Positions 1-48,291 of a stretch of 48,291 bases of DNA are shown one piece after another. Made by a program: the position numbers and the translations under genes. Numbering within the stretch: the first letter of the stretch is position 1; every line of letters starts with the position of its first letter. The DNA is taken from contig JAOPZJ010000443.1 in NCBI GenBank assembly GCA_025964155.1, positions 1-48,291 on the forward strand, given 5' to 3'. The notes under the pieces are model-generated. The model saw nothing but the letters and a program-made list of their open reading frames with translations. It was not told where the DNA came from and searched no databases. Origin of the DNA: Solirubrobacterales bacterium. Its GTDB lineage: Bacteria; Actinomycetota; Thermoleophilia; Solirubrobacterales; Solirubrobacteraceae.

Positions 1-758
1 CGCGCCCGCTGCGGCTCGCCGGCGCGGCGGTCGGCGGGCGGCTTCCGTCCGGCGGGCCGGTCGGGAGCACCACGAATCGGGCGCGGCGGCTGGCGACGGG
101 GCTCGCGCTGGCACCGGCCGCACGGTACGCCCGGTACATGTCGTGGTTCGATGCCACGCAGCGCACCGCGCTGTACACCACCCAGTGGCGCGCGCTGCTC
201 ACGCACGAGACCCCGGCCGAGGACGTCCTCGCGGAGCACTGGCATCGCGTGGCCGGCGGGGACGTCGTCGGCACGATGCTCCAGGTCGATGCGGCCACCT
301 ACCTGCCCGACGACCTGTTGACCAAGGTCGACATCGCGACGATGGCGCACGGCCTGGAAGCACGTTCGCCGTTCCTCGACCACGAGCTGATGCAGTTCGC
401 GGCCTCGATCCCGGGGACGGAGAAGGTGTGCGGCTCCCAGAAGAAGCTCGTGCTGCGCGACGCCCTGCGCACCTGGCTCCCCGACGAGATCCTCGACCGC
501 CCGAAGCAGGGCTTCTCGGTCCCGATCAGCGACTGGCTGTCGGGCGAGCTGCGCGGGCACGTGCGTGACGTCCTGCTCGACGACGCGACACTGAATCACG
601 GACAGCTCGACGGGCACGCCGTCGAGGCGCTGCTCGCCCGCCACGATGCCGGCGCCGAAGCCGAGGCCCAGCGCATCTGGAGCCTGTACATGCTCGCGCT
701 CTGGCAGCGCGAGTTCCTCGACGCGCCGGCACAGGTCCCCGCCGCCGTGGGCCGGTGA
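1..758 (+). CDS. asnB: Asparagine synthetase (glutamine-hydrolysing), C-terminal part
   Basis: This is the C-terminal portion (251 residues visible from base 3) of a class B asparagine synthetase, which makes asparagine or amidates sugar or peptide substrates using ATP and glutamine-derived ammonia. The frame is open from the left window edge, so the true start and the glutaminase domain lie outside. Synthetase-domain signatures are visible: the RYARYMSWF stretch, TYLPDDLLTKVDIATMAHGL, the EARSPFLDHEL motif and the KQGFSVPISDWL motif near the end. The gene ends with TGA a few bases before a glycosyltransferase, so it belongs to the polysaccharide operon. AsnB paralogues are common in such loci and may amidate a uronic acid residue; that role is inference. 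Confidence 0.93.
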   Translation, partial: RPLRLAGAAVGGRLPSGGPVGSTTNRARRLATGLALAPAARYARYMSWFDATQRTALYTTQWRALLTHETPAEDVLAEHWHRVAGGDVVGTMLQVDAATYLPDDLLTKVDIATMAHGLEARSPFLDHELMQFAASIPGTEKVCGSQKKLVLRDALRTWLPDEILDRPKQGFSVPISDWLSGELRGHVRDVLLDDATLNHGQLDGHAVEALLARHDAGAEAEAQRIWSLYMLALWQREFLDAPAQVPAAVGR

Positions 759-765
759 ATCCGTG

Positions 766-1689
766 ATGCAGCAGCGTGTCCTCGTCATCTCGGCCGTCCG
801 CAACGAGGCGCCGCACATCGAGCGCGTCGTGCACGCGATGGCGGCGCAGGAGCGCCCGCCCGAGCGCTGGATCGTCGTCGACGACGGATCGACCGACGGC
901 ACGCTGGAATGGCTGCTCGCGCTGCAGACCAACGTCGACTTCATGGATGTCGTGACGCGACGCTCGCCCGACGACATCGCCGGTGCACGAGACCGGCTCG
1001 CGCGCGCCGCCGCACCACGCGCGTTCAACGCCGGCCTCGCACGGGCCGATCGCCACGCCTACACGCACATCATGAAGCTCGACGGCGACATCGAGCTGCC
1101 GCCGGACTACTTCCGGATCCTGCTGCGCGCGTTCGCACGGGACCCGGACCTGGGGCTCTGCGGCGGCGATCTGGAGGAAGAGATCGCCGGCACCTTGCGG
1201 CTTTTGCGGATCCCGCCCACGCACGTCCACGGGGCGCTGAAGTGCTGGTCGCACGAGTGCTTCGAGGCGATCGGGGGCGTTCACGAGACCCTGGGTTGGG
1301 ACACGATCGACGAGACGTACGCGCGGATGCGCGGCTACACGACGCGCCATCTCCCCGAGCTCGTGGCCCGCCATCATCGCGAGGTCGGGACCGCGGACGG
1401 CACGCTGCGCGGGCGCGCCCGCCACGGTGAGTGCGCCTACATCTCCCACTTCGGCCTGTGGTGGGTGACGCTGCGGGCCTTCAAACTCGCCCGCTCACGG
1501 CCGCGCGGCCTGTCGGGCGCCGCGTTCCTCTACGGGTACGTGCGTGCCGCGGCCCGGCGCGTGCAGCGTGTGCCGGACCCGGAGTTCCGGCGCTTTGCGC
1601 GACAGGAGCTGCGAGACCGGGCGTGGAGCGCCGCACGTGCCTCACCGCAGACCATCTCAACGTCGGGCAGGAGGGCCGGATGCGAGTAG
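766..1689 (+). CDS. Glycosyltransferase family 2
   Basis: This 307-residue GT-A fold glycosyltransferase probably adds a sugar to a lipid-linked glycan at the cytoplasmic face of the membrane. The N-terminus has the family 2 pattern: a beta strand (VLVISAVRNE), then VVDDGSTDGT, and a DxD-type metal/nucleotide motif in KLDGDIELP around residue 105. I chose the ATG at 766; an adjacent GTG at 763 is equally possible. It follows asnB by a few bases, and its stop overlaps the start of the next gene by 10 bp, so translation is likely coupled. Donor and acceptor cannot be read from the sequence. Confidence 0.93.
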   Translation: MQQRVLVISAVRNEAPHIERVVHAMAAQERPPERWIVVDDGSTDGTLEWLLALQTNVDFMDVVTRRSPDDIAGARDRLARAAAPRAFNAGLARADRHAYTHIMKLDGDIELPPDYFRILLRAFARDPDLGLCGGDLEEEIAGTLRLLRIPPTHVHGALKCWSHECFEAIGGVHETLGWDTIDETYARMRGYTTRHLPELVARHHREVGTADGTLRGRARHGECAYISHFGLWWVTLRAFKLARSRPRGLSGAAFLYGYVRAAARRVQRVPDPEFRRFARQELRDRAWSAARASPQTISTSGRRAGCE

Positions 1690-2927
1690 GGATCGTCGGA
1701 CTGGGCTACGTGGGCCTGCCGCTCGTCGTCGGCTTCGCCGAAGCGGGGCTTGACGTCGTCGGGGTCGATGTCGATCAGCAGAAGGTCGCCGGCCTGCAGG
1801 CGGGACGGTCACACGTGGAGGACGTGCCCGCGGCGCGGATCGAGGCGGTGTCCGCGCGCTGTGCGTTCACGACACGCATCGTCGAGCTGCATGAGGCCGA
1901 TGCCGTCATCGTGTGCGTGCCGACGCCGCTCACCGCGAATCGCGAACCGGACCTCAGCCCCATGCTCGGCGCCGCGCGGGCGCTGGCCGCCGTCATCCGC
2001 CGCGGACAGCTGATCGTGCTGCAGTCCACCACTTTTCCGGGGACGACCCGTGATCACCTCGTGCCGCTGCTGGAGGAGTCGGGCATGCGAGCGGGCACGG
2101 ACTTCGCCGTGGCGTACTCGCCCGAGCGCATCGATCCCGGGCGCACCGACTACTCGCTGCGTACGACGCCGAAGGTGGTCGGTGGGCTGACGGCGTCCTG
2201 CACCGAGCGCGCAGTGCAGCTGTTCGGCCACATCTGCGACCACGTCGTGCCCGTCGGCACGCCCGAGGTCGCCGAGCTGTCGAAGCTGCTCGAGAACACC
2301 TTCCGCGCGGTGAACATCGCGCTCGTCAACGAGCTGTCGATCGTCGCCGACCGCATGGGCATCGACGTGTGGGAGGTCATCGACGCCGCCGCCACCAAGC
2401 CGTTCGGCTTCATGCGCTTCGAGCCAGGCCCGGGGATGGGCGGGCACTGCATGCCCGTCGACCCGTTCTACCTCGCCTGGAAGGCGCGGGAGTTCGACGT
2501 CGTCACCGAGTTCATCGAGCTCGCGGGCAAGGTGAACATGCAGATGCCGTACTTCTGCCTGGAGCGCATCGAACGGGCACTCAACGACGCGGGACGTCCG
2601 GTGAACGGGGCGCGCGTGCTGCTCGTCGGCGTGGCCTACAAGGCCGGCCAGGGTGATCTGCGCGAGGCACCCGCGCTGAAGCTCATGAAACTGCTCGCCG
2701 CGCGGGACGCGGAGTTGTCCTACCACGACCGCTTCGTGCCCGCGCTGCCCGAGTACGGCCTGTGCCACGTCGAGCTGGACGAGGCCCTCGCCGATGTCGA
2801 TCTCGCCGTGATCGTCACCGCTCACCCGGGTGTCGATCACGCCGAGGTCGTCGCACGCGCCCCGCAGGTCCTCGATCTGCGAGGCGTCACCAGAGGGCTG
2901 CCCGCGAGCACCGCGCAGCGGCTCTGA
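1680..2927 (+). CDS. Nucleotide-sugar 6-dehydrogenase (UDP-GlcNAc/ManNAc dehydrogenase type)
   Basis: This 415-residue enzyme of the UDP-glucose/GDP-mannose dehydrogenase family oxidises the C6 hydroxyl of a UDP-hexose to a uronic acid with two NAD+. Visible elements are the N-terminal Rossmann motif GIVGLGYVGLPL, the VPTPLT segment, SKLLENTFRAVNIALVNEL, and the catalytic cysteine in GPGMGGHCMPVDPFYL around residue 255. The SKLLENTF/GGHCMPVDP style resembles WecC/WbpA-type UDP-N-acetylhexosamine dehydrogenases more than UDP-glucose dehydrogenase. The ATG at 1680 is fixed by a perfect AGGAGG site just upstream. Together with the Gfo/Idh and DegT genes it could feed a 3-amino-uronic acid pathway (inference). 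Confidence 0.92.
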   Translation: MRVGIVGLGYVGLPLVVGFAEAGLDVVGVDVDQQKVAGLQAGRSHVEDVPAARIEAVSARCAFTTRIVELHEADAVIVCVPTPLTANREPDLSPMLGAARALAAVIRRGQLIVLQSTTFPGTTRDHLVPLLEESGMRAGTDFAVAYSPERIDPGRTDYSLRTTPKVVGGLTASCTERAVQLFGHICDHVVPVGTPEVAELSKLLENTFRAVNIALVNELSIVADRMGIDVWEVIDAAATKPFGFMRFEPGPGMGGHCMPVDPFYLAWKAREFDVVTEFIELAGKVNMQMPYFCLERIERALNDAGRPVNGARVLLVGVAYKAGQGDLREAPALKLMKLLAARDAELSYHDRFVPALPEYGLCHVELDEALADVDLAVIVTAHPGVDHAEVVARAPQVLDLRGVTRGLPASTAQRL

Positions 2928-2949
2928 CCACCAGGCAAGGGGAAACACG

Positions 2950-4005
2950 ATGAGCATCACCACACGAGGCATCGCCGGGGCGGTCATCGCCGTGCTCGCG
3001 CTGCCGGCGGCCGCATCCGCCGCACCGTCGACGCTGGGCGCGTATTGGAAGCTTGACGAGTCCGCCGGGACGACGGCCGCCGACAGCTCCGGCTTCGGCA
3101 ACACCGGCACGATCTCCGGGGCCCAGCACATCGCGGGGCGCTTCGGTAACGCATTGACCTTCGACGGCGGTCTCGCCGAGGTCCGTGTCGCGCGCTCGGC
3201 ATCGCTCGAGCCCGCCACGATGACGGCCGAAGCGTGGGTGCGCTCGCCGGCCAGCCCCGGTCTCTCGCGGCACATCCTCTCCAAGGGCGCGAGCTCGTGT
3301 GGCGGGGCGTCCTACGGGCTCTACACCGGCAACAGCGGCGGCCTCTCGTTCTACGTGGCCGGCACCGAGGGCTTCACCGTCTCGGCGGACGCGGGGACGG
3401 GCATCTGGGACGGGACCTGGCATCACATCGCGGGCACCTACGACGGCGCGTCGCTGAGACTGTTCGTGGACGGGGTCCAAGTGGGAGCGCCGATCGCGTC
3501 CAGCGTCGTGGTCGACTACGGCCTGCCCGACACCAGTGACGCGCTGCTCGGCGTCTACGGCGGGCCGTGCGCCGAGTCGCACAGTTTCTCGGGCGACATC
3601 GACGAGGCGCGCGTCTGGGACCGCCCGCTGACTGGAGTGGAGCTCGCGGCGAGCGCCGCCATGGGCGCTCCCTCCAGCCGCGCGCTCGACATCGAGCGGT
3701 ACAGCGACGACACCGTGATCCACAGCGCCGACTTCGCCGATGGCAACGTCACGGTCAGCACGGAGTCCTCGTCCGGCACGCAGCGGATCAGGTCGGCGAG
3801 GATCGTCGAGCTTCTGCCACGGTCGTCGGGCGCGAGCTGCGGCGGGCTGCTGTCCAGCTGCGACATCACGCTCTCCAACGAAGGCAGGACGGCGACCCTG
3901 AAGGTGCGGCGTTCCCTGACGGGCCTGCTGGTGTCGAGCGCCACCGTACGGGTCACGCTGGCCGGTGGCAGCAGCTTCCTCGTCACCGTCAACCTCCGCG
4001 GGTAG
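2950..4005 (+). CDS. Secreted LamG/concanavalin A-like protein
   Basis: This 351-residue protein starts with a signal peptide (charged SITTR, hydrophobic run, AAASA cleavage region near residue 24). It continues with a LamG-like jelly-roll domain of about 200 residues: YWKLDES, DSSGFGNTGT, FDGGLAEV, EAWVRSP, WHHIAGTYDG, LRLFVDGVQVG and the closing DIDEARVWDRPLTG are all typical. The remaining ~120 residues are a beta-rich tail without a motif I recognise. The ATG at 2950 has an AAGGGG site upstream. It is the last gene of the plus-strand polysaccharide operon and probably binds or modifies extracellular glycan. Its stop lies 12 bp from the stop of the convergent glycosyltransferase. Confidence 0.88.
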   Translation: MSITTRGIAGAVIAVLALPAAASAAPSTLGAYWKLDESAGTTAADSSGFGNTGTISGAQHIAGRFGNALTFDGGLAEVRVARSASLEPATMTAEAWVRSPASPGLSRHILSKGASSCGGASYGLYTGNSGGLSFYVAGTEGFTVSADAGTGIWDGTWHHIAGTYDGASLRLFVDGVQVGAPIASSVVVDYGLPDTSDALLGVYGGPCAESHSFSGDIDEARVWDRPLTGVELAASAAMGAPSSRALDIERYSDDTVIHSADFADGNVTVSTESSSGTQRIRSARIVELLPRSSGASCGGLLSSCDITLSNEGRTATLKVRRSLTGLLVSSATVRVTLAGGSSFLVTVNLRG

Positions 4006-4017
4006 GCGGGCGAGCGA

Positions 4018-5289
4018 TCACGTGAGATCTGCCGGGTGCCCGACCGGGCGCCCGACAGGCCCGCGAGCGGCCCGCGCGCCGGCGCCGCGACGGCGACCGC
4101 GACCGCGGGCGCGGGCGGCGAGGTCGTCGACCAGGCCCAGATACCGCTCCTGCTGCACCGCCCAGCCCAGCTCGCGCTGGCGCGCGGTTGCGCGCTCCGC
4201 ACGCTGCACGGCGTCCGCCGGCGCCGCGCACAGCTCCGCGATCGCCGTGGCGAGGGCGGTGGGCGAGCCGGGATCCGCGTACCGCAGCTCGTCGGCGGCG
4301 AAGTGGCGCTGCACCCCCGGCAGACGCGAGCAGACCACCGGGAGGCCGGCGTGGACGTACTCCATGAGCTTGACGGGCAGGAGGAGATCCGTGAAGGCGT
4401 TGCTCAGCGTCGGTACCACGCCGACGTGGGCGGCGCGGAGCTCGGCAGGGATCTGCGCGAACGGCACCGGCCCCGCGGCGACGTCCACCCGCCCCGGAGC
4501 GACGTCACGGGCGAGCGCCGCAAGCGCGTCGCGCCCGTCACCGCTGGCGAGCACGCGCAGCCTCGCGCGCGGCACTCGCTCGCCGAGCAGGCCGAAGGCG
4601 CGGATGAGCGTCGGCACACCGAACCGCTCCGCCCCGCCGCCGTGGTAGAGGACCCGGATCGGCCCCTCGGCGGGCAGGCGCACCGGCGCCGCCGGCGGGC
4701 CGAAGACGCCCTCGTCCGGGGCGTTCATGACGACGGTCGTACGGCCGACGCCGACGCCGCGTGCCGCGAGGGTGTCCCGGGCGGCGTCGGTGACCGTGAT
4801 GACGGCGTCGGCACAGGCGGCGCTCAGCCGTTCCTCCAAGAACGCGAGGCGGGCGGCGCGGGGGCCGAAGCGACAGGCAAACAACTCCGGAAACGTGTCG
4901 TGCACGTTGAGGATCACCGGGGTGCCGCGCCGCCGTGACAGCAGCGCCGCCGCGACGAGCGCGTCGGGCATGTTGTGGATCTCGACGACATCCAAGCGGT
5001 CGAGCGCGGCGACGCAGCGGCCCGCGGCCGCGAGGAACGACGAATAGCCGTGCACATAGCGGGCGACGCCCGTCCCCCGGCGCGCGCCGCGCAGCCCGTG
5101 GACGTGGATCGTTCCGCCACCGACGTCGACCCGGTCGTCCTCCCCGAGGCACGCGAGATGGACCTCGTCCCCGCGCGCCGCCAGGGCGCGAGCCTGGCGC
5201 TGGATGCGCGAGTCCAGGCGAAAGTCCGAGTAGTGCACCATCGCGACCCGCAGCGCACGCCGACGGGCCGGTGAAGCCGTCGCGGTCAT
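4018..5289 (-). CDS. Glycosyltransferase, GT-B fold (family 4-like)
   Basis: This 423-residue GT-B glycosyltransferase likely transfers an NDP-sugar to a growing surface glycan. The N-terminal acceptor domain opens with a strand followed by SRIQRQARALAARGDEVHLAC. The C-terminal donor domain has VLYHGGG, then PVKLMEYVHAGLPVV, the conserved nucleotide-sugar binding helix of this fold. The ATG at 5289 overlaps the TGA of the Gfo/Idh gene (ATGA), which supports this start over an upstream GTG-type start. It is the last gene of the minus-strand operon, convergent with the LamG gene. Sugar specificity is unknown. Confidence 0.9.
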   Translation of the reverse strand: MTATASPARRRALRVAMVHYSDFRLDSRIQRQARALAARGDEVHLACLGEDDRVDVGGGTIHVHGLRGARRGTGVARYVHGYSSFLAAAGRCVAALDRLDVVEIHNMPDALVAAALLSRRRGTPVILNVHDTFPELFACRFGPRAARLAFLEERLSAACADAVITVTDAARDTLAARGVGVGRTTVVMNAPDEGVFGPPAAPVRLPAEGPIRVLYHGGGAERFGVPTLIRAFGLLGERVPRARLRVLASGDGRDALAALARDVAPGRVDVAAGPVPFAQIPAELRAAHVGVVPTLSNAFTDLLLPVKLMEYVHAGLPVVCSRLPGVQRHFAADELRYADPGSPTALATAIAELCAAPADAVQRAERATARQRELGWAVQQERYLGLVDDLAARARGRGRRRGAGARAARGPVGRPVGHPADLT

Positions 5290-6353
5290 GTCGCGACGGG
5301 ACCGCCCAACCACTGGCCGTGGACGGCGACGGGCGCGCCGTCGGCGCCGAGCGAGCGTTCTGCGGCCTCGAGCGCCTCGACGATGGCAAGGCCGAGTGCG
5401 GCGTTGGAGCGCGGCTCGTCACCGGTGTTGATGCAGTGGCAGAAGTCGGCGAGCTCCAGGGCCAGCGGTTCCGTGGGCTCGACCCACGGGATCACGACGT
5501 CACCGGACCGGTACGTGAGCTGGTGCTCGCCGAAGGTCACAGGCTCGGCGACGTCCATGCCGCGGTCGTAGACGCGCACCGGCTCATCCGAAGCGGTGTC
5601 GTCGTAGACCACCATCCGCCGGCTCCCGACGACCACGATCTGCCGGACCTTGCGGGGCGCGAGCCACGACAGCTGCACGTTGGCGGTCGGACCACCCGCG
5701 AACTGGAGCGTCATGAACGCCGTCTCCGGGGTGTCGGCGCGGAAGACGCTGCAGCCCGTGGCAGACACCTGGTCGATCGGGCTGTCGATCCAGCGCAGCA
5801 GGATCGACAGGTCGTGCGGCGCCAGGTCGCACAGGACGCCGCCGTGCTGGTACTTGCCGAGGTTCATCCGCGACGATGTCACGAAGTGGACGTCCCCGAT
5901 CTCCCCCGTCTCGATCAGATCGGCGACGAGGTTGACCGCCGGGCTGTAGACGAACGTGTGGCCCGGCATCAGCAGCAGCCCGGCGTCGAGGGCGAGCTGG
6001 ACGAGCTCGCGCGCCTGCTCGGACGTCGTCGCCAGCGGCTTCTCGACGAGGACGTGCTTGCCGGCGCGCAGCGCCGCGGCGACGATCGCGTGATGCGTAC
6101 GCGGTGGGGTCGCGACGATCACCGCGTCCGTGTCCGGGTTGCTCAGCACCGATTCCAGGCGAGTCGTCGTTCGCACGCCGGTATGGCGCTGGCGGCACGC
6201 CTGGGCCCGTGACTCGTCGAGCTCGCAGACCTCGACGAGCCGCATGTCGGCGTGCTGGAGGACGTTGCGCACGAGATTCGGTCCCCAGTAGCCGTATCCG
6301 ACGACGGCGACGCGGACGGGACGGGCGCATTCCGTGGTGCCCAGGTGGAACAT
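5286..6353 (-). CDS. Gfo/Idh/MocA family NAD(P)-dependent sugar oxidoreductase
   Basis: This 355-residue protein has the family layout. A Rossmann domain starts with VAVVGYGYWGPNLVRN, VIVATPPRTHH follows, then the conserved EKPLA motif around residue 110 whose lysine is catalytic, and a C-terminal alpha/beta substrate domain. It likely oxidises a UDP-sugar at C3, as WbpB/WlbA enzymes do, making a keto sugar for the DegT aminotransferase two genes upstream; the exact substrate is inference. It lies 6 bp after the sugar transferase and overlaps the following glycosyltransferase by ATGA, so it is in the same transcription unit. Confidence 0.9.
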   Translation of the reverse strand: MFHLGTTECARPVRVAVVGYGYWGPNLVRNVLQHADMRLVEVCELDESRAQACRQRHTGVRTTTRLESVLSNPDTDAVIVATPPRTHHAIVAAALRAGKHVLVEKPLATTSEQARELVQLALDAGLLLMPGHTFVYSPAVNLVADLIETGEIGDVHFVTSSRMNLGKYQHGGVLCDLAPHDLSILLRWIDSPIDQVSATGCSVFRADTPETAFMTLQFAGGPTANVQLSWLAPRKVRQIVVVGSRRMVVYDDTASDEPVRVYDRGMDVAEPVTFGEHQLTYRSGDVVIPWVEPTEPLALELADFCHCINTGDEPRSNAALGLAIVEALEAAERSLGADGAPVAVHGQWLGGPVAT

Positions 6354-6359
6354 GATGGC

Positions 6360-7058
6360 TCAGGCCGCGCCTTTGCGCCCGAGCACGACCCGCACGGTGC
6401 GCAGCAGGATGCGCAGGTCGAGGCCGAGCGACGTGCGCTCGGTGTATTCGACGTCATAGAGCACCATCTCCTCGTACGTGCGCTCGTTGCGCCCGCTGAT
6501 CTGCCACAGGCCGGTGAGGCCGGGTCTGACGGCGAAGCGGCGCCGGTACCAGTCCGGGTAGTGCTCGACCTCGTAGGCCAGCACCGGGCGCGGCCCGACG
6601 AGCGCCATCTGGCCCCGCAGGACGTTCAACAGCTGCGGCAACTCGTCGACGCTGGAGCTGCGCAGGACCCGGCCCAAGCGTGTGACCCGGTCGTCACCGG
6701 CGAGCTTGTAGAGTCCGTTCTGCGCCTCCGGGCCGGCATCACCCGTGATCAGTGCGCGGACATACGCGCGGTGCCGATCGGGGTCGGCGTCACAGCGCAT
6801 CGTGCGGAACTTCAGGACCGTGAACGGACGCATTCCACGCCCGAGTCGCTGCTGGCGAAACAGCGCGGGCCCCCGCGAGTCCAGCCTGATTGCGAGCGTG
6901 ACGAGGACCAGCAGCGGTGCCAGGAGCAGCAGCAGCAGCGACGCGAAGACGACGTCGACGATGCGCCGCGCCACCCGGGAACCGAACGTGGCGTCGGCTG
7001 CGCGCTTGGACGCATCCGGGGCGGTGGTCGCGATGGTGGTGGTCGCTTCTGAATGCAT
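6360..7058 (-). CDS. Lipid-linked sugar-1-phosphate transferase (bacterial sugar transferase)
   Basis: This 232-residue monotopic membrane enzyme starts glycan assembly by moving a sugar-1-phosphate from UDP-sugar to undecaprenyl phosphate. It has the short form: an N-terminal hydrophobic segment (residues ~35-58, [22 protein letters not shown]) and no extra transmembrane domain. It has the catalytic signatures KFRTMR, the [24 protein letters not shown] region and [13 protein letters not shown]. Such enzymes commit sugars to a polymer, so this gene marks the locus as a surface-polysaccharide cluster. It lies between the DegT aminotransferase (7-bp gap) and the Gfo/Idh gene. Confidence 0.95.
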
Positions 7059-7065
7059 CGGCCAA

Positions 7066-8217
7066 TCAACGGCTCGCGGCGACGCCAGCTTCCGCGGTGG
7101 ACGATTCGACGACCGCCGCGATGACGCGATCCACCTCGCCGTTGCTCATGCCAGGAAACAGTGGAACGCTGCAGACCTCCACGGCGAGCCGCTCGGACAC
7201 GGGCAGGCTGCCGCGCGGCAGCCCGAGATGGGCGTATGCCTCGGTGAGGTGAATCGGCTTGGGGTAGTGCACCGCCGACGCGATGCCCGCGGCGCGCAGG
7301 TGCAGCCGTAGCGCGTCACGCGCGTGGGAACGCACCACGAACAGGTGGTAGACGTGATCGGCTCCGACGAACGGCGGCCGCGGCATCGCGATGCCGCTCT
7401 CGGCGAAGGCGTGGCGCAGCACCCGGCCCAGGCGGCGCCGCTCATCGTTGACGCCGTCAAGCTCGCGGAGCTTGATCGCCAGCACGGCCGCCTGGATGGC
7501 GTCCAGGCGCGCGGTCCCACCGACGACCTCGTGGCGGTAGCGCGTGCGCTCGCCATGCGACCGCAGCATCCGGACCCGGTCCGCGAGCTCGCTGTCGGCC
7601 GTCACGACCGCGCCACCGTCGCCCCACCCGCCGAGGTTCTTGGTCGGGTAGAAGCTGAAGCACCCAAGGTCGCCGAGCGTCCCGGCGCGGCGGCCGCGGT
7701 AGCGGGCGCCGTGGGCCTGGCACGCGTCCTCGACAACCGCTACGCCGGCGGCCCGCGTGACGCGCAGCAACGGCTCCATGTCGACGGTCGAGCCGTAGAG
7801 GTGCACCGGGATCGCGCAGCGCACACGCGGTCCGAGGGCGGCGGCCACGTGGTCGGCGGTCATCAGGTGGGTATCGGGGTCGACATCGACGAGGAGCGGC
7901 TTGGCGCCGACCGCGCTGACGGCCTCCGCGGTCGCGACGAACGAGTTCGCCGGCACGATCACCTCGTCGCCGGGGCCGACGCGCAGCGCCCGCAGCGCGA
8001 GCTCGAGCGCACTCGTGCCCGAGGCCACGCCGACCGCGTGGGCGATCTCGCAATACGCGGCGAAATCGCGCTCGAAGCCCTCGCTGTGCTCGCCGAGCGT
8101 GAACGCACCGGTGCGGGCGACACGCCGCACGGTCGTCAAGAGCTCCTCGAGGAGGTCCGGCTCGGCGTGGCCGAGGCGCGTCAGCGGGATCTCCGCCGGG
8201 GGCCGGGCCGTCCTCAT
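7066..8217 (-). CDS. DegT/DnrJ/EryC1/StrS family PLP sugar aminotransferase
   Basis: This 383-residue PLP enzyme probably transaminates a keto nucleotide sugar. Visible features are GVASGTSALELALRAL (phosphate-binding region), DEVIVPANSFVATAEAV, VVEDACQAHGARYRG, and the PLP lysine in CFSFYPTKNLGGWGDGG, followed by SHGERTRYRHEVVGGTARLDAIQAAVL. The ATG at 8217 overlaps the TGA of the upstream sigma factor gene (ATGA); an upstream in-frame start would run deep into that gene, so I reject it. Together with the Gfo/Idh enzyme it fits the WbpB/WbpE oxidation-transamination pair (inference). Confidence 0.93.
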   Translation of the reverse strand: MRTARPPAEIPLTRLGHAEPDLLEELLTTVRRVARTGAFTLGEHSEGFERDFAAYCEIAHAVGVASGTSALELALRALRVGPGDEVIVPANSFVATAEAVSAVGAKPLLVDVDPDTHLMTADHVAAALGPRVRCAIPVHLYGSTVDMEPLLRVTRAAGVAVVEDACQAHGARYRGRRAGTLGDLGCFSFYPTKNLGGWGDGGAVVTADSELADRVRMLRSHGERTRYRHEVVGGTARLDAIQAAVLAIKLRELDGVNDERRRLGRVLRHAFAESGIAMPRPPFVGADHVYHLFVVRSHARDALRLHLRAAGIASAVHYPKPIHLTEAYAHLGLPRGSLPVSERLAVEVCSVPLFPGMSNGEVDRVIAAVVESSTAEAGVAASR

Positions 8218-8861
8218 GTCACGACGTGCGTGGTCGCGGTCGCCAGCGTGCAGGGCCGCGCGTGCAGTCGTGTCAGCTCGCACTGCAGCGCGCGCCGCCC
8301 GCGATAGTGCAGGCCGTGCACCGAGCTCTCGGAGCGGCCCAGCAACTCGGCGATCTCACCGGGGCTCAGGCCCACGACGTGTCGCAGCAGCACGACGCTG
8401 CGCTGCTCCTCCGGCAGCGTCGCGAGCGCGACCGCGAAGCTCTCCCGACGGTCGGTGTCGTCGTCGGCGCCGGCGTCATCCGTGCCGTGGACCTCCGCCA
8501 CCGCGATCGTCCGATTGGACCGCAGGTAATCGATCGCCGCGTTGTGGGCGACCCGGAGCAGCCAGCCGAAGAACGGCACCGCACCCTCGTCGTACCGGTC
8601 GATGACGGTGATGAGCTTGGCGAACACGAGCTGCGTGATGTCCTCGGCCTCGTGGTGGTCGCGCACGATGCTCCGCACGTAGCCGCTGACGTTGCCCGCG
8701 TAGCGGACGTAGAGAAACCGCAACGCGTCGCGGTCGCCTGCCTTCGCGCGTCGGACCACCAGCAGCACGGTGCGACGCATCTCCGGCGTCTCGTTGTGCG
8801 GCGAGCCGACCACCCTGCTCGCCCGCATCTGCTCAGCAGCCGTCCAGACACCCGGTGCCAT
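8214..8861 (-). CDS. RNA polymerase ECF-type sigma factor
   Basis: This 215-residue sigma-70 family protein has region 2 (ALRFLYVRYAGNVSGYVRS, then DHHEAEDITQLVFAKLI, the DxxQ-type helix) and region 4 with its helix-turn-helix (LPEEQRSVVLLRHVVGLSPGEIAELLG, SESSVHGLHYRGRRAL). The ATG at 8861 is chosen because GGGAGG precedes it by 8 nt; a 7-bp-arm hairpin sits just upstream. Its stop overlaps the aminotransferase start, so it heads the polysaccharide operon. No anti-sigma gene is adjacent, so activity may be controlled by abundance or by a distant partner. Autoregulation of the operon is plausible but not shown. Confidence 0.9.
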   Translation of the reverse strand: MAPGVWTAAEQMRASRVVGSPHNETPEMRRTVLLVVRRAKAGDRDALRFLYVRYAGNVSGYVRSIVRDHHEAEDITQLVFAKLITVIDRYDEGAVPFFGWLLRVAHNAAIDYLRSNRTIAVAEVHGTDDAGADDDTDRRESFAVALATLPEEQRSVVLLRHVVGLSPGEIAELLGRSESSVHGLHYRGRRALQCELTRLHARPCTLATATTHVVT

Positions 8862-8881
8862 TCGCTGCGCCTCCCGATTAG

Positions 8882-8906
8882 GAAGGGCAGCTAGATGTCG
8901 CCCTTC
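8882..8906 (-). promoter_or_regulatory. Hairpin in leader of ECF sigma gene
   Basis: A 7-bp inverted repeat (GAAGGGC at 8882-8888 and GCCCTTC at 8900-8906) with an 11-nt loop lies just upstream of the GGGAGG ribosome binding site of the sigma gene. It could influence translation or mRNA stability. The surrounding gap (8862-9125) shows no other convincing feature: no ORF with coding character, no clear terminator, and two GTCAAC strings that might be ECF -35 elements but lack a convincing partner. Confidence 0.3.
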
Positions 8907-9125
8907 GCGTGTTGACCGGGGGGATCGTCGCGCCTGAGGCCGTATCCGACTGAGGGTGATCTGCTGCCCGGCTGGGGTGAGTTCGTCCTCGCCGTGGCGT
9001 AGTTCTGGCTCATGCATGCGGTCACCCGTTGACTGCATGGATAGGGGCGCCGCGACCCCCGCCACGGGCACGCGGGCACGGACCGACGCGTGGCGCTCAG
9101 GCCGTGACGCCGGGCGCGTTGCGGG

Positions 9126-10019
9126 CTACGTCACGGCTGCGGGCGCGGGCGGGAACGTCACGCCCGTGAGCGCTTCGGACCGCTGGAACAACGTCGCGGC
9201 GACCGCCTCGTCGCGCGCGGCGGAGCTGGCGCCGACGAGGTGCGGATGCCCGCGCTGCTCGCCGATTCCGTCGGGCCCGACGTAGGAGCCGCCCGGGATG
9301 TCCTGCGTGGCGGCGAACAGCGTGGGCAGCGCGCCCATCTCCGCGCTCTGGGCCATCAGCCTGTTGCCGATCGCCATCAGCTTGTCCTGGAACGAGGCGG
9401 TGTGGGACTGCAGGTTCGTCGACGCGTACCCCGGGTGGGCGGCCATGGCGGTGACGGAGGACCCGGATGCGGCCAGCCGCCGCTGCAGTTCGAAGGTGAA
9501 GAGGAGGTTGGCGAGCTTGGACTGCCCGTAGGCCGGCCACCGCTTGTAGGTTCCCGCGTTCCAGTTCAGGTCGTCCAACCGGATCTTGCCGATCCGATGC
9601 GCCCCGCTGGAGACGGTGACGACCCGGTCGGTGATGCGGTCCAGCAGCAGCCCGGTGAGCGCGAAGTGGCCCAGGTGATTCGTGCCGAACTGCATCTCGA
9701 ACCCGTCAGCCGTGCGGGACTCCGGCACCGCCATCACGCCTGCGTTGTTGATGAGGACGTCGACGGGCCCGGTGACGCTGTCCGCGAAGGCACGGACGGA
9801 TGCCAGCGACGCCAGATCAAGCTCACGGACCTGCGCGCCGGAACCGATCTGTGCGGCGGCGGCCTCCCCCTTGGCCGCGTTGCGCACGGCGAGGATCACC
9901 TGGGCACCGGCTCGCGCCAGCTCCGTGGCGGCGCTCAGACCGATGCCGCTGTTGGCGCCGGTGACGATGATCGTGCGCCCCGTCTGGGAGGGCAGGTCTG
10001 CTGCGGTCCATTTGCTCAT
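9126..10019 (-). CDS. Short-chain dehydrogenase/reductase (retinol dehydrogenase-like)
   Basis: This 297-residue classical-type SDR has the NAD(P) motif TGANSGIG near the N-terminus, LINNAGVM, the catalytic serine region [10 protein letters not shown] and the catalytic YGQSK tetrad around residue 175. The [13 protein letters not shown] segment is typical of the retinol dehydrogenase/protochlorophyllide reductase-like subgroup that acts on lipophilic or xenobiotic carbonyls. The substrate is unknown. It is transcribed divergently from the malic enzyme with an 81-bp gap, and a TAAAGT box 7 nt before its ATG suggests a leaderless mRNA. Confidence 0.9.
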
Positions 10020-10026
10020 CGGTCCA

Positions 10027-10054
10027 ACTTTACGGTTTGTCGACCTGACCGCAA
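10027..10054 (-). promoter_or_regulatory. Leaderless-type promoter of SDR gene
   Basis: A -10 box TAAAGT (10027-10032) ends 7 nt before the ATG at 10019. A TTGCGG -35-like box (10049-10054) lies 16 nt upstream of it. Initiation about 7 nt after the -10 would put the mRNA 5' end at or next to the start codon. Confidence 0.55.
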
Positions 10055-10100
10055 CAGGGAAGGGTGGCAGCGGGGGTCCGGGAGATATGTTTCAGGAATC

Positions 10101-11576
10101 GTGCCCACCACCCCTTCAGCCCAGTACTCCCTGACGATCCGCGTCGAGATCGAGCACAAGCCCGGGATGCTCGGGCAGGTCGCCTCCGCGATCGGCCAGG
10201 CCGGCGGGGTGATCGGCGCCGTGGACCTCGTGGAGGCGAACGACGCGACGCTGCTGCGCGACATCACCGTCGACGCCGCCGACCCTTCGCACTGGGACAG
10301 CATCACGCACGCGATCGACGCGCTCGACGGCGCCCGCGTCGTCGACACGACCGACCGCACCTTCCTGCTCCACGTCGGCGGCAAGATCGAGCAGCACAAC
10401 AAGTCGCCCCTGCGCACGCGGGATGACCTGTCGATGGCGTACACGCCCGGGGTGGCCCGCGTCTGCATGGCGATCGCCGAGGATCGCGACAAGGCGTTCC
10501 AGTACACGATCAAGCGCAACACGGTGGCCGTCGTCTCTGACGGCACGGCCGTGCTCGGGCTCGGCGACATCGGGCCCGAGGCCTCGCTGCCGGTGATGGA
10601 GGGCAAGTGCATGCTCTTCAAGGAGTTCGCCGGCGTGGACGCCTTCCCGATCGTGCTGAACACAAAGGACCCGGACGAGATCGTCGAGACCGTCAAGCGC
10701 ATCGCGCCAGGCTTCGGCGGCATCAACCTCGAGGACATCAGCGCGCCGCGCTGCTTCGAGATCGAGGACCGGCTGAAGGCCGAGCTCTCGATCCCCGTCT
10801 TCCACGACGACCAGCATGGCACCGCCGTCGTCGTGCTCGCGGCCCTCTTGAATGCGTGCAAGCTCACCGGCCGAGACCTCATGGACCTCCGTGTCCTCGT
10901 GACCGGGCTGGGTGCCGCCGGCGTCGCCGTCACGAAGATCCTCATGGCCGCCGGCGTGCGCCACATCGTCGGAGCGGACTCCAAGGGCGTGCTCTCGACC
11001 GAGCGCGCCGACTACCAGGACGGCTCGATGAACGCCATCAAGCGCTGGTACGCGGAATCGAGCAACCCCGACAGGATCACGGGCCCGCCGATCAACGCGC
11101 TGGACGGGGCTGACCTCTTCATCGGCCTCAGCGGCGCGCGGATCTTCCCCGCCGAAGCGCTGTCGGCGATGAACAAGGACGCGATGGTCTTCGCGATGGC
11201 CAACCCCAACCCTGAGGTCGCACCCGAGGAGGCCGCCCCGTACGCGCGCATCATCGCGACCGGCCGCTCGGACTACCCCAACCAGATCAACAACGTCCTG
11301 TGTTTCCCGGGCGTGTTCCGTGGCGCCCTCGATGTGCGAGCCAGCCAGATCACCGAAGAGATGAAGATGGCCGCCGCGCGCGCGATCGCGACGATCGTCG
11401 ACGGCGCGGATCTGCGCGAGGACTACATCATCCCGTCGGTGTTCAACCGCGACGTGGCCCCCGCGGTCGCCGCCGCCGTGGCCGACGAGGCACGCGCCTC
11501 CGGTGCCGCCATGGCCGAGGAGAACACGATCGGCTTCGCGGCGCAGGACACCGAGCTTCTGCGGGCGGGCGGCTGA
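10101..11576 (+). CDS. NAD(P)-dependent malic enzyme with N-terminal ACT domain
   Basis: This 491-residue enzyme oxidatively decarboxylates malate to pyruvate. Residues ~5-90 form an ACT-like regulatory domain (LTIRVEIEHKPGMLGQVASAIGQAGG), probably binding a small effector such as an amino acid. The catalytic part follows with YTPGVARVC, GLGDIGPEASLPVMEGK, HDDQHGTAVV, the Rossmann motif VTGLGAAGVAV, and AMANPNPEV. I chose the GTG at 10101, which begins just before the ACT domain; the longer open frame upstream lies antisense to the SDR and is not credible. A TATGTT box at 10086-10091 suggests a very short leader. It is followed after 2 bp by the epimerase gene. Confidence 0.93.
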   Translation: MPTTPSAQYSLTIRVEIEHKPGMLGQVASAIGQAGGVIGAVDLVEANDATLLRDITVDAADPSHWDSITHAIDALDGARVVDTTDRTFLLHVGGKIEQHNKSPLRTRDDLSMAYTPGVARVCMAIAEDRDKAFQYTIKRNTVAVVSDGTAVLGLGDIGPEASLPVMEGKCMLFKEFAGVDAFPIVLNTKDPDEIVETVKRIAPGFGGINLEDISAPRCFEIEDRLKAELSIPVFHDDQHGTAVVVLAALLNACKLTGRDLMDLRVLVTGLGAAGVAVTKILMAAGVRHIVGADSKGVLSTERADYQDGSMNAIKRWYAESSNPDRITGPPINALDGADLFIGLSGARIFPAEALSAMNKDAMVFAMANPNPEVAPEEAAPYARIIATGRSDYPNQINNVLCFPGVFRGALDVRASQITEEMKMAAARAIATIVDGADLREDYIIPSVFNRDVAPAVAAAVADEARASGAAMAEENTIGFAAQDTELLRAGG

Positions 11577-11578
11577 CC

Positions 11579-12484
11579 ATGAACGTCGCGGTGACCGGCG
11601 CCACCGGCCTCATCGGCCAGCGGCTCGTCGCCGCCCTCAAGGACCGTGGTGATGAGGTCACGGTCCTCTCTCGTAACGCGGAGAAGGCGACCGCCGCGCT
11701 CGGCGTGCCCGCCGTGGCCTGGGACGCCCTCGCGGGCCCCGCACCCGCCGAGGCCCTCGCCGGTCGGGACGCCGTCGTCCATCTGGCGGGCGAGCCCGTC
11801 GCCCAGCGCTGGAACGACCAGCGCAAGCAGGCGATCCTCGCTTCCCGGGAGACAGGGACCCGCAACCTCGTCGCCGGCCTGCGTGCGGCCGACCCGCGCC
11901 CGGCCACGCTCGTCGCCGCCTCGGGCGTCGGCTTCTACGGCAACCGCGGCGACGAGCTCGTCGACGAGTCCTCCCCCGCCGGCGACGACTTCCTCGCCGG
12001 CGTCTGCGTGCGGTGGGAGCGGGAGGCGCAAGCCGCCGCAGAGCTCGGCGTGCGGGTCGTGCACATCCGCACGGGGGTCGTGCTCGACAAGAGCGGCGGC
12101 GCGCTGAAGACCATGCTGCCGCCGTTCAAGGCGGGCGTCGGCGGGCCGGTGGCCGGCGGCCGCCAGTACATGCCGTGGATCCACCTGGACGACATCGTCG
12201 CCCTGTACCTGGCCGGGCTGGATGACGCCGCGTGGCGGGGCGCCTACAACGGCTCGGCCCCGGAGCCGGTGACGAACAAGGCCTTCTCCAAGGCACTGGG
12301 CAAGGCGCTGCACCGCCCGTCCTTCGCCCCCGTCCCGGCGTTCGCCGTGCAGCTGCTGTACGGCGAGATGAGCGAGGTCGTGACCGGGGGTCAGCGCGCC
12401 GTGCCCAGCCGCGCACTCGCACACGGCTACCGCTTCAGGCACCCGGACCTGGACGAGGCGCTCACCAGCGCGCTGAGGGCTTAA
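11579..12484 (+). CDS. TIGR01777-type SDR epimerase (YfcH-like)
   Basis: This 301-residue extended-SDR protein has the NAD(P) motif [18 protein letters not shown] at the N-terminus, [31 protein letters not shown] (active-site YxxxK is not canonical in this family), [23 protein letters not shown], and [13 protein letters not shown]. These are signatures of the TIGR01777/YfcH family, whose substrate is unknown; some members are linked to cell division or plastid inhibition of cell division (SulA-like). It starts 2 bp after the malic enzyme stop. Its TAA lies in a TTAA shared with the stop of convergent ftsH. Confidence 0.9.
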
Positions 12485-14607
12485 GCCTCGGCGGGCTGCG
12501 GCAGCGGCGCGGACGGCTTGACGCCGCTCGTCGGCTGGGCCGCCTCGCGTTCCTCGCGGCTGGCCCGTGGCACGCCGGCCGCCTTGTAGGCGTCCGTCTC
12601 GTCGAGGGTCTCGACCTTCAGCAGCTCGGCCGTCAGCTGCTCGAGCTGTTCCCGGTGCTCGGTCAGCAGCATCGTGACGTCGTGGTGGGCCTCGTCGACG
12701 ATCCGCCGGACCTCCTGATCGATGAGCTGCTGCGTGGCCGGAGAGACGCCCTCGCTGCCGGGCAGCAGCATGCCGTTCGGGCTCGAGGGCTCCACGGCGA
12801 TGGGCCCGACCGCCTCGCTCATCCCCCAGCGCGTGACCATGCCGCGCGCGATGCTCGTGAGCTGCTGAATGTCGGACTCCGCGCCCGTCGTGATCGTCCC
12901 GTAGATGACCTCTTCGGCGACGCGGCCGCCGAGCGCGACGAGGATCTTGCCGCGCAGATAGCCCTCGTCGTAGTTGAAGCGGTCGGCCTCCGGCGCCGAG
13001 AGCGTGACGCCGAGCGCCATGCCGCGCGGGATGATCGAGATCTTCCGGACAGGGTCCGCGCCCGGGGTGAGCATCCCGACGAGGGCGTGGCCCGCCTCGT
13101 GGTAGGCGGTGCGCTGACGCTCGTCATGACTCATGACGACCTTGCGCTCGGCGCCGAGGATGACCTTCTCCAGCCCGTCGGTGAAGTCCTCGAGCGCGAC
13201 GCGTGTGTGCCCGCGCTTCGCCGCCAGCAGGGCCGCCTCGTTCACGAGGTTGGCGAGGTCCGCGCCGACCATGCCGGGGGTCGAGGCAGCGATGGCGTCC
13301 AGGTCGATGCCCTCCTCCAGGGGGACCGAGCGCGTGTGCACCCGCAGGATCTGGGCACGACCGACCTTGTCGGGTGACTGCACGACGACGCGGCGGTCGA
13401 AGCGGCCCGGACGCAGCAGCGCGCTGTCGAGGATCTCCGGGCGGTTCGTGGCCGCCAGCACGATGATGCCGATGGACGGGTCGAAGCCGTCCATCTCGGT
13501 CAGCACCTGGTTGAGCGTCTGCTCGCGCTCGTCATGGCCGCCCAGGCCCCCGCCCCCGCGGGCACGGCCGATGGCGTCGAGCTCGTCGATGAAGATGATC
13601 GCCGGGGCGGCCTTCTTGGCCTCGTCGAAGAGGTCCCGGACGCGCGAGGCCCCGACACCCACGATCATCTCGATGAACTCACTGGCCGACGCGCTGAAGA
13701 ACGGCACCTCGGCCTCGCCGGCCATGGCCCGGGCCAGCAGCGTCTTGCCGGTGCCCGGCTGGCCCGTGAGCAGCACGCCCCGCGGGATCTTGGCCCCGAG
13801 CTTCTTGTACTTGTCCGGGTTGCGGAGGAAGTCGACGATCTCCTTGAGCTCCTCCTCGGCCTCGTCGATGCCCGCGACGTCGTTGAACGTCGTCCGCGTC
13901 GTGCCGAGCTCCACGCGCTTGGCCTTGGAGCGGCCGAACTGCGCCCCGAGGCCGCCCGCGCTGGCGGCCGCCCGCCGCGCGATGAAGATGAAGGCCCCGA
14001 TGAGCAACAGCGTCGGCAGCAGCGAGATGAGCAGGTTCGACATCAGGCTGCGGCCCTGGTTGGGCGGCTCGGCGTTGACGATGACCTGCTTCTGCTCCAG
14101 GAGCTTCGCCAGGGCGTTGCCGTTGCTCGCGAACGTCGGGATCTCGGTCGTGAACTTCGTCGTCTTGCCCTTCTTCCCCGGCGGGTCGATCGCGGTCTTG
14201 AACGTGCCGGACACCGTCTCCCCGCGCGAGGAGATCTCCTTGACGTTGCCCTTCTTGACCTGCTGCAGGAACACCGGGGTATACGAGATCGACGCGGGGC
14301 GCTCCCCGCCGGGCAGGAGCGTCGTCAGGAAGAAGTTGATCGCGAAAAGCCCGAGCAGCAGGATGCCGAAGCGCCGCCAGCTCATGCCTGCCGGCGGCTT
14401 CGGGCCGCCCTTGCCGTCCTTGCCGGTCTTCTCGGGCGTCCCGCGTCCGTCCGGGGCGGGCTCGACCCGCCACGGGGTGCGCGGGGAATCGCCAGAGCCT
14501 CCGCCTTGCCGGTTGTCCGGCGCCTGCGGGGGCCGCGACGACCGGCTGGAGTCGTCCGCCGGATTGCGCGGTGCGTCAGCCGCAGGGCGCGGTGCGTCGT
14601 CTGGCAT
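12481..14607 (-). CDS. ftsH: ATP-dependent zinc metalloprotease FtsH
   Basis: This 708-residue membrane-anchored AAA+ protease degrades misassembled membrane and regulatory proteins. The order is: a long, proline/glycine-rich cytosolic tail (~1-76), TM1 (~79-98), an extracytoplasmic domain, TM2 (~191-210), then the AAA module with Walker A GQPGTGKT (282-289), Walker [12 protein letters not shown] (337-347) and the [24 protein letters not shown]. The protease has zinc ligands HEAGH (503-507) and D579. The usual pore motif FVG reads IVG (I315). The tail is longer than in most FtsH proteins. A TACTCT box 6 nt before the ATG suggests a leaderless start. Confidence 0.97.
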
Positions 14608-14613
14608 GGCTCC

Positions 14614-14619
14614 AGAGTA
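14614..14619 (-). promoter_or_regulatory. Leaderless-type -10 box of ftsH
   Basis: TACTCT lies 6 nt upstream of the ftsH ATG at 14607. The six bases between (GGAGCC) could alternatively act as a weak ribosome binding site. No convincing -35 element is seen. Confidence 0.45.
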
Positions 14620-14694
14620 GAGGGTGATGGCTACGTCAGGTAGGCGAAACCGCGACGTGGAGTCGCCTGCGGCCGCCTGAGCAGCACCCTGCGG

Positions 14695-14918
14695 TCAACC
14701 CCGTTTGGGAATCGGCCCTTCCTGCTTCCAGCGGGAGTCGGCCTTGGGGGGGATCACGAGCCAGACGATGAGGCCCACGAACGTCAAGCACAGGCCCGTC
14801 GCGAGCCCCGCCTTCTCGCCGTAGCCCTTGCGGTCCGACAGCCAGGAGGCCGCGATCGCCGAGCCCATCCAGATGAACAGCAGGTAGAGGGCCTTGGCCC
14901 CGATCAACGCAAGAATCA

Positions 14919-14922
<4 letters not shown>
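14695..14922 (-). CDS. Small two-segment membrane protein after livF
   Basis: This 75-residue protein has two hydrophobic stretches (about 2-27, and 40-58 around TGLCLTFVGLIVWLVIP) joined by a polar turn (SDRKGYGEK), with a basic C-terminal tail. I do not recognise a named family. Its ATG overlaps the livF stop (ATGA), so it is the last gene of the liv operon and is probably co-translated. It could be an accessory to the permease or simply share the transcript; nothing in the sequence decides this. The 87-bp gap to ftsH has only weak hairpins. Confidence 0.75.
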
Positions 14923-15626
<704 letters not shown>

Positions 15627-15630
15627 CGTG

Positions 15631-16464
15631 TCAGCCCTGCTTTCCGAGGTAGGCCTCGATCACGCGCGGGTTCGCGCGGACCGTCGCGGGATCACCCTCG
15701 GCGATCTTCTCGCCGTGGTCGAGCACCGTGATGTGTTCGCTGACGCCCATGACGACCTTCATGTCATGCTCGATGAGGAGGATCGACAGGTCCAGCTCGT
15801 CTCGCAGCCGCTTCATGAAGGTCGTCAGAACCTCAGACTCCTGCGGGTTCATGCCGGCGGTCGGCTCGTCGAGCAGGAGCAGGCGCGGCTCGGACGCCAG
15901 CGCGCGTGCGATCTCGACCCGCCGCTGATCGCCGTAGGAGAGATTGATCGCCAGCTCGTCGAAGGTCTTGGTCTCCAGGCCCACGAACCCCAGCATGTCG
16001 CGCGCCTTCTCCCGCGTCCCGCGCTCTTCACGGCCCACCCGCGGGGGCCGCAGGATCGAGCCGATGAGCCCCGCCCGCATCCGTGCGTGCTGGCCGACCA
16101 TCACGTTCTCGACCGCCGTCATGGTCGAGAACAGCCGGATGTTCTGGAACGTCCGGGCCACGCCGCCGGCCATGATCTTGTCCGGGCGGTGGCCGGTGAT
16201 GTCCGCGCCGTCCAGCACGATCTTGCCGCGGCTGGGCTTGTAGAGCCCGGTCAGCATGTTGAAGAACGTCGTCTTCCCGGCGCCGTTCGGGCCGATGATC
16301 GACACGATCTTCTTCCGCGGGATGGCGACGGTGACGTCGTTCACCGCCACCAGGCCACCGAAGATCTTCGACACATTCTCCGCGGACAGGAGCGCGCCCT
16401 CCACCTCGGTCGCCAGCTCGGCGACCTCGGGCGCGCCCGGGTCGATGGATCCCGATGTGCTCAT
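15631..16464 (-). CDS. livG: Branched-chain amino acid-type ABC transporter ATPase LivG
   Basis: This 277-residue ABC ATPase is the partner of LivF. Walker A is GPNGAGKTT (~64-72), followed by GVARTFQNIRLFSTMTAVENV, the signature region LSYGDQRRVEIARAL (degenerate LSYG rather than LSGG, typical of LivG), Walker B LLLLDEPTAGMNP and the H-loop LIEHDMKVVM. About 30 extra acidic residues precede the ABC domain. The ATG at 16464 overlaps the livM TAA by one base (TAATG), which sets the start despite a long open frame upstream. Confidence 0.95.
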   Translation of the reverse strand: MSTSGSIDPGAPEVAELATEVEGALLSAENVSKIFGGLVAVNDVTVAIPRKKIVSIIGPNGAGKTTFFNMLTGLYKPSRGKIVLDGADITGHRPDKIMAGGVARTFQNIRLFSTMTAVENVMVGQHARMRAGLIGSILRPPRVGREERGTREKARDMLGFVGLETKTFDELAINLSYGDQRRVEIARALASEPRLLLLDEPTAGMNPQESEVLTTFMKRLRDELDLSILLIEHDMKVVMGVSEHITVLDHGEKIAEGDPATVRANPRVIEAYLGKQG

Positions 16465-17621
16465 TATGCGCGCACCTCCACGATCGCCTCGTCTGCGCCG
16501 ATGCCCTCTTTGAGCTCCAGCCGGCGTCGCTTCTCCGGGAGCAACCCCTCGGGCCGCAGGATCATCACCATCACGAGCAGGAAGCCGAAGATCCCGAAGG
16601 ACAGCTGCGTCAGGTCGAAGTCCAGGCCCAGCGAGCCTGGGATGCCGTTGAAGACGTCGGGGATGAAGTAGGAGTTGATGAACGACAGCGTGATCGCGCC
16701 GAGCACCGTCCCCCAGATCGACCCGAGGCCACCGAGGATCACCATCGAGAGGATGAAGATCGAGAACGCGAACTGGAACTGGTTGGCGTTGACCGAGTTG
16801 AAGTACGTCCCGAGGAACGCTCCGGAGAGGCCGCCGAACGCCGCGCCCGCCGCGTAGGCCATGAGCTTGGTCTTCACCAGCGGGATGCCCATCGACACCG
16901 CGGCGACCTCGTCCTCCCGGATCGCGATCCAGGCCCGTCCCAGGCGCGAGTCGCGCAGACGGAAGTTCACGAACAGCGAGAACGCCACCATCGTCAGCGC
17001 GACCCAGTAGTAGCCCCGGATCGAGAAGGCCGAGTCGAACTCCTTCAGCAGCGGCAGATCGAGCGCGTCCACCGGCGAGATCGCCTGACGGCCGTTGGTG
17101 TACTTGAAGCCACCGATCTGGCCGTTGACCGCGAAGCGGCCGATGATCTCGCCGAAGGCCAGCGTGACGATCGCGATGTAGTCCCCGCGCAGGCGCAGTG
17201 TCGGGAGGCCGATGATCATGCCCGCGATCGACGTGATGATGACCGCGGCGACGAGCACCAGGAGGAAGTTCAGGTGGATGCCGGGCAACGTCGAGGCGAA
17301 CGTGCCCGCGCCGATGTGGATGCCCTTCTCGCCGTTGATCGAGGAGAAGAAGTCCGAGGCGAACCAGCCCGCCGCGTACGAGCCGAAGGCATAGAACGCC
17401 ACGAAGCCGAGGTCGAGCAGACCGGCGAAGCCGACGACGATGTTCAGGCCGAGCGCCATGACGACATAGGCCAGGGCCAGGACGCAATCGTCGATGAAGC
17501 CGTCCAGCGGCGGCTTGAACAGCGGGAAGATCGCCAGCGCCCCGATGAGCACCACCGCGATCGCGAGGTTGGCGTGCTTCCAGTTGCGGAAGGATTCCAG
17601 GTTGGAGTTGATCGCAGACAT
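16464..17621 (-). CDS. livM: ABC transporter permease LivM
   Basis: This 385-residue inner-membrane permease has about ten hydrophobic segments, including ALAYVVMALGLNIVVGFAGLLDLG (the family signature, in which GLLDLG is characteristic), GLPTLRLRGDYIAIVTLAFGEI, and the cytoplasmic coupling loop GRAWIAIREDEVAAVSMGI, which contacts the ATPases. The C-terminal segment ends in LRPEGLLPEKRRR. It forms the translocation channel with LivH. Its ATG directly follows the livH TAG, so the genes are translationally coupled. Confidence 0.95.
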   Translation of the reverse strand: MSAINSNLESFRNWKHANLAIAVVLIGALAIFPLFKPPLDGFIDDCVLALAYVVMALGLNIVVGFAGLLDLGFVAFYAFGSYAAGWFASDFFSSINGEKGIHIGAGTFASTLPGIHLNFLLVLVAAVIITSIAGMIIGLPTLRLRGDYIAIVTLAFGEIIGRFAVNGQIGGFKYTNGRQAISPVDALDLPLLKEFDSAFSIRGYYWVALTMVAFSLFVNFRLRDSRLGRAWIAIREDEVAAVSMGIPLVKTKLMAYAAGAAFGGLSGAFLGTYFNSVNANQFQFAFSIFILSMVILGGLGSIWGTVLGAITLSFINSYFIPDVFNGIPGSLGLDFDLTQLSFGIFGFLLVMVMILRPEGLLPEKRRRLELKEGIGADEAIVEVRA

Positions 17622-18692
17622 CTAGCCGGCCTCCCTCGTCTCTTCGCCGACGAGCCCTTGCGGCCGGAACACCATGATCAGCACGAGGTAGGCGAACACG
17701 ACCGCAGGCGTCCACTGGGCGCCGATCCGGTTGTCGGAGATCTGCTGGATGCAGCCGATGATCAGGCCGCCGATGACGGCGCCCTTCAGGTTCCCGATGC
17801 CACCCATGACGGCGGCCGTGAACGCGATGAGCCCGGCGGTGAAGCCCTGGAAGTACCACACGTTGGTCTGGTAAAGGGCGTAGACGAGGCCGGCAGCGCC
17901 GGCCAGCAGGCCACCGAGGAGGAAGGTCAGCGAGATCGTCGTGTCGACGTTGATCCCCATGAGCCGCGCGGCCTCCGGATCCTGCGCGGTCGCCCGCATC
18001 GCCTTACCCGAGCGGCTGTGGTTCACGAACGTGGTGAGCAGGAACACGAGCGGCGCGGTCACCGCGAGCGCCAGCACGTCGCTGTTGTGGATGTCGATCC
18101 CGGCAACCGAGACCAGCACGTGCTGGGCCTTGATGAGGTCGGGGACGCCCTTCTGGCTGCTCCCGAGCCAGACGATGCCCACGTTCTGCAGGATGAAGCT
18201 GAAGCCGACGGCGGTGATCAAGGGGGCAAGCTTGGGGGCTGACCGCAGCGGTCGATACGCCACGCGCTCGATCATGACGTTCATCGTCCCGCAGACGACC
18301 ATCGCGACGATCAGGGTGACGAGCAGGCCGGCGATCAATCCGAGCGTCCCCGTCGTAAGCGCCAGCCCGACGGTCCCCCACATGCCGACCGCGACGAACG
18401 ACCCGATCATGAAGACGTCGCCGTGAGCGAAGTTGATGAGCTCGATGATGCCGTAGACGAGCGTGTAGCCGAGGGCGATGAGCGCCCAGATGGCGCCGTT
18501 GCTCAGCCCGGCGAAGAGGTTGTTCCCCAGCCGCGAGAGGTCGCCCTCGTCTTGCAGATCCTTGATCCCGTAGAAGACCGGGAGGCCGAGCAAGACGATC
18601 CAGAGACCATAGGCGGAGAAGAACTTGCGCAGGCGCTCGGAGACCGGCGTCGTGCGGATCTCCTCCTGGGGGGGCAGCGTGGCGACGTTCAC
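17622..18692 (-). CDS. livH: ABC transporter permease LivH
   Basis: This 356-residue permease has the LivH pattern: GLSNGAIWALIALGYTLVYGIIELINFAHGDVFMIGSF, the coupling loop GKAMRATAQDPEAARLMGIN, and GAAGLVYALYQT, ending in FRPQGLVGEE. The GTG at 18692 is preceded by an AGGAAAG site. About 50 residues before the first family motif include an additional hydrophobic segment. It heads livHMGF and is separated from the upstream substrate-binding gene by a strong hairpin. Confidence 0.94.
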   Translation of the reverse strand: MNVATLPPQEEIRTTPVSERLRKFFSAYGLWIVLLGLPVFYGIKDLQDEGDLSRLGNNLFAGLSNGAIWALIALGYTLVYGIIELINFAHGDVFMIGSFVAVGMWGTVGLALTTGTLGLIAGLLVTLIVAMVVCGTMNVMIERVAYRPLRSAPKLAPLITAVGFSFILQNVGIVWLGSSQKGVPDLIKAQHVLVSVAGIDIHNSDVLALAVTAPLVFLLTTFVNHSRSGKAMRATAQDPEAARLMGINVDTTISLTFLLGGLLAGAAGLVYALYQTNVWYFQGFTAGLIAFTAAVMGGIGNLKGAVIGGLIIGCIQQISDNRIGAQWTPAVVFAYLVLIMVFRPQGLVGEETREAG

Positions 18693-18743
18693 TAGATGGA
18701 GTCTTTCCTCATGCGGTGGTCGGAGAGGGTGATTTGTGCACCC

Positions 18744-18769
18744 GGGGTCGCGCCCGTCGGCGCGACCCC
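18744..18769 (-). terminator. Strong intercistronic hairpin between substrate-binding gene and livH
   Basis: Perfect 11-bp arms (GGGGTCGCGCC at 18744-18754, GGCGCGACCCC at 18759-18769) enclose a 4-nt loop (CGTC). There is no U tract, so full termination is unlikely. It is well placed to protect the 3' end of the abundant binding-protein mRNA and reduce read-through into livHMGF. Confidence 0.65.
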
Positions 18770-18791
18770 CGATGTGACCTCTGTGTCGTGA

Positions 18792-20051
18792 CTAAGCCTG
18801 CGCCACGATCTTCTTCTCGTAGGACGGCAGGCCGTTCTTGATGGTGTAGAGGCCGTAGTCCGTCAGTGTCGTGTCACCGTTCGGATCGATCGAGTAGGTA
18901 CCGATGATGCTCTTGCGGTCCTTTGTCCCGAACAGCGCCGCGAGGACGGCGGTGCGATCGTTGGCCTTGGCACCGGCGCGCTTAAGCGAGTCGAGGGCAA
19001 GCGCCATCGTCTCGTAGCCGTAGATGCCGTACGGGTCGACCGTCTGGGTGTTGTACGTCGCCTTGAACTTGTCAAGCACCCCAGAGGCGTCGGGCAGATC
19101 CTTCACGCCGAGCGTCGCGACCGTCAGCTTGGTGCGGGCGCCGACGTCCGCCGGGATGCCACCCTTCTTTGGGTTGGTGAACGCCTCTTCCGCCACGCCG
19201 TCCGGGCCGTAGAGCTTCGCGGTCGTGTTCGCCGCAGCGACGTCCTTGAACACCTGCACACCGTTCTCACCCGTGACGCCGGACCACACGAAGCAGTCGG
19301 ACTTCACGTTGCTGGCGAGCGAGCGGTAGTTGGCCGCCGACTTGTCGGTGCCCTGGCGATCCTGGATCGTGAGGTTCTGCGCCTTCGCGGACGCCTCGAT
19401 GTTCCGGGCCAGACCGGCGCCGTACGTCGTCTTGTCGTCCCAGAGGGTGGCGGTCTTGCAGCCGTCCTCCACCATCGTGGTCACGAGCGCCGCACCCTGG
19501 ATCTTGTCCCGCGGGACGACCCGGGCGTACGTCCGCTTGCCCGTGGGGTAGTACTTGTTCGGCTCGCCGGGCTCGGAGCCAGGCTCGTTGGTCGTCAGGC
19601 CGATGTACGTGTTCGACGGGCTGATCTGCGGGATGCCCGCCTTGTTCAGGATCGGCAGCGAGACCTTCGTGCCGCCGGAGTTGAACTCACCCAGATAGAA
19701 GATGGCGGACTTGTCCTGGACGACCTTGCGGGCGTTCTGGGCGGTCTGGCCCTCGTCTGCCGTGCCGGGGTTCTGCGCGGTCGAGTCGTCGAGCGACACG
19801 TACTTGATCGTGAACTTCCCGACCTTGTTGCCCACTTCGGCGAGCGCAAGCTTCTCGCCGTTGATCACAGCCTGAGACTGCTCTCGAGACGTGCCCTGGA
19901 GCGGGAGGCTCGAGTAGATGGTCAGCTCGCTGGAACCGGAGCTGGCCCCCGAGCCGCTGCTGTTGTTGTTCGAGTCGCTGCCGCAGGCAGAGACCCCCAT
20001 CGCCAGGCCGCCGATCAGGCAGCCTGTCGCAACGATCGTGCGTGATCGCAA
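18792..20051 (-). CDS. Branched-chain amino acid-type ABC transporter substrate-binding lipoprotein (copy 1)
   Basis: This 419-residue periplasmic-binding-type lipoprotein has a signal peptide with a lipobox ending at GVSAC, a Ser/Asn/Gly-rich linker, then a type I fold: TIYSSLPLQG, FYLGEFNSGGTKVSLPILNKAGIPQISPSNTYIGLT, and a C-terminal lobe with YGYETMALALDSL. The start is TTG at 20051, set by GAGGAGG 8 nt upstream; an ATG seven bases upstream is out of frame. It is clearly paralogous to the next gene upstream and likely supplies the LivHMGF permease. Ligand unknown. Confidence 0.94.
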   Translation of the reverse strand: MRSRTIVATGCLIGGLAMGVSACGSDSNNNSSGSGASSGSSELTIYSSLPLQGTSREQSQAVINGEKLALAEVGNKVGKFTIKYVSLDDSTAQNPGTADEGQTAQNARKVVQDKSAIFYLGEFNSGGTKVSLPILNKAGIPQISPSNTYIGLTTNEPGSEPGEPNKYYPTGKRTYARVVPRDKIQGAALVTTMVEDGCKTATLWDDKTTYGAGLARNIEASAKAQNLTIQDRQGTDKSAANYRSLASNVKSDCFVWSGVTGENGVQVFKDVAAANTTAKLYGPDGVAEEAFTNPKKGGIPADVGARTKLTVATLGVKDLPDASGVLDKFKATYNTQTVDPYGIYGYETMALALDSLKRAGAKANDRTAVLAALFGTKDRKSIIGTYSIDPNGDTTLTDYGLYTIKNGLPSYEKKIVAQA

Positions 20052-20091
20052 GGTGCATTCCTCCTCATTGGAATCGAACTGCTACGGCGAC

Positions 20092-20121
20092 CATATACGA
20101 GTCGGCAGGCCTTGTGCCCAA
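20092..20121 (-). promoter_or_regulatory. Putative promoter between the two substrate-binding genes
   Basis: TATATG (20092-20097) and TTGGGC (20116-20121), spaced by 18 nt, lie upstream of the TTG-started binding-protein gene. The 169-bp gap (20052-20220) has no ORF. Copy 1 can therefore be transcribed without copy 2. Confidence 0.4.
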
Positions 20122-20220
20122 CTTTGCGGTGGACGTTCGTCCATGGCGTTCTACCCGCGTATCAGGGCATTCCTGCGGCCTCAAGTGGCAGACGGGCCAA
20201 CTCCATCGACCGCCGATTGG

Positions 20221-21471
20221 CTACTTGGTCGAATTGGTATCGATGACCTTCTGAAAGGCCAGTTTGCCGTTCTTGACGGTCGCCGCTCCGTACTCGGCCA
20301 GCGTCGTGTCGCCGTTCTCGTCGATCGAGTACGTACCGAGCACCGAATCGCGGTCCTTGATGCCGAAGAAGGCGTCGACGACCGCCTGCTTGTCGTTGGC
20401 GTGGTCCCCGGCGTTTTGAATCGCCAGCAACATGACCTTCATCGCCTCGTACCCGTAGATGGCCAGCGGCTCCGGGTCCTCGCCGAACCTCGCCTTGTAC
20501 GTCCTGAAGAAGTCCTGTCCGCTCGGGGGATAGAGCCGGGGGTCCAGCGTGGGCGTCGTGATGTACACCTGCTTGGCCACAGCGGCATCGAGCTTGCTCG
20601 TGAACGCTGTCTCGGCAAGGCCGTCGGCCCCGAAGAGCTTCGCGGTCGGGAGCGCCGCGTGCAGCTCGGTGAACAGCTGCACGGCGTTGCTCTGGGTCCG
20701 GCCCCCGAACAAGACGCAGTCGGCGCCCGACGCCACGACCTTCTCGATGACCGAGCGTTGGTCGACCGCCTGGGGATCGATGGGCTCGGTGCCGGCGATC
20801 TGCAGGCCCCGGGCCGGGGCCTTCGCAGCGACCTGGTCCACGATGCCCTTCCCGTAGAACTCGTTGTCGTGCAGCAGGAAGGTCGACGTACAGCCCTCGT
20901 CATGCTGGTAGGTGATCTGGGCGGCCGCCTGGACGTTGTCCGCCGGGATGACCCGTCCGAAGGTGCGCTTGCCCGACGGGTAGTACTTCTCGGGCTCGCC
21001 CTTGTCCGCGCCCTCTGACTCGGTCAGCCCCACCGCCGTGTTCGAGGGGGATATCTGCAGGATGCCGGCCTCGTTGAGGACGGGGATGGAGATCGCGGAG
21101 GCCCCGGAGTCCAGGTCCCCCAGGTACCCGATCGTGGTCTTGTCCTGTGCGGCCTTGCGGGCAGCCTCGGATACCGACTTCGGCTCCCATCCGGCCGGTC
21201 CGGCCGAGTCGTCGAGGCTGACGTACTTGACGATGAACTTGCCGACCCGGCCACCGGCGTCCTCGAGCGCGAGCTTCTCGCTGTTGACGATGGACTCGGA
21301 CTGGCCGGACGAGGCCCCGCGAAGCGGAAGGCTGGAGTAGATCGTGAGGGTCGTCGCGTTGGCGCCATCGGGCTGCGACGGGTCACCACTACCGTTGTTC
21401 CCGCCGCACGCGACCATCCCGATGGCCAAAGCCGCAGTCAGGCAGGCGGTTGCTACAGCTCTTCCTCGCAC
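20221..21471 (-). CDS. Branched-chain amino acid-type ABC transporter substrate-binding lipoprotein (copy 2)
   Basis: This 416-residue lipoprotein is a tandem paralogue of copy 1. It has a lipobox ending in GMVAC, a shorter linker, TIYSSLPLRGASSGQSE, IGYLGDLDSGASAISIPVLNEAGILQISPSNTAVGLTE, EKYYPSGKRTFGRVIPADNVQ and a final YGYEAMKVMLLAIQNAG. Divergence is concentrated in the middle of the protein, around the ligand cleft, so a different substrate range is likely (inference). The start is GTG at 21471 with AGGAAGGA upstream. Its promoter region carries two direct repeats. Confidence 0.93.
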   Translation of the reverse strand: MRGRAVATACLTAALAIGMVACGGNNGSGDPSQPDGANATTLTIYSSLPLRGASSGQSESIVNSEKLALEDAGGRVGKFIVKYVSLDDSAGPAGWEPKSVSEAARKAAQDKTTIGYLGDLDSGASAISIPVLNEAGILQISPSNTAVGLTESEGADKGEPEKYYPSGKRTFGRVIPADNVQAAAQITYQHDEGCTSTFLLHDNEFYGKGIVDQVAAKAPARGLQIAGTEPIDPQAVDQRSVIEKVVASGADCVLFGGRTQSNAVQLFTELHAALPTAKLFGADGLAETAFTSKLDAAVAKQVYITTPTLDPRLYPPSGQDFFRTYKARFGEDPEPLAIYGYEAMKVMLLAIQNAGDHANDKQAVVDAFFGIKDRDSVLGTYSIDENGDTTLAEYGAATVKNGKLAFQKVIDTNSTK

Positions 21472-21517
21472 GTGTTCCTTCCTCGGAGAACCCGGTGACC
21501 GCGGGCGTGATGCTCAG

Positions 21518-21550
21518 ACCGGAGGCCACACCATAATCAAACCGGAGGCC
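21518..21550 (-). promoter_or_regulatory. Direct-repeat operator candidate at promoter of binding-protein copy 2
   Basis: ACCGGAGGCC occurs at 21518-21527 and again at 21541-21550 (23-bp period), flanking a possible -10 box TATGGT (21530-21535, minus strand). Repeats about two helical turns apart around a promoter suggest an activator or repressor site. Confidence 0.4.
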
Positions 21551-21572
21551 TGGTCCGGCTTGCCGACCGGTG

Positions 21573-21737
21573 TCAGGCGTCGCGGTTGCCCGGCAGGTAC
21601 GGCGCGAGCATGCGGGCAGTGGCCGCCAGGATCACGATCACGACCGTGATCATGAAGCCGTCGACGCCCTTGGCCCCGAGCGACCAGAGGACGATCCAGA
21701 CGATGAGACCGATGGTGGTGGCGACGACGAGACCCAT
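21573..21737 (-). CDS. 54-residue membrane protein after trpA
   Basis: This small gene runs from ATG 21737 to TGA 21573. The product has two hydrophobic segments (about 4-20, VVATTIGLIVWIVLWSL, and 28-42, FMITVVIVILAATAR) and a short polar tail ending in GNRDA. Its reality is supported by the composition, by a position 15 bp after the trpA stop, and by a TAGGCT box exactly 7 nt before the ATG, matching leaderless promoters seen elsewhere in the window. I recognise no named family and propose no function. Confidence 0.7.
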   Translation of the reverse strand: MGLVVATTIGLIVWIVLWSLGAKGVDGFMITVVIVILAATARMLAPYLPGNRDA

Positions 21738-21744
21738 GGCCGGG

Positions 21745-21750
21745 AGCCTA
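21745..21750 (-). promoter_or_regulatory. Leaderless-type -10 box of 54-residue gene
   Basis: TAGGCT lies 7 nt before the ATG at 21737, inside the 15-bp gap after trpA, so the small gene could be transcribed independently of trp. Confidence 0.45.
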
Positions 21751-21752
21751 TC

Positions 21753-22619
21753 TCAAGAAAGCGCGGCAGCTAGTGCTGCCACCACCCTCCGGACCGCCGG
21801 CGCGGGGTCCTTGGCCTCGGCCGCCTCGCGCACCAGGCGGCTGCCGACGATCACGCCGTCCGCACCGGCGTCGGCCGCTTCTGATGCCTGCTCCGGCGTC
21901 GTGATGCCGAAGCCCAGGGCGACCGGCACGTCGGTCGCCGCCTTCGCACGCCCCACGATCTGCGCCACGCGCTCGCCCAGGGGCGCCGCGCGCTCCCCGG
22001 TGGTCCCCGTCACCGACACGGTGTAGAGGAACCCACGGGCGCGCGCGCCGATGGCGTGCAGGCGCTCGTCGGGCGTCGTGGGTGCCACGAGCGGCACGAG
22101 CGCGATCCCGGCGGCATCGCAGGCGGCCAGCACGGCCGGAGCCTCCTCCATCGGGAGGTCGGGCACGATCAGGCCACTGGCCCCCGCGTCGCGCAGCGCC
22201 GCGGCGAACACCTGCGGACCGCGGACGAGCACGAGGTTGGCGTAACACATGAGCACTACGGGGAGGCGCCCCGCCAGGCCCTCGCAGACCTCCATGACGC
22301 GCGCGACGGTGGCGCCGGCCCGCAGCGCCGCCGTCCCGGCGGCGGCGACGACCGGGCCGTCGGCCAGCGGGTCGGAGAACGGCACGCCGAGCTCGACGAG
22401 GTCTGCCCCACCGTCGGCATACGCCAGCCCGATGTCGAGCGACCGTTCCGGGCTCGGGAAGCCGCCCATGAGGTAGGGCATCAGCGCGGCCCGCTTGCCG
22501 GACGTCGCGAAGGCGTCCGCGATCCGGGCGGCACCCTCGCCGAGCGGCTCGGATGCCACCTGCCCAGCCTCGCCTGCGGCTCGCCGGCGCTGGTGGTCGG
22601 ACTCCGTGAAGCCGCTCAT
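21753..22619 (-). CDS. trpA: Tryptophan synthase alpha subunit
   Basis: This 288-residue TIM-barrel subunit cleaves indole-3-glycerol phosphate to indole. Visible are [11 protein letters not shown], the catalytic glutamate in [14 protein letters not shown], the loop after [12 protein letters not shown], the catalytic-loop region DLPMEEA and the phosphate site GFGITTPEQ plus [10 protein letters not shown]. The ATG at 22619 overlaps the trpB TGA, so I reject the longer open frame. About 25 residues precede the core helix ARIADAFA, a slightly long N-terminus. Confidence 0.97.
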
Positions 22620-23809
22620 AGCTCTTCCGCCCCAAGGCGCTCGAGCACCTGGGCCAGGTCCTTGTCGCCGCGCCCGGACAGGCACACGAGGTCCAGCGTG
22701 GACGTCGACGGCTCCTCGAGCGCGAAATGGAAGGCATGCGCGGTCTCCAGCGCGGGGATGATGCCCTCGAGCTTCGTCACCGTCGTGAACGCCCGTAGCG
22801 CGTCGACGTCCGTCACCGCCACGTAGCGCGCCCGTCCGAGGTCGCGCAGGTGCGCGTGCTCGGGACCCGATCCGGGGTAGTCCAGCCCCGCCGAGATCGA
22901 GTGCGCCTCGGTGATCTGCCCCTCGGCGTCCTGCATGACGGCCGACATCGACCCGTGCAGCACCCCGGACTGCCCTCCGACCGTCAGCGGGGCACCGTGG
23001 CGCCCGGAGTCCAGGCCGTCACCGGCGGCCTCCACGCCGATGAGCTCCACGTCCGGATCGCCGACGAACGCGGTGAAGATCCCGATCGCGTTGGACCCGC
23101 CGCCGACACAGGCGATCACCCGATCCGGCAGCCGGCCCTCACGCTCCAGGATCTGCGCCCGCGCCTCGTCGCCGATGACGCGCTGCAGGTCCCGCACGAG
23201 CGACGGGTATGGCGCCGGTCCCACGGCAGAGCCGATGATGTAGTGCGTGGACTCCACGTTCGTGACCCAGTCGCGGATCGCCTCGCTCGTGGCGTCCTTC
23301 AGGGTCCCCGAGCCCGCCTCGACCGGATGCACGCGTGCGCCGAGCAACTGCATGCGCTCGACGTTCGGGCGCTGGCGCCGGATGTCCTCGGTGCCCATGA
23401 ACACGACGCACTCCATGCCCAGCAGCGCGCACGCCGTCGCGCTGGCGACGCCGTGCTGACCGGCGCCGGTCTCGGCGATGATCCGCCGCTTGCCCATCCG
23501 CTGCGCCAGCAGTGCCTGGCCGATCGCGTTGTTGACCTTATGGGACCCCGTGTGGTTGAGGTCCTCGCGTTTGAGATAGATGGTCCGGGCGTGCGCGGGT
23601 CCGCTCACGTATTCGGAAAGGCGGCGTGCGCGGTAGAGGCGCGAGGGGCGCCCCGCGAAGTCGCGCAGCAGCTCCTGCAGCTCCTCGAGATAACCGGGGT
23701 CGTCGCGCGCGACCACCCACGCCTGCTCGAGTTCCGCCAGCGCAGGCATGAGGGTCTCGGGGACGTACTGGCCCCCGTAGGGCCCGAAACGATGCTCGAC
23801 GGCGGTCAT
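22616..23809 (-). CDS. trpB: Tryptophan synthase beta subunit
   Basis: This 397-residue PLP enzyme condenses indole with serine. It has the [17 protein letters not shown] start, the PLP lysine in [12 protein letters not shown], the [10 protein letters not shown] active-site segment, [12 protein letters not shown] for PLP phosphate binding and [14 protein letters not shown]. It is of the standard TrpB1 type that pairs with TrpA. It overlaps trpF by ATGA upstream and trpA by ATGA downstream. Confidence 0.98.
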
Positions 23810-24483
23810 GACGACACCTCCTGCTCGGAGTTCCCGGCGTCATCACGCACCGCGTCGGCGGCGTGGACGGCCTCGACGAACGCCGTCACGAGCTCGGGGT
23901 CCTTGACCCCCGGGGCGGCCTCGGTCCCGCTGGCCACGTCCACTGCGAACGGGTGGGTCGCCTCGATCACATCGGCGACGTTGCCGGCGCTCAGCCCCCC
24001 GGACACGATGAGCGGGACGCGGGACATGCGCAGTCGTGTGAGGCCCCAGTCGAACGTCTCCCCCGTGCCGCCCTGCTTCCCCTCCACCCGGGTGTCGAGC
24101 AGGTGGAACTGCGTGCGATAGCGCTCCATGGCCTGGATGTCCGAGCGCGATCCCACACGGGCGGCCTTGACGACCTTGGCGCCGGTGCGGCGTGCGACCT
24201 CGGCGCAGTAGACCGGACCCTCGTCGCCGTGGAGCTGGACCATCGTGAGCTTCGCGACATCGACCGCCGTCGCGACCTCGTCCAGCGTCGCGTCGACGAA
24301 CACACCACACACCTGCACCTGCCGGCGATAGGCGGCCGAGATGGCCGCGGCCTCGTCCAGCGAGCAGGCGCGTGGCGACTGATCCCAGAGGATCATCCCG
24401 AGCGCCCATGCCCCCGCCTCGACGGCGACGGTCGCGTCGTCGACACTGGTCAGGCCACAGATCTTCACACGGGTGGGACGCAC
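23806..24483 (-). CDS. trpF: Phosphoribosylanthranilate isomerase
   Basis: This 225-residue TIM-barrel enzyme converts phosphoribosylanthranilate to CdRP. The catalytic cysteine is in VKICGLTS at the N-terminus; VQLHGDEGP, the [19 protein letters not shown] loop with the catalytic aspartate, [10 protein letters not shown] and the terminal phosphate-binding DVASGTE follow. The start is GTG at 24483, the only in-frame candidate near the motif, and a TACGAT box lies 6 nt upstream. It begins the F-B-A part of the trp cluster, so this segment has its own promoter. Confidence 0.96.
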
Positions 24484-24489
24484 CGCCCC

Positions 24490-24495
24490 ATCGTA
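24490..24495 (-). promoter_or_regulatory. Leaderless-type -10 box of trpFBA
   Basis: TACGAT lies 6 nt before the trpF GTG, the same sequence and spacing as at hisIE (30371-30376). It sits in the 36-bp gap after htrA. Confidence 0.6.
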
Positions 24496-24519
24496 AGGGG
24501 TGGACGTCGAGTGTCCCGA

Positions 24520-25704
24520 CTAGCCCACCTCGGTCGCATTGGGCCGCGCGGCGAGCTTTGCGGTGACCGTCAGCTTCTTGCCGTCGCGCAGCACGCCCAC
24601 GGTGACCACGTCCCCGTGCCTGTGCGCGCTGACGAGCGAGGCCAGGTCGTCCGAGGTCCGCACGGGCTTGCCGTCGATCGATTGGATCACGTCCCCGCCC
24701 AGCATGATGTCGTTGCCGCTGAGCTGCTGGGTGTAGCCGCCGGCCCTGATGCCGACCTTGGCGGCCGGACTGCCGGCCTGCACGGTCTGCACGAGCACGC
24801 CGGTCTTCGTCGGCAGCTTCAGCGGGTTCAGGGAGCCATCGATCGTGAGCGACGAAACGCCCAGGTAGGCACGCTGGACCGTCCCGTTGGACTTCAGCTG
24901 CGGCAGGATCTGCTTGGCGGTGTCGATCGGAACGGCGAAGCCGATGCCGACGCTGCCGTTACCCCCGCTGCCCGTCTCGATCTGCGAGTTGATGCCGATG
25001 ACGCGGCCGGCGGCGTCGATCAGCGGGCCGCCCGAGTTGCCGGGGTTGATCGCGGCGTCCGTCTGGATGACGTTGCTGATGCCTTCGCCGTTGGGCGCGG
25101 AGATCCGCCGCTGCAGGGCGCTGACCACGCCGGTCGTCAGCGTGCGGTCCAGGCCGAACGGGTTGCCGATCGCGATGACCGGGTCGCCAACCTGCACATC
25201 CTTGGCCGAGCCGAGCTCCAGCGGGGCGAGGTTCAGGCCGTCCGGATCGACCCGCAGGAGCGCGATGTCCGAGGAGGTGTCCTTGCCGATGACCTTTGCC
25301 TCGACGACCTGCTTGTCGGCGAGCTGCACCGTGACCTTCACGGCCCCGTCGATGACGTGGGCGTTCGTGAGGATGTCGCCGTTGTGATCGATGACGAAGC
25401 CCGAGCCGGTCGAGGTGCCGCGCTGCTGCGAGGGGGTGCCGAAGTCGAACGGGGATGCCTGGGTCTGCTGGACGACGTCGGCCCGGATGAACACGACGCC
25501 CGGTGAGTCGCGGCGGTACAGGTCGCGTGCGGTCATCGCGCCGCCGGCCGAGACCCGCCCCTGGGGCGCCGCCAGGGGCGCCTGCTGCACCACGGTCGTC
25601 GTGCTCGACGTCCCGCCCAGGTCCAGCACGGCGATGCCGCCCGCGGCGATCGCCCCGCCGAGCACGGCCGAGGCCACGGCGACGGGAATGGTGCTGCTCC
25701 TCAT
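24520..25704 (-). CDS. HtrA/DegP-type serine protease with PDZ domain
   Basis: This 394-residue protease has an N-terminal membrane anchor (about 7-29), a linker, a trypsin-like domain with the catalytic triad in TNAHVID (His), SSDIALLRV (Asp) and GNSGGPL (Ser), and a C-terminal PDZ domain (GVLVQTVQAGSPAAKVGI through GGDVIQSIDGKPV). It acts outside the membrane in protein quality control. It lies on the same strand between trpC and trpF, with 90 bp upstream and 36 bp downstream, so it may be expressed separately despite splitting the trp genes. Start ATG 25704 has no obvious ribosome binding site. Confidence 0.95.
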   Translation of the reverse strand: MRSSTIPVAVASAVLGGAIAAGGIAVLDLGGTSSTTTVVQQAPLAAPQGRVSAGGAMTARDLYRRDSPGVVFIRADVVQQTQASPFDFGTPSQQRGTSTGSGFVIDHNGDILTNAHVIDGAVKVTVQLADKQVVEAKVIGKDTSSDIALLRVDPDGLNLAPLELGSAKDVQVGDPVIAIGNPFGLDRTLTTGVVSALQRRISAPNGEGISNVIQTDAAINPGNSGGPLIDAAGRVIGINSQIETGSGGNGSVGIGFAVPIDTAKQILPQLKSNGTVQRAYLGVSSLTIDGSLNPLKLPTKTGVLVQTVQAGSPAAKVGIRAGGYTQQLSGNDIMLGGDVIQSIDGKPVRTSDDLASLVSAHRHGDVVTVGVLRDGKKLTVTAKLAARPNATEVG

Positions 25705-25794
25705 GGCGTCGATACAAGCGCAGTGCGCTGAAGGTTGGCCAAACGGCGGTTGAACGGGAGGTAAAGGACTGGTGGCGGTACCTGCACCAGGGCG

Positions 25795-26607
25795 TCAGAC
25801 GAAGTCGCCGTGGCCCTCGCCGCCCCGGCGGCCGAGCAGTGTCGCAAGTGCCTCGTCGGGCCGCGGCGCCCGCATGAGGCTCTCCCCCACGAGGACGGCG
25901 TCGACGCCCACCCGCTCCAGATCCTCGAGCTGCTCGCGGTGATGCAACCCGGATTCGGACACGACGGTCTTGCCGGTCGGAACGTCCGCCAGCAGCTCGT
26001 ACGTGCGCTCGACGTCCACGGTGAAATCGGTGAGGTTGCGGTTGTTGATGCCGATGATGTCGGCGTCCACGACCGCGAGCGCCGTCTTCAGCTCGTCCTC
26101 GTCGTGAACCTCGACCAGGACATCGAGGTCCAGGCGGGCGGCATCGATGTACAGCGACTCCAGGTCCCTCTCGTCCAGCGCGGCGACGATGAGCAGGATG
26201 GCGTCCGCGCCGGCCACGGCGGATTCGACGATCTGGTAGCGGTCGACGATGAAGTCCTTGCGCAGGATCGGCAGGCGGCAGGCGGCCTTGGCGGCGCGCA
26301 GGTCGTCCAGCGAGCCGCCGAAATGCGGCCCCTCGGTGAGGATCGACAGGGCCGCCGCCCCGCCGCGCTCGTAGGCGTTGACGATCTCCTCCACGGTGGA
26401 GCCCGCACGGATCTCGCCGGCGGAGGGAGACGCCCGCTTGTGCTCGGCGATGACCGAGATGCCCGGGCGCGTGAGGGCCTCGCTGAAGGGACGGTCGTCG
26501 CCCTCACGCGCGGCGAGATGTCGCTCGAGCTCCTCGAGCGGCACCTCACGGCGCCGACGACGGAGCTCCTTCTGGGTGACCTCGACGATGCGATCCAGAA
26601 CGCTCAC
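25795..26607 (-). CDS. trpC: Indole-3-glycerol phosphate synthase
   Basis: This 270-residue enzyme closes the indole ring. Motifs are VIAEHKRASPSAGEI (catalytic lysine), LTEGPHFGGS, PILRKDFIVDRYQI (catalytic lysine), LVEVHDEDEL (catalytic glutamate), IGINNRNLTDFTVD and SESGLHHREQL. The start is GTG at 26607 with GAGG 7 nt upstream. It follows trpD by 58 bp and ends 90 bp before htrA. It is monofunctional; trpF is a separate gene here. Confidence 0.97.
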   Translation of the reverse strand: MSVLDRIVEVTQKELRRRRREVPLEELERHLAAREGDDRPFSEALTRPGISVIAEHKRASPSAGEIRAGSTVEEIVNAYERGGAAALSILTEGPHFGGSLDDLRAAKAACRLPILRKDFIVDRYQIVESAVAGADAILLIVAALDERDLESLYIDAARLDLDVLVEVHDEDELKTALAVVDADIIGINNRNLTDFTVDVERTYELLADVPTGKTVVSESGLHHREQLEDLERVGVDAVLVGESLMRAPRPDEALATLLGRRGGEGHGDFV

Positions 26608-26665
26608 GTCACGACCTCATTCCTGGCGCGCGCGAAGATCGAGCCCTCTGGGCGACGATTCCGCC

Positions 26666-27709
26666 TCACGCGGGATCGGTCCCGCCCGCAAGGTCCATGC
26701 TCAGCGTCACGAAGCGCTTGAGCGTCGTGGCCGCGGCGCCGGAGTCGATCGCCCGCTCCGCAGCCCGTACCCCGCTTTCGAGACTTGGCGCCCGCCCGGC
26801 GGCGTAGATGGCGGCGCCCGCGTTGAAGACGGCCATGTCCCGCGGCGCGCCGCGCTCACCGGCCATGATCGCGCGGGTGATGAGGGCGTTGTCGGCCGGA
26901 AGGCCCCCGATCACGTCCTCATATGCGGCGTCGTCGAGTCCCACGTCCGCCGGGGACACGTCGTAGCGCGCGATCTGCTGTCCGTTGACTTCCACGACGT
27001 GAGTGACGGCGGACAGGCTCAACTCGTCCAGGCCGTCGGCGCTGGACACTACCAGCGCGCGGTCGCAGCCCAGGGTGGCGATCGCCCCGCCCATGCGGTC
27101 CACGAGCCCCATGTCGGCGACGCCGATGAGCTGACGGCGGGCTCCCGCCGGGTTGGTCAGGGGGCCCAGCACGTTGAAGATCGTCCGCACGGCCAGCGCC
27201 TTGCGCACGGGGACGACGAACCGCGTCGCCCCATGGTGAGCCGGGGCGAACATGAAGCCGAAGCCGACCTCCTCGATGCACTGCGCCACCTGATCGGGCG
27301 AGAGGTCGATGCGCGCGTCCAGGGCCTCAAGCAGGTCGGCGCTGCCGGACAGTCCGGTGGCCGAGCGGTTGCCGTGCTTGGCCACGCTGCAGCCCGCCCC
27401 CGCGGCGATCAGCGCGGCGGTCGTGGAGACGTTGAAGGTCTGGCGCCCACCCCCGGTTCCGGCGGTGTCGACGAGGTCGGGCCGGTCCACCGCGACTCCG
27501 GCGGCGAGCAGGCGCATCGTGGTGGCGAGGCCGGCCATCTCCGCCTCGGTCTCGCCCTTGGTGCGCAGCGCGATGAGCACGGCGGCGATCTGCACCTCCG
27601 TCGCGTGGCCCTCCATGATCTGTGCCAGCACCGCGGCGGCCTGCTCGCGCGGCAGGTCGCGCCCGGAGGCAAGGTCGTCGATTGCGGCGGTGAGCACGTC
27701 GTGCGGCAT
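26666..27709 (-). CDS. trpD: Anthranilate phosphoribosyltransferase
   Basis: This 347-residue enzyme joins anthranilate to PRPP. It has DTAGTGGGRQTFNVSTTAALIAAGAG (PRPP pyrophosphate site), VAKHGNRSATGLSGSADLLEAL, FMFAPAHHGATRFVVPVRKAL and FNVLGPLTNPAGARRQLIGV. The ATG shares one base with the trpG TGA (TGATG), so translation is coupled. Length and motif order are standard. Confidence 0.97.
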   Translation of the reverse strand: MPHDVLTAAIDDLASGRDLPREQAAAVLAQIMEGHATEVQIAAVLIALRTKGETEAEMAGLATTMRLLAAGVAVDRPDLVDTAGTGGGRQTFNVSTTAALIAAGAGCSVAKHGNRSATGLSGSADLLEALDARIDLSPDQVAQCIEEVGFGFMFAPAHHGATRFVVPVRKALAVRTIFNVLGPLTNPAGARRQLIGVADMGLVDRMGGAIATLGCDRALVVSSADGLDELSLSAVTHVVEVNGQQIARYDVSPADVGLDDAAYEDVIGGLPADNALITRAIMAGERGAPRDMAVFNAGAAIYAAGRAPSLESGVRAAERAIDSGAAATTLKRFVTLSMDLAGGTDPA

Positions 27710-28281
27710 CAGACGGGCCCGCCGAGGAACGCACGCAGCATCGACCGCCCGTGCTCGGTCAGCACGGACTCGGGGTGGAACTGCACGCCCTCGGCCGGCA
27801 GTTCGCGGTGACGGATGCCCATGACCACGTCGCCACCGCGCGCGGTCACGTCGAAGCAGTCGGGCAGCGACGTCTCCTGCACCACGAGTGAGTGGTAGCG
27901 GCCGACCACGAGGTCCTGCGGCAGGCCCGTGTAGACGCCACGTCCGTCGTGGGTGATCGCCGTGGTCTTACCGTGGACCGGGAGGTGACGGACGACGGTG
28001 CCGCCGAAGACCTGCGCGAGCGACTGGTGGCCCAGGCAGACGCCGAGCGTCGGCACGCCCGCCTCAGGGAAGCGGCGCATCGCCTCCATGGAGATGCCCG
28101 CGTCCGTCGGCGTGCAGGGCCCCGGGGAGACCAGGACATGCCCGGGCGCCGTCGCCAGCAGCTCGTCGACGGTCGCGCGGTCGTTGCGCACGACGGTCGG
28201 GTCGGCGCCGAGCTCGCCCAGGTACTGGACGAGGTTGTAGGTGAAGGAGTCGTAGTTGTCGATGACGAGCACGCCGGGCAT
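27709..28281 (-). CDS. trpG: Anthranilate synthase glutamine amidotransferase subunit
   Basis: This 190-residue class I glutaminase supplies ammonia to TrpE. It has LVIDNYDSFTYNLVQYLGELG, the oxyanion-loop SPGPCTP, the nucleophile cysteine in LGVCLGHQS and the catalytic His/Glu in FHPESVLTEHG. It sits directly after the trpE stop codon and overlaps trpD. A role in folate (PabA) is also possible for such proteins, but the trp context makes TrpG the main role. Confidence 0.96.
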   Translation of the reverse strand: MPGVLVIDNYDSFTYNLVQYLGELGADPTVVRNDRATVDELLATAPGHVLVSPGPCTPTDAGISMEAMRRFPEAGVPTLGVCLGHQSLAQVFGGTVVRHLPVHGKTTAITHDGRGVYTGLPQDLVVGRYHSLVVQETSLPDCFDVTARGGDVVMGIRHRELPAEGVQFHPESVLTEHGRSMLRAFLGGPV

Positions 28282-29784
28282 CTATTTCCAGTCCGGCTGG
28301 CGAGCGGCCAGCTCGATCGCCTGCTTGACCCCGCGCGCCTTGTTCACGGACTCCTCGTACTCATAGTCCGGCAGCGCGTCGGCGACCGTCCCGCCGCCGG
28401 CCTGGATGTGGGCGCTGCCGTCCTTCATCACGACCGTGCGGATGTGGATGCACGTGTCCAGGTCGCCGGTGTAGGAGAGGTAGCCGATCGCACCGCCGTA
28501 GCCGCCGCGCTTGATGGGCTCCAGCTCGTCGATGATCTCCATCGCGCGGACCTTCGGGGCACCGGAGAGCGTGCCCGCGGGCAGCACGGACGCCAGCGCG
28601 TCCATGGCGCGGATGCCCTCGCGCAGCGTGCCCGAGACGTTGGAGACGATGTGCATGACCGTGGAGTACAGCTCCACGCCCATGAGCGTGTCGACCTTGA
28701 CGCTGCCGTACTCGCAGACGCGACCCAGGTCGTTGCGCCCGAGGTCCACGAGCATGACGTGCTCGGAGCGCTCCTTCTCGTCGGCGAGCAGGCCCTCCGC
28801 GAGTTCGGCGTCCTCGGCGTCGGTCGCGCCGCGGCGCCGGGTGCCGGCGATCGGTCGCGTGGACACCCGTGAGCCCGAGACCGTCAGCAGCGGCTCGGGC
28901 GAGGCCCCGGCGATCTGGAAGTCCTGGAAGTCGAGGAAGTACATGTACGGCGAGGGGTTCACCACGCGCAGGCCGCGGTAGACGCTGAACGGATCGATGC
29001 CCGTCAGCTCCGCGCTCCAGCGCTGGGATGGCACGACCTGGAAGGCGTCACCGGCGTGGACGTACTCGACGATCCGCGAGACCATGCCCTCGAACTGCTC
29101 GCGCGGCATGTTCGACTCGAAGGTCGGGACCTGGCGGCCCTCGTCGTGCTCGGGCGCGGTGGGGACCGGCCCGGCCAGCAGCGCGCGCGCCTTTTGGATC
29201 GTCGCGACGGCGTCGGCGTAGGCGGCGTCCACGTCCTCGACGTCCTCGGTGTAGACGTTCACGAGGATCGTGACGGTGTGCTTGAGGTGGTCGAAGATCA
29301 CCAGCACGTCCGACAGCATGAGCGCCATGTCCGGCAGCCCCAGGACGTCGGGGTTGGGCGGACCGAGGGTCGTCTCGACGGTCCGCACGAGGTCGTAGCC
29401 GAAGAACCCGACCGCGCCGCCGGAGAACGGCGGCAGGTCCTGGAGCGGAGCCTGGCGGTAGCGCCCGACGGCGTCGGCGGCGACCTCATACGGATCGCCG
29501 TCGTCACCCAGGGACCAGCGCACGATCTGCTTGGGCCGCAGGCCGATGAACGAGTAGCGCCCGAACCGCTGTCCCTGCTCGGCGCTCTCCAGGAGAAACG
29601 CCGGGTACTCCGGCGTGGTCCCGCGCAGCTTGAGGAACGCGCTGACCGGCGTCTCGCAGTCGTCGATGAAGGTGTGACGCAGCGGGACGAGGTTGTAGGA
29701 CGCCGCGAGCTCACGGACCTCCTGCAGCGACGGGGTGACGGCGGGCGCCGCTGAGGCGGCCGCCGTGTCAGCGGCTGCGGGCAT
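28282..29784 (-). CDS. trpE: Anthranilate synthase component I
   Basis: This 500-residue enzyme makes anthranilate from chorismate. The N-terminal tryptophan-feedback motif is intact ([19 protein letters not shown]), so inhibition by tryptophan is expected. The chorismate-binding half shows [70 protein letters not shown] and [17 protein letters not shown]. The first 17 codons overlap the end of hisIE in another frame. No leader peptide with clustered Trp codons is seen upstream. Confidence 0.97.
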
Positions 29785-30364
29785 CGAGGATCGCCTCCAC
29801 GTCGGCGAGCGTGCGCCCGCGACCGTGCAGCAGCACGAGCAGGTGATACAGGACGTCCGCGGCCTCGTTGTCGACGCGGTCGTCGGTCTCCTCGCGCGCG
29901 GCGCGGGTGACCTCCTCGGCCTCCTCCCGCACCTTCGCGCCCGTCAGGACCGGATCGTCCAGCAGCTGCACGGTGTACGAGCCCTCCGGGCGTTCGGCCT
30001 GGCGCTGCGCCAGGACGCGCTCGAGCGCGGGCAGCACCTCGTGCGGCGCCGGCGGCTGCAGGTCCCCGGTGAAGAAGCACGTGCGCGCGCCGGTGTGGCA
30101 CGCGGGACCGGCGGGCTCGACGAGCGCCAGCAGTGCGTCGTTGTCGCAGTCCACGCGCAGCGCATGGACCTTCTGGATGTTGCCCGAGGTCGCGCCCTTG
30201 TGCCAGAGCTCCTGACGCGAGCGGCTCCAGAGGTGCAGCTCCCCCGTCTCGACCGTCCGGGCGACCGCCTCGGCGTTGGCGTAGGCGAGCGTCAGGACCT
30301 CGCCCGTGCGCCAGTCCTGGATGACACAGGGCACCAGACCGTGCTCGTCGTAGGCGATCTCCAC
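29768..30364 (-). CDS. hisIE: Bifunctional phosphoribosyl-AMP cyclohydrolase/phosphoribosyl-ATP pyrophosphatase
   Basis: This 198-residue histidine-pathway fusion has a HisI domain (residues ~1-105; [34 protein letters not shown], the metal-site cysteines in [18 protein letters not shown]) and a HisE domain (~110-195; [36 protein letters not shown]). I chose the GTG at 30364, immediately before [12 protein letters not shown], because a TACGAT box sits 6 nt upstream; an earlier GTG at 30418 would add 18 atypical residues. It overlaps the trpE start by 17 bp, linking histidine and tryptophan synthesis in one transcript. Confidence 0.94.
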
Positions 30365-30370
30365 GCGGTG

Positions 30371-30376
30371 ATCGTA
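30371..30376 (-). promoter_or_regulatory. Leaderless-type -10 box of hisIE-trp operon
   Basis: TACGAT lies 6 nt upstream of the chosen GTG of hisIE. It is identical in sequence and spacing to the box before trpF. A consensus -35 is not evident. Confidence 0.6.
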
Positions 30377-30423
30377 CAAAGGCGCATGCCTCGCGCCCCT
30401 CCCGCCATCGTCGCGCACCGCGG

Positions 30424-32607
30424 TCAGGCTGCCGTGCGACCCAGGTACCGGCGCATGTCATGCGCCGGTCCCGGCCTGCCCAGCAGGTAGCCCTGCGCAA
30501 GCGGGCAGCCGAGCTGGACGAGCTGCTCGCGCTGCTCCTCGGTCTCCACGCCCTCGGCGACGGCCGCCATCTGGAGCGACCGCGCGAGCGCGACGACCGC
30601 CGTCAGGACCGCGGCCGCGGCGGGGTCCGAAGGTGCCCGCGCGAGGAACGACCGGTCGATCTTCAGGATGTGCACCGGCAGGGCGATGAGGCGCGCGAGC
30701 GAGGAATGACCGGCGCCGAAGTCGTCGATCGCGATGCGCACGCCGGTCGCGGCGAGCTCTCGCAGGAGTGGGCCGGTGCGGGTCGGGTCCTGCATCGCGG
30801 CCGTCTCGGTGATCTCCAGGACGATCGTCCTCGGGTCGATGTCGTCGGCCGCCAGGCGCTCGGACACGCGCTCGGCGAACGCCGGGCTGCGGAGCTCGCG
30901 CGGGGACAGGTTCACGTGGATGGTGGGCTCGAACCCGTCCTCGCGCCAGCGCACGCGCTGGCGCACCACGAGCTCGAGCACGAGCTCGCCCACACGGTCG
31001 ATCAGGCCCGTCTCCTCGGCGAAGGTGATGAACTCGCCGGGCATCACGAGCCCGCGGATCGGGTCCTGCCAGCGCACGAGGGCCTCCAAGGCGTGCAGCT
31101 GACCCGACACGGGGTCGACGATCGGCTGGTAGTGCAGGACCAACTGCTCGTCGGCGATCGCCTGACGCAGGCGGCTCGTCATCGAGAGGCGGGCCAGCGG
31201 CTCCCCGCGGTCGGAGTCGAAGAGGCGGATCTCGTCGCGGCCGTCGCGCTTGGCCTGGTACATCGCCGCGTCGGCGTGACGCAGCAGCGTCTCTGCGTCC
31301 AGGGAGTCGCCCGGGAGCAGACTGATCCCGACGCTGCCGCCGATGTGGAACTCGGCGCCGGACACGACGAACGGCGCGGCGAGGGCATCCAGTAGGCCGC
31401 GGGCGGCCAGCCGCGCGTCGGCCTCGGCGGTCCCGGGGTCCAGGTCTCCCAGCAGGACGAGGAACTCGTCGCCGCCGTGACGGGCGAGGAGGTCGGCGCC
31501 GCGCGTGCGGGCTCGCAGGCGTCGCGCGACCTTCACGAGCAGGCGGTCGCCCGCGCTGTGCCCGAGGGAGTCGTTGACGAGCTTGAAGTCGTCCAGGTCC
31601 AGGTACAGCAACGCCACGGCGTGCCCTTGGCGGCTGGCCCGGGCCAGCGTGAGGTCCAGGTGCTCTCCGAAGAGGCGGCGATTGGGCAGGCCCGTCACGG
31701 CATCGTGGTTGGCCAGGTGGGCGATCTGCTCGGCTGCGGCACGGCGCTCGGTGATGTCGTTGCCCGAGGAGACGCTGCCGGTGACGCGCCCGTTGTCGTC
31801 GCGGACGAGGCGGGTGGTCCACGCCACGACCCGGGTGGTGCCGTCCGCACGCCGCAGCTCACGCTCGTACCGGGGCGGCAGGGCGCCGCCGGTCAGAGCC
31901 TCGACGAAGCGCCGCCGGCTGACGGTCTGCCGCTCGTCAAGGCCGAAGACCGCACCGAGCAGGTCCTGGTCGCCGGTGGCGGGTTCCGTCACGCCGAGCA
32001 GGTCGTAGCCGGCCCGGTTGATGAGCTCGACCTGACCGTCGGTGTCCAGGACGACGATGGCCGCTCCCGCCGCCTCGAGGTAGCGGGCCGCACGGGTCCG
32101 TTCGGCGTCGCGCTCGTCGCGCATCGCCCGCAGCGGCGTGATGTCGATGAGCACGCCCTGCATGTGGGTCGGCCGCCCATGCTCGTCGCGGATGATCGTG
32201 TCGCGCTCCCACACCAGGACCTCATGGCCGTCGGCGTGGATCATGCGCATCTCGATGTCGAGGGATGCCTCCGCCTTGAAGGTGCGCTCCTCCTCGGCGC
32301 GCACGCGCTGCACGTCGTCGGGGTGCACGCAGCGGTACCACAGCTCCTCGTCCTTGAGGAACGCGGCGGGCGCATGACCCAGCAGCCCCTCGATCTGTGG
32401 GGACACGTATCGCAGCGTCCCGTGGACGTCGCAGTCCGTGATGTACGTGACCGCAGGGACCTGTTCGACGAGCCCCCTCCAGAGCGCTTGAACCATCGTC
32501 GGGTCGTCGGCGAGCGCGGAGATTCGGGGGCCGCCGGGAAGCGACTTCATCAGGTCATGCATCGCAGAGGGGAAGGATGGCGCGGTGCGGGGCAGCCAGG
32601 GCGCCAT
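30424..32607 (-). CDS. PAS-PAS-GGDEF-EAL cyclic-di-GMP regulator
   Basis: This protein of about 727 residues probably both makes and degrades c-di-GMP. Two PAS/PAC sensor domains (about 40-165 and 175-300; the first includes [20 protein letters not shown]) precede a GGDEF domain with an intact [11 protein letters not shown] site and an RGAD inhibitory site five residues before it. The EAL domain keeps [51 protein letters not shown] and QGYLLGRP, so both activities look intact. No transmembrane segment is seen. The ATG at 32607 lies just after a sigma-28-like promoter; ATG 32562 is the alternative. Confidence 0.93.
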
Positions 32608-32616
32608 CCATACCCC

Positions 32617-32644
32617 GTATCGGCAGAAATCTCCCCCACGTTGA
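32617..32644 (-). promoter_or_regulatory. Sigma-28/WhiG-like promoter of the c-di-GMP gene
   Basis: GCCGATAC (32617-32624) is preceded at 16 nt by TCAA (32641-32644). The FliA/SigD/WhiG consensus is TAAA, 14-16 nt, GCCGATA(A/T). Expected initiation is within a few bases of ATG 32607. Confidence 0.6.
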
Positions 32645-32659
32645 GCCCCGAGAGGGTGG

Positions 32660-32676
32660 CCGGGTACCCCACCCGG
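32660..32676 (-). terminator. Hairpin after phytoene/squalene synthase gene
   Basis: CCGGGT (32660-32665) and ACCCGG (32671-32676) form a 6-bp stem with a 5-nt loop one base after the synthase stop. There is no U tract. It could act as a weak terminator insulating the downstream sigma-28-like promoter. Confidence 0.35.
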
Positions 32677-32677
32677 G

Positions 32678-33535
32678 TCAGGCGAGGCGCACGGTGCCCA
32701 TGGCGGCTCGTGCGACGCCCACGGGACCCAGGCCCGTCCGCCGCGACAGCACGTCGCCGTCCAGCGACTCGACACGGTCCAGGACGCGCTCGTAGACGCT
32801 GCGTGCCAGGCGGATGCCCGGACGGACCGACGACGGCACCTCCGCCTCGACGGTCGCGGTCTGGGCGAAGAGCTCACGGGCCCGCTGAACCTCGGCGCCG
32901 ATGCGCGCACGAAACGGCGGGGTGACCACGCCCAGGCGCAGCGTCTCCTCCTCCAGGCCCGGCAGGTAGACGCGGCCCAGCCGCCAGTCGTCGCGCACGT
33001 CACGGATGAAGTTCGTGAGCTGGAAGGCCACCCCGAGCTGTGCCAAGGGCTCGACGGCCGCCGCGCCCCCTCCCAGGAGGGGCGCCATGAGGCGGCCCAC
33101 CGTCGCGGCGCTGCCGTCCATGTAGCGGTCCAGCGCCTCGGGATCCCCGATCCTGACGCGGTCGTCGCAGTCCACCCGCATGGAGTCCATGTAGCGGTCA
33201 AGCAGGTGCAGCGGCAGGTCGTGCCGCGGGCCGGCGTCCGCCAGTGCGGCGAGGACCGGGTGCGCGGGCCACGCACCGGTCAGGCCGTCGCGCAGCGCGG
33301 CCTGCCAGCCGTCCAGCGCCGCGCGGCGTGCCGCCGGCTGGCTGGCGCGGTGACGGCCGTCCACGATCTCATCGGCACCGCGCAGGAACCCGTACAGCGC
33401 GTGGACGGCCGGGCGGCGGTCGCGTGGCAGCCGCGCGGTGGCGAGGAAGAACGTCGGGTCGTGGCGGCGCTGCAGTCGACGACACCGCCCGTAGGCGGCG
33501 TTCACGGCCTCGTCCTGGGGGGTCAGGTCATCCAC
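32678..33535 (-). CDS. Phytoene/squalene synthase family protein
   Basis: This 285-residue trans-isoprenyl diphosphate synthase (head-to-head type) has the first aspartate-rich motif as DEIVD and the second as NFIRDVRDD, with GVAFQLTNFIRD and GRVYLPGLEEETL between and after them. It would condense two prenyl diphosphates to phytoene, squalene or presqualene diphosphate. No other carotenoid or hopanoid gene is in the window, so the product is open. I chose the GTG at 33535; a GTG at 33568 would abut the divergent ATPase gene and cover its promoter region. Confidence 0.88.
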   Translation of the reverse strand: MDDLTPQDEAVNAAYGRCRRLQRRHDPTFFLATARLPRDRRPAVHALYGFLRGADEIVDGRHRASQPAARRAALDGWQAALRDGLTGAWPAHPVLAALADAGPRHDLPLHLLDRYMDSMRVDCDDRVRIGDPEALDRYMDGSAATVGRLMAPLLGGGAAAVEPLAQLGVAFQLTNFIRDVRDDWRLGRVYLPGLEEETLRLGVVTPPFRARIGAEVQRARELFAQTATVEAEVPSSVRPGIRLARSVYERVLDRVESLDGDVLSRRTGLGPVGVARAAMGTVRLA

Positions 33536-33570
33536 GCTGCTGCCGACGACGTAGTCTCGCCACCACACGG

Positions 33571-34497
33571 ATGCCGCGAATCTTCGACAGACGGCTGGTG
33601 CTCGTCACCGGCAAGGGGGGCGTGGGCAAGTCCACGGTAGCCGCGGCGCTCGGGCGTGCGGCCGCGGCGCAGGGCCTGAAGACGATGGTCTGCGAGGTTG
33701 GCACCCATGCTCGCCTGCCGGGCCTGCTCGGGGCCGTGCCGGGGCCGCTCGGTGAGGAGCAGGCGGTGCAGCAGGGGTTGTGGACGGTCTCCATCGATCC
33801 GGATGATGCTCTCAAGGCCTGGTTGGCGAAGCAGTTGGGGTCACGGTCGCTCGTCAACATCCTGACGCGCTCGAACCTCTTCTCGTACTTCGTCGCAGCC
33901 GCCCCCGGTGCGCGCGAGCTCGTGACCGCCACCAAGATCTGGGAGATGGCCCAGCGCCCGCGCTGGAACTCGGCCGATCCGACGTTCGACATCGTCATCG
34001 CCGACCTGCCGGCCACCGGGCACGCGCTGGCGATGCTCCGTGCCCCCAAGACGTTCAACGACATCGCCCGGATCGGCCCGATCGCCTCACAGGCCGGCGC
34101 GGTGGCGCGGTCGCTGGCCGATGCCGCCCAGTCCGCGATCGTCGCGGTGACGATCCCCGCCGAGCTGCCCGTAGGCGAGACACTCGAGCTCCAGGACCGC
34201 ACGGTCGGAACGCTCGAGCGTGAGCTGGACCTCATCGTCGCCAACGACGTCCTGACGACGCGGTGGACGCCGGAGCAGGCCACCGAGCTGGGCGCGACGG
34301 GCGTGGCCGTCGCCGGGCGCGTGCACGGGGCGGTCAACCGCGAGGCCGCGCGGGCCGCAGTCCAGCAGGCGCAGCTGCAGCGGCTGCGCCATGGCGCCCG
34401 CGTTCCCGTGCTTACGCTCGCGCACCTCACGTCGCCGGCGCTGCGCCCGGACGACGTCGAGGCGCTCGCGAAGCAGCTGAGCGAGCAGTTGGGGTAG
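33571..34497 (+). CDS. ArsA/GET3-family ATPase
   Basis: This 308-residue P-loop ATPase has the deviant Walker A KGGVGKST near residue 15, a switch region VIADLPATGHALAMLRAP, and VAVTIPAELPVGETLEL. It belongs to the ArsA/Get3 (anion-transporting ATPase-like) family, single-domain type. No ars genes and no second paralogue are adjacent, although many actinobacteria carry two such genes side by side. ATG 33571 precedes MPRIFDRRLVLVTGKGG; a TAGTCT box at 33552-33557 gives a leader of only a few bases. Its stop is 4 bp from the stop of convergent era. Client or role unknown. Confidence 0.88.
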   Translation: MPRIFDRRLVLVTGKGGVGKSTVAAALGRAAAAQGLKTMVCEVGTHARLPGLLGAVPGPLGEEQAVQQGLWTVSIDPDDALKAWLAKQLGSRSLVNILTRSNLFSYFVAAAPGARELVTATKIWEMAQRPRWNSADPTFDIVIADLPATGHALAMLRAPKTFNDIARIGPIASQAGAVARSLADAAQSAIVAVTIPAELPVGETLELQDRTVGTLERELDLIVANDVLTTRWTPEQATELGATGVAVAGRVHGAVNREAARAAVQQAQLQRLRHGARVPVLTLAHLTSPALRPDDVEALAKQLSEQLG

Positions 34498-34501
34498 CGC
34501 G

Positions 34502-35413
34502 TCAGTCGATGCCCAGGCGGTCGAGCATGCGGTCGTCTCCGCGCCAGCCTCTGCGCACCCGCACGCTGAGATCCAGGTGGACCTGGGTGTCGAGCTCACG
34601 CTGCAGCTCCTTGCGCGCGGCCATGCCGATGGCCTTGATCATCTTGCCGCCCGAGCCGATGAGGATGCCCTTCTGCGACTCGGTCTCGACCCACACCATC
34701 GCGCGGACCCGTGTGAGGTCCGCCCGTGTCTCCTCGATGTCGTCGATGATCACCTCGACGGAATGCGGCACCTCCTGGAACGTGCGCCGCAGCACCTGCT
34801 CGCGCACGAGCTCGGCGAGCAGCACGTTCTCGGACTGGTCGGAGCTGTCGTCCACCGGGAAGTAGAACGGGCTCTCGGGGACGAGCGAGCGCAGGTGCTG
34901 GGTCAGGGCGAAGACACCGAGCCCGGTCTTCGCGCTGATCGGGAAGATGTCGTCGGCGACGCCGAGCGCCGCGGCGGCCATGAGCGCGCTCACCGTCCCG
35001 GCCTTGTCGAGCCGGTCGCACTTGTTCAGCGCGATGACCACCGGGGTCTTCGCCTCGGTGAGGGCGGCGGCGATGAAGCGGTCGCCGGGACCGACGCCCT
35101 CCTCGGCGTTCAGGATCAGGAGCGCGGCGTCTGAGTCGCGCAGCTCCGACTCCACCCGGCGCTGCATCCGGGCCGTGAGCGTGTCGCGAGGACGCTGGAC
35201 ACCCGGCAGGTCCACGAGGATGAGCTGCGCGTCCTCGGTCGTCGCGACGCCGCGGATTGCCCGGCGCGTGGTCTGTGGCTTGTCCGAGACGATCGCGATC
35301 TTGCGCCCGACGATCGAGTTGACGAGCGTCGACTTGCCGACGTTCGGTCGCCCCGCCAGGGCGACGAAGCCGGCCCGGGTGCCGGTCGGGGTGGTGGGGT
35401 CGACGTCCTGCAT
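34502..35413 (-). CDS. era: GTPase Era
   Basis: This 303-residue ribosome-assembly GTPase binds the 3' end of 16S rRNA. G1 is GRPNVGKST, the switch I threonines lie in KPQTTRRAIRGV, G3 is DLPGV, G4 is NKCD and G5 is ISAK. The C-terminal KH domain has GILIGSGGKMIKAIGMAARKELQREL. G3 as DLPGV rather than DTPG is a substitution also seen in other Era proteins. I chose the ATG at 35413, overlapping the ybeY TGA, over the GTG three bases before. Confidence 0.97.
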   Translation of the reverse strand: MQDVDPTTPTGTRAGFVALAGRPNVGKSTLVNSIVGRKIAIVSDKPQTTRRAIRGVATTEDAQLILVDLPGVQRPRDTLTARMQRRVESELRDSDAALLILNAEEGVGPGDRFIAAALTEAKTPVVIALNKCDRLDKAGTVSALMAAAALGVADDIFPISAKTGLGVFALTQHLRSLVPESPFYFPVDDSSDQSENVLLAELVREQVLRRTFQEVPHSVEVIIDDIEETRADLTRVRAMVWVETESQKGILIGSGGKMIKAIGMAARKELQRELDTQVHLDLSVRVRRGWRGDDRMLDRLGID

Positions 35414-35799
35414 CACCAGGACAGGATCTCGGCCTGCAACGCGAGCATCTCGCCGTTGTCGGTCTCGTGATCCATGCCGGTCAGGTGGAGGGCCCCGTGC
35501 ACGATCGCCTCGCGCAGATCCTCCGTGTGGGCGGGGCAGATGACGATGTCGCCGAGCTCCCGGGGGCCGTGCGCCTCCCCGTCCTCGTCGACGCCGAACG
35601 AGAGCACGTCGGTCGGGCCGACGGTGCCCCGGTACTGCGCGTTCAGCTCGGCGATCCGACTGGCCTCGACGAACTCGACCGCCAGATGACCTTCGTCGAC
35701 CCCCGCGGAAGCGAGGGCCAGGCCCACGAGCCGCTGGACCTCGGCCTCGGGCGGGACCCCGGGCGCAAGCTGTGGATGGATGACTTCGACGTCGAGCAA
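35413..35799 (-). CDS. ybeY: Endoribonuclease YbeY
   Basis: This 128-residue zinc-dependent RNase matures rRNA and takes part in ribosome quality control. The metal site [14 protein letters not shown] lies near the C-terminus, and [23 protein letters not shown] is the other family signature. The protein is shorter than the usual ~150 residues. The best start is TTG at 35799; no ATG or GTG is available in frame before the phoH stop region, and no ribosome binding site is evident. It lies between phoH and era, the typical bacterial order. Confidence 0.92.
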
Positions 35800-35848
35800 G
35801 ACTTTGATCTTGACAGGTCGGGCGAGCCTGGCGGCTCGGCTGACCCGG

Positions 35849-36829
35849 TCAGGCGCGGCGGCTTGCGGTCGCGGGGCGCAGCTCCGGGGCAGCCCGCTCG
35901 GCGTGCTCGCCGTACGCCTCGACGATCCGCTGGACCAGGCGGTGGCGGACGACGTCCTCCCCGCCGAAGCGGACGAAGTCGATGTCGTCGACCTCCTGGA
36001 GGATCTCCCCGACGACGACGAGCCCGGACTGCTGCTCGCGCGGCAGATCGACCTGCGTGACGTCCCCGGTGACCACCATGCGGGAGTTGAAGCCCAGGCG
36101 GGTGAGGAACATCTTCATCTGCTCGGGCGTCGTGTTCTGCGCCTCGTCGAGGATGATGAACGAGTCGTTGAGGGTGCGTCCGCGCATGAACGCCAGCGGC
36201 GCCACCTCGATGACGCCCTTCTCCAGGTGAGCGACGACCTTCTCGGGGTCCATCATGTCGTGGAGCGCGTCGAAGAGCGGGCGCAGGTAGGGGTCGATCT
36301 TCGCCATCAGGTCGCCGGGCAGGAAGCCCAGGCGCTCACCGGCCTCGACCGCCGGGCGCGTGAGGATGATGCGGCTGACCTCGCGCCGGTTCAGCGCGGC
36401 GGCGGCCGCCGCCACCGCGAGGAACGTCTTGCCGGTACCGGCGGGGCCGACGCCGAAGGTGATGGTGTTGTTGCGGATCGAGTCGACGTAGCGCTTCTGC
36501 TGCACGCTCTTGGGGATGACCTTCGTGGCACGGTGGCGCCATACGACGTCGTCGAGCACCTGGGCCGGGGGCGTGTGGTTCGCCAGCGCGCCGCTGACGG
36601 TGCGGATCATGTCCGCGTCCACGGCATGCCCCTGCTGGACCAGTGCGGCGAGCTCACGGACGATGACCGACGCGGCGGCCACCGACTCGGCGTCACCGTC
36701 GAGGGTGATGACGTTCCCGCGGACGTACAGCGAGCACCCCACGTGCGATTCGAGGGCTCGGAGTGTCTGATCGTTGCTGCCCGTGAGGGCGACGGCGACA
36801 TCGTTGGAGACCTCAATCTGGCGACGCAC
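35849..36829 (-). CDS. phoH: PhoH-like ATPase
   Basis: This 326-residue P-loop protein has an N-terminal KH-like part (~10-70), Walker A GPAGTGKT (~127), [20 protein letters not shown], Walker [11 protein letters not shown] and [12 protein letters not shown]. Linked to ybeY and era it is likely an RNA helicase/ATPase partner of YbeY in rRNA processing (family knowledge). The GTG start at 36829 lies 11 bp after the yqeY stop; AGGAG occurs 15 nt upstream, rather far for a ribosome binding site. Confidence 0.95.
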
Positions 36830-36840
36830 GGTGGTAGGAA

Positions 36841-37272
36841 TCAGCTCCTCAGGGTTTCGTTGACGAGTGCGGACACGCGCTTGCCGTCGGCGCGTCCCGC
36901 GATCTGTGGCATGGCGGCCTTCATCACGGCCCCCATGTCCTTCGGTGATGACGCCCCGACCTGCGCGACGGCGGACTGCACGATCGTGCGCAACTCGTCA
37001 TCCCCCAGCTCGGCGGGCAGATAGGTCTCGATGATCTGCGCCTCGGCCTCCTCGGCATCGGCCAGCTCACCACGGCCATTGTCGCGGAACGCCGCGGCGG
37101 CTTCCACCCGTCGTTTGCGTTCGCGGCGCAGCACCGCCTGCTCGTCGTCCGATCCCTCTTTGCTCGCCTTCTGCAGCTCGGAGAGGACCAGGCGCAACGC
37201 GCCGACACGATCCTTCTCCCCCGCCTTCATGGCAGAGATCAGGTCGGCCTTCACGGTGTCCGTCAGCGTCAT
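36841..37272 (-). CDS. yqeY: GatB/YqeY domain protein
   Basis: This 143-residue, mostly helical protein matches YqeY, related to the tail domain of GatB, which contacts tRNA in the amidotransferase. The N-terminal ADLISAMKAGEKDRVGALRLVLSELQ, then ERKRRVEAAAAFRDNGR, ETYLPAELGDDEL and SPKDMGAVMKAAMPQIAGRADGKRVSALV are all family-typical. The ATG at 37272 overlaps the NDH-2 stop (ATGA). The role of free-standing YqeY is not settled; it may modify tRNA interaction. Confidence 0.94.
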   Translation of the reverse strand: MTLTDTVKADLISAMKAGEKDRVGALRLVLSELQKASKEGSDDEQAVLRRERKRRVEAAAAFRDNGRGELADAEEAEAQIIETYLPAELGDDELRTIVQSAVAQVGASSPKDMGAVMKAAMPQIAGRADGKRVSALVNETLRS

Positions 37273-38666
37273 CCAGGGGTGACGATAGCGCCAGTCCCGG
37301 TCGCATCGTCGGGGATGGCCGCGTGCGGGCCTTCGACGGCCTCTACCGGTCCGGTCGAGGGGGCTCCGCGGTTCGTGTCGACGCGCGTCAGCGCCGGCGG
37401 GTGCCCGAGCTGCCCCAGCTCGGACGTGTCGCGTCCGAAGACCAGCCCGACGTTCCAGTCGATGAGGAGCCGGAGCTTGCGCTTGGTGCCCGGCATCATG
37501 GCCAGGTGGTAGCTGCGGGCCAGCCACCAGGCGGGTGCGCCGCGCCAGCGGATGCCCATCGTCGACGCCACGGCCTGGCTGCGCCCCATGTCCACGAACA
37601 CGCCCTTCGTCTTGAAGCGGAACGGCTTGACCTTGCCCGTGCCGAGCGTGGCGGCGACGTTCCGGGCGACGAGGCGGCCCTGACGGATGGCGTGCTGCGC
37701 GGTCGGCGGCGTCGGGTGCTTGAGGCCGCGAGCGGGGTCCGGCACCGCGGCGGCGTCGCCGATGGCCCAGATGTTGCTCGTGCCGTGCACGAGCATCGTG
37801 CGGTCGACCTCGAGCCGCCCGCCGCGGTCCACGGGCAGGCCCATGTCGGCGATGACCGGCTGCGGACGCACGCCGGCGGTCCACACCACCGTCCGCGTCG
37901 GGACGACCTCGCCGCCGGAGAGCGTCGCGGTGCTCGCGGTCACGGCGTCCAGCGTCGTGTTCGTACGGATGTCGATGCCCCGTGAGCGCAGCTCCCGCAT
38001 GGAGAACTCGGCCAGCGGCGCGGGAATCTCGGGCATCACCCGCTCCTGCGCCTCGACGAGCATGAAGCGGACGCCGGAGGTCCGGCACCGCGGGTACAGC
38101 TCGATGACGTCCGCGGCGAAGTCCTGCAGCTCGGCCAGCCCCTCCAGGCCCGCGTAGCCGGCGCCGACGAAGACGTAGGTCAGCCAGGCGGCGCGTTCAG
38201 CGGCGTCCGTCATCCGCTCCGCGATCTCCAGCGTGCGGATCAGCCGGTTGCGCAGCGCAATCGCCTCCGGCAGCGACTTGAAGCCGACGGCATGCTCGGC
38301 GAGGCCCGGGACCGGCAGCGTGCGGGACACCGAGCCCAGGGCGACGATGAGCTGGTCGTACCGCAGGTCCTCCACGGCGTCGTCCTCTGGCACCCGCACC
38401 TTCAGCGTGCTCGTCGCCGGGTCGTTGCCGACGACCGTGCCGAGCCAGAGGTCGGTGCGCCGCAGCTCCTCCCGCAGGGGGACCACCACGTGGCGCGGCT
38501 CCAGCGTGCCGGCCGCCGCACCGGGCAGCAGCGGCGTGTAGAGCATGAAGTTGCTGTCGGTGACGAGGGTCACGCGCGCCGCCTGCGGCGCCAGGACCCT
38601 CTCGAGGGTCCGGGCGGCGTGGAAGCCACCGAACCCTCCACCGGCGATGACGATGTGCCATGACAT
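37269..38666 (-). CDS. Type II NADH dehydrogenase-like FAD oxidoreductase
   Basis: This 465-residue flavoprotein has an FAD-binding motif IVIAGGGFGGFHAARTLE at the N-terminus, a second Rossmann motif YVFVGAGYAGLEGLAEL around residue 165, VWTAGVRPQPV, and the FAD-closing NIWAIGDAAAVPD. It likely passes electrons from NADH to quinone at the membrane without proton pumping. The C-terminal WWLARSYHLAMMPGTKRKLRLLIDW segment is probably the membrane-contact region. The ATG at 38666 has GGAGG 11 nt upstream. It heads the transcript that continues into yqeY, phoH, ybeY and era. Confidence 0.93.
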   Translation of the reverse strand: MSWHIVIAGGGFGGFHAARTLERVLAPQAARVTLVTDSNFMLYTPLLPGAAAGTLEPRHVVVPLREELRRTDLWLGTVVGNDPATSTLKVRVPEDDAVEDLRYDQLIVALGSVSRTLPVPGLAEHAVGFKSLPEAIALRNRLIRTLEIAERMTDAAERAAWLTYVFVGAGYAGLEGLAELQDFAADVIELYPRCRTSGVRFMLVEAQERVMPEIPAPLAEFSMRELRSRGIDIRTNTTLDAVTASTATLSGGEVVPTRTVVWTAGVRPQPVIADMGLPVDRGGRLEVDRTMLVHGTSNIWAIGDAAAVPDPARGLKHPTPPTAQHAIRQGRLVARNVAATLGTGKVKPFRFKTKGVFVDMGRSQAVASTMGIRWRGAPAWWLARSYHLAMMPGTKRKLRLLIDWNVGLVFGRDTSELGQLGHPPALTRVDTNRGAPSTGPVEAVEGPHAAIPDDATGTGAIVTPG

Positions 38667-38750
38667 ACGAGCAGTCTCCTCCCCGGGACGCGAAGAGACC
38701 AATCGCACAAGCGTGTTACAAAGTCTGGCGCGACCGGGCGCGGCAGGAGC

Positions 38751-39377
38751 TCACACGCATGCCGCGCGGAACCTGTCCAGGCGCCCGCGGTGATCCAGCA
38801 GCGGCGAGCGGTCGATCGCGTAGAACCGCGCAACCCCGTCGGCGACCTGCTTCGCCGTCCCCGATCTCACAGCCGCTTCCAGCTTGAGCGCCCCCGCACG
38901 AAGGCGACTCAGAGCGCCCAGCACGCCCTGCGTGATCCGCAGCGCGCTGCGGCAGTCGTAGCCGGGCACGATGAGCTTGAGCTTCGCGTTGAGGCGACGG
39001 GACTTGTCCGCCTGCGTCGCGAGGTTCGCGGCGTAGCGATGCAGCCGCGCCCTGCAGCGGTCGCTGCTCTTGCACGAGGGCAGGCGTAGCCCTGCGGTGA
39101 AGGCATCGCCTTCGGCGCGACAGGCCGACCGGAAGGACCGCAGCAGCTCATCCGTCGTCGACAGCTTGAGGCAGGCCTTGTTGAACCGGGCAAGCTTGGC
39201 CGGCGCCGGCTTCGTCGCATCCAGGATCAACGCGGCTTCCAGCACCGGATCCAGCGCGGCGGCCCGCTCGCCCGCCAGCGGCAGCGGCGGCGGGGCGCCC
39301 GTGCCCTGCCCGGAGGCGGTCCCCGCCCCCAGGACCAGCCCCATCGACATCAACAGCGTCATCACGGTCGTGCGCAT
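38751..39377 (-). CDS. Secreted protein of unknown function
   Basis: This 208-residue protein begins with a signal peptide (RTTVMTLLMSMGLVLGAGTASG) and then a short proline-rich stretch (APPPLPLAG). The mature part is mainly predicted helix, rich in Arg, Lys and Leu, with seven cysteines, including two close pairs (ACLKL...SACRAEG and SCKSSDRC), suggesting disulfides. I know no family for it. The ATG at 39377 is chosen because it starts the signal peptide; the longer open frame upstream overlaps prmA. It may be a small extracytoplasmic binding or structural protein. Confidence 0.7.
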   Translation of the reverse strand: MRTTVMTLLMSMGLVLGAGTASGQGTGAPPPLPLAGERAAALDPVLEAALILDATKPAPAKLARFNKACLKLSTTDELLRSFRSACRAEGDAFTAGLRLPSCKSSDRCRARLHRYAANLATQADKSRRLNAKLKLIVPGYDCRSALRITQGVLGALSRLRAGALKLEAAVRSGTAKQVADGVARFYAIDRSPLLDHRGRLDRFRAACV

Positions 39378-39460
39378 TGCCGCCAAGAGAATCACAACCG
39401 GCGACGACCTGCACCGGTTCCCGGTCGGATGCGCGCGAACCGGGGTGGTGAGGACCCCGC

Positions 39461-40297
39461 TCAGCGGGTGAGCAGCAGCGCCGCCCATTCGCCGCTGTGG
39501 CGGCGGTCGGCCTCGCGCAGCCCCTGACGGGCGGCGAACGCCGCAGCGACCTCGTCGGCCTCGTGCGCGAGCAGACCCGACGCGATCACCGCGTCCGGCT
39601 GCACCCCGGTGAAGCCGTCGGCGGCCACCTGCAGCAACAGCGGGCGCAGGAGGTTCGCGAGGACGACCGGAGCGCCGGCCGTAGGACCGTCGTGCATGAG
39701 GTCGTGGCGCGTGGCCTGCACCGTGACGCCGTTGAGCGCCGCGTTCTGCACCGTCGCGGCGACGGACTCGCGCTCGTGGTCGATGCCGGCGACCGGCCCG
39801 AAGCCGAGCTTGGCGGCGGTGATCGCCAGCACGCCCGAGCCGCAGCCCACATCCATGACGCCGCGGGGCGGCTCGGCGTCGAGCGCCAGCAGCAGCTGCA
39901 GGCAGAGCCGCGTGGTGTGGTGGGCGCCGGTGCCGAACGCCTGGCCGGGATCGATGACGACGTCCTGCAGCGGCGCGGCGACACCGTCCCGCCCGCCCGC
40001 CCGGTGCCAGGGCGCACGGACGAGCAGCCGGCCACCGACCTCGATCGGCTGGTGGAAGTCCTTCCAGCGCTCCGCCCAGTCGTCGGCGACGCGGGTCGTC
40101 AGGACCTCCACCAGGGCATCGCCGGCCGCCGCCTGCAGGTCCGGGAGCTCCGGCAGTTCGCCGGGCGCCCCGTAGATCGCGTACTCGACGCGATCCCCGA
40201 GGTCGACCTCCTCGACCCCGGACGGCGCCAGCTCGAGGAGCTCCGCGAGGGCGACCTCGGCGTCGGCCCGGCGGACGCGGACGGCGAGGCGGATCAC
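39461..40297 (-). CDS. prmA: Ribosomal protein L11 methyltransferase
   Basis: This 278-residue SAM-dependent methyltransferase modifies L11. The N-terminal substrate-recognition domain spans ~1-90. The catalytic domain has DPGQAFGTGAHHTTRLCLQLL, the SAM motif VMDVGCGSGVLAITAAKLG, GIDHERESV and VLANLLRPLLL (the NLL motif). Start is GTG at 40297 with GAAGG upstream. It lies 13 bp after dnaJ, as in the common hrcA-dnaJ-prmA arrangement. Confidence 0.96.
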   Translation of the reverse strand: MIRLAVRVRRADAEVALAELLELAPSGVEEVDLGDRVEYAIYGAPGELPELPDLQAAAGDALVEVLTTRVADDWAERWKDFHQPIEVGGRLLVRAPWHRAGGRDGVAAPLQDVVIDPGQAFGTGAHHTTRLCLQLLLALDAEPPRGVMDVGCGSGVLAITAAKLGFGPVAGIDHERESVAATVQNAALNGVTVQATRHDLMHDGPTAGAPVVLANLLRPLLLQVAADGFTGVQPDAVIASGLLAHEADEVAAAFAARQGLREADRRHSGEWAALLLTR

Positions 40298-40310
40298 CGT
40301 CGATGCGCCT

Positions 40311-41432
40311 TCACTGGTGGAACAGGCGCTTGAGCTTGGAGACCATGCCCTCGTCCGAGCGCAGGTTCTCCGGCGTCACGGTCTTGGCGAAGTCGTCCAG
40401 CATGCGCCGCTGGTCCTTGGAGAGCCTGCGCGGGACGACGACGTTCACGACGACGCGCAGGTTGCCGCTGCGTCCCGCACGCCGCAGGCCCGGCATGCCG
40501 AGGCCCCGCAACGTGATCGTCTCGCCCGGCTGCGTTCCGGCGGGGATCTCGACGTCGGTGCTGCCGTCGATCGTCGGGGCCTGGAGCGTCGCGCCGAGCG
40601 CCGCCACCGGCGCCGCCACGTCCAGCACGGTGATGAGGTCGTCCCCGTCGCGCAGGAAGCGCTCGTCGGGCTCGACGTGGACGAGCACGTAGAGGTCACC
40701 GGGCGCCCCGCCGGCCTCGCCGGCGTGACCGCGACCGGACAGCCGGATGCGCTGCCCGTCGGCGATCCCGGCCGGGATGTCGACGTCGAGGCTGCGCCGC
40801 CGTACCTCACGCCCACGGCCGTCGCACTGCTCGCACGGCGTCTGCGCGATCCTGCCGTCCCCACCGCAGACGTCGCAGGCGACCGTCCGCACGACCTGGC
40901 CGAACGGCGTCCGGCTCACGCCCTGCAGGCGCCCCGCACCACCGCAGCGCTCGCACGTGACGATCGGCGTGCCGGGCTCGGCACCGTTGCCGTGGCACTT
41001 GCCGCACGGTTCGATCGCCTCGAAGCTCAGCGGGACGCGGGCGCCCGCGGCGGCCTGCACGAGGGTGATGTCGACCTGGATGCCCACGTCGTCGCCTTGG
41101 GCGGGCCCGCCGCGTGCCGAGCCCTGGCCGCCGAAGAAGGCGTCGAAGAGGTCGCTGATCGACCCGAAGCCATCGAAGTTCGGACCCATGCCACCGGAGC
41201 GGAGGCCGTCGTGGCCGTGCCGGTCGTAGGTGGCGCGCCGCTCGGCGTCGTTGAGGATCTCGTAGGCCTCGGCGGCCTCCTTGAACTTGTCCTCGGCCTG
41301 CGGGTCGTGCGAGTTCACGTCAGGATGCAGCTCGCGCGCGAGCTTGCGGAACGCCTTCTTGATCGTCGATTCGTCGGCGTCGCGGGTGACGCCGAGAACC
41401 TCGTAGGGGTCACGGGGAACGGTGGAGCTCAT
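40311..41432 (-). CDS. dnaJ: Chaperone DnaJ
   Basis: This 373-residue type I J-protein stimulates DnaK. It has the J domain with HPD (about 37-39), a Gly-rich linker (GFGSISDLFDAFFGGQGSARGG), four CxxCxGxG zinc repeats (CGKCHGNG, CERCGGAG, CDVCGGDG, CEQCDGRG) and a C-terminal substrate-binding domain ending LRSDEGMVSKLKRLF. It follows hrcA by 12 bp. Many actinobacteria have two DnaJ proteins; this is the hrcA-linked one. Confidence 0.97.
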   Translation of the reverse strand: MSSTVPRDPYEVLGVTRDADESTIKKAFRKLARELHPDVNSHDPQAEDKFKEAAEAYEILNDAERRATYDRHGHDGLRSGGMGPNFDGFGSISDLFDAFFGGQGSARGGPAQGDDVGIQVDITLVQAAAGARVPLSFEAIEPCGKCHGNGAEPGTPIVTCERCGGAGRLQGVSRTPFGQVVRTVACDVCGGDGRIAQTPCEQCDGRGREVRRRSLDVDIPAGIADGQRIRLSGRGHAGEAGGAPGDLYVLVHVEPDERFLRDGDDLITVLDVAAPVAALGATLQAPTIDGSTDVEIPAGTQPGETITLRGLGMPGLRRAGRSGNLRVVVNVVVPRRLSKDQRRMLDDFAKTVTPENLRSDEGMVSKLKRLFHQ

Positions 41433-41444
41433 GCGGGTACGGGT

Positions 41445-42491
41445 CTATGCGGTCTCGTAGATGTCTTCGATGAAGCGCGACAGCTGCAGGGCAGCCTCAC
41501 GCACCGAGCCGATGACGACGGCGTAGTCCATGCGCACCGGCCCGATGACTGACACGGTACCCAGCTTGCGCGCGGGAAGGCCGTAGCCGGCCGCCACCAG
41601 CGCGAGCGAGCGCAGGGCCGGGGCCTCATCGGTGTTCTCCGAGCCGATGCGCACGACCACGTCGCGCTCGCCCAGCGCGCTGCGCAGGACGCCCAGCAGA
41701 GACACGCGCCGTTCGAGCATGGCCATGATGTCCTCGATCTGGTCCAGGTCCTGCAGGCGGTGCTCCGCGAACAGCCGCGCGGCGCCGTCGACGTAGAGGG
41801 AGTCCTCAGCCGTGGACATGAGGTCGGTGAAGGCCGGTGACAGGGCGTCGAGGAAGGCGCGCTCCCGGTTGCCCAGATGCGTGTCCGTCAGGCGCGCACG
41901 CAGGGTTCGGGCGCCGAGCCCGACCCCTGTCAAGCGGCCGTTGAGCTCCTCGCCGGCCCAGGCCACGAGACCCGGGTCGACGGGGCTCTCGAACGTGAAG
42001 ACGCGCTTGGTGACGCCGCCGGTGGAGGTGATGATCACGACCATCAGGACCTGCGGTTGCAGGGCGAGGACCTCGACATGGCGGACGGTGGCGGTGTCGA
42101 TCGGCGGCGCGGACACGAGCGCCATGAGGTTCGTCATCTGCGACAGGGTCTCGGTGGTGACGCGCATGGCCTCGTCGACCTCGCGCCGCATGAGCTGCAT
42201 GTCCATGAGCCCCACCAGCCCGCCGCGGACCGGCAGGCGGTCGGGGCCGTGCAGCAGGCGATCGACGTGGTAGCGGTGGCCGGCGTCGGTGGGCACGCGG
42301 CCCGCGGATGTGTGCGGGTGGGCCAGCAGCCCGTTCTCCTCCAGCAGGGAGAGCTCGTTCCGGATCGTGCTCGGACCGCAGTCCAGGTCCGGGTCGGCGG
42401 CCAGCGCCTTCGAGCCGACCGGGGCCCCGGTGGAGGCGTAGGTGTCGACGACCTTGCGGAGGATCAGCTCCTGGCGGGCACTGAGGATCAC
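41445..42491 (-). CDS. hrcA: Heat-inducible transcription repressor HrcA
   Basis: This 348-residue repressor normally binds CIRCE operators of groEL and dnaK genes. The N-terminal winged helix shows LSARQELILRKVVDTYASTGAPVGSKAL and STIRNELSLLEENGLLAHPHTSAGRVPTDAGHRYHVD, which are diagnostic. Start is GTG at 42491, with TACACT 7 nt upstream. A full CIRCE is not present in the promoter; only one GAGTG half is seen, so autoregulation by the classical operator is not supported here. Confidence 0.96.
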   Translation of the reverse strand: MILSARQELILRKVVDTYASTGAPVGSKALAADPDLDCGPSTIRNELSLLEENGLLAHPHTSAGRVPTDAGHRYHVDRLLHGPDRLPVRGGLVGLMDMQLMRREVDEAMRVTTETLSQMTNLMALVSAPPIDTATVRHVEVLALQPQVLMVVIITSTGGVTKRVFTFESPVDPGLVAWAGEELNGRLTGVGLGARTLRARLTDTHLGNRERAFLDALSPAFTDLMSTAEDSLYVDGAARLFAEHRLQDLDQIEDIMAMLERRVSLLGVLRSALGERDVVVRIGSENTDEAPALRSLALVAAGYGLPARKLGTVSVIGPVRMDYAVVIGSVREAALQLSRFIEDIYETA

Positions 42492-42498
42492 TGTGGTG

Positions 42499-42504
42499 AG
42501 TGTA
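42499..42504 (-). promoter_or_regulatory. Leaderless-type -10 box of hrcA-dnaJ-prmA
   Basis: TACACT ends 7 nt before the hrcA GTG. It sits in the 46-bp gap after the dehydratase gene. Confidence 0.55.
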
Positions 42505-42537
42505 GGACGGCCGCCGGTCCATGCGGGCGCGGGGCGT

Positions 42538-42930
42538 TCAGCCGATCTCGACCTCCGCGACGGCGTTGCGGATGATCTCGATGCCGTTCTGGGTCGCGAC
42601 CGTCTCGATGAGGGCCACCCCGTCGGTCACGTCGCGGACGGTCCCGGTGACCGTCACCTCCGCCTCCGGCACGCCCATGCCGCGGAACTGGACCGACAGC
42701 GCCTTCAAGGCGTGGGGGCCGCCGGCCGCCTCCGTCTGGGCGCGCGCGACCTGCGCCATCGTCCACAGGCCATGCAGGATGCGACCCGGCAGGCCGACCT
42801 GCCGGGCGAAGTCCTCGTCGATGTGGATCGGATTGAAGTCACCGGAGGCGCCCGCATACCGCACGGTCAGAAAGCGGTCGGGGGTGGTCTTCAGCTCGGG
42901 CAGCTCGGTGCCGGGGATCAGGTCGGCCAT
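42538..42930 (-). CDS. MaoC-like (R)-hydratase/dehydratase, HadB-like catalytic subunit
   Basis: This 130-residue single hot-dog protein has the hydratase 2 motif in SGDFNPIHIDEDFARQVGLPGRILHG, with both catalytic Asp and His. It likely dehydrates (3R)-hydroxyacyl thioesters in fatty-acid synthesis, as mycobacterial HadB does. The ATG at 42930 lies 2 bp after the partner gene's stop; an upstream in-frame ATG would overlap that gene. It pairs with the next protein as a heterodimer (inference from family and order). Confidence 0.88.
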   Translation of the reverse strand: MADLIPGTELPELKTTPDRFLTVRYAGASGDFNPIHIDEDFARQVGLPGRILHGLWTMAQVARAQTEAAGGPHALKALSVQFRGMGVPEAEVTVTGTVRDVTDGVALIETVATQNGIEIIRNAVAEVEIG

Positions 42931-42932
42931 GG

Positions 42933-43373
42933 TCAGACGCCTCGCACGATGTTGGTCCAGGTGCCGACGCACACCGTGTCGCCGGCCTGGTTGGTGGACA
43001 CGGACTCAAAGACGTAGAAGCCCTTGCCGCCGGACTCGGAGATGTCCTTGACGGTGAAGGAGGTGGTGATCTCGTCCCCCGCGACGACGAGCGGCCCCCA
43101 GCGGAACTCCTGACTTCCGTGGACCATGAGCGCGAACTTGATGCCCACCTCCGGGTCGAAGAGCCCCGGGCCCAGGGCAGCGGCGCTGTACACGACCACG
43201 AACATCGGCGGCGCCACCACGTCCGTGTAGCCGGCGGCGCGGGCGGCGGCGACGTCGAGGTGCAGCGGGTTCGTCTCCCCCACGGCGAGCGCGTACTCGC
43301 GTATCTTCTCCCGGCCGACGGCGTACATCGTCGGCGGGTAGCTCTTGCCGATGGCACTCGTGTTCACAGGCAT
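42933..43373 (-). CDS. MaoC-like N-terminal dehydratase, HadA-like subunit
   Basis: This 146-residue hot-dog protein starts SAIGKSYPPTMYAVGREKIREYALAVGETNPLHLD and has VAPPMFVVVYSAAALGPGLFDPE, typical of HadA/FAS1-like dehydratase subunits. The position of the catalytic Asp in its partner is Glu here (GETNPLH), fitting a supporting subunit that gives substrate-chain binding. ATG 43373 has TAGGGT 6 nt upstream, so it likely leads a two-gene leaderless operon. Confidence 0.87.
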   Translation of the reverse strand: MPVNTSAIGKSYPPTMYAVGREKIREYALAVGETNPLHLDVAAARAAGYTDVVAPPMFVVVYSAAALGPGLFDPEVGIKFALMVHGSQEFRWGPLVVAGDEITTSFTVKDISESGGKGFYVFESVSTNQAGDTVCVGTWTNIVRGV

Positions 43374-43379
43374 GCGCAG

Positions 43380-43385
43380 ACCCTA
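43380..43385 (-). promoter_or_regulatory. Leaderless-type -10 box of HadAB-like operon
   Basis: TAGGGT lies 6 nt before the ATG at 43373. The 87-bp gap to the divergent membrane protein gene holds nothing else recognisable. Confidence 0.5.
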
Positions 43386-43460
43386 TTCGCGGCAAGCCGT
43401 CCGGCGCCTGACGGAGGCTGTGCCCGTCCCGCGCGATACGCAGGGCCCCCTCCCGGACCG

Positions 43461-44141
43461 ATGACGCTTCCCGAGCCCAGACCCGTCCCGCACCGGATCG
43501 AGCCGTTCTGGGACGCCCAACTGGCGATCGCCACGGTGCTCGTCCTCTACGCGCTGCTGCCCGATCCCCTGACGCTCGGCCCCCGCTGGGCGGTCCCCAC
43601 GCTCTGCGGCGTGCTCCTCGCCGCCCTGGCGTACGCGACGCCTTGGGGCAGCGACACACCCCCGGCGCGGACGGCCACGCGTCGTCGTCTGGCCATCCTC
43701 GTGATCGCCTTGGTCGCCGTGGCGAACCTCGGTGCGCTCCTGCAGCTCGTCATCGACCTCATCTCGGCCAACGGCCTCTCGGGACGGACGCTCCTGCGCG
43801 CGGCGGGCACGGTGTGGCTCGCGACGACCCTCGTCTTCGCGGTCCTGTTCTGGGAGCTCGATCGGGGCGGACCGGCGGTGCGCTCGGACCAGGAGGCGGT
43901 GCGGGACCACTACCCCGACTTCATGTTCCCCCAGATGGACTCAGGCGCACCGGCGCCGATCGGGTGGATGCCGGGGTTCGTCGACTACCTCTACCTGTCG
44001 TTCACGAACGCCTCGGCGTTCAGCCCGACCGACACGATGCCGTTCACCCACACCGCGAAGCTGCTCATGCTCAGCCAGAGCGTCGCATCGTTCGTCCTCG
44101 TGGTGCTCGTCACCGCCCGTGCGGTGAACATCCTGCAGTAG
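43461..44141 (+). CDS. Integral membrane protein of unknown function
   Basis: This 226-residue protein has about five hydrophobic segments. The C-terminal part, FVDYLYLSFTNASAFSPTDTMPFTHTAKLLMLSQSVASF then an aliphatic run ending ARAVNILQ, looks like a pore-loop-and-helix arrangement as in two-TM ion channels, but without a TVGYG filter; it also recalls DUF1345 proteins. ATG 43461 opens MTLPEPRPVPHRIEPFWD, a cytoplasmic stub before the first segment. The stop is 3 bp from that of the convergent SDR gene. Function unknown; transport or channel activity is only a guess. Confidence 0.75.
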   Translation: MTLPEPRPVPHRIEPFWDAQLAIATVLVLYALLPDPLTLGPRWAVPTLCGVLLAALAYATPWGSDTPPARTATRRRLAILVIALVAVANLGALLQLVIDLISANGLSGRTLLRAAGTVWLATTLVFAVLFWELDRGGPAVRSDQEAVRDHYPDFMFPQMDSGAPAPIGWMPGFVDYLYLSFTNASAFSPTDTMPFTHTAKLLMLSQSVASFVLVVLVTARAVNILQ

Positions 44142-44144
44142 CGA

Positions 44145-44939
44145 TCAGACGATGATCGCCACCACGCCGCCGTCCACCGACCACGCCGCGCCGGCGACGC
44201 TGGACGCCCGCGCGCTGCAGAGGAAGACGACCACGTCGGCGACCTCCCCCGGCTCGGACATGCGGCCCAGCGGCGCCTGCGCGCTGCGCTCGGCGATCGC
44301 GGCCTCACGGGTCGTGCCTCGCTGTACGGCCAACTGGTCGGCCATGCCGCCGTCGCCCACCCACAGCTCGCTGCCCGTGATCCCCGGGGCGACCGCGTTG
44401 ACGAGCACGCCGTCTGCGGCGTACGCGTCGGCGAAGACCCGCGACAGGGAGAGCTGGCCGGCCTTGCTGACGGAGTAGGCGGCGTTCATCGTCGACGGCC
44501 GCTTGCCCGCCGACGAGCAGACGTTGACGATCCGTCCCCACCCTTGCCGCGCCATCAGCGGAGCGCTCGCCTGCATGAGGCGCATCGGGGCCATGACATG
44601 GAGCTCGTGGTGGCGGCGCCAGTCGTCGTCGTCCAGCTCGTGCAGTGCCTTGACGTACGAGGTGCCCGCGTTGTTGACGAGCACATCGACGGTGCCGAAG
44701 GCCCTGAGGCACGCCGCGACGACGTCGCCACCCGCGGCCGGCGCGGTGACATCGGCAGCGTAGGCGACGACGCGCCCGGGACCGCCCGTCGTGGCGACGA
44801 GCTGCTCGAGGATGTCGGCGCGCCGCGCGACCGCCAGGACGTCCGCCCCCTCGGCGACCAGCCGCTCCGTGATCGCGCGACCGATGCCCTGCGACGCGCC
44901 CGTCACGACGCAGGCCTTGCCGGTCAGTCCCATGTCCAT
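44145..44939 (-). CDS. SDR family oxidoreductase (3-oxoacyl-ACP reductase-like)
   Basis: This 264-residue classical SDR has TGASQGIG, DVLVNNAGTS, the catalytic region VNVCSSAGKRPS and YSVSKAG, NAVAPGITGS and the C-terminal LCSARASSVAGAAWSVDGG, which is typical of FabG-like and polyol dehydrogenases. Substrate unknown. The start is ATG 44939 because TAGCGT lies exactly 7 nt upstream; ATG 44933 is an alternative, and a longer open frame would run into the palindrome. It converges on the membrane protein gene with a 3-bp gap. Confidence 0.9.
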   Translation of the reverse strand: MDMGLTGKACVVTGASQGIGRAITERLVAEGADVLAVARRADILEQLVATTGGPGRVVAYAADVTAPAAGGDVVAACLRAFGTVDVLVNNAGTSYVKALHELDDDDWRRHHELHVMAPMRLMQASAPLMARQGWGRIVNVCSSAGKRPSTMNAAYSVSKAGQLSLSRVFADAYAADGVLVNAVAPGITGSELWVGDGGMADQLAVQRGTTREAAIAERSAQAPLGRMSEPGEVADVVVFLCSARASSVAGAAWSVDGGVVAIIV

Positions 44940-44946
44940 GGCCAGG

Positions 44947-44952
44947 ACGCTA
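44947..44952 (-). promoter_or_regulatory. Leaderless-type -10 box of second SDR gene
   Basis: TAGCGT ends 7 nt before ATG 44939. It lies between the gene and the 15-bp-arm palindrome. Confidence 0.5.
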
Positions 44953-44977
44953 CCGAGGCCCGCCGGTGCACGATGCT

Positions 44978-45014
44978 TGAGACCCAGTGCTCGGATAGCG
45001 AGCACTGGGTCTCA
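44978..45014 (-). repeat. Long perfect palindrome (REP-like or terminator hairpin), intact copy
   Basis: TGAGACCCAGTGCTC (44978-44992) and GAGCACTGGGTCTCA (45000-45014) are perfect 15-bp inverted arms with a 7-nt loop. It lies about 20 bases after the stop of the small exported-protein gene, a terminator position, but no U tract follows. The right arm plus the six bases after it recur at 46801-46821. Confidence 0.85.
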
Positions 45015-45033
45015 CGGATGCCCCGGCGCCCGG

Positions 45034-45327
45034 TCAGTCGGCGGGACCTGCCTGCGCGACCCTGGCATAGGGCCTGTAGTCGTCGGCGGCGCCGCGGCAG
45101 GCGCCGCGAAGCAGGAGCTCGACGTCCAGGACGGCCTCCTCGATGGAGAGCGCGCTGGTCTTGAGCCCCTCGCGATCGACGAGGAGCTGCGCCTGCTGCC
45201 GGAACCCCCCGACCGTGTCGCGCATGTGCCCGCAGGTATAGGCGGCCGCGTCGGCCGCCGGGCCGCCGCAACCGCCCTGCGCGAGCGCCAGGCATCCCAG
45301 CAGCGCGATGTGCCTGCGCGCGCGCAT
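45034..45327 (-). CDS. Small exported protein, function unknown
   Basis: This 97-residue protein starts RARRHIALLGCLALAQGGC, a signal peptide that may carry a weak lipobox (QGGC lacks the usual Leu at -3). The mature part has a conserved-looking YTCGHMRDTVGGFRQQAQLLVDREG segment and four cysteines in total after the signal start, then acidic helices. Its ATG lies 4 bp after the MFS stop, so the two are probably co-transcribed. I recognise no family; it could be a membrane-tethered accessory of the transporter. Confidence 0.65.
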   Translation of the reverse strand: MRARRHIALLGCLALAQGGCGGPAADAAAYTCGHMRDTVGGFRQQAQLLVDREGLKTSALSIEEAVLDVELLLRGACRGAADDYRPYARVAQAGPAD

Positions 45328-45331
45328 CACC

Positions 45332-46699
45332 TCAGGCCGCGGCCTCTGCGGCCGTGCCGGATGGCGGCAGGAGTTCGGCACTCGAGGTCTCAAGGAGCGG
45401 CCGGCCCGCGGTCTCTGGAGCCCACAATGCAGTGATGACCGCCCCCGCAACGCAGAACGCCGAGCCCACGAGCATCGTCGGCCCGATGCCGACGGTGTCC
45501 AGGCCGACCGGCAGCAGGAACGTGCCCAGCGCCGCGCCGATCCGGCTGGCGGCGGCGGCGACTCCCACCGCCGTGGTGCGCAACTCGGTCGGGAACAGCT
45601 CGCTGGGGTACGGGCCCGTGAGGGTCCCGCCGATCGCGTTGAAGTACCCGAACGCGACGAACGAGGCCATGACGACCGCGACCGGGGCGGAGGGCCACAC
45701 GCCGACCACGGCCAGTGCGGCCGCGCAGACCCAGAACGGTCCGATCAGCATCGCTCGGCGCCCTATGCGGTCCATGAGCGCGACGCCGGTCACCGCGCCG
45801 ACCACCGCCATCGCGTCGGTCGCGATCGTGGCGGCGTGTTCGGCGAGGCCCAGCGCGCCGAACACCTGCGGCGCAAACGTCACGATCGCGAAGTACGGCG
45901 CGACGTTGCACGCCCAGAACCCGCACACGAGCAGCGTCCGCCGGCGGTATGCGGTGGAGAGGAGATTGCGGACGCCGCCGCGTGCGGGCGGCTCGTCCGC
46001 CATCTCACGGTCAAAGAACTCTTGGCCTCCAAGGTGCTCAAGCGTCACGGCCCGGGCCTCCCGGCGGCGCCCGCGGCTCATCAGCCACCGGGGGGACTCC
46101 GGCATGCCACTGCGCAGGATCAACGTCGCCACGGCCGGCAGCGCGCTGCTTGCCACGATCAGGCGCCACCCAAGCCCCAGCACGTCGAGCATCAGGTATC
46201 CGGCAAGGACCGAGACGAGAAAACCGATGTACCACGATGCGATCAGCCAGGCGCTGAGCCGCCCGCGCCGCTCCGCGGGCGCGAACTCGGCCAGGAGCGG
46301 CGTGCCGATCGCGTACTCGGCCCCGATCGCCATGCCGAGCAGGAGCCGGATCACGAAGAGTTGCTCGACGGTCTGCGCGAACGCCTGCGAGACGCCGAAG
46401 ATGACGAAGCAGACGATGTTGACGAGAAATGGACGCCGGCGGCCGAAACGGTCCGTCACGCGGCCGAACAGCGGCCCGCCGACGAAGATCCCGATCAGCG
46501 ACGACGCCCCGATCAGGCCCGCCCACGCCGTGGAGACGTCAAGGTCGCGGCTGATCGACAGCAGGACGACACTGATGATCCCGAGGTCGTAGCCGTCCAG
46601 GCCCTCGCCGCACGCGGTGGCCAGGGTGACCCGTCGCAGGAACCGCCTCTGGCGAGGGTCGGGTTGGGTGTCGGTCTCGGGGGTCGTGGACGCGGACAT
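45332..46699 (-). CDS. MFS transporter, sugar/metabolite:H+ symporter-like
   Basis: This 455-residue protein has twelve hydrophobic segments. Family signatures are GRVTDRFGRRRPF (loop 2-3), RLLLGMAIGAEYAIGTPLLAEFAPAERRGRL (the metabolite symporter loop after TM4), GMPESPRWLMSRGRR in the central cytoplasmic loop, DRIGRR in the second half and YPSELFPTELRTTAVG. It resembles aromatic-acid or sugar symporters of the SP/MHS families; substrate unknown. ATG 46699 has a GGGAG site. The upstream gap (46700-46835) holds the decayed palindrome copy and a CCTATATGG string but no clear promoter. Confidence 0.92.
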   Translation of the reverse strand: MSASTTPETDTQPDPRQRRFLRRVTLATACGEGLDGYDLGIISVVLLSISRDLDVSTAWAGLIGASSLIGIFVGGPLFGRVTDRFGRRRPFLVNIVCFVIFGVSQAFAQTVEQLFVIRLLLGMAIGAEYAIGTPLLAEFAPAERRGRLSAWLIASWYIGFLVSVLAGYLMLDVLGLGWRLIVASSALPAVATLILRSGMPESPRWLMSRGRRREARAVTLEHLGGQEFFDREMADEPPARGGVRNLLSTAYRRRTLLVCGFWACNVAPYFAIVTFAPQVFGALGLAEHAATIATDAMAVVGAVTGVALMDRIGRRAMLIGPFWVCAAALAVVGVWPSAPVAVVMASFVAFGYFNAIGGTLTGPYPSELFPTELRTTAVGVAAAASRIGAALGTFLLPVGLDTVGIGPTMLVGSAFCVAGAVITALWAPETAGRPLLETSSAELLPPSGTAAEAAA

Positions 46700-46800
46700 G
46701 GACTCCCGGCAGCCGCGCGGTGCGTTCGTGGTCCGCGCCTACCCCGCCATATAGGCCGCCCGAAGCCGCCGGCCACCTCGGGCTTCACGGCTCGCGTCCG

Positions 46801-46821
46801 GAGCACTGGGTCTCACGGATG
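46801..46821 (-). repeat. Decayed copy of the palindromic repeat
   Basis: These 21 bases are identical to 45000-45020. On the minus strand the left arm is intact and is followed by a 7-nt spacer and GAGC, after which the right arm has diverged, so it no longer folds as a long hairpin. It sits 14 bases after the stop of the anti-sigma-like gene. Confidence 0.8.
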
Positions 46822-46835
46822 GCTCGGCGGCCGGC

Positions 46836-48017
46836 CTACGGCTTGGAGGGGCCGGGTGGGCCGGGCCCGATCTGGACGCCCGAGCAGCCGAGCGCGGAGC
46901 TCGCGCCCTCCTCGAACGAGCCGCCCTTGACCTGGCCGGAGCGCATCGCGTCGGCGTACTCCCACAGGACCCTGGGGTAGTCGCCCTCCTTCTGCATCTC
47001 CCTGAGGATCGGCCAGTCCTTCGCCGTGGCCATGGCGGCGACCGCCTGGTCGACCGCAGCGCTGTCGCCCGAGCGGCGCGCCTTGGCCCAGCGCTGCAGC
47101 CAGCGGCAGGACACGAGGCCGGTGACCGCGGCGCCCAGCTGGTAGCGATCCTTCGTGAGGTCGGCGCCCTTGATCTGGCCGGTGTCGAACCCGGGCGGCA
47201 CCGGGATGCCCCTGAGCATCCCCTGGATCGCCGTGTCGCGGTCGGTGGTCTTGACGACGCTCGGCGGCATCGCCGAGAGCCACGTGTCGGTGTCGACGCG
47301 GGTGAGTGTCGCGAGCAGCGCCTTGAACGCGGTCACGTCGGCGGCGCCCGCGCGGAACTCGAGCACGCGGCCGTCGTAGCGGAAGAGCGCGGTGACGTCG
47401 CGGTGGCCGGGCGTGCCGCCCGAGTACTGGTAGACGTGTGCGGTCGTCCCGAGCACGGGCGCGGTCGCGCTGACCTCCGCGTCATGGCCGCGGTCCTTGA
47501 TCCAGTTCTCGAGCGTCCCGCCGCGCCAGTTCAGCTGCGCGACGGTCAGGTCGGCCGGGACCGGCCCGGTGTCCCCCGCGAACTGGGGCGTCGTCTGGCG
47601 CGGCGGCGTCGGCCCGGTGCGGAAGTGCAGCTCGCCCTCCTGCGCGGACTGCTCGTCGGCGTACTCCACGCGCCAGCCGGGAGCCTGCAGCAGCACGAGC
47701 GGCGAGGCCTCGGCGAAGCGGACCTGCTGCGCCGCCCAGACCGTCCCTGACCGATCGCCGGGACCGCTCCCGAGCGACAGGAACGCCATCATCGCCACCG
47801 ACACGGCGGCGACCGCGAGCGCGAGGCGCGGCAGGACGCGACGGCGGCGGCCCCGCGTGGGCGCGGGATTCCCAGGAGGTGCCGCGACCGGGTGGGCCTG
47901 GGCCAGCAGCAGGTCCAGGAGCTCGTCCTCCGCCGCCCCGAGGGGGAGCGCGGCAGCCCGGTTGGCCGGCAGCGGGTCGGCAGCGCGCAGCAGCTTCAGG
48001 AGCTGGTCGTCGGTCAT
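46836..48017 (-). CDS. Membrane-anchored partner of ECF sigma factor (anti-sigma-like)
   Basis: This 393-residue protein has a ~60-residue cytoplasmic N-terminus (DDQLLKLLRAADPLPANRAA, then DELLDLLL), a basic stop (RGRRRR), one transmembrane segment (about 62-83) and a ~310-residue outer domain that I cannot assign. The layout and the ATGA overlap with an ECF sigma gene are those of anti-sigma or CU044_5270-type regulators, but no zinc HxxxCxxC motif is present. The outer domain has repeated tryptophans (PGWRVEY, LNWRGG, NWIKD) and late cysteines that may form a disulfide. Function is inferred from context. Confidence 0.75.
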   Translation of the reverse strand: MTDDQLLKLLRAADPLPANRAAALPLGAAEDELLDLLLAQAHPVAAPPGNPAPTRGRRRRVLPRLALAVAAVSVAMMAFLSLGSGPGDRSGTVWAAQQVRFAEASPLVLLQAPGWRVEYADEQSAQEGELHFRTGPTPPRQTTPQFAGDTGPVPADLTVAQLNWRGGTLENWIKDRGHDAEVSATAPVLGTTAHVYQYSGGTPGHRDVTALFRYDGRVLEFRAGAADVTAFKALLATLTRVDTDTWLSAMPPSVVKTTDRDTAIQGMLRGIPVPPGFDTGQIKGADLTKDRYQLGAAVTGLVSCRWLQRWAKARRSGDSAAVDQAVAAMATAKDWPILREMQKEGDYPRVLWEYADAMRSGQVKGGSFEEGASSALGCSGVQIGPGPPGPSKP

Positions 48018-48291
48018 CGGGCCGCCTCCGGGGCAAGGGTGGGTGAGGTGGTGAGCGCAACCGGGTCCTCGCGCAGGAGCTCGGCGCGCAGGCGCTTGCG
48101 GGCACGGTGCAGGCGGCTGCGGACGGTGACGCCGGGCACCTGCAGGACGGCGGCGATCTCGGTGGGGGTCAGCCCCTCCCAGCTCGTGAGCCGCAGGATC
48201 TCGCGGTCCTCCTCGTCCAGCCGCGCCAGGGCGGCGCGCACCGCGGCGACGCGGTGGTCCTCCGGGCTCATGACCCCCGCCGCCGCCGCCG
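48014..48291 (-). CDS. ECF sigma factor, region 4 part (continues beyond window)
   Basis: Only the C-terminal part is in the window. Region 4 is clear: ARLDEEDREILRLTSWEGLTPTEIAAVL, then GVTVRSRLHRARKRLRAEL, a helix-turn-helix that reads -35 elements. Region 2 must lie beyond 48291; the frame stays open to the edge (Ala/Gly-rich linker), so an internal ATG at 48271 is not the true start. It overlaps the membrane-anchored partner by ATGA and probably forms a two-gene signalling unit. Confidence 0.88.
   Translation of the reverse strand, partial: AAAAGVMSPEDHRVAAVRAALARLDEEDREILRLTSWEGLTPTEIAAVLQVPGVTVRSRLHRARKRLRAELLREDPVALTTSPTLAPEAAR

What the first reader, a model, noticed from the sequence alone, without database searches (positions are those of the whole stretch)
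44978..45020. 15-bp-arm palindrome with a half-decayed copy 1.8 kb away, both just after stop codons
The intact copy has perfect arms and a 7-nt loop. The second copy (46801-46821) keeps one arm plus six flanking bases identically, the same 7-nt loop length and a GAGC remnant of the other arm. They lie 13 and 14 bases past two minus-strand stops. Such placement suggests a mobile or REP-like 3' element, possibly a clade-specific terminator family.
Basis: seen in the sequence. Interest (0 to 1): 0.55.

Follow-up and report, generated by a model that had tools for sequence, protein, structure and literature searches.

The report
Dispersed palindrome of an AbiEi-nuclease gene
A hairpin-like DNA repeat found after bacterial genes is a stray copy of the palindrome that surrounds the start codon of a family of genes for a DNA-binding protein fused to a homing-endonuclease-like nuclease, which looks like an undescribed way for short DNA repeats to spread.

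Summary
In detail: a 16-bp perfect stem (5-nt loop) at 44978-45014 and a half copy at 46801-46821, each just after a minus-strand stop. It is one of about ten copies, of two types, in this Paraconexibacter-like draft genome. P. antarcticus has 55 copies of its own 39-bp version, 36 between convergent genes, median 21 bp after a stop. Positions turn over between species. REP transposase is absent. Instead the palindromes flank genes for a ~300-residue protein: an AbiEi-like DNA-binding half (Z 12.2 to AbiEi) fused to a Vsr/EDxHD nuclease (Z 12.5 to homing endonuclease I-Bth0305I). The gene's ATG lies at the centre of the 5' palindrome; a second copy often follows the stop. Start-centred palindromes: 19 of 72 homologs versus 2 of 617 control genes, in five genera. 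In the window's genome both palindrome types sit on the ATG of AbiEi-like gene fragments. AbiEi binds two 23-bp inverted repeats 3 bp apart, the same geometry. Best reading: a REP-like recognition site dispersed by, or with, AbiEi-nuclease genes, secondarily serving as a 3' hairpin. Binding, cutting and spread are inferred.

The parts
44977..45015 (.). 39-bp palindrome, solo copy (type 1: GTGMGACCnnGTGCTCG-core-CGAGCACnnGGTCKCAC); core GGATAGC on +, CTATC on the gene strand, start-codon ATG of the type changed to ATC
45016..45019 (.). outer flank GGAT, shared with copies on C195, C164 and C151 of the same genome (opposite flank ATCC not kept here)
46801..46821 (.). half copy: one half-site plus flank, identical to 45000-45020; other half decayed (GAGC remnant)
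44145..44939 (-). short-chain dehydrogenase (SDR), start placed at 44939, downstream of the palindrome; ORF extension to 45005 runs through the palindrome and is probably not translated
45034..45327 (-). small ORF (97 aa, no Pfam match) whose stop lies 18 bp from the 39-mer
45332..46699 (-). MFS sugar-type transporter
46836..48017 (-). 393-aa ORF without Pfam match, whose stop precedes the half copy

Best explanation
The window palindrome is a solo copy of the recognition palindrome of a family of AbiEi-like winged-helix proteins fused to a Vsr/EDxHD-type nuclease. Where the link is intact, the protein gene starts at the exact centre of its own palindrome (mostly 43-53 bp) and often carries a second copy after its stop (unit: palindrome-gene-palindrome). 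Shown by sequence: the repeat family, its place after stop codons, its turnover between species, its link to these genes, and the predicted fold of the protein. Inferred: two protein molecules bind the two half-sites, as AbiEi does on its own operator, and so repress the gene. Also inferred, with less certainty: nuclease action at the palindrome starts repair or recombination that copies the palindrome, or the whole unit, elsewhere; loss of the gene between its two palindromes would leave a solo palindrome. Solo copies persist after stop codons because they do little harm there and, once transcribed, form a strong bidirectional 3' hairpin.
For: P. antarcticus: fixed-length pattern 50 places vs 3 control; 55 sites by PWM, 5 of them beside two AbiEi-nuclease genes and 50 solo. 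Start-centred palindrome score >=10 in 19 of 72 homologs vs 2 of 617 control genes, Fisher 4e-18; centre exactly on the A of ATG in 19 of the 25 homologs with score >=6. Repeat shared by the 5' and 3' ends of the gene (score >=18): 16 of 72 vs 2 of 309; one pair identical over 42 bp in another genus (L273). Window genome: type-1 palindrome on C281 centred on the ATG of an AbiEi-like fragment (50% id, E 1e-26), type-2 palindrome on C50 likewise. Half-sites conserved independently in P. antarcticus, as for a dimer site. Fold: residues 8-195 to AbiEi 6y8q Z 12.2, 200-299 to I-Bth0305I 3r3p Z 12.5 and Vsr Z 10.7 (pLDDT 92.6). E203, D231, E242, D244, H249, D258 invariant in 42 of 42 aligned. AbiEi binds two 23-bp inverted repeats 3 bp apart (PMC7319586 passages). 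Noncoding arm similarity follows protein similarity, Mantel r 0.38, 0 of 5000. Solo copies of two unit types in another genus.
Against: 53 of 72 homologs lack a start-centred palindrome of score >=10. In the window's genome only fragments of the cognate gene were seen; one search reports 9 matches there but lists no coordinates. The third P. antarcticus homolog (65% id) has no family site nearby. No target-site duplication or flank shared beyond about 47 bp was seen. In G003 the arms do covary, which a plain dimer site of one protein does not predict. The Mantel signal could be plain common descent of gene plus upstream DNA. No binding, cutting or movement was observed. No match in 72,556 plasmid or 50,697 phage records.
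Confidence: 0.68

Rival explanations
1. The palindromes are simply intrinsic (bidirectional) transcription terminators or 3' mRNA-protecting hairpins that happen to share sequence by local duplication and gene conversion; the AbiEi-nuclease genes merely use the same kind of hairpin.
For: Place after stops, median 21 bp, 36 of 55 between convergent genes; P. antarcticus has long hairpins generally after stops, about 29 of 181 vs about 4 of 227 upstream of starts (from its printed fractions; some of the 29 are family members); the orthologous spot of the window hairpin in P. antarcticus holds an unrelated perfect hairpin; arms covary in G003, 0 of 20000.
Against: No U-tract; arms within a site pair no better than arms of different sites in P. 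antarcticus, p 0.39; G-U is not favoured over A-C on the mRNA strand in tandem sites, 8 vs 12; fixed 39-bp length and conserved core; does not explain palindromes centred on start codons.
Confidence: 0.15
2. A classical REP/BIME family mobilised by a REP-associated tyrosine transposase.
For: Copy number, palindrome, convergent and 3' bias as described for REPs (PMC3733652 abstract and passages).
Against: Y1_Tnp absent from G000, G002 and G003; GTAG in 0 of 110 and CGTC in 5 of 110 12-nt outer flanks, neither at the foot.
Confidence: 0.04
3. A fixed regulon or chromosome-organising site: the AbiEi-like protein binds dispersed solo sites to insulate or organise the chromosome, with no mobility.
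For: Independent half-site conservation; mild closeness to the origin, mean distance 1.08 vs 1.28 Mb, p 0.018.
Against: Positions not conserved: absent at 2 of 2 P. antarcticus places testable in the window's genome and at the window place in P. antarcticus; site type differs by species and paralog.
Confidence: 0.1
4. A local duplication only, with no wider family.
For: Exact 14-mer at only 3 loci; the two window copies share flank.
Confidence: 0.01

Closest known systems
REP / BIME / REPIN sequences with RAYT (TnpA-REP)
   Same: Short dispersed extragenic palindromes, 3' and convergent bias, gene of a DNA-processing protein flanked by the same palindromes, species-specific types
   Different: No Y1 transposase, no GTAG/CGTC tag, longer stem (39-53 bp element), ATG of the associated gene at the palindrome centre, associated protein is AbiEi-wHTH plus nuclease
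AbiEi antitoxin operator (S. agalactiae abiE, M. tuberculosis rv2827c)
   Same: Two ~20-23-bp inverted half-sites a few bp apart at the start of the gene; N-terminal fold matches AbiEi
   Different: No AbiEii/DUF1814 toxin gene recognised by eye beside the genes whose neighbours were listed (no family search run on them); protein carries a nuclease domain; solo copies of the operator spread over the genome
EDxHD homing endonucleases (I-Bth0305I) and Vsr
   Same: C-terminal fold and conserved acidic/His residues; I-Bth0305I dimerises on a target of nearly 60 bp (PMC3943268 passages)
   Different: No intron or intein context recognised; DNA-binding half is AbiEi-like; gene lies between two copies of a palindrome
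Neisserial DNA uptake sequences as inverted-pair terminators
   Same: Dispersed repeats that can form 3' hairpins (recalled; papers seen only as a search listing)
   Different: Far fewer copies, 39-bp fixed palindrome, linked to a gene family

Membership tests
REP/RAYT system | RAYT (Y1_Tnp, PF01797) encoded in the genome | tested here: not met
   0 matches in G000, G002, G003; 1 of 8 genus genomes (G006) has one; G000 is an 89% complete draft
REP/RAYT system | GTAG or CGTC unpaired tag at the foot of the palindrome | tested here: not met
   0 of 110 and 0 of 110 flanks end with the tag
REP-like palindromic repeats (untagged, broad sense) | Many dispersed extragenic copies biased to 3' ends | tested here: met
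   55 sites, 36 convergent, 15 tandem, 3 divergent, 1 called inside a gene; Fisher 6e-12 against intergenic regions
Intrinsic terminator | GC-rich hairpin followed by a U-tract | tested here: not met
   Hairpin met, U-tract absent
Intrinsic terminator | Transcripts end there | not testable with these tools
   no RNA data
AbiEi-like protein (associated gene) | AbiEi fold with N-terminal winged helix | tested here: met
   6y8q Z 12.2, 180 residues, rmsd 4.2; PADLOC AbiEi E 2e-15; Pfam AbiEi_4 only below cut-off, for 1 of 3
AbiE type IV toxin-antitoxin | Adjacent AbiEii nucleotidyltransferase toxin gene | tested here: inconclusive
   Neighbour proteins of two P. antarcticus genes and one G003 gene were listed and read by eye; no family search was run on them
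EDxHD/Vsr nuclease domain | Vsr-like fold with conserved acidic and His residues | tested here: met
   3r3p Z 12.5 over 93 residues; 1vsr Z 10.2; invariant E203, D231, E242, D244, H249, D258 in 42 aligned homologs; DUF559 above cut-off in 2 of 3
Homing endonuclease system | Cuts an empty target and is copied into it | not testable with these tools
   needs biochemistry and genetics
AbiEi operator | Two inverted repeats of about 23 bp separated by a few bp at the gene start | tested here: met
   Spans 43-53 bp for 18 of 25 start-centred palindromes; repeat length from PMC7319586 passages

The most novel reading that the evidence does not exclude
A new class of selfish DNA: AbiEi-EDxHD nuclease genes, sitting between two copies of their own operator palindrome, home into or copy out palindromes across the chromosome. 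One protein thus represses itself through the same site it mobilises, and leaves REP-like solo palindromes behind, without any transposase.
Probability: 0.35. Interest if true: 0.88.

Novelty: new variant of a known kind. Interest (0 to 1): 0.74.

Why it matters
REP-like palindromes without a RAYT (the CGTC and untagged families) have no known dedicated mobiliser (PMC3733652, abstract and passages). This gives one such family a specific candidate protein and a testable recognition site. It also gives a possible role to the AbiEi-like/DUF559 proteins found here in 95 of 146 genomes of one bacterial family, and joins an antitoxin-type operator to a homing-endonuclease-like nuclease.

Tried and rejected
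Rfam gave no match at gathering threshold. The consensus terminator scan did not report this hairpin; it lacks a T-tract. My first gene caller mis-called shadow frames; contexts from it were discarded and redone. For G003, contexts from a model trained on eight or nine short loci were discarded (redone). Positional orthology of sites between G000 and P. antarcticus: none found among flanking genes. The 10 x 20-kb G001 sample showed no repeated palindrome with an ATA core. In the 146-genome family the consensus GTNNGNYCNNGTG.. stands above background only in G000 and G002. Two other rare palindromes occur in G007; one lies just after an AbiEi-like gene. Purely RNA-hairpin selection was rejected for P. 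antarcticus but not for G003. The PDB second-look list covers residues 2-63 and 198-299 well and other parts poorly, as its own note says. A pooled covariance model for the whole family was planned but not built.

Literature: 'DUF559' with 'AbiEi' 0 papers; 'Solirubrobacter' with 'palindrom' 8 papers that look unrelated, listing only; 'repetitive extragenic palindromic' with 'Actinobacteria', 'hairpin' and 'terminator' 0. These are full-text searches of an open-licence subset only. 'Not in print' is claimed only within them.

Full report
Observation. The palindrome at 44978-45014 and the half copy at 46801-46821 are as described: a 16-bp perfect stem with a 5-nt loop, against a maximum of 14 in 40 simulated windows. 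Their distances to the two minus-strand stops are as stated. The exact 14-mer occurs at only three loci of the 4.69-Mb, 451-contig draft genome.

Family in the window's genome. With mismatches and a small covariance model built from 4 copies, about ten places share one architecture: 39 bp (two are 37 and 40), two inverted half-sites and usually an ATA-like core. Type 1 is GTGMGACCnnGTGCTCG on contigs C281, C195, C331 and C357 (the window); type 2 is GTCCGCTCnnGTGCCCG on C72, C164, C151, C200, C50 and C324. One search listed 25 matches at E <= 10, both strands counted. Weaker rows, and rows inside genes such as C76 and C449, were not counted as members.

Family in relatives. G002 is Paraconexibacter antarcticus 02-257 (NZ_CP098502.1; same length, and hrcA 85% identical to the window's). 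The pattern GTGCGG-N27-CCGCAC gives 50 places against 3 for the reversed control. Two of the 50 are not the palindrome, leaving 48; a PWM over the 45 fetched site loci plus a 400-kb systematic sample gives 55 sites. G003 has 15 sites of a third form against 0 control; 12 of the 15 have an ATA/TAT core that was not in the pattern (read).

Place. Of 55 P. antarcticus sites 36 lie between convergent genes, 15 between tandem genes, 3 between divergent genes and 1 inside a called gene. Sampled intergenic regions of 45 bp or more were 36 convergent, 115 tandem and 59 divergent (Fisher 6e-12). The median distance to the nearest stop is 21 bp for the 51 sites where it is defined. The sequence between stop and palindrome is not conserved beyond CRGC. 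The gene calls are my own codon-usage caller, not an annotation.

Turnover. The window place in P. antarcticus, upstream of the orthologous SDR, holds an unrelated perfect hairpin. Two P. antarcticus places have both flanking genes close together in the fetched G000 sequence, and neither has the palindrome there.

Hairpin or binding site? In P. antarcticus the two arms of a site match each other no better than arms of different sites (13.55 vs 13.50 +- 0.15 of 17; p 0.39), although positions 8 and 11-15 are strongly conserved and 9-10 are free (positions 1-6 were fixed by the search pattern). That is the pattern of two independently recognised half-sites. In G003, with several symmetric types, arms do covary (11.9 vs 10.2; 0 of 20000). 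That fits either pairing, or different proteins with different symmetric sites. Long hairpins without U-tracts are common after stops in P. antarcticus anyway, so a terminator side role is plausible but unproven.

The associated gene. Comparing genes beside sites of different species showed that sites overlap the ends of homologous ~300-aa genes. In P. antarcticus one gene has sites at its start and about 8 bp after its stop; a second (74% identical) has one at its start and two after its stop. Pfam gives DUF559 above cut-off in 2 of 3 and AbiEi_4 below cut-off in the third. NCBIfam gives none. PADLOC gives AbiEi (E down to 3e-17) and, weakly, a homing endonuclease. AlphaFold2 (pLDDT 92.6) with structure search: residues 8-195 match AbiEi 6y8q (Z 12.2), and 200-299 match the catalytic domain of homing endonuclease I-Bth0305I (Z 12.5) and Vsr (Z 10.7). 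Nine columns are invariant in 42 aligned homologs, among them E203, D231, E242, D244, H249 and D258.

Link tested across the family. The protein has matches in 95 of 146 family genomes. In 72 distinct homolog loci, taken from the best-scoring matches and not at random, a palindrome centred on the start codon with score >=10 occurs in 19 against 2 of 617 control genes treated the same way, and >=12 in 11 against 0. The 19 fall in five genera by the labels (g1, g5, g10, g14, g16). In 25 loci with score >=6 the centre is exactly the A of ATG in 19. A repeat shared by the gene's 5' and 3' ends (score >=18) occurs in 16 of 72 against 2 of 309; in L273 (another genus) the two copies are identical over 42 bp. 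53 of 72 do not reach score 10, which may reflect decay, other spacing or a wrong start. The noncoding arm follows protein similarity (Mantel r 0.38, 0 of 5000), which common descent would also give.

Link in the window's genome. The type-1 palindrome on C281 is centred on the ATG of an AbiEi-like N-terminal fragment (MRALGLTDTDTRLL...; 50% identity to the P. antarcticus protein over residues 1-113, E 1e-26). Its best relative is a third P. antarcticus homolog (61%), whose start region reads GTGCGACCTAGT, close to type 1. The type-2 palindrome on C50 is centred on the ATG of a second, frame-disrupted homolog. The window palindrome still encodes the same RALGL codons after its core, but the ATG is now ATC. 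So the window palindrome reads as a solo copy of a start-site palindrome.

Generality. In a 400-kb sample of one contig of G033 (another genus), two solo copies of one unit's palindrome (41 and 38 of 51 identical; shuffled maximum 31) and two of another (40 of 53; shuffled maximum 34) occur, and a de novo hairpin of the same second type occurs in a fifth region. No AbiEi-nuclease homolog was found in those five 20-kb regions. The same sample was searched with three further palindromes without hits above the shuffles.

Known facts used. AbiEi binds two 23-bp inverted repeats 3 bp apart and represses its own operon (PMC7319586, passages). I-Bth0305I dimerises on a target of nearly 60 bp (PMC3943268, passages). 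REPs sit close to 3' ends, often between convergent genes, and some families lack a known transposase (PMC3733652, abstract and passages). Mycobacterial RNA polymerase needing a U-tract is seen here only as the title of a cited reference.

Verdict. The repeat family and its link to AbiEi-nuclease genes are shown by sequence. Binding is strongly suggested by geometry and fold. Spread by the nuclease is the most interesting and least certain step.

Noticed in passing
L065:13427-13485, L077:17219-17269, L280 (G002:C1:366300-368600): A second long palindrome family (TGACAGCTGA...) in P. antarcticus, seen twice in the 400-kb sample and once overlapping the end of a fourth AbiEi-like homolog, suggesting a second palindrome-protein pair.
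   Followed up: partly
L064:1233-1281 and L174 near 4888612: A third palindrome type, GAGGTGTGTCCnCTCAGG or close to it, occurs at two P. antarcticus places; at the second it lies beside a 133-bp tandem duplication that contains the 39-bp palindrome.
   Followed up: no
L118 about 7530-7570: The P. antarcticus spot orthologous to the window hairpin holds an unrelated perfect 15-bp-arm hairpin between a lepA-like gene (label recalled) and the SDR gene.
   Followed up: yes
G000 C117:2384-2397 (L001): A third half copy of the type-1 half-site, 13 bp after the stop of a minus-strand gene.
   Followed up: partly
window 42538-43367: Two adjacent small ORFs on the minus strand next to hrcA that look like a hydratase pair (HadA/HadB-like; label recalled, no family search run).
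   Followed up: no
P. antarcticus 706919/707016, 1394286/1394347, 1524142/1524214, 2751910/2751971, 4888612/4888745, 4930629/4930819: Six close pairs of palindromes 61-190 bp apart; the two 61-bp pairs are identical or nearly so, pointing to recent tandem duplication.
   Followed up: no
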